From NCBI GenBank assembly GCA_030625925.1, contig DAOUPY010000013.1, positions 1 through 13,114 on the forward strand: a stretch of 13,114 bases of DNA. The letters are read 5' to 3'. The stretch is from Fusobacteriaceae bacterium (GTDB taxonomy: Bacteria; Fusobacteriota; Fusobacteriia; Fusobacteriales; Fusobacteriaceae). Positions 1 through 13,114 of this stretch are shown here, piece after piece (positions within the stretch are counted from its first letter, which is position 1; each line of letters begins with the position of its first letter). A program made the translations under genes and the position numbers. Below the pieces are notes generated by a model. The model saw nothing but the letters and a program-made list of their open reading frames with translations, was not told where the DNA came from and searched no databases.

Positions 1-2651
1 CTATATACCACTATTTTTTCTACTTCCTCTATATATTCACTAGGAATGTATCCATGAATTCCTATCTCTAGATCTATATCCTCTAATATTATTTCTTTTC
101 CTTTTAGCTTTTTGATCTCTTCATCTAACATTTTAAGATACATATCATAACCAAATATTTTTAATGCTCCATGTTGTTTATCTCCCAAAATTTCCCCTGC
201 TCCCCTTATCTTCATATCCTCCAAAGATAGTTGAAATCCTGCTCCCAAATCTTTTATTTCCTTTATTGATTCTCTTTTTTGCTTCCCTTTTTCCGTTCCA
301 CCCTTTAGAGAATCTACCAGCAGATAACAGTAAGCTCGTTTACTGCTTCTTCCTACCCTTCCACGAAGCTGGTATACTTGGGATAATCCTAACTTATCAA
401 AATTTTCTATGAGGATGGTATTGGCATTTTCTATATCTATCCCATTCTCTATTATGGTCGTTGTCAGAAGTACATCTATCTCCCCATTTTCAAAGGAATT
501 TATCTTATATTTTATTTCACTCGAGGGCATTTGACCATGGATAAAATCTATCACAACATATTCAGGAATTATTTCTTTTAAATCCCTTAATTTAACCTTC
601 ATCCCCTTCACTGAATTATATAGGTAAAAAACTTGTCCCTCCCTGGCTACTTCTTTCATTATGGCATTTTTTATATCGGCTTTATTTTTTTCTATAATAT
701 AAGTTTCTATAGGAATTCTATTAGTTGGAGGAGTCTGAATTATAGATATATCTCTTATTCCCAAAAGAGCCAAATTCAATGTTCTTGGAATTGGAGTCGC
801 TGTCAATGTAAGCATATCCACATTGATCCTCATTGTTTTTAAATGCTCCTTTGCCTTCACTCCAAATTTTTGCTCTTCATCTATTATAACTAAACCTAAA
901 TCCTTAAACTTTATATCTTTAGATAATAATCTATGGGTTCCTATAATAAGATCTATCACCCCATCCTTTAGTTTTTTTACTACTTTGGCTTGTTCTTTAG
1001 GAGTTTTTAACCGTGATAACAGCTCCAATTCCAAGGGGAAGTTTTGAAACCTTTCTTTAAATCTCTCAAAATGCTGGGCAGCTAAAACTGTTGTAGGAGC
1101 TAGGATCACAACTTGCTTTCCATCCATAACAGCCTTAAACGCTGCTCTCATGGCCACCTCGGTTTTTCCGTATCCAACATCCCCACAGACTATCCTGTCC
1201 ATGACAGAGGCTGATTCCATATCCTCTTTGACATCTAATATTGCTTTTAGTTGATCCTTGGTTTCATTATATGGAAAGCCTTCTTCAAACTCCTCCTGCC
1301 AAATGGTATCTTTTGTAAAGGAGTAACCTACATTCATAGCTCTTTTAGCCTGTATTTCCAGAAGTTCTATGGCAAATTTCTCTATCTCTTTCTTTATTTT
1401 TTCCTGCCTTTTTCTAAATCCTCTTCTACCCAGTCTAAAAATATCAGGAACCATTCCTGGTTCATATATATACCTTTCTATCTTATTTAGACTGACTATA
1501 GGTACAAAAAGTTTATCTTCATCTGCATATTTTATTTTTAAATAATCTTCACCATTTATATCTTCTACTCCCAAGTAAACTCCTACTCCATAAGTTTCAT
1601 GGATTATATAGTCATTGGGCAGTATTTGGTCTATCTTTTTAAATTTTATTCCATCTGATCTTTTTTCGCTTCTCTTTACTCTAATACCTTTCAATTCCCT
1701 GTCTGTAAGGATAAGATCATTTTTATGTTTAAATCCTTCGTAGTGGGGATTTCTCTGAATTTCTATAGATGTACCGTCAAATATTTCAGTATATCTTCTT
1801 TTTTCCTCTGTCAAAATTGTTATATTTTTCTTTTTAGATAGTTTTTTTATATAATCATAATTTTTATAATTTTCTATCTCCTCATCTTTAAATCTTTCCA
1901 GCTCTATCTTTTCTGATATTTTTTTGATTTTGGAATATTCTAGACGAATCTCCTCTTCATCTTCTCTTTTGTTCAAAATATATTCTTCTACCTTATAATT
2001 TAAGATCTCCTCATTCTCTAAATATATTTTTCTTTTATCATTTTTTAGCTTATCTAAAAGATCTATAAAAGTATAATTATCATCTTTATTTTTGTTTGTA
2101 TACATTTGAATTTTGTTTGTTTTTTCTATCGATCTCTGGGTTTCTGCATGGAATACACGAATTTCCTCTAAGATATCATCAAAAAACTCCAAACGGACAG
2201 GATGTTTCCCGTCAAAAGAAAATATATCTAAAATATCCCCTCTCAGGCTGTATTCTCCCCTTTTTTCGACTAAATAATTTTTTTTAAATCCACTTTTTTC
2301 CAACTTCTCGATTATCTTCTTTAATTTGTATTCTTTTTCCACACAAAACTCTAACAGTTCAGAATTTATAAAATATTTTTTAAAGATACTTTCAATAGAT
2401 ATTAATATTTTTGAATTATCTGACTTTAATTTTTCTAACAACTCAAAGGTTATACAGTCAAACTCCTCCTCTGTATAATTATAATTCTCTATCTTCAAAA
2501 CATCTATATCTTCCTTTAATGTGAAATAGTAGTCTATTATATTTTTATTAGAAGAGGATATATATATTACTTGATTCTTCTCAGATTCTAAAAAATAGGG
2601 AACTCCTCCCCTGTATAGTTTCCCATTATTAATTACTGACTTCAATTTCAT
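1..2651 (-). CDS. mfd: Transcription-repair coupling factor Mfd (3' end beyond window)
   Basis: Mfd is a cytoplasmic ATP-driven DNA translocase. It removes RNA polymerase stalled at lesions and recruits UvrA for nucleotide excision repair. The frame is open from the ATG at 2651 to the left edge (883 codons seen). Visible in order: a UvrB-like N-terminal part (about 1-330); the RNA-polymerase-interacting segment around HETYGVGVYLG; a RecG-like helicase core with Walker A GDVGYGKT at residues 490-497, DEEQ at 591-594, the TATPIPRTL motif and motif VI RGRVGR; then a TRG-like segment (GAGEILGDKQHG) and the start of the C-terminal domain. Roughly the last 100 residues are missing. The start is supported by AAAGGGG seven bases upstream. 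Frame was checked at the start, near 2105, at Walker A and at DEEQ, and all agree. A 21-bp iteron-like repeat sits inside the gene (encoding MYTNKNK) and another abuts its ribosome binding site. Confidence 0.95.
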   Translation of the reverse strand, partial: MKLKSVINNGKLYRGGVPYFLESEKNQVIYISSSNKNIIDYYFTLKEDIDVLKIENYNYTEEEFDCITFELLEKLKSDNSKILISIESIFKKYFINSELLEFCVEKEYKLKKIIEKLEKSGFKKNYLVEKRGEYSLRGDILDIFSFDGKHPVRLEFFDDILEEIRVFHAETQRSIEKTNKIQMYTNKNKDDNYTFIDLLDKLKNDKRKIYLENEEILNYKVEEYILNKREDEEEIRLEYSKIKKISEKIELERFKDEEIENYKNYDYIKKLSKKKNITILTEEKRRYTEIFDGTSIEIQRNPHYEGFKHKNDLILTDRELKGIRVKRSEKRSDGIKFKKIDQILPNDYIIHETYGVGVYLGVEDINGEDYLKIKYADEDKLFVPIVSLNKIERYIYEPGMVPDIFRLGRRGFRKRQEKIKKEIEKFAIELLEIQAKRAMNVGYSFTKDTIWQEEFEEGFPYNETKDQLKAILDVKEDMESASVMDRIVCGDVGYGKTEVAMRAAFKAVMDGKQVVILAPTTVLAAQHFERFKERFQNFPLELELLSRLKTPKEQAKVVKKLKDGVIDLIIGTHRLLSKDIKFKDLGLVIIDEEQKFGVKAKEHLKTMRINVDMLTLTATPIPRTLNLALLGIRDISIIQTPPTNRIPIETYIIEKNKADIKNAIMKEVAREGQVFYLYNSVKGMKVKLRDLKEIIPEYVVIDFIHGQMPSSEIKYKINSFENGEIDVLLTTTIIENGIDIENANTILIENFDKLGLSQVYQLRGRVGRSSKRAYCYLLVDSLKGGTEKGKQKRESIKEIKDLGAGFQLSLEDMKIRGAGEILGDKQHGALKIFGYDMYLKMLDEEIKKLKGKEIILEDIDLEIGIHGYIPSEYIEEVEKIVVY
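2085..2105 (-). repeat. Iteron-like 21-bp repeat, copy 1 (inside mfd)
   Basis: Matches the consensus ATGTAYAY-NN-WCAAWAATAAW at every position, read on the minus strand. It lies in the mfd coding frame, encoding MYTNKNK, and is identical to copy 2 upstream of mfd. Confidence 0.85.
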
Positions 2652-2660
2652 AAATACCCC

Positions 2661-2681
2661 TTTATTTTTGTTTGTATACAT
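2661..2681 (-). repeat. Iteron-like 21-bp repeat, copy 2 (mfd leader)
   Basis: Identical to copy 1. Its 3' end runs directly into the mfd ribosome binding site (AAAGGGG), so it is part of, or adjoins, the mfd 5' untranslated region. Confidence 0.9.
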
Positions 2682-2839
2682 TATAACGTTCTTTTTTTCT
2701 ATAGTTTCCTTATACCATGTTTTTTTCTCTCTTCCTTAGTTCATCTATAAAGATTTTATCATAGTATTAATTGAAAAACATAATAAACTTTTTTGATTTA
2801 ATTCTATGTAAAAAATTATAATTATATATTATATCATTT

Positions 2840-2860
2840 ATGTATATGATCAATAATAAT
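2840..2860 (+). repeat. Iteron-like 21-bp repeat, copy 3
   Basis: ATGTATAT, GA, TCAATAATAAT. It belongs to the AATAATAAT-ended subclass that is otherwise found in the rep-rpmH gap. Confidence 0.8.
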
Positions 2861-2894
2861 ATTAATCCACACAGTAAAGAAATAAAAATCCATC

Positions 2895-2915
2895 TTTATT
2901 TTTGTATGTATACAT
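2895..2915 (-). repeat. Iteron-like 21-bp repeat, copy 4 (left half of an inverted pair)
   Basis: Read on the minus strand it is ATGTATAC, AT, ACAAAAATAAA, identical to copies 5 and 14. It faces copy 5 across 28 bp. Confidence 0.9.
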
Positions 2916-2943
2916 ATTTAATCCAAGGTTTTCCACTTTCATT

Positions 2944-2964
2944 ATGTATACATACAAAAATAAA
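2944..2964 (+). repeat. Iteron-like 21-bp repeat, copy 5 (right half of an inverted pair)
   Basis: Exact reverse complement of copy 4, with 28 bp between them. This gives a head-to-head pair with the ATGTATAC ends on the inside. Confidence 0.9.
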
Positions 2965-3145
2965 CATATACACTTAATACATCACTTTCTTTTTAATAGT
3001 TAGTTGATCATTTGAAAACATTAATAAAAAAGCAATATGATGTTGCAGATGGGCACAATTCTATATTCACGAAATAAATTACTAGTCTTTTGACGGTGCC
3101 CCTTGTAGATATAATTTCCCAGACTATAAAAGTAAAGCCTATATT

Positions 3146-3166
3146 ATGTATACGTTCAATAATAAA
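3146..3166 (+). repeat. Iteron-like 21-bp repeat, copy 6
   Basis: ATGTATAC, GT, TCAATAATAAA, followed by GTTT. It lies five bases from the symmetrical terminator at the end of rep. Confidence 0.85.
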
Positions 3167-3171
3167 GTTTC

Positions 3172-3213
3172 GCTAAATAAAAAAGATCACTGAAGTGACC
3201 TTTTTTATTTAGC
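3172..3213. terminator. Symmetrical intrinsic terminator at the 3' end of rep
   Basis: A 42-bp inverted repeat. Two 20-base arms, GCTAAATAAAAAAGATCACT and its near-perfect complement, differ at one position and meet at a GA centre. An A-tract on one side and a T-tract on the other let it work in both directions. It starts three bases beyond the rep stop codon on the minus strand and would also stop rightward transcription into rep. Confidence 0.9.
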
Positions 3214-3216
3214 CTA

Positions 3217-5088
3217 TCATTTACCATCTTTCAAAGCTATTCCTATATATTTTTTTAATGTTATAAAGTATACTCTTTTGGATACTTTTCTTAAATTATA
3301 TAAAAATTCTTTTGGTATATCTTCATATTGTGAACATAATCCCAAAGCTTTTTCCTCTATAATTAATTTTTCAAATTCATCCAGCCCATGATAATCTTGC
3401 ATAACATCATGTTTTGGAGCATCTTCAATAACATCTTTTATATTTGTTATCTCTGGATTTTTCAAGTGTTTTCTTGCTTTCTTTAACTGTTTTTTACTCT
3501 TTAAAGGTTTTTCTCTGGTTACTTGGTTAAATAAAGTTAGATTGTTTTTATTGGATTTTCTAGCATTCCTATCCATCTTTCTCAAATTTCTTAATATTCC
3601 ATTTATATATTGGACTAAAGTGGATTTTATTTCCGAGTTAAGACGTTTATATAGAAGGTTTAGTATCTCAATAGCAACCTCTTCTCCATCTTCCCTTATT
3701 ATCTTTTTAAATTTATTATCTACTCTTTTATTCCAAGCTCTTGAAACAAATATATTTCTTTTACACTTAATTATCTTACTTTGCAGTTCCTCTGAAAAGT
3801 CTTTTAATCTTTCTCTTACATCTTCAGATAAGTTAATTTCATTAGTTTTATTTTTGTCAACCTTTGCAGTAATTATCTCAGCATCCATTATCTCATCGTT
3901 ATCTTTTATTTCTATTTCTTTTATCTTATCCTTTATTATTTCTTTGGTTATAAATGATTTTTCTTTCTTAGCTTTCTTAGCAGCATTTACTGTATCCCAT
4001 TTCCCCTTGTATTCCACTTGTTTTTCTTGTCCGTTTAGATAACTGGATATATGACAAGTTCCATCTTTATCTTGATTAAATTTATAAATTATATAATAAC
4101 TGTCCTCTTCGGCAATAAATTCCGAATTAAAATACTCCATATATCCCAATTCTTTTAAAAGCGAAAAAGCTTTCTCAATTCTTTTTAATACTTGCTTTAC
4201 CCTGCTTAATACATAGATTCTTTTCTCACCGGTTTTATTAACTCTCTCTGTTTCCTGTTCCATTTTTAATGGAATTATAGCTGCTAAAGTCCTGATATTT
4301 ATAGAATCCTCCTGCTTGGAATATCTAATTTTACTTATATATTTATAGATTCTTGCAGCAATAGGATCCTTTTCCATTATTTCTATAAGAGCTTTAGAAT
4401 TATATTTTATATATCTTTTATCTTTAATTTTATTTCTGATATTTTTATTCAAAGTTACTTTATAATATACCTTTGTTCCCACTTTAAGTTTTTGATAAGT
4501 AAGCAGTTTAAATTCCTCATCTTCAAATTGATAGTTTCCTAACTTACTATGGTTAGATACTTCAAACTGGTATTCAGTACTCTTTAAATTTTTAAGTGCC
4601 TGGGCCACCTTGGTATAATAATTTCTATTCATTTTGTTACCTAAAAAATTAACTATAAAATCTGAAATTTCAAATTTTATATACTCGTCTGTATCATTAG
4701 TTTCCTTTTTTAACTCATAGAGAGATATAAGGTATGTATAAATTTTTTCTTCAAAAATAGATGGTTGGTATACTTTATCCTCTGAATTCTTTGCAACTAA
4801 TGTACAATACATAGTCACTCCTAAATCTTCAAAAGAATATTTAAAGTTTATTTTTTTATTTTGTTTTTGAGGTGTAAAAAATGGAAAAACTATCATTTCT
4901 ATTGGTATATTTATTATATTTTCTTTTAAATCTAAAAAATTACCAGTTTCTTTGATAACAACTTCTCTTACTTCTATTTCAGGAAGTTCACTCATTTTTA
5001 TATCAACTTTAGTCAAGTCAGTCAACAGTGATCCAGTTTTATTTAAATTAAATTGATCTATTAAATCTACATTTTCTTCCCTTGACAT
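3217..5088 (-). CDS. Plasmid-type replication initiator protein (Rep, winged-helix)
   Basis: A 623-residue protein, best read as a Rep/RPA-like initiator that binds iterons and opens the origin. The N-terminal third looks like the first winged-helix of such proteins (about residues 57-180, with IFEEKIYTYLISL). A second winged helix (about 205-310) contains DPIAARIYKYISKIRY, the recurrent segment of this fold. The C-terminal half is long and basic with lysine-rich stretches, and ends in an alpha-helical part including VQYINGILRN. An ATG 27 bases upstream (5115) is in frame. I prefer 5088 because GGAGGGG lies just before it and because a degenerate iteron overlaps the upstream ATG. It has its own promoter, its own terminator, and runs divergently from rpmH, in the position where dnaA is usual. 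The general class is fairly sure; the exact family and the role in chromosomal rather than plasmid replication are inferences. Confidence 0.8.
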   Translation of the reverse strand: MSREENVDLIDQFNLNKTGSLLTDLTKVDIKMSELPEIEVREVVIKETGNFLDLKENIINIPIEMIVFPFFTPQKQNKKINFKYSFEDLGVTMYCTLVAKNSEDKVYQPSIFEEKIYTYLISLYELKKETNDTDEYIKFEISDFIVNFLGNKMNRNYYTKVAQALKNLKSTEYQFEVSNHSKLGNYQFEDEEFKLLTYQKLKVGTKVYYKVTLNKNIRNKIKDKRYIKYNSKALIEIMEKDPIAARIYKYISKIRYSKQEDSINIRTLAAIIPLKMEQETERVNKTGEKRIYVLSRVKQVLKRIEKAFSLLKELGYMEYFNSEFIAEEDSYYIIYKFNQDKDGTCHISSYLNGQEKQVEYKGKWDTVNAAKKAKKEKSFITKEIIKDKIKEIEIKDNDEIMDAEIITAKVDKNKTNEINLSEDVRERLKDFSEELQSKIIKCKRNIFVSRAWNKRVDNKFKKIIREDGEEVAIEILNLLYKRLNSEIKSTLVQYINGILRNLRKMDRNARKSNKNNLTLFNQVTREKPLKSKKQLKKARKHLKNPEITNIKDVIEDAPKHDVMQDYHGLDEFEKLIIEEKALGLCSQYEDIPKEFLYNLRKVSKRVYFITLKKYIGIALKDGK

Positions 5089-5107
5089 AACCCCTCCATT
5101 AATTTTT

Positions 5108-5128
5108 TTGTCCATTCACAATAATAAT
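5108..5128 (+). repeat. Degenerate iteron-like repeat, copy 7 (rep leader)
   Basis: Matches copy 10 at 17 of 21 positions, including the whole CACAATAATAAT end. It lies just downstream of the predicted rep transcription start (about 5135) and overlaps the alternative rep ATG. Confidence 0.5.
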
Positions 5129-5141
5129 CCTAGTGTCATAC

Positions 5142-5170
5142 ATAGTATCATCAAAATAAAATAAATTCAA
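5142..5170 (-). promoter_or_regulatory. rep promoter
   Basis: On the minus strand: -35 TTGAAT (5165-5170), 17-bp spacer, -10 TACTAT (5142-5147) preceded by TGA, an extended -10. Transcription would begin near 5135. An iteron-like copy ends two bases upstream of the -35 box and a degenerate copy lies just after the start point, so Rep could repress its own synthesis. Confidence 0.7.
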
Positions 5171-5172
5171 CC

Positions 5173-5193
5173 TTTATTTTTGAAAGTATACAT
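5173..5193 (-). repeat. Iteron-like 21-bp repeat, copy 8 (at rep promoter)
   Basis: On the minus strand: ATGTATAC, TT, TCAAAAATAAA. It abuts the rep -35 box with two bases between. Confidence 0.85.
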
Positions 5194-5294
5194 ATACTTT
5201 GTTCTGTTATTATAGGCGTATAACTGTTCTTTCTTCTCTTTTTCAACTAATAATAATCATAGCAAAATAACTTTTAAAACACTTTAATAAAATT

Positions 5295-5315
5295 ATGTAT
5301 ACGAACATTAATAAT
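5295..5315 (+). repeat. Iteron-like 21-bp repeat, copy 9 (phased array)
   Basis: ATGTATAC, GA, ACATTAATAAT. First of four same-direction copies in the rep-rpmH gap; 93 bp to the next. Confidence 0.8.
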
Positions 5316-5387
5316 ACTCACCCTTCAACTACTCTTAATAATATTAGGATTATAAAAAACTATCATTGAAAAAACTAGCCTCAAAGT

Positions 5388-5408
5388 ATGTATATACACA
5401 ATAATAAT
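5388..5408 (+). repeat. Iteron-like 21-bp repeat, copy 10 (phased array)
   Basis: ATGTATAT, AC, ACAATAATAAT. The next copy begins exactly 105 bp further on. Confidence 0.85.
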
Positions 5409-5492
5409 TATATTATTCTGAATTTATTGGATTTATTGAGCTTTAAACTAAGGTTGTAAACCAAATCCCTTTAAAAATAACGAATTCAACTT

Positions 5493-5513
5493 ATGTACAC
5501 ACACAATAATAAT
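5493..5513 (+). repeat. Iteron-like 21-bp repeat, copy 11 (phased array)
   Basis: ATGTACAC, AC, ACAATAATAAT. The next copy begins exactly 105 bp further on. Confidence 0.85.
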
Positions 5514-5597
5514 TAAAAGCTTTAACAAAACAAGTTTTTATTGAGGTTTCATTATCTATAAAGTTGATAAACCTTTATATTTCAAGGCTTTTAGCCT

Positions 5598-5618
5598 GTG
5601 TATATCTACAGTAATAAA
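5598..5618 (+). repeat. Iteron-like 21-bp repeat, copy 12 (phased array)
   Basis: GTGTATAT, CT, ACAGTAATAAA, two mismatches to the consensus. Last of the phased run and next to the most A+T-rich stretch. A small hairpin (AGGCT, TTT, AGCCT) lies just before it. Confidence 0.7.
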
Positions 5619-5758
5619 AAAATAAGGCTTATTTCTTTTCTAACCCTTATAAAATATAGATTTCCTTTATAACAAATATTGACTTTACTTTTACTACATC
5701 TTACAAAAAACAAATACTCTTTTTGGTTACTTTTATAAAAAACTTATTAAAAATTATC

Positions 5759-5787
5759 TTGACAAAATATAACTTATATATTAGAAT
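5759..5787 (+). promoter_or_regulatory. rpmH promoter
   Basis: A consensus -35 TTGACA (5759-5764), a 17-bp spacer and -10 TAGAAT (5782-5787). It gives a leader of about 45 bases before rpmH and is the main visible promoter for the rpmH-rnpA-yidD-yidC-khpB-mnmE cluster. Confidence 0.88.
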
Positions 5788-5838
5788 TATAAACTGAAAT
5801 GACAATTTTTTTAAAAGCAATTAGGAGGTGTATCAAAG

Positions 5839-5979
5839 ATGGCAAGTAAGAGAACGTTTCAACCAAATAATAGAAAAAGAAAAAAGGAACACGGATTCAG
5901 AAAAAGAATGGCAACTAAAGCAGGAAGATCTGTTTTAAAGAGAAGAAGAGCTAAAGGTAGAACGATATTGTCAGCATAA
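5839..5979 (+). CDS. rpmH: 50S ribosomal protein L34
   Basis: L34 is a small basic protein of the large ribosomal subunit, buried in 23S rRNA. The 46-residue product begins [20 protein letters not shown] and ends [12 protein letters not shown]. This fits the L34 signature (an N-terminal RTFQPNxRKRxxxHGFRxRM block, then an arginine/lysine-rich tail) and the usual 44-46 length. AGGAGGTG lies eight bases before the ATG, a very strong ribosome binding site. It is the first gene of the rightward cluster, and a hairpin follows its stop codon, separating highly expressed rpmH from rnpA. dnaA, which commonly precedes rpmH, is not here. Confidence 0.98.
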
Positions 5980-6007
5980 AACCCGGTGTTCATATCACCG
6001 GGTTTTT
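5979..6007 (+). terminator. Terminator/attenuator between rpmH and rnpA
   Basis: A 10-bp perfect stem, AAACCCGGTG paired with CACCGGGTTT, with a seven-base loop and a short U-tract. It overlaps the last base of the rpmH stop codon. No separate rnpA promoter is visible in the remaining gap, so partial read-through is likely; this would yield more L34 than RnpA. Confidence 0.88.
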
Positions 6008-6029
6008 AAAAATATTTTAAGGAGATTTT

Positions 6030-6368
6030 ATGTTGAAGTTAAAAACAAAATCTGAATTCTTAAAAGTATATAACCAAGGAGAAAAACACTTTGGTTATTT
6101 TCAGTTGATCTATTTTAAAAAAAATAATTTAAAAGAAAATAGATTAGGTGTAGTAGCTAGTAAAAAAACTGGCAATGCTGTTTGTCGGAATAAATTAAAA
6201 AGACTTTTCAGAGAAAATTTTAGAAAACAAGATGAAAATTTAAAACAAGGATATGATATAGTATTTATAGCTAAAAAAAATGCAGGAGAACAATTTAAGA
6301 CTTTAAGTTTATCTATGATTGAAAAAGATAGTATAAAAATATTTAAAAGAGCTAAGATGGTTTTATGA
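6030..6368 (+). CDS. rnpA: Ribonuclease P protein component
   Basis: RnpA is the protein subunit of RNase P. It helps the catalytic RNA (rnpB, not here) bind and cleave the 5' leader of precursor tRNAs. At 112 residues it has the normal length. The family signature is clear: [19 protein letters not shown] at residues 44-62, with the conserved RN...KR...RE residues at 53-62 lining the RNA-binding cleft. The protein is highly basic. AAGGAG sits five bases before the ATG. The stop codon overlaps the start of yidD (ATGA), implying translational coupling. Its position between rpmH and yidD is the common bacterial order. Confidence 0.97.
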
Positions 6369-6574
6369 AATATATTTTAATATTTTTTGTTAAATTATAT
6401 CAATGGTTTATATCACCAGTCTTAAAAAAAAATTGTAGATTCCAACCTACTTGTTCTAGTTATATGATTTTAGCAATAACAAAATATGGAAGTATCAAAG
6501 GTGTATATCTAGGTCTTAAAAGATTATCAAAATGTCATCCTTTTTGTAAGGGTGGTTACGACCCAGTACCTTAA
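6365..6574 (+). CDS. yidD: Membrane protein insertion efficiency factor YidD
   Basis: YidD is a small membrane-associated protein thought to help YidC-dependent insertion of inner-membrane proteins. The 69-residue product carries the family pattern: an amphipathic N-terminal helix ([19 protein letters not shown]), then [10 protein letters not shown], an AI-KYG-KG segment, [19 protein letters not shown] with its conserved cysteines, and the DPVP end. It overlaps rnpA by four bases (ATGA), so it is probably translated by re-initiation; no good ribosome binding site of its own was seen. yidC follows 19 bases later, matching the proposed partnership. Confidence 0.97.
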
Positions 6575-6593
6575 ATTATGAGGAGGAACAAAG

Positions 6594-7244
6594 TTGATCG
6601 GAGCTGTATACGGAGCACTTCAAGGAGTTTTAGAGAGTGCAATAGAAATGATGTACAATATTTTTGGAAATTATGGATTAGCTATAATTGGTATAACAAT
6701 TTTAATTAAATTAGTATTGTTACCCCTTACGTTAAAACAGGACAAATCGATGGGTGCTATGAAAAAATTACAACCAGAATTAGAAGCACTTAAAGAAAAA
6801 TATAAAAACGATTCACAAACATTAAATCAGAAAACAATTGAACTATATAAAATACATAAGGTAAACCCAGCAAGTGGTTGTTTACCGATATTATTACAAA
6901 TGCCAATATTATTTGCACTTTTTGGAGTTTTAAGAAAAACAGGAGCAGATGGAGGAGTTATAGCTGACGGATCTAAATTTCTTTGGTTAACTTTATCTCA
7001 ACCAGATCCATTTTACTTATTACCATTATTAAATGGTGCTGTATCTTATTTCCAACAAAAATTAATGAGTGCAAGTCAAGGTTCTTCCAATCCACAAATG
7101 AAAATGATGACTTATATGTTTCCTGTAATGATGATATTCATCTCATACAAGATGCCGTCAGGATTACAATTGTATTGGTTCGTATCTAGTTTGGCTTCAG
7201 TGGCACAACAATATTATATTATGAGTAGAAGGGATGAGGCGTAA
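6594..7244 (+). CDS. yidC: Membrane protein insertase YidC (short form, TTG start)
   Basis: YidC inserts and folds inner-membrane proteins, alone or with SecYEG. The 216-residue product has the conserved core: TM1 about 24-46, a charged helical cytoplasmic loop about 50-85, the signature NPASGCLPILLQMPI at 91-105 starting TM2, TM3 about 139-155, and TM4-5 about 170-205. The conserved positive residue in TM1, usually arginine, is lysine here (K39 in ILIKLVLLPLT). The large periplasmic P1 domain of proteobacterial YidC is absent and no lipoprotein signal is seen. The start is TTG: AGGAGG lies seven bases before it and no in-frame ATG is well placed. It runs almost directly into khpB. Confidence 0.96.
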   Translation: MIGAVYGALQGVLESAIEMMYNIFGNYGLAIIGITILIKLVLLPLTLKQDKSMGAMKKLQPELEALKEKYKNDSQTLNQKTIELYKIHKVNPASGCLPILLQMPILFALFGVLRKTGADGGVIADGSKFLWLTLSQPDPFYLLPLLNGAVSYFQQKLMSASQGSSNPQMKMMTYMFPVMMIFISYKMPSGLQLYWFVSSLASVAQQYYIMSRRDEA

Positions 7245-7245
7245 A

Positions 7246-7881
7246 ATGAACTTAACTTATCAAATCAAAGCTAAATCAAAAGATGAAGCTATAATCAAAG
7301 CTGTTGAAAAACATAATATTGATAAAAACAAAATTGTAGAAATTATTGAAATATCTAAATCAACTTCATTTTTTGGTTTTTTTAAAAAAGATGGAGAATA
7401 CCAGATTCAGATGGACAAAGCTGCCGAGACAATAGAGGTAAAAATAGAAGATGCGGTAGTAGAAAGAGCCAACGAATTATTAAATAATATGGGATTAGTT
7501 TTAACTGTAGATGTTTTAGAAGCTAGAGACCACTATGTTTTAATTAATCTGTCTGGTGAAGACAATGGAATAATTATAGGGAAAAAAGGAAAAACTTTAA
7601 ATAGTTTTGAATACCTTTTAAATTCTCTATGTAAAAGTGTAAAAGTGGAAGTGGACGTAGAAGGATTTAAGGCGAAAAGAGCAGAAACTCTTAGAGATTT
7701 AGCTAGAAAAATGGCTGAAAAAGCATTAAGTACTGATAAACTAGTAAAATTGAATCCAATGCCGCCAAGGGAAAGAAAAATTATTCATGAGATAGTAAAT
7801 AAATATAAGGAACTTGATACTTTTAGTGAAGGTAGAGATCCTAAGAGATATATTGTGATTAAAAGAAAAAGAATGGGGTAA
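7246..7881 (+). CDS. khpB: RNA-binding protein KhpB (Jag), Jag-N/KH/R3H
   Basis: KhpB (also Jag or EloR) is a cytoplasmic RNA-binding protein that, with KhpA in Gram-positive bacteria, affects small-RNA biology and cell elongation. The 211-residue product shows all three domains: Jag-N at about 1-50 ending in FFGFFKKDG; a KH domain with the loop GKKG at 112-115; and a C-terminal R3H domain with R167 and H171 in [10 protein letters not shown]. An in-frame ATG at 7234 would add four residues, but its only upstream purine run abuts the ATG. The ATG at 7246 has GAGG six bases upstream and starts one base after the yidC stop. mnmE follows four bases after the stop, so the genes are almost certainly co-transcribed. 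Confidence 0.95.
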
Positions 7882-7885
7882 AACT

Positions 7886-9253
7886 ATGTTTGATACAATA
7901 GCAGCAATTTCTACTCCTAGAGGAGAAGGTGGAATAGGAATCGTTAGAATGTCTGGGGAAGCCTCTATAAACATTCTTTCAAAAATATTCAGACCAATAT
8001 CTAAAAAAACAGTAGAAGAATTAAAGAATTTCACTATTAATTATGGACACCTATATTCAGGGGAAAGTTTAGTAGATGAAGTAATGGTCAGCATAATGAA
8101 GGGTCCTAAAACTTATACTAAGGAAGATATAGTCGAGATAAACTGCCATGGTGGTTATCTTATGACCGAGAAAGTATTGGAGTTAGTTTTATCTAATGGA
8201 GCTAGAATAGCTGAACAGGGTGAATTTACAAGAAGAGCTTTTATGAATGGAAGATTGGATCTTACCCAGGCAGAAGCTGTAATTGATTTGATCCATGGTA
8301 AAACAGAGAAGAGTTTATCACTTTCATTAGATCAATTAAGGGGAGACTTAAAATATCAAATATTGCATTTAAAGAAATTACTTTTAGATGTAGTTGCTCA
8401 TATAAATGTAGTTTTAGACTATCCTGAAGAGGGGATCGACGATCCGTTACCAGAAGGTTTAGTAGATAATTTAAAGGAAGTTTTGGAAACTTCAGATAAA
8501 TTATCAGCTTCTTATAATCAAGGAAAAATGATTAAAGAAGGAGTAAAAACAGCAATAGTTGGAAAACCTAATGTAGGAAAATCTAGTTTGTTGAACTCTT
8601 TATTAAAAGAAGAGAGAGCAATAGTAACTCATATTCCAGGGACAACAAGGGATGTAATAGAGGAGATTATTAATATAAAAGGGATACCACTAATCTTAGC
8701 TGATACAGCAGGAATAAGAAACACAGATGATCTTATCGAGAGTATCGGAGTGGAAAAATCTGAGAAGTTATTAAATGATGCGGATTTAATCTTATTTGTT
8801 GTAGATGGTTCTAGAGAACTTAGTGAAGAGGATCTTAGAGTACATAATAATATTCATAGTGAAAAAGTTGTTGGAATATTAAATAAGATAGATATAGAGC
8901 AAAAAGTAGACTTGTCTAAATTAGATAAAGTCGGTAGATGGATTGAAATTTCAGCCAAAGAAAATATTGGTATAGCTAAAATGGAAGAAGAAATATATTC
9001 TTATATTGTATCAGGTAAAGTTGAAGATTCGTCTGAAACTTTGGTGATAACTAATATCAGACATAGATCTGCCCTAGTTAAAACTAAGGAAGCCATAGAA
9101 AATATATTTGAAACAATAAATGTGGGACTGCCAATGGATTTAATAGCTGTAGATCTAAAGGAAGCTTTGGATGCACTATCAGAAGTAACTGGAGAGATTT
9201 CGTCGGAAGATGTTTTAGATCATATATTTAGTAATTTCTGTGTAGGAAAATAA
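7886..9253 (+). CDS. mnmE: tRNA modification GTPase MnmE
   Basis: MnmE works with MnmG to put a (carboxy)methylaminomethyl group on C5 of wobble uridine-34 in certain tRNAs. It uses a folate one-carbon donor and GTP hydrolysis. The 455-residue length is normal. The N-terminal folate-binding domain (about 1-118) is followed by the helical domain and an inserted G domain with GKPNVGKS (226-233), TTRD (253-256), DTAG (273-276), NKID (333-336) and SAK (356-358). The chain ends FCVGK, a conservative variant of FCIGK, with the essential cysteine at 452. The ATG is four bases after khpB, whose last codons (AATGGGG) supply the ribosome binding site. A strong terminator follows, so mnmG is probably a separate unit. 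Confidence 0.98.
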
Positions 9254-9270
9254 GTTATAAAAAAAATATG

Positions 9271-9303
9271 AAATACTGCAGATATTTCTGCAGTATTTTT
9301 TTC
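9271..9303 (+). terminator. Intrinsic terminator after mnmE
   Basis: An 11-bp perfect stem, AAATACTGCAG with CTGCAGTATTT, a six-base loop and a run of eight Ts. It ends the rpmH-mnmE transcript 18 bases after the mnmE stop. Confidence 0.92.
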
Positions 9304-9347
9304 TTTTAATATTAAGATCTAATATTTAGGTATGTAAAGATAAAAAA

Positions 9348-9368
9348 ATGTATACGAACAAAAATAAA
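9348..9368 (+). repeat. Iteron-like 21-bp repeat, copy 13 (mnmG leader)
   Basis: ATGTATAC, GA, ACAAAAATAAA, followed by GTT. It lies 20 bases before the mnmG start codon, just ahead of the ribosome binding site, an arrangement like copy 2 upstream of mfd. Confidence 0.9.
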
Positions 9369-9388
9369 GTTAAAAAAAGGAGAACTTA

Positions 9389-11239
9389 ATGAATTATGAT
9401 GTAATCGTTGTAGGAGGAGGGCACGCTGGATGTGAAGCAGCTCTGGCCTCAGCAAGATCAGGATTAAAAACAGCTCTGTTCACAATATATTTAGATACTA
9501 TAGCTATGATGTCGTGCAATCCTTCTATAGGCGGGCCAGGAAAAAGTCATATAGTTGCAGAAGTAGATATATTAGGAGGGGAGATTGGAAGACACACTGA
9601 TAAATATAATTTACAATTAAAACACTTGAATACCAGTAAGGGACCTGCCGCTAGAATTACTCGTGGGCAGGCTGATAAATATTGGTACAGGGTAAAAATG
9701 AAAGAAATGATAGAAAATACTCCTAATTTAGATAGTATCCAAGGTACAATTGATGACATTATTATTGACAATGGACAAATAACTGGTGTTATCTCAGACC
9801 TGGGAATAGAATATGGAGCAACTTCTATAATATTAGCTACCGGAACTTTTTTAAAGGGTAGAGTAATAATCGGAGATGTAAAATATCCTGCTGGGAGAAT
9901 AGGTGAGATGTCTGCCGAAAAACTATCAGACGCTCTAACTAAAAACGGGATAATCTTGGATAGATATCAGACAGCTACTCCTCCAAGGGTGGATATGAGA
10001 ACTGTAGACTTTAGTAAGATGAAGGAATTGCATGGGGAAGATTATCCAAAATATTTTTCATTATTTACAAAAAAGGAAAAAAATAATAATGCACCTACAT
10101 GGCTGACGTATACAACTCCTGAAACAGTAAAGGTAGCTCAAGATCTGTTGCAGTATTCACCAATAGTAAGTGGGATAATAGAAACTCATGGGCCGAGACA
10201 CTGTCCATCACTTGATAGAAAAGTATTGAACTTCCCTGAAAAAACAAATCATCAAATTTTCTTAGAATTGGAATCCAAAGAAACTAATGAACTCTATGTA
10301 AATGGTCTGACGACAGCTATGCCGCCTTTTGCTCAAGAAAAGATGATGAGAACCATAGCAGGATTGGAAGATGCTAAAATAATGAGATATGGTTATGCTG
10401 TGGAATATGACTATGCACCTTCTTACCAGCTGTACCCCAGTTTAGAAAGTAAAAAAATAAAGAATCTTTATTTTGCAGGACAGATAAATGGAACTTCCGG
10501 ATATGAAGAAGCAGCAGCTCAAGGATTTTTGGCTGGAGTAAACGCCAGTAGAAAAGTATTGGGAAAAGATCCTATTGTAGTAGATCGAACTGAGGGTTAC
10601 CTAGGGGTATTAGTAGATGATATAATCCACAAAAAAACTCCAGAACCATACAGAGTTTTACCATCGAGAGCAGAGTACAGACTGACTTTGAGATTTGATA
10701 ATGCATTTATGAGGTTACTTGATAAAGCAAAAGAGATAGGAATTGTTTCTGAGGAGAAAATTAAATTTTTAGAAGAAGCAAAAGAGATAGTAAAGTATGA
10801 AGTTGAAAGAATAAATCAAATAAGTATCTCTATGAAACAAGCAAATGAAGTTTTAGAAAGTGTAGATGCTAAGGATAGATTTGGTAAAGGGGTAAAATTA
10901 GCTGAATTATTAAAACAAAAAGAAGTTACATATGATTCTTTGGGATTAATTATAGAGATCAAAGAATTACCGACATTTGTAAAAAATCAAATTGAAACTA
11001 TAATTAAATATAATGTATTTATCGAGAGGGAAAAAATACAAATAGAAAAATTTAGAAAACTAGAAAATATGAAAATACCAGAAGGGTTTAAATTTGAAAC
11101 TATACCGGGGTTATCTAATATAGCTCGAGATGGTTTAGAGAATATAAAACCGCTATCTATTGGAGAAGCTACAAGAATAAGTGGTGTAACAGGAAATGAT
11201 GTAGCTATACTTATTACAAATTTAGAGAATATGAAATAA
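9389..11239 (+). CDS. mnmG: tRNA uridine-5-carboxymethylaminomethyl modification enzyme MnmG
   Basis: MnmG (GidA) is the FAD-dependent partner of MnmE in wobble-uridine modification. The 616-residue length is normal. The FAD-binding GGGHAGCEAA lies near residue 9. CNPSIGGPGKSH follows with C43, and the second conserved cysteine is C272 in GPRHCPS; these two correspond to the redox-active pair of the E. coli enzyme. RAEYRLTLRFDNA is also diagnostic, and the C-terminal helical region that contacts MnmE and tRNA is present. AAAGGAG precedes the ATG. The gene follows the mnmE terminator, so it needs its own promoter; I could not find a convincing one in the short gap, where an iteron-like repeat sits. 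The usual next genes (rsmG, parA, parB) are absent. Confidence 0.98.
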   Translation: MNYDVIVVGGGHAGCEAALASARSGLKTALFTIYLDTIAMMSCNPSIGGPGKSHIVAEVDILGGEIGRHTDKYNLQLKHLNTSKGPAARITRGQADKYWYRVKMKEMIENTPNLDSIQGTIDDIIIDNGQITGVISDLGIEYGATSIILATGTFLKGRVIIGDVKYPAGRIGEMSAEKLSDALTKNGIILDRYQTATPPRVDMRTVDFSKMKELHGEDYPKYFSLFTKKEKNNNAPTWLTYTTPETVKVAQDLLQYSPIVSGIIETHGPRHCPSLDRKVLNFPEKTNHQIFLELESKETNELYVNGLTTAMPPFAQEKMMRTIAGLEDAKIMRYGYAVEYDYAPSYQLYPSLESKKIKNLYFAGQINGTSGYEEAAAQGFLAGVNASRKVLGKDPIVVDRTEGYLGVLVDDIIHKKTPEPYRVLPSRAEYRLTLRFDNAFMRLLDKAKEIGIVSEEKIKFLEEAKEIVKYEVERINQISISMKQANEVLESVDAKDRFGKGVKLAELLKQKEVTYDSLGLIIEIKELPTFVKNQIETIIKYNVFIEREKIQIEKFRKLENMKIPEGFKFETIPGLSNIARDGLENIKPLSIGEATRISGVTGNDVAILITNLENMK

Positions 11240-11277
11240 ATCTTTAGGCCTTGTCCTAATATTAATAGTTAACAAAT

Positions 11278-11298
11278 ATGTATACATACAAAAATAAA
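11278..11298 (+). repeat. Iteron-like 21-bp repeat, copy 14 (upstream of the fluoride riboswitch)
   Basis: ATGTATAC, AT, ACAAAAATAAA, identical to copies 4 and 5 more than 8 kb away. It ends 21 bases before the antiporter -35 box. It is the rightmost copy seen. Confidence 0.9.
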
Positions 11299-11319
11299 GT
11301 TGAATTATACTTTAAAATA

Positions 11320-11349
11320 TTTACTTAAAAATATAATTTGTGATACAAT
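11320..11349 (+). promoter_or_regulatory. Promoter of the fluoride-riboswitch antiporter transcript
   Basis: -35 TTTACT (11320-11325), 18-bp spacer, -10 TACAAT (11344-11349) with TGA before it, an extended -10. The start would fall near 11356, the first base of the aptamer stem, which supports the choice. Confidence 0.65.
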
Positions 11350-11355
11350 TTATTC

Positions 11356-11420
11356 AGGAGATGAAGCTCTCCTTAGATTTAAGTGTCTAAAACTACTTGA
11401 AAAAAGTTAATGGCTTCTAC
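11356..11420 (+). ncRNA. Fluoride riboswitch aptamer (crcB motif)
   Basis: The aptamer binds fluoride through magnesium ions. Stem AGGAGA (11356-11361) pairs with TCTCCT (11368-11373). Its loop TGAAGC can form the characteristic pseudoknot with GCTTC (11413-11417). The conserved AAAC (11389-11392) is followed by the second stem ACTT/AAGT, and TAATGGCTTCTAC closes the motif, very close to the consensus TGATGGC(C/T)TCTAC. A small extra hairpin (TTAGA/TCTAA) is inserted between the first stem and AAAC. A terminator starts inside the pseudoknot strand, as expected for a transcriptional ON switch. Confidence 0.93.
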
Positions 11421-11457
11421 ATCGATACAATTTTTGTATTGGTGTAGGAGTTTTTTT
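11414..11457 (+). terminator. Riboswitch-controlled terminator
   Basis: CTTCTACATCGATACAA pairs with TTGTATTGGTGTAGGAG (17 bp, three wobble pairs) around a short T loop, followed by seven Ts. It shares CTTCTAC with the aptamer. Fluoride binding should hold that strand in the pseudoknot and let transcription continue into the antiporter gene. Confidence 0.93.
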
Positions 11458-11482
11458 ATTATATATTTTTAGGAGGAAAGTT

Positions 11483-12661
11483 ATGTTAAATATTTTAGTT
11501 TCATTTTTAATTTTATTTGTAGGTGGAGTAGCAGTTGGGAAATTAGTAGAAAAAATATATCTCCCTAAACTAATAGGTATGATTGCATTCGGCTGTATAG
11601 CTAACGTATATCTAAAAATAATAGATCCTGCAGCTTTGGAATTTGGAGGGGTTTTAAAGAATTTAGCTTTAGTAGTTGTATTACTTATAGCAGGCCTGGG
11701 AATTAGAAAAAAACAAATAAAAAAAGTGGGCAGACCAGCGGTGCTGCTCAGCTTGATACCTGTGTCAGTAGAGGGATTAGCAGTTATGTTTTTATCTATA
11801 AAAATCTTAGGACTGCCAACAATACAAGCTGGAATATTAGGATTTATAATAGCGGCAGTGAGCCCGGCGGTATTAGTACCTGCCATGGTAGACCTAATAA
11901 AAAGGGGTTTAGGAGAAAAAAAAGCTATACCTCAGATGCTGCTGACAGGAGCTTCGGCAGACGACAGTGTAGCTATCGCTATGTTTACGTCTTTTATGGG
12001 GATGTATTTAGGTACCGGTGGCGGAATTTTAAAAAATCTAATAACTATACCAATATCTACAGTAGTTGGTATAGCAGTAGGAATTTTAGTAGCTGTAATC
12101 GCAGGGGAAATATCCAAAAAAATAAAATCTGAGATCTTTCAAACTATATTAGTAGGAGGAGCGGCTGTCGGAATGAGGATAATTGAAACTGCATATCACC
12201 TAAGGTACTTTAATTCTCTTTTAGGAATAATGGTAATAGGTTATGTAATAACTAACTATTACGAGTGGTTAGGAAATAATATAATGGATGGATTGGGTAA
12301 AGCTTGGTCTGTTGGAGCTGTGTTTTTATTTACATTAGTAGGAACTGCTATAGATCCCTCACTTGTTGGAAATATATTTTATATAGGTAGTATGATAGTT
12401 TTTATATCCCTTATAGTCAGATCAACGGGTGTTTTAATAGCTCTGATAGGTACAGATTTAAATCGAAAAGAGAGACTATTTTGTGTGATAGCTTATCTAC
12501 CCAAAGCGACAGTTCAATCAGCTAAAGCTGGTATACCTCTTCAAATGGGAGTTGTGGGTGGAGAGCTGATACAAGCCATGGCAATATTGAGTGTAATCAT
12601 AACAGCACCAATAGGAGCTATCGGAATAAGATTAAGTGCAGATAAATTATTAGAGAAATAA
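11483..12661 (+). CDS. Na+/H+ antiporter, DD-type cation:proton antiporter under fluoride control
   Basis: A 392-residue integral membrane protein with about 12-13 hydrophobic segments. It belongs to the cation:proton antiporter superfamily. Two adjacent aspartates (D160, D161 in TGASADDSVAI) match the ion-binding pair of NhaA/NapA/NHA2-type electrogenic exchangers, preceded by AAVSPAVLVPAM, the unwound-helix region. Near the end YLPKATVQSA resembles the PKATVQA motif of the NHA (SLC9B-like) clade, where the lysine partners the aspartates. AGGAGG lies six bases before the ATG. The gene is alone behind a fluoride riboswitch, a known association for this transporter class. It probably helps cells survive fluoride stress, either through cation and pH balance or by a more direct route. 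Whether it moves fluoride itself cannot be told from sequence. Confidence 0.9.
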   Translation: MLNILVSFLILFVGGVAVGKLVEKIYLPKLIGMIAFGCIANVYLKIIDPAALEFGGVLKNLALVVVLLIAGLGIRKKQIKKVGRPAVLLSLIPVSVEGLAVMFLSIKILGLPTIQAGILGFIIAAVSPAVLVPAMVDLIKRGLGEKKAIPQMLLTGASADDSVAIAMFTSFMGMYLGTGGGILKNLITIPISTVVGIAVGILVAVIAGEISKKIKSEIFQTILVGGAAVGMRIIETAYHLRYFNSLLGIMVIGYVITNYYEWLGNNIMDGLGKAWSVGAVFLFTLVGTAIDPSLVGNIFYIGSMIVFISLIVRSTGVLIALIGTDLNRKERLFCVIAYLPKATVQSAKAGIPLQMGVVGGELIQAMAILSVIITAPIGAIGIRLSADKLLEK

Positions 12662-12734
12662 ATTGGTTAATTAAAAAAATATGTTATCAATGTTTCACGC
12701 TGATAACATATGAGTTACTTGCCTGTAAACCAAT
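12662..12734. repeat. Nested inverted repeat downstream of the antiporter
   Basis: Outer arms ATTGGTT (12662-12668) and AACCAAT (12728-12734) surround perfect inner arms ATATGTTATCA (12679-12689) and TGATAACATAT (12701-12711). Read on the minus strand the inner hairpin is followed by seven Ts, the shape of a leftward terminator. On the plus strand there is no T-run. The loop contains TGTTTCACG, identical to one half of the ParB site parS. Confidence 0.6.
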
Positions 12735-12764
12735 AAAACCAAAGATAATTGAGGTGTAGTTTTT

Positions 12765-12819
12765 AAAAATATAAAAAACAAAAAAAAACAAAAAAAAAAT
12801 CATAAAAAAACAAAAAAAT
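12765..12819 (+). promoter_or_regulatory. A-tract UP-like element of the rRNA promoter
   Basis: Almost unbroken runs of A interrupted by single C, T or TC lie directly upstream of the ribosomal -35 box. This matches UP elements bound by the RNA polymerase alpha subunit and intrinsically bent DNA at rrn promoters. Confidence 0.7.
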
Positions 12820-12821
12820 CC

Positions 12822-12850
12822 TTGACGAAAACTTGTAAACACGGTATACT
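12822..12850 (+). promoter_or_regulatory. rRNA operon promoter
   Basis: -35 TTGACG (12822-12827), exactly 17 bp, then -10 TATACT (12845-12850). Transcription should start near 12857, giving a 16S leader of about 240 bases. Confidence 0.88.
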
Positions 12851-12856
12851 TCTTCT

Positions 12857-13095
12857 TGTCCGCAAGGGAAAGCGAAAGCAATCAGGAGCGAGACAAACAA
12901 TAGGACATTAGCAATTAAATAGAGAAAGAAAGTGTAAATTAAAAACTCAATTGTCGTTTAAAACTTATGTTTTAAACAATCGATTAAGGTGTACAGTGGA
13001 AAGAACCACTATAAAAATATATTGAAATTTTTTATTAGTTTTATACTAATAGTAGATGGAAAGCTAAACTTCATTTATGAAGTTAGGATATAAAT
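12857..13095 (+). other. 16S rRNA leader with three hairpins
   Basis: No gene is visible. Three perfect small stem-loops occur: GTTTAAAAC/GTTTTAAAC (12956-12977), TATTAGT/ACTAATA (13033-13051) and AACTTCA/TGAAGTT (13067-13084). They lie where ribosomal leader structures and one strand of the RNase III processing stem are expected; the pairing partner after 16S is outside the window. No clear boxA was recognised. Confidence 0.6.
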
Positions 13096-13114
13096 TTGAA
13101 TGTAGAGTTTGATC
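13096..13114 (+). rRNA. rrs: 16S ribosomal RNA, 5' end only
   Basis: The window ends with AGAGTTTGATC (13104-13114), the universally conserved 5' segment of bacterial 16S rRNA. The mature end is set by analogy with E. coli, eight bases earlier. The strong promoter and leader upstream fit. Confidence 0.93.

What the first reader, a model, noticed from the sequence alone, without database searches (positions are those of the whole stretch)
3217..5838. Plasmid-like Rep initiator in the place of dnaA: a possible iteron-driven chromosomal origin
The rpmH-rnpA-yidD-yidC-jag-mnmE-mnmG cluster typically adjoins dnaA and oriC. Here the neighbour is a Rep/RPA-like initiator with repeats around it, gene direction switches in the gap between them, and no perfect DnaA box was seen by eye. 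Rep proteins with iterons drive plasmids and some secondary replicons; use at a primary chromosome origin would be unusual. Either the chromosome starts from this system, or a captured plasmid origin works beside DnaA.
Basis: partly seen in the sequence, partly recalled or inferred. Interest (0 to 1): 0.87.

Follow-up and report, generated by a model that had tools for sequence, protein, structure and literature searches.

The report
Plasmid-type initiator in DnaA's place
The bacterial family Fusobacteriaceae appears to have lost DnaA, the near-universal protein that starts chromosome copying, and to use instead a plasmid-type initiator that sits in DnaA's old place beside its own set of DNA binding repeats.

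Summary
The window is the replication origin of a Psychrilyobacter-like chromosome, with a RepA/RPA-type initiator where dnaA normally stands, beside rpmH-rnpA-yidD-yidC-jag-mnmE-mnmG.

The DnaA domain IV profile finds 0 of 61 held genomes of the family and 36 of 37 other Fusobacteriota. The Rep profile finds 59 of 61 family genomes: 56 strongly, two as pieces at contig ends, one only as a second-replicon type. It finds 1 of 37 others.

In complete chromosomes GC skew switches at rep and again near the antipode; the window's cumulative minimum lies in 5001-6000.

A 20-bp box, TATGTAYAYNNNCAATAATA, occurs 15 times in the window, 0.06 expected. All 24 rep-rpmH gaps tested hold at least five, 151 of 158 boxes in one orientation, 81 of 126 same-strand spacings being 83-127 bp.

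In outgroups dnaA fills the same slot. One outgroup, taken as Haliovirga, has dnaA on its chromosome and a related Rep on a plasmid.

Best reading: a plasmid Rep displaced DnaA in place in the family's ancestor. Rep binding and replication peaks remain untested.

The parts
3217..5115 (-). rep: RPA/RepA-type initiator, 632 aa; likelier start at 5088 (623 aa)
   Evidence: ORF; PF10134 27.9 bits; tandem winged-helix fold match; start by my reading
5116..5838 (.). rep-rpmH gap: proposed chromosomal origin, 723 bp, 22% GC
   Evidence: GC-skew minimum; 5 Rep boxes; GC
5175..5194 (-). Rep box, inverted
   Evidence: 1 mismatch
5294..5313 (+). Rep box
   Evidence: 1 mismatch
5387..5406 (+). Rep box
   Evidence: exact
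5492..5511 (+). Rep box
   Evidence: exact
5597..5616 (+). Rep box
   Evidence: 2 mismatches
5107..5126 (+). Rep box across the rep ORF start; proposed autoregulation (inferred)
   Evidence: 2 mismatches
2682..3216 (.). mfd-rep gap with four Rep boxes (2839, 2897, 2943, 3145)
3172..3213 (.). hairpin just past the rep stop codon, possible terminator
   Evidence: inverted repeat, 20-nt arms, 95% complementary; the terminator scan did not list it (0 found)
5759..5787 (+). rpmH promoter-like site TTGACA-17-TAGAAT
   Evidence: 11 of 12; CTTGACAA present in 14 of 17 gaps
5839..5979 (+). rpmH, first gene of the cluster that normally adjoins dnaA
   Evidence: PF00468
9347..9366 (+). outlying Rep box between mnmE and mnmG
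   Evidence: 2 mismatches
11277..11296 (+). outlying Rep box after mnmG
   Evidence: 1 mismatch

Best explanation
This is the origin of the primary chromosome, and it is run by a plasmid-derived initiator, not by DnaA. In the ancestor of Fusobacteriaceae a RepA/RPA-type Rep displaced dnaA in its own slot (gyrB-recF-S4-[dnaA -> rep]-rpmH-rnpA...). Shown by comparison: family-wide lack of detectable DnaA, presence and position of Rep, coincidence with the skew origin, conserved boxes. Inferred: Rep binds the directly repeated boxes through two winged helices; boxes spaced mostly about 8-12 helical turns apart bend or wrap the AT-rich gap and help melt it; a helical C-terminal module, shared with Rep_3-type plasmid initiators, recruits DnaB, perhaps with DciA; boxes at the rep start give autoregulation, and boxes scattered within about 100 kb titrate or pair Rep and so time initiation without DnaA's ATP switch.
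Against: No experiment: skew records the historical origin, and the boxes are not shown to bind Rep. Five family genomes lack a strong chromosomal-type Rep: G003 and G036 have pieces at contig ends, G004 only a second-replicon type, G009 and G025 nothing; for G009 and G025 contig starts near mnmE or recF suggest an assembly break, G004 was not followed up. 9 of 37 family genomes have weak PF00308 hits (best 1.4e-11), in frames of 148-297 aa. The AF2 model is weak (pLDDT 59), fold matches have rmsd 6.6-10, and Foldseek had none at E<=0.001. The C-terminal module matches nothing credible. Skew exceptions: L043, L057, L061, L066, a reversed patch at about 171-180 kb in G007. One-mismatch DnaA boxes exceed shuffles in some gaps (L114 9 against 2.1, L104 7 against 1.9, L025 7 against 1.5). 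Helical phasing is weak once repeated spacings are collapsed (R 0.40 at 10.5 bp, 27 values). The plasmid ancestry rests on a tree with long branches and a midpoint root.
Confidence: 0.88

Rival explanations
1. The origin is here, but an unrecognised initiator (a very divergent DnaA or another AAA+ protein) starts replication, and Rep is an accessory factor or transcription regulator.
For: Rep binding is untested; 9 of 37 family genomes have weak PF00308 hits; in some gaps one-mismatch DnaA boxes exceed shuffles; Rep boxes also lie outside the gap.
Against: No PF08299 in 61 of 61 family genomes; weak PF00308 hits are missing from 28 of 37 family genomes; Rep in the dnaA slot with conserved directly repeated boxes in 24 of 24 gaps is what an initiator's origin looks like.
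Confidence: 0.08
2. A plasmid integrated next to rpmH, and DnaA still starts the chromosome from elsewhere.
For: Homologous Reps run plasmids of the phylum.
Against: DnaA not detected in any of 61 family genomes, six of them single contigs; skew switches at rep in the complete chromosomes sampled; rep is at this locus across named genera of the family.
Confidence: 0.02
3. Assembly or annotation artefact: dnaA missed in incomplete genomes.
For: The window's own assembly is 82% complete in 576 contigs.
Against: The same profile finds 36 of 37 relatives outside the family and 0 of the family's single-contig genomes.
Confidence: 0.02

Closest known systems
DnaA-oriC origins, as in the other Fusobacteriota families
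   Same: Same gene slot between S4-recF and rpmH-rnpA-yidD-yidC; skew switch at the locus
   Different: No DnaA detected in the family; a different box; no AAA+ match in the initiator
Iteron plasmids with WH1-WH2 initiators (mini-F RepE, R6K pi; Pfam RPA, Rep_3)
   Same: Predicted tandem winged helices; directly repeated boxes beside rep
   Different: Main chromosome; 81 of 126 same-strand spacings are 83-127 bp, not about 22 bp (plasmid value recalled); boxes also up to about 100 kb away
RctB of Vibrio cholerae chromosome 2
   Different: Vibrio keeps DnaA for chromosome 1 (recalled); here Rep stands alone on the main chromosome
dnaA-less cyanobacteria (PMC7198777; passages seen)
   Same: Free-living bacteria without dnaA
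   Different: Those passages describe irregular skew and multiple origins; here there is one clear skew origin and an identifiable replacement initiator
Plasmids pHIC (Haliovirga abyssi), pILYOP01 and pILYOP02 (Ilyobacter polytropus)
   Same: Homologous Rep, 33-42% identical; ParA-ParB beside it on pHIC, ParA on pILYOP02
   Different: Plasmids or megaplasmids; their upstream regions lack the chromosomal box and, on the two examined (pHIC, pILYOP01), carry other repeats

Membership tests
Pfam RPA (PF10134) replication initiators | Profile match over the curated cut-off | tested here: met
   27.9 bits against 27, residues 76-277; F. vincentii Rep 31.5 bits
Iteron-type Rep replicons | Initiator with two winged-helix domains | tested here: met
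Iteron-type Rep replicons | Several direct repeats of about 20 bp beside rep | tested here: met
   At least 5 in 24 of 24 gaps; 151 of 158 in one orientation
Iteron-type Rep replicons | Iterons in close tandem, about two helical turns apart (recalled) | tested here: not met
   Of 126 same-strand spacings 1 is near 22 bp (21 bp, L020); 22 are 91-95 and 44 are 101-107 bp
Iteron-type Rep replicons | Rep binds the iterons and opens the DNA | not testable with these tools
   Needs purified protein
DnaA-oriC origins | DnaA encoded in the genome | tested here: not met
   PF08299 in 0 of 61 family genomes
DnaA-oriC origins | Cluster of DnaA boxes at the origin | tested here: inconclusive
   0 exact boxes in 24 gaps, but also 0 in 3 outgroup gaps; one-mismatch boxes exceed shuffles in some gaps
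DnaA-oriC origins | Position next to rpmH and recF-gyrB | tested here: met
   the recF-gyrB side has moved in the window's own genus
Secondary chromosome or chromid | Coexists with a DnaA-driven main chromosome | tested here: not met
   Single-contig family genomes have this locus and no DnaA

The most novel reading that the evidence does not exclude
A first family-wide, in-place replacement of DnaA by a plasmid initiator on the primary chromosome of free-living and host-associated bacteria, including the genus Fusobacterium: a bacterial chromosome started by an initiator without an ATPase domain through widely spaced, helically phased boxes, with a zone of Rep boxes about 100 kb to either side of the origin serving as its timing device.
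Probability: 0.75. Interest if true: 0.95.

Novelty: new variant of a known kind. Interest (0 to 1): 0.88.

Why it matters
DnaA is widely treated as the mark of a bacterial chromosome: PMC13342612 says the largest replicon almost invariably harbours the DnaA-dependent origin (it does mention dnaA loss in some intracellular symbionts), and PMC12456017 uses DnaA as its clustering centre for chromosomes (passages seen). A family that dispensed with it, yet kept one clear skew origin, shows that the initiator can be replaced and that timing need not rest on DnaA's ATP cycle. It makes an old question, whether a plasmid Rep can take over a main chromosome, testable in cultured species (Ilyobacter, Propionigenium). 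Tools that call chromosomes or origins by dnaA would fail here: some records name this Rep 'DnaA', and a 2.1-Mb F. vincentii record with this locus is filed as a plasmid.

Tried and rejected

De novo seeding of repeats in the gaps was swamped by A/T; a consensus scan replaced it. A second conserved element between boxes: k-mer enrichment gave mainly the rpmH ribosome site and promoter; not pursued.

Left out of counts. L014 has a gap but was not given; L009, L022 and L026-L033 were not given (short flanks or duplicates). The limits of the three outgroup gaps were estimated from the domain hits, not from annotated starts. Tree: 15 of 48 Reps left out: six Rep_3-type or C-terminal-only plasmid copies, one mis-picked 17-residue fragment, L143 and L024 (incomplete), five near-duplicates, and L152, a chromosomal one, without a good reason. 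'Plasmid' in that tree means 'not in the rpmH slot' for L140 and L141, whose replicons are unknown; positions from the printed rows; G000, G006 and G007 were left out (listing cut or genome fragmentary), one G031 hit on another contig too; G062 and G020 are contigs, not whole chromosomes. The G076 samples do not contain the rep locus.

Skew on the second replicon of G007 (8 samples) is less clear-cut at its rep.

Literature: all 10 searches listed no paper on loss of DnaA in Fusobacteriaceae; the library is open-access only. PMC7203096: no 'DnaA' in the 300,000 characters held.

Full report
What is there. Window 3217..5115(-) encodes a 632-aa protein whose only Pfam match over a cut-off is RPA, replication initiator protein A (27.9 bits, cut-off 27). 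It faces rpmH-rnpA-yidD-yidC-jag-mnmE-mnmG across a 723-bp gap of 22% GC. The other neighbour is mfd. The genus is probably Psychrilyobacter: L008, titled Psychrilyobacter sp., has the match position of G001, a genome of the window's genus. G006, also of the genus, has two contigs with the lengths of ZRK30 plasmids.

DnaA is not detectable in the family. The DnaA C-terminal domain PF08299 is found in 0 of 61 genomes of family f1 and in 36 of 37 other Fusobacteriota, the one miss being an 82% complete genome. The ATPase domain PF00308 is found at E<1e-44 in 24 of 24 outgroup genomes and in 0 of 37 family genomes. Nine of those 37 have weaker hits (best 1.4e-11) in frames of 148-297 aa, which I read as DnaC- or IstB-like. 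Six family genomes are single contigs.

Rep is family-wide. The profile A2 matches 59 of 61 family genomes: 56 at E<=5.6e-189; G003 and G036 only with pieces at contig ends; G004 (76% complete) only with a second-replicon type of Rep. G009 and G025 have none. In G009 recF starts at base 309 of one contig and mnmE at 2507 of another; in G025 mnmE starts at 1460 of its contig; so the assemblies probably break at the locus. Outside the family 1 of 37 genomes matches, G038, at the start of its second contig. I take G038 to be Haliovirga abyssi and that contig to be pHIC, by position of the gene, not by name.

Rep sits in the dnaA slot. In 7 of 7 outgroup loci dnaA is followed by S4 and recF (up to 1.8 kb apart, L098); in the three where the contig reaches further, rpmH-rnpA-yidD lies on dnaA's other side (L097, L100, L102). 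In 18 distinct family loci S4 and recF follow rep in the same way (2.5 kb away in L013). In the window's genus, in 6 of 7 Cetobacterium loci fetched and in F. mortiferum L025 the recF side has moved, while the rpmH side is kept.

The locus is the skew origin. Left of rep 28 of 29 are negative, right of it 26 of 29 are positive, and two more lie on rep or on the antipode; the second switch is near the antipode. The exceptions are L066, L057, L061 and L043. In the same genus (G007, 2.33 Mb) it is 7 of 7 and 6 of 8, with a reversed patch near 171-180 kb. In F. vincentii SB055 it is 6 of 7 and 5 of 6. Finer blocks put the local minimum at rep or the gap in G076, G012, G027 and G007, and at 5001-6000 in the window.

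The boxes. TATGTAYAYNNNCAATAATA, read from the window, occurs 15 times there with at most 2 mismatches, 0.06 expected. With at most 3 mismatches, 24 of 24 rep-rpmH gaps given have at least 5, shuffle means 0.03-0.57; three outgroup dnaA-rpmH gaps and the upstream regions of three plasmid reps have none, and that of the second replicon of G007 has one (0.40 expected). At most 2 mismatches: the F. gastrosuis origin sample has 15 and the other 19 samples 6 together; in G012 it is 8 against 0. Of 158 boxes 151 point towards rpmH. Of 126 same-strand spacings 22 are 91-95 bp, 44 are 101-107 and 9 are 115-118. This looks like helical phasing, but collapsed to 27 distinct values the periodicity is weak (R 0.40 at 10.5 bp). 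In nine replicons 133 boxes with at most 1 mismatch were tallied: 46 within 5 kb of rep and 108 within 100 kb. The reversed pattern gave 13 matches where the pattern gave 183, in 12 genomes.

DnaA boxes do not discriminate: exact ones are absent both here and in the three outgroup gaps, and one-mismatch ones exceed shuffles in some Fusobacterium gaps.

Origin of the system. Homologues 33-42% identical run pHIC, pILYOP01 and pILYOP02, with ParA-ParB beside rep on pHIC and ParA on pILYOP02. G038, outside the family, has dnaA on its main contig and a Rep of this kind on its other contig, the state expected before displacement. The 25 chromosomal Reps lie on one side of a branch against 8 others (100/99), with long branches and a midpoint root. 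The second replicon of the genus and the two plasmids examined have different, also widely spaced repeats (a search in A/T-rich DNA, so tentative).

Mechanism. Shown by comparison: replacement, position, boxes. Inferred: binding, melting, recruitment by the C-terminal module with DciA, autoregulation at the boxes next to the rep start, timing by outlying boxes.

Prior knowledge. Ten searches of an open-access library listed nothing on this. PMC7198777 says that free-living bacteria without dnaA were unknown before its cyanobacteria (passages). PMC13342612 and PMC12456017 treat DnaA as the chromosome's mark (passages). Subscription papers are not covered, so a remark in an early Fusobacterium genome paper cannot be excluded.

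Noticed in passing
L111 (G007 C3, 1,146,430 bp) and L138 (own genome, contig C525): The genus has a second large replicon with its own RPA-type Rep and its own repeats (about TATAATAAATAAAGGATTATAA), different from the chromosomal box; one exact DnaA box lies upstream of that rep.
   Followed up: partly
window 3217-3820; L005 and L006: The C-terminal module of the chromosomal Rep (KRNI..V..AWNKR.DNK...TLVQYINGI) is shared with Rep_3-type plasmid initiators and has no known relative found here; a possible docking part for the replisome.
   Followed up: partly
L001 (NZ_CP084075.1, 2,108,235 bp): A Fusobacterium vincentii record of chromosome size, with this locus, is filed as plasmid pSB055A in the plasmid collection.
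   Followed up: partly
P0023, P0089, P0108, P0140: Some database records name this Rep 'chromosomal replication initiator DnaA'.
   Followed up: no
G064:C6:11921-13597, C6:16215-18029, C4:749646-751460: One genome shows two equal-scoring intact rep copies and a decayed copy with 13 stops near one of them.
   Followed up: no
window 9347 and 11277; G075, G076, G077: Rep boxes scattered up to about 100 kb from the origin; a possible titration or regulatory zone.
   Followed up: partly
L141 (G022:C1:122209-123840): A further kind of RPA-type Rep (588-aa frame) on a 449-kb contig; its replicon is unknown.
   Followed up: no
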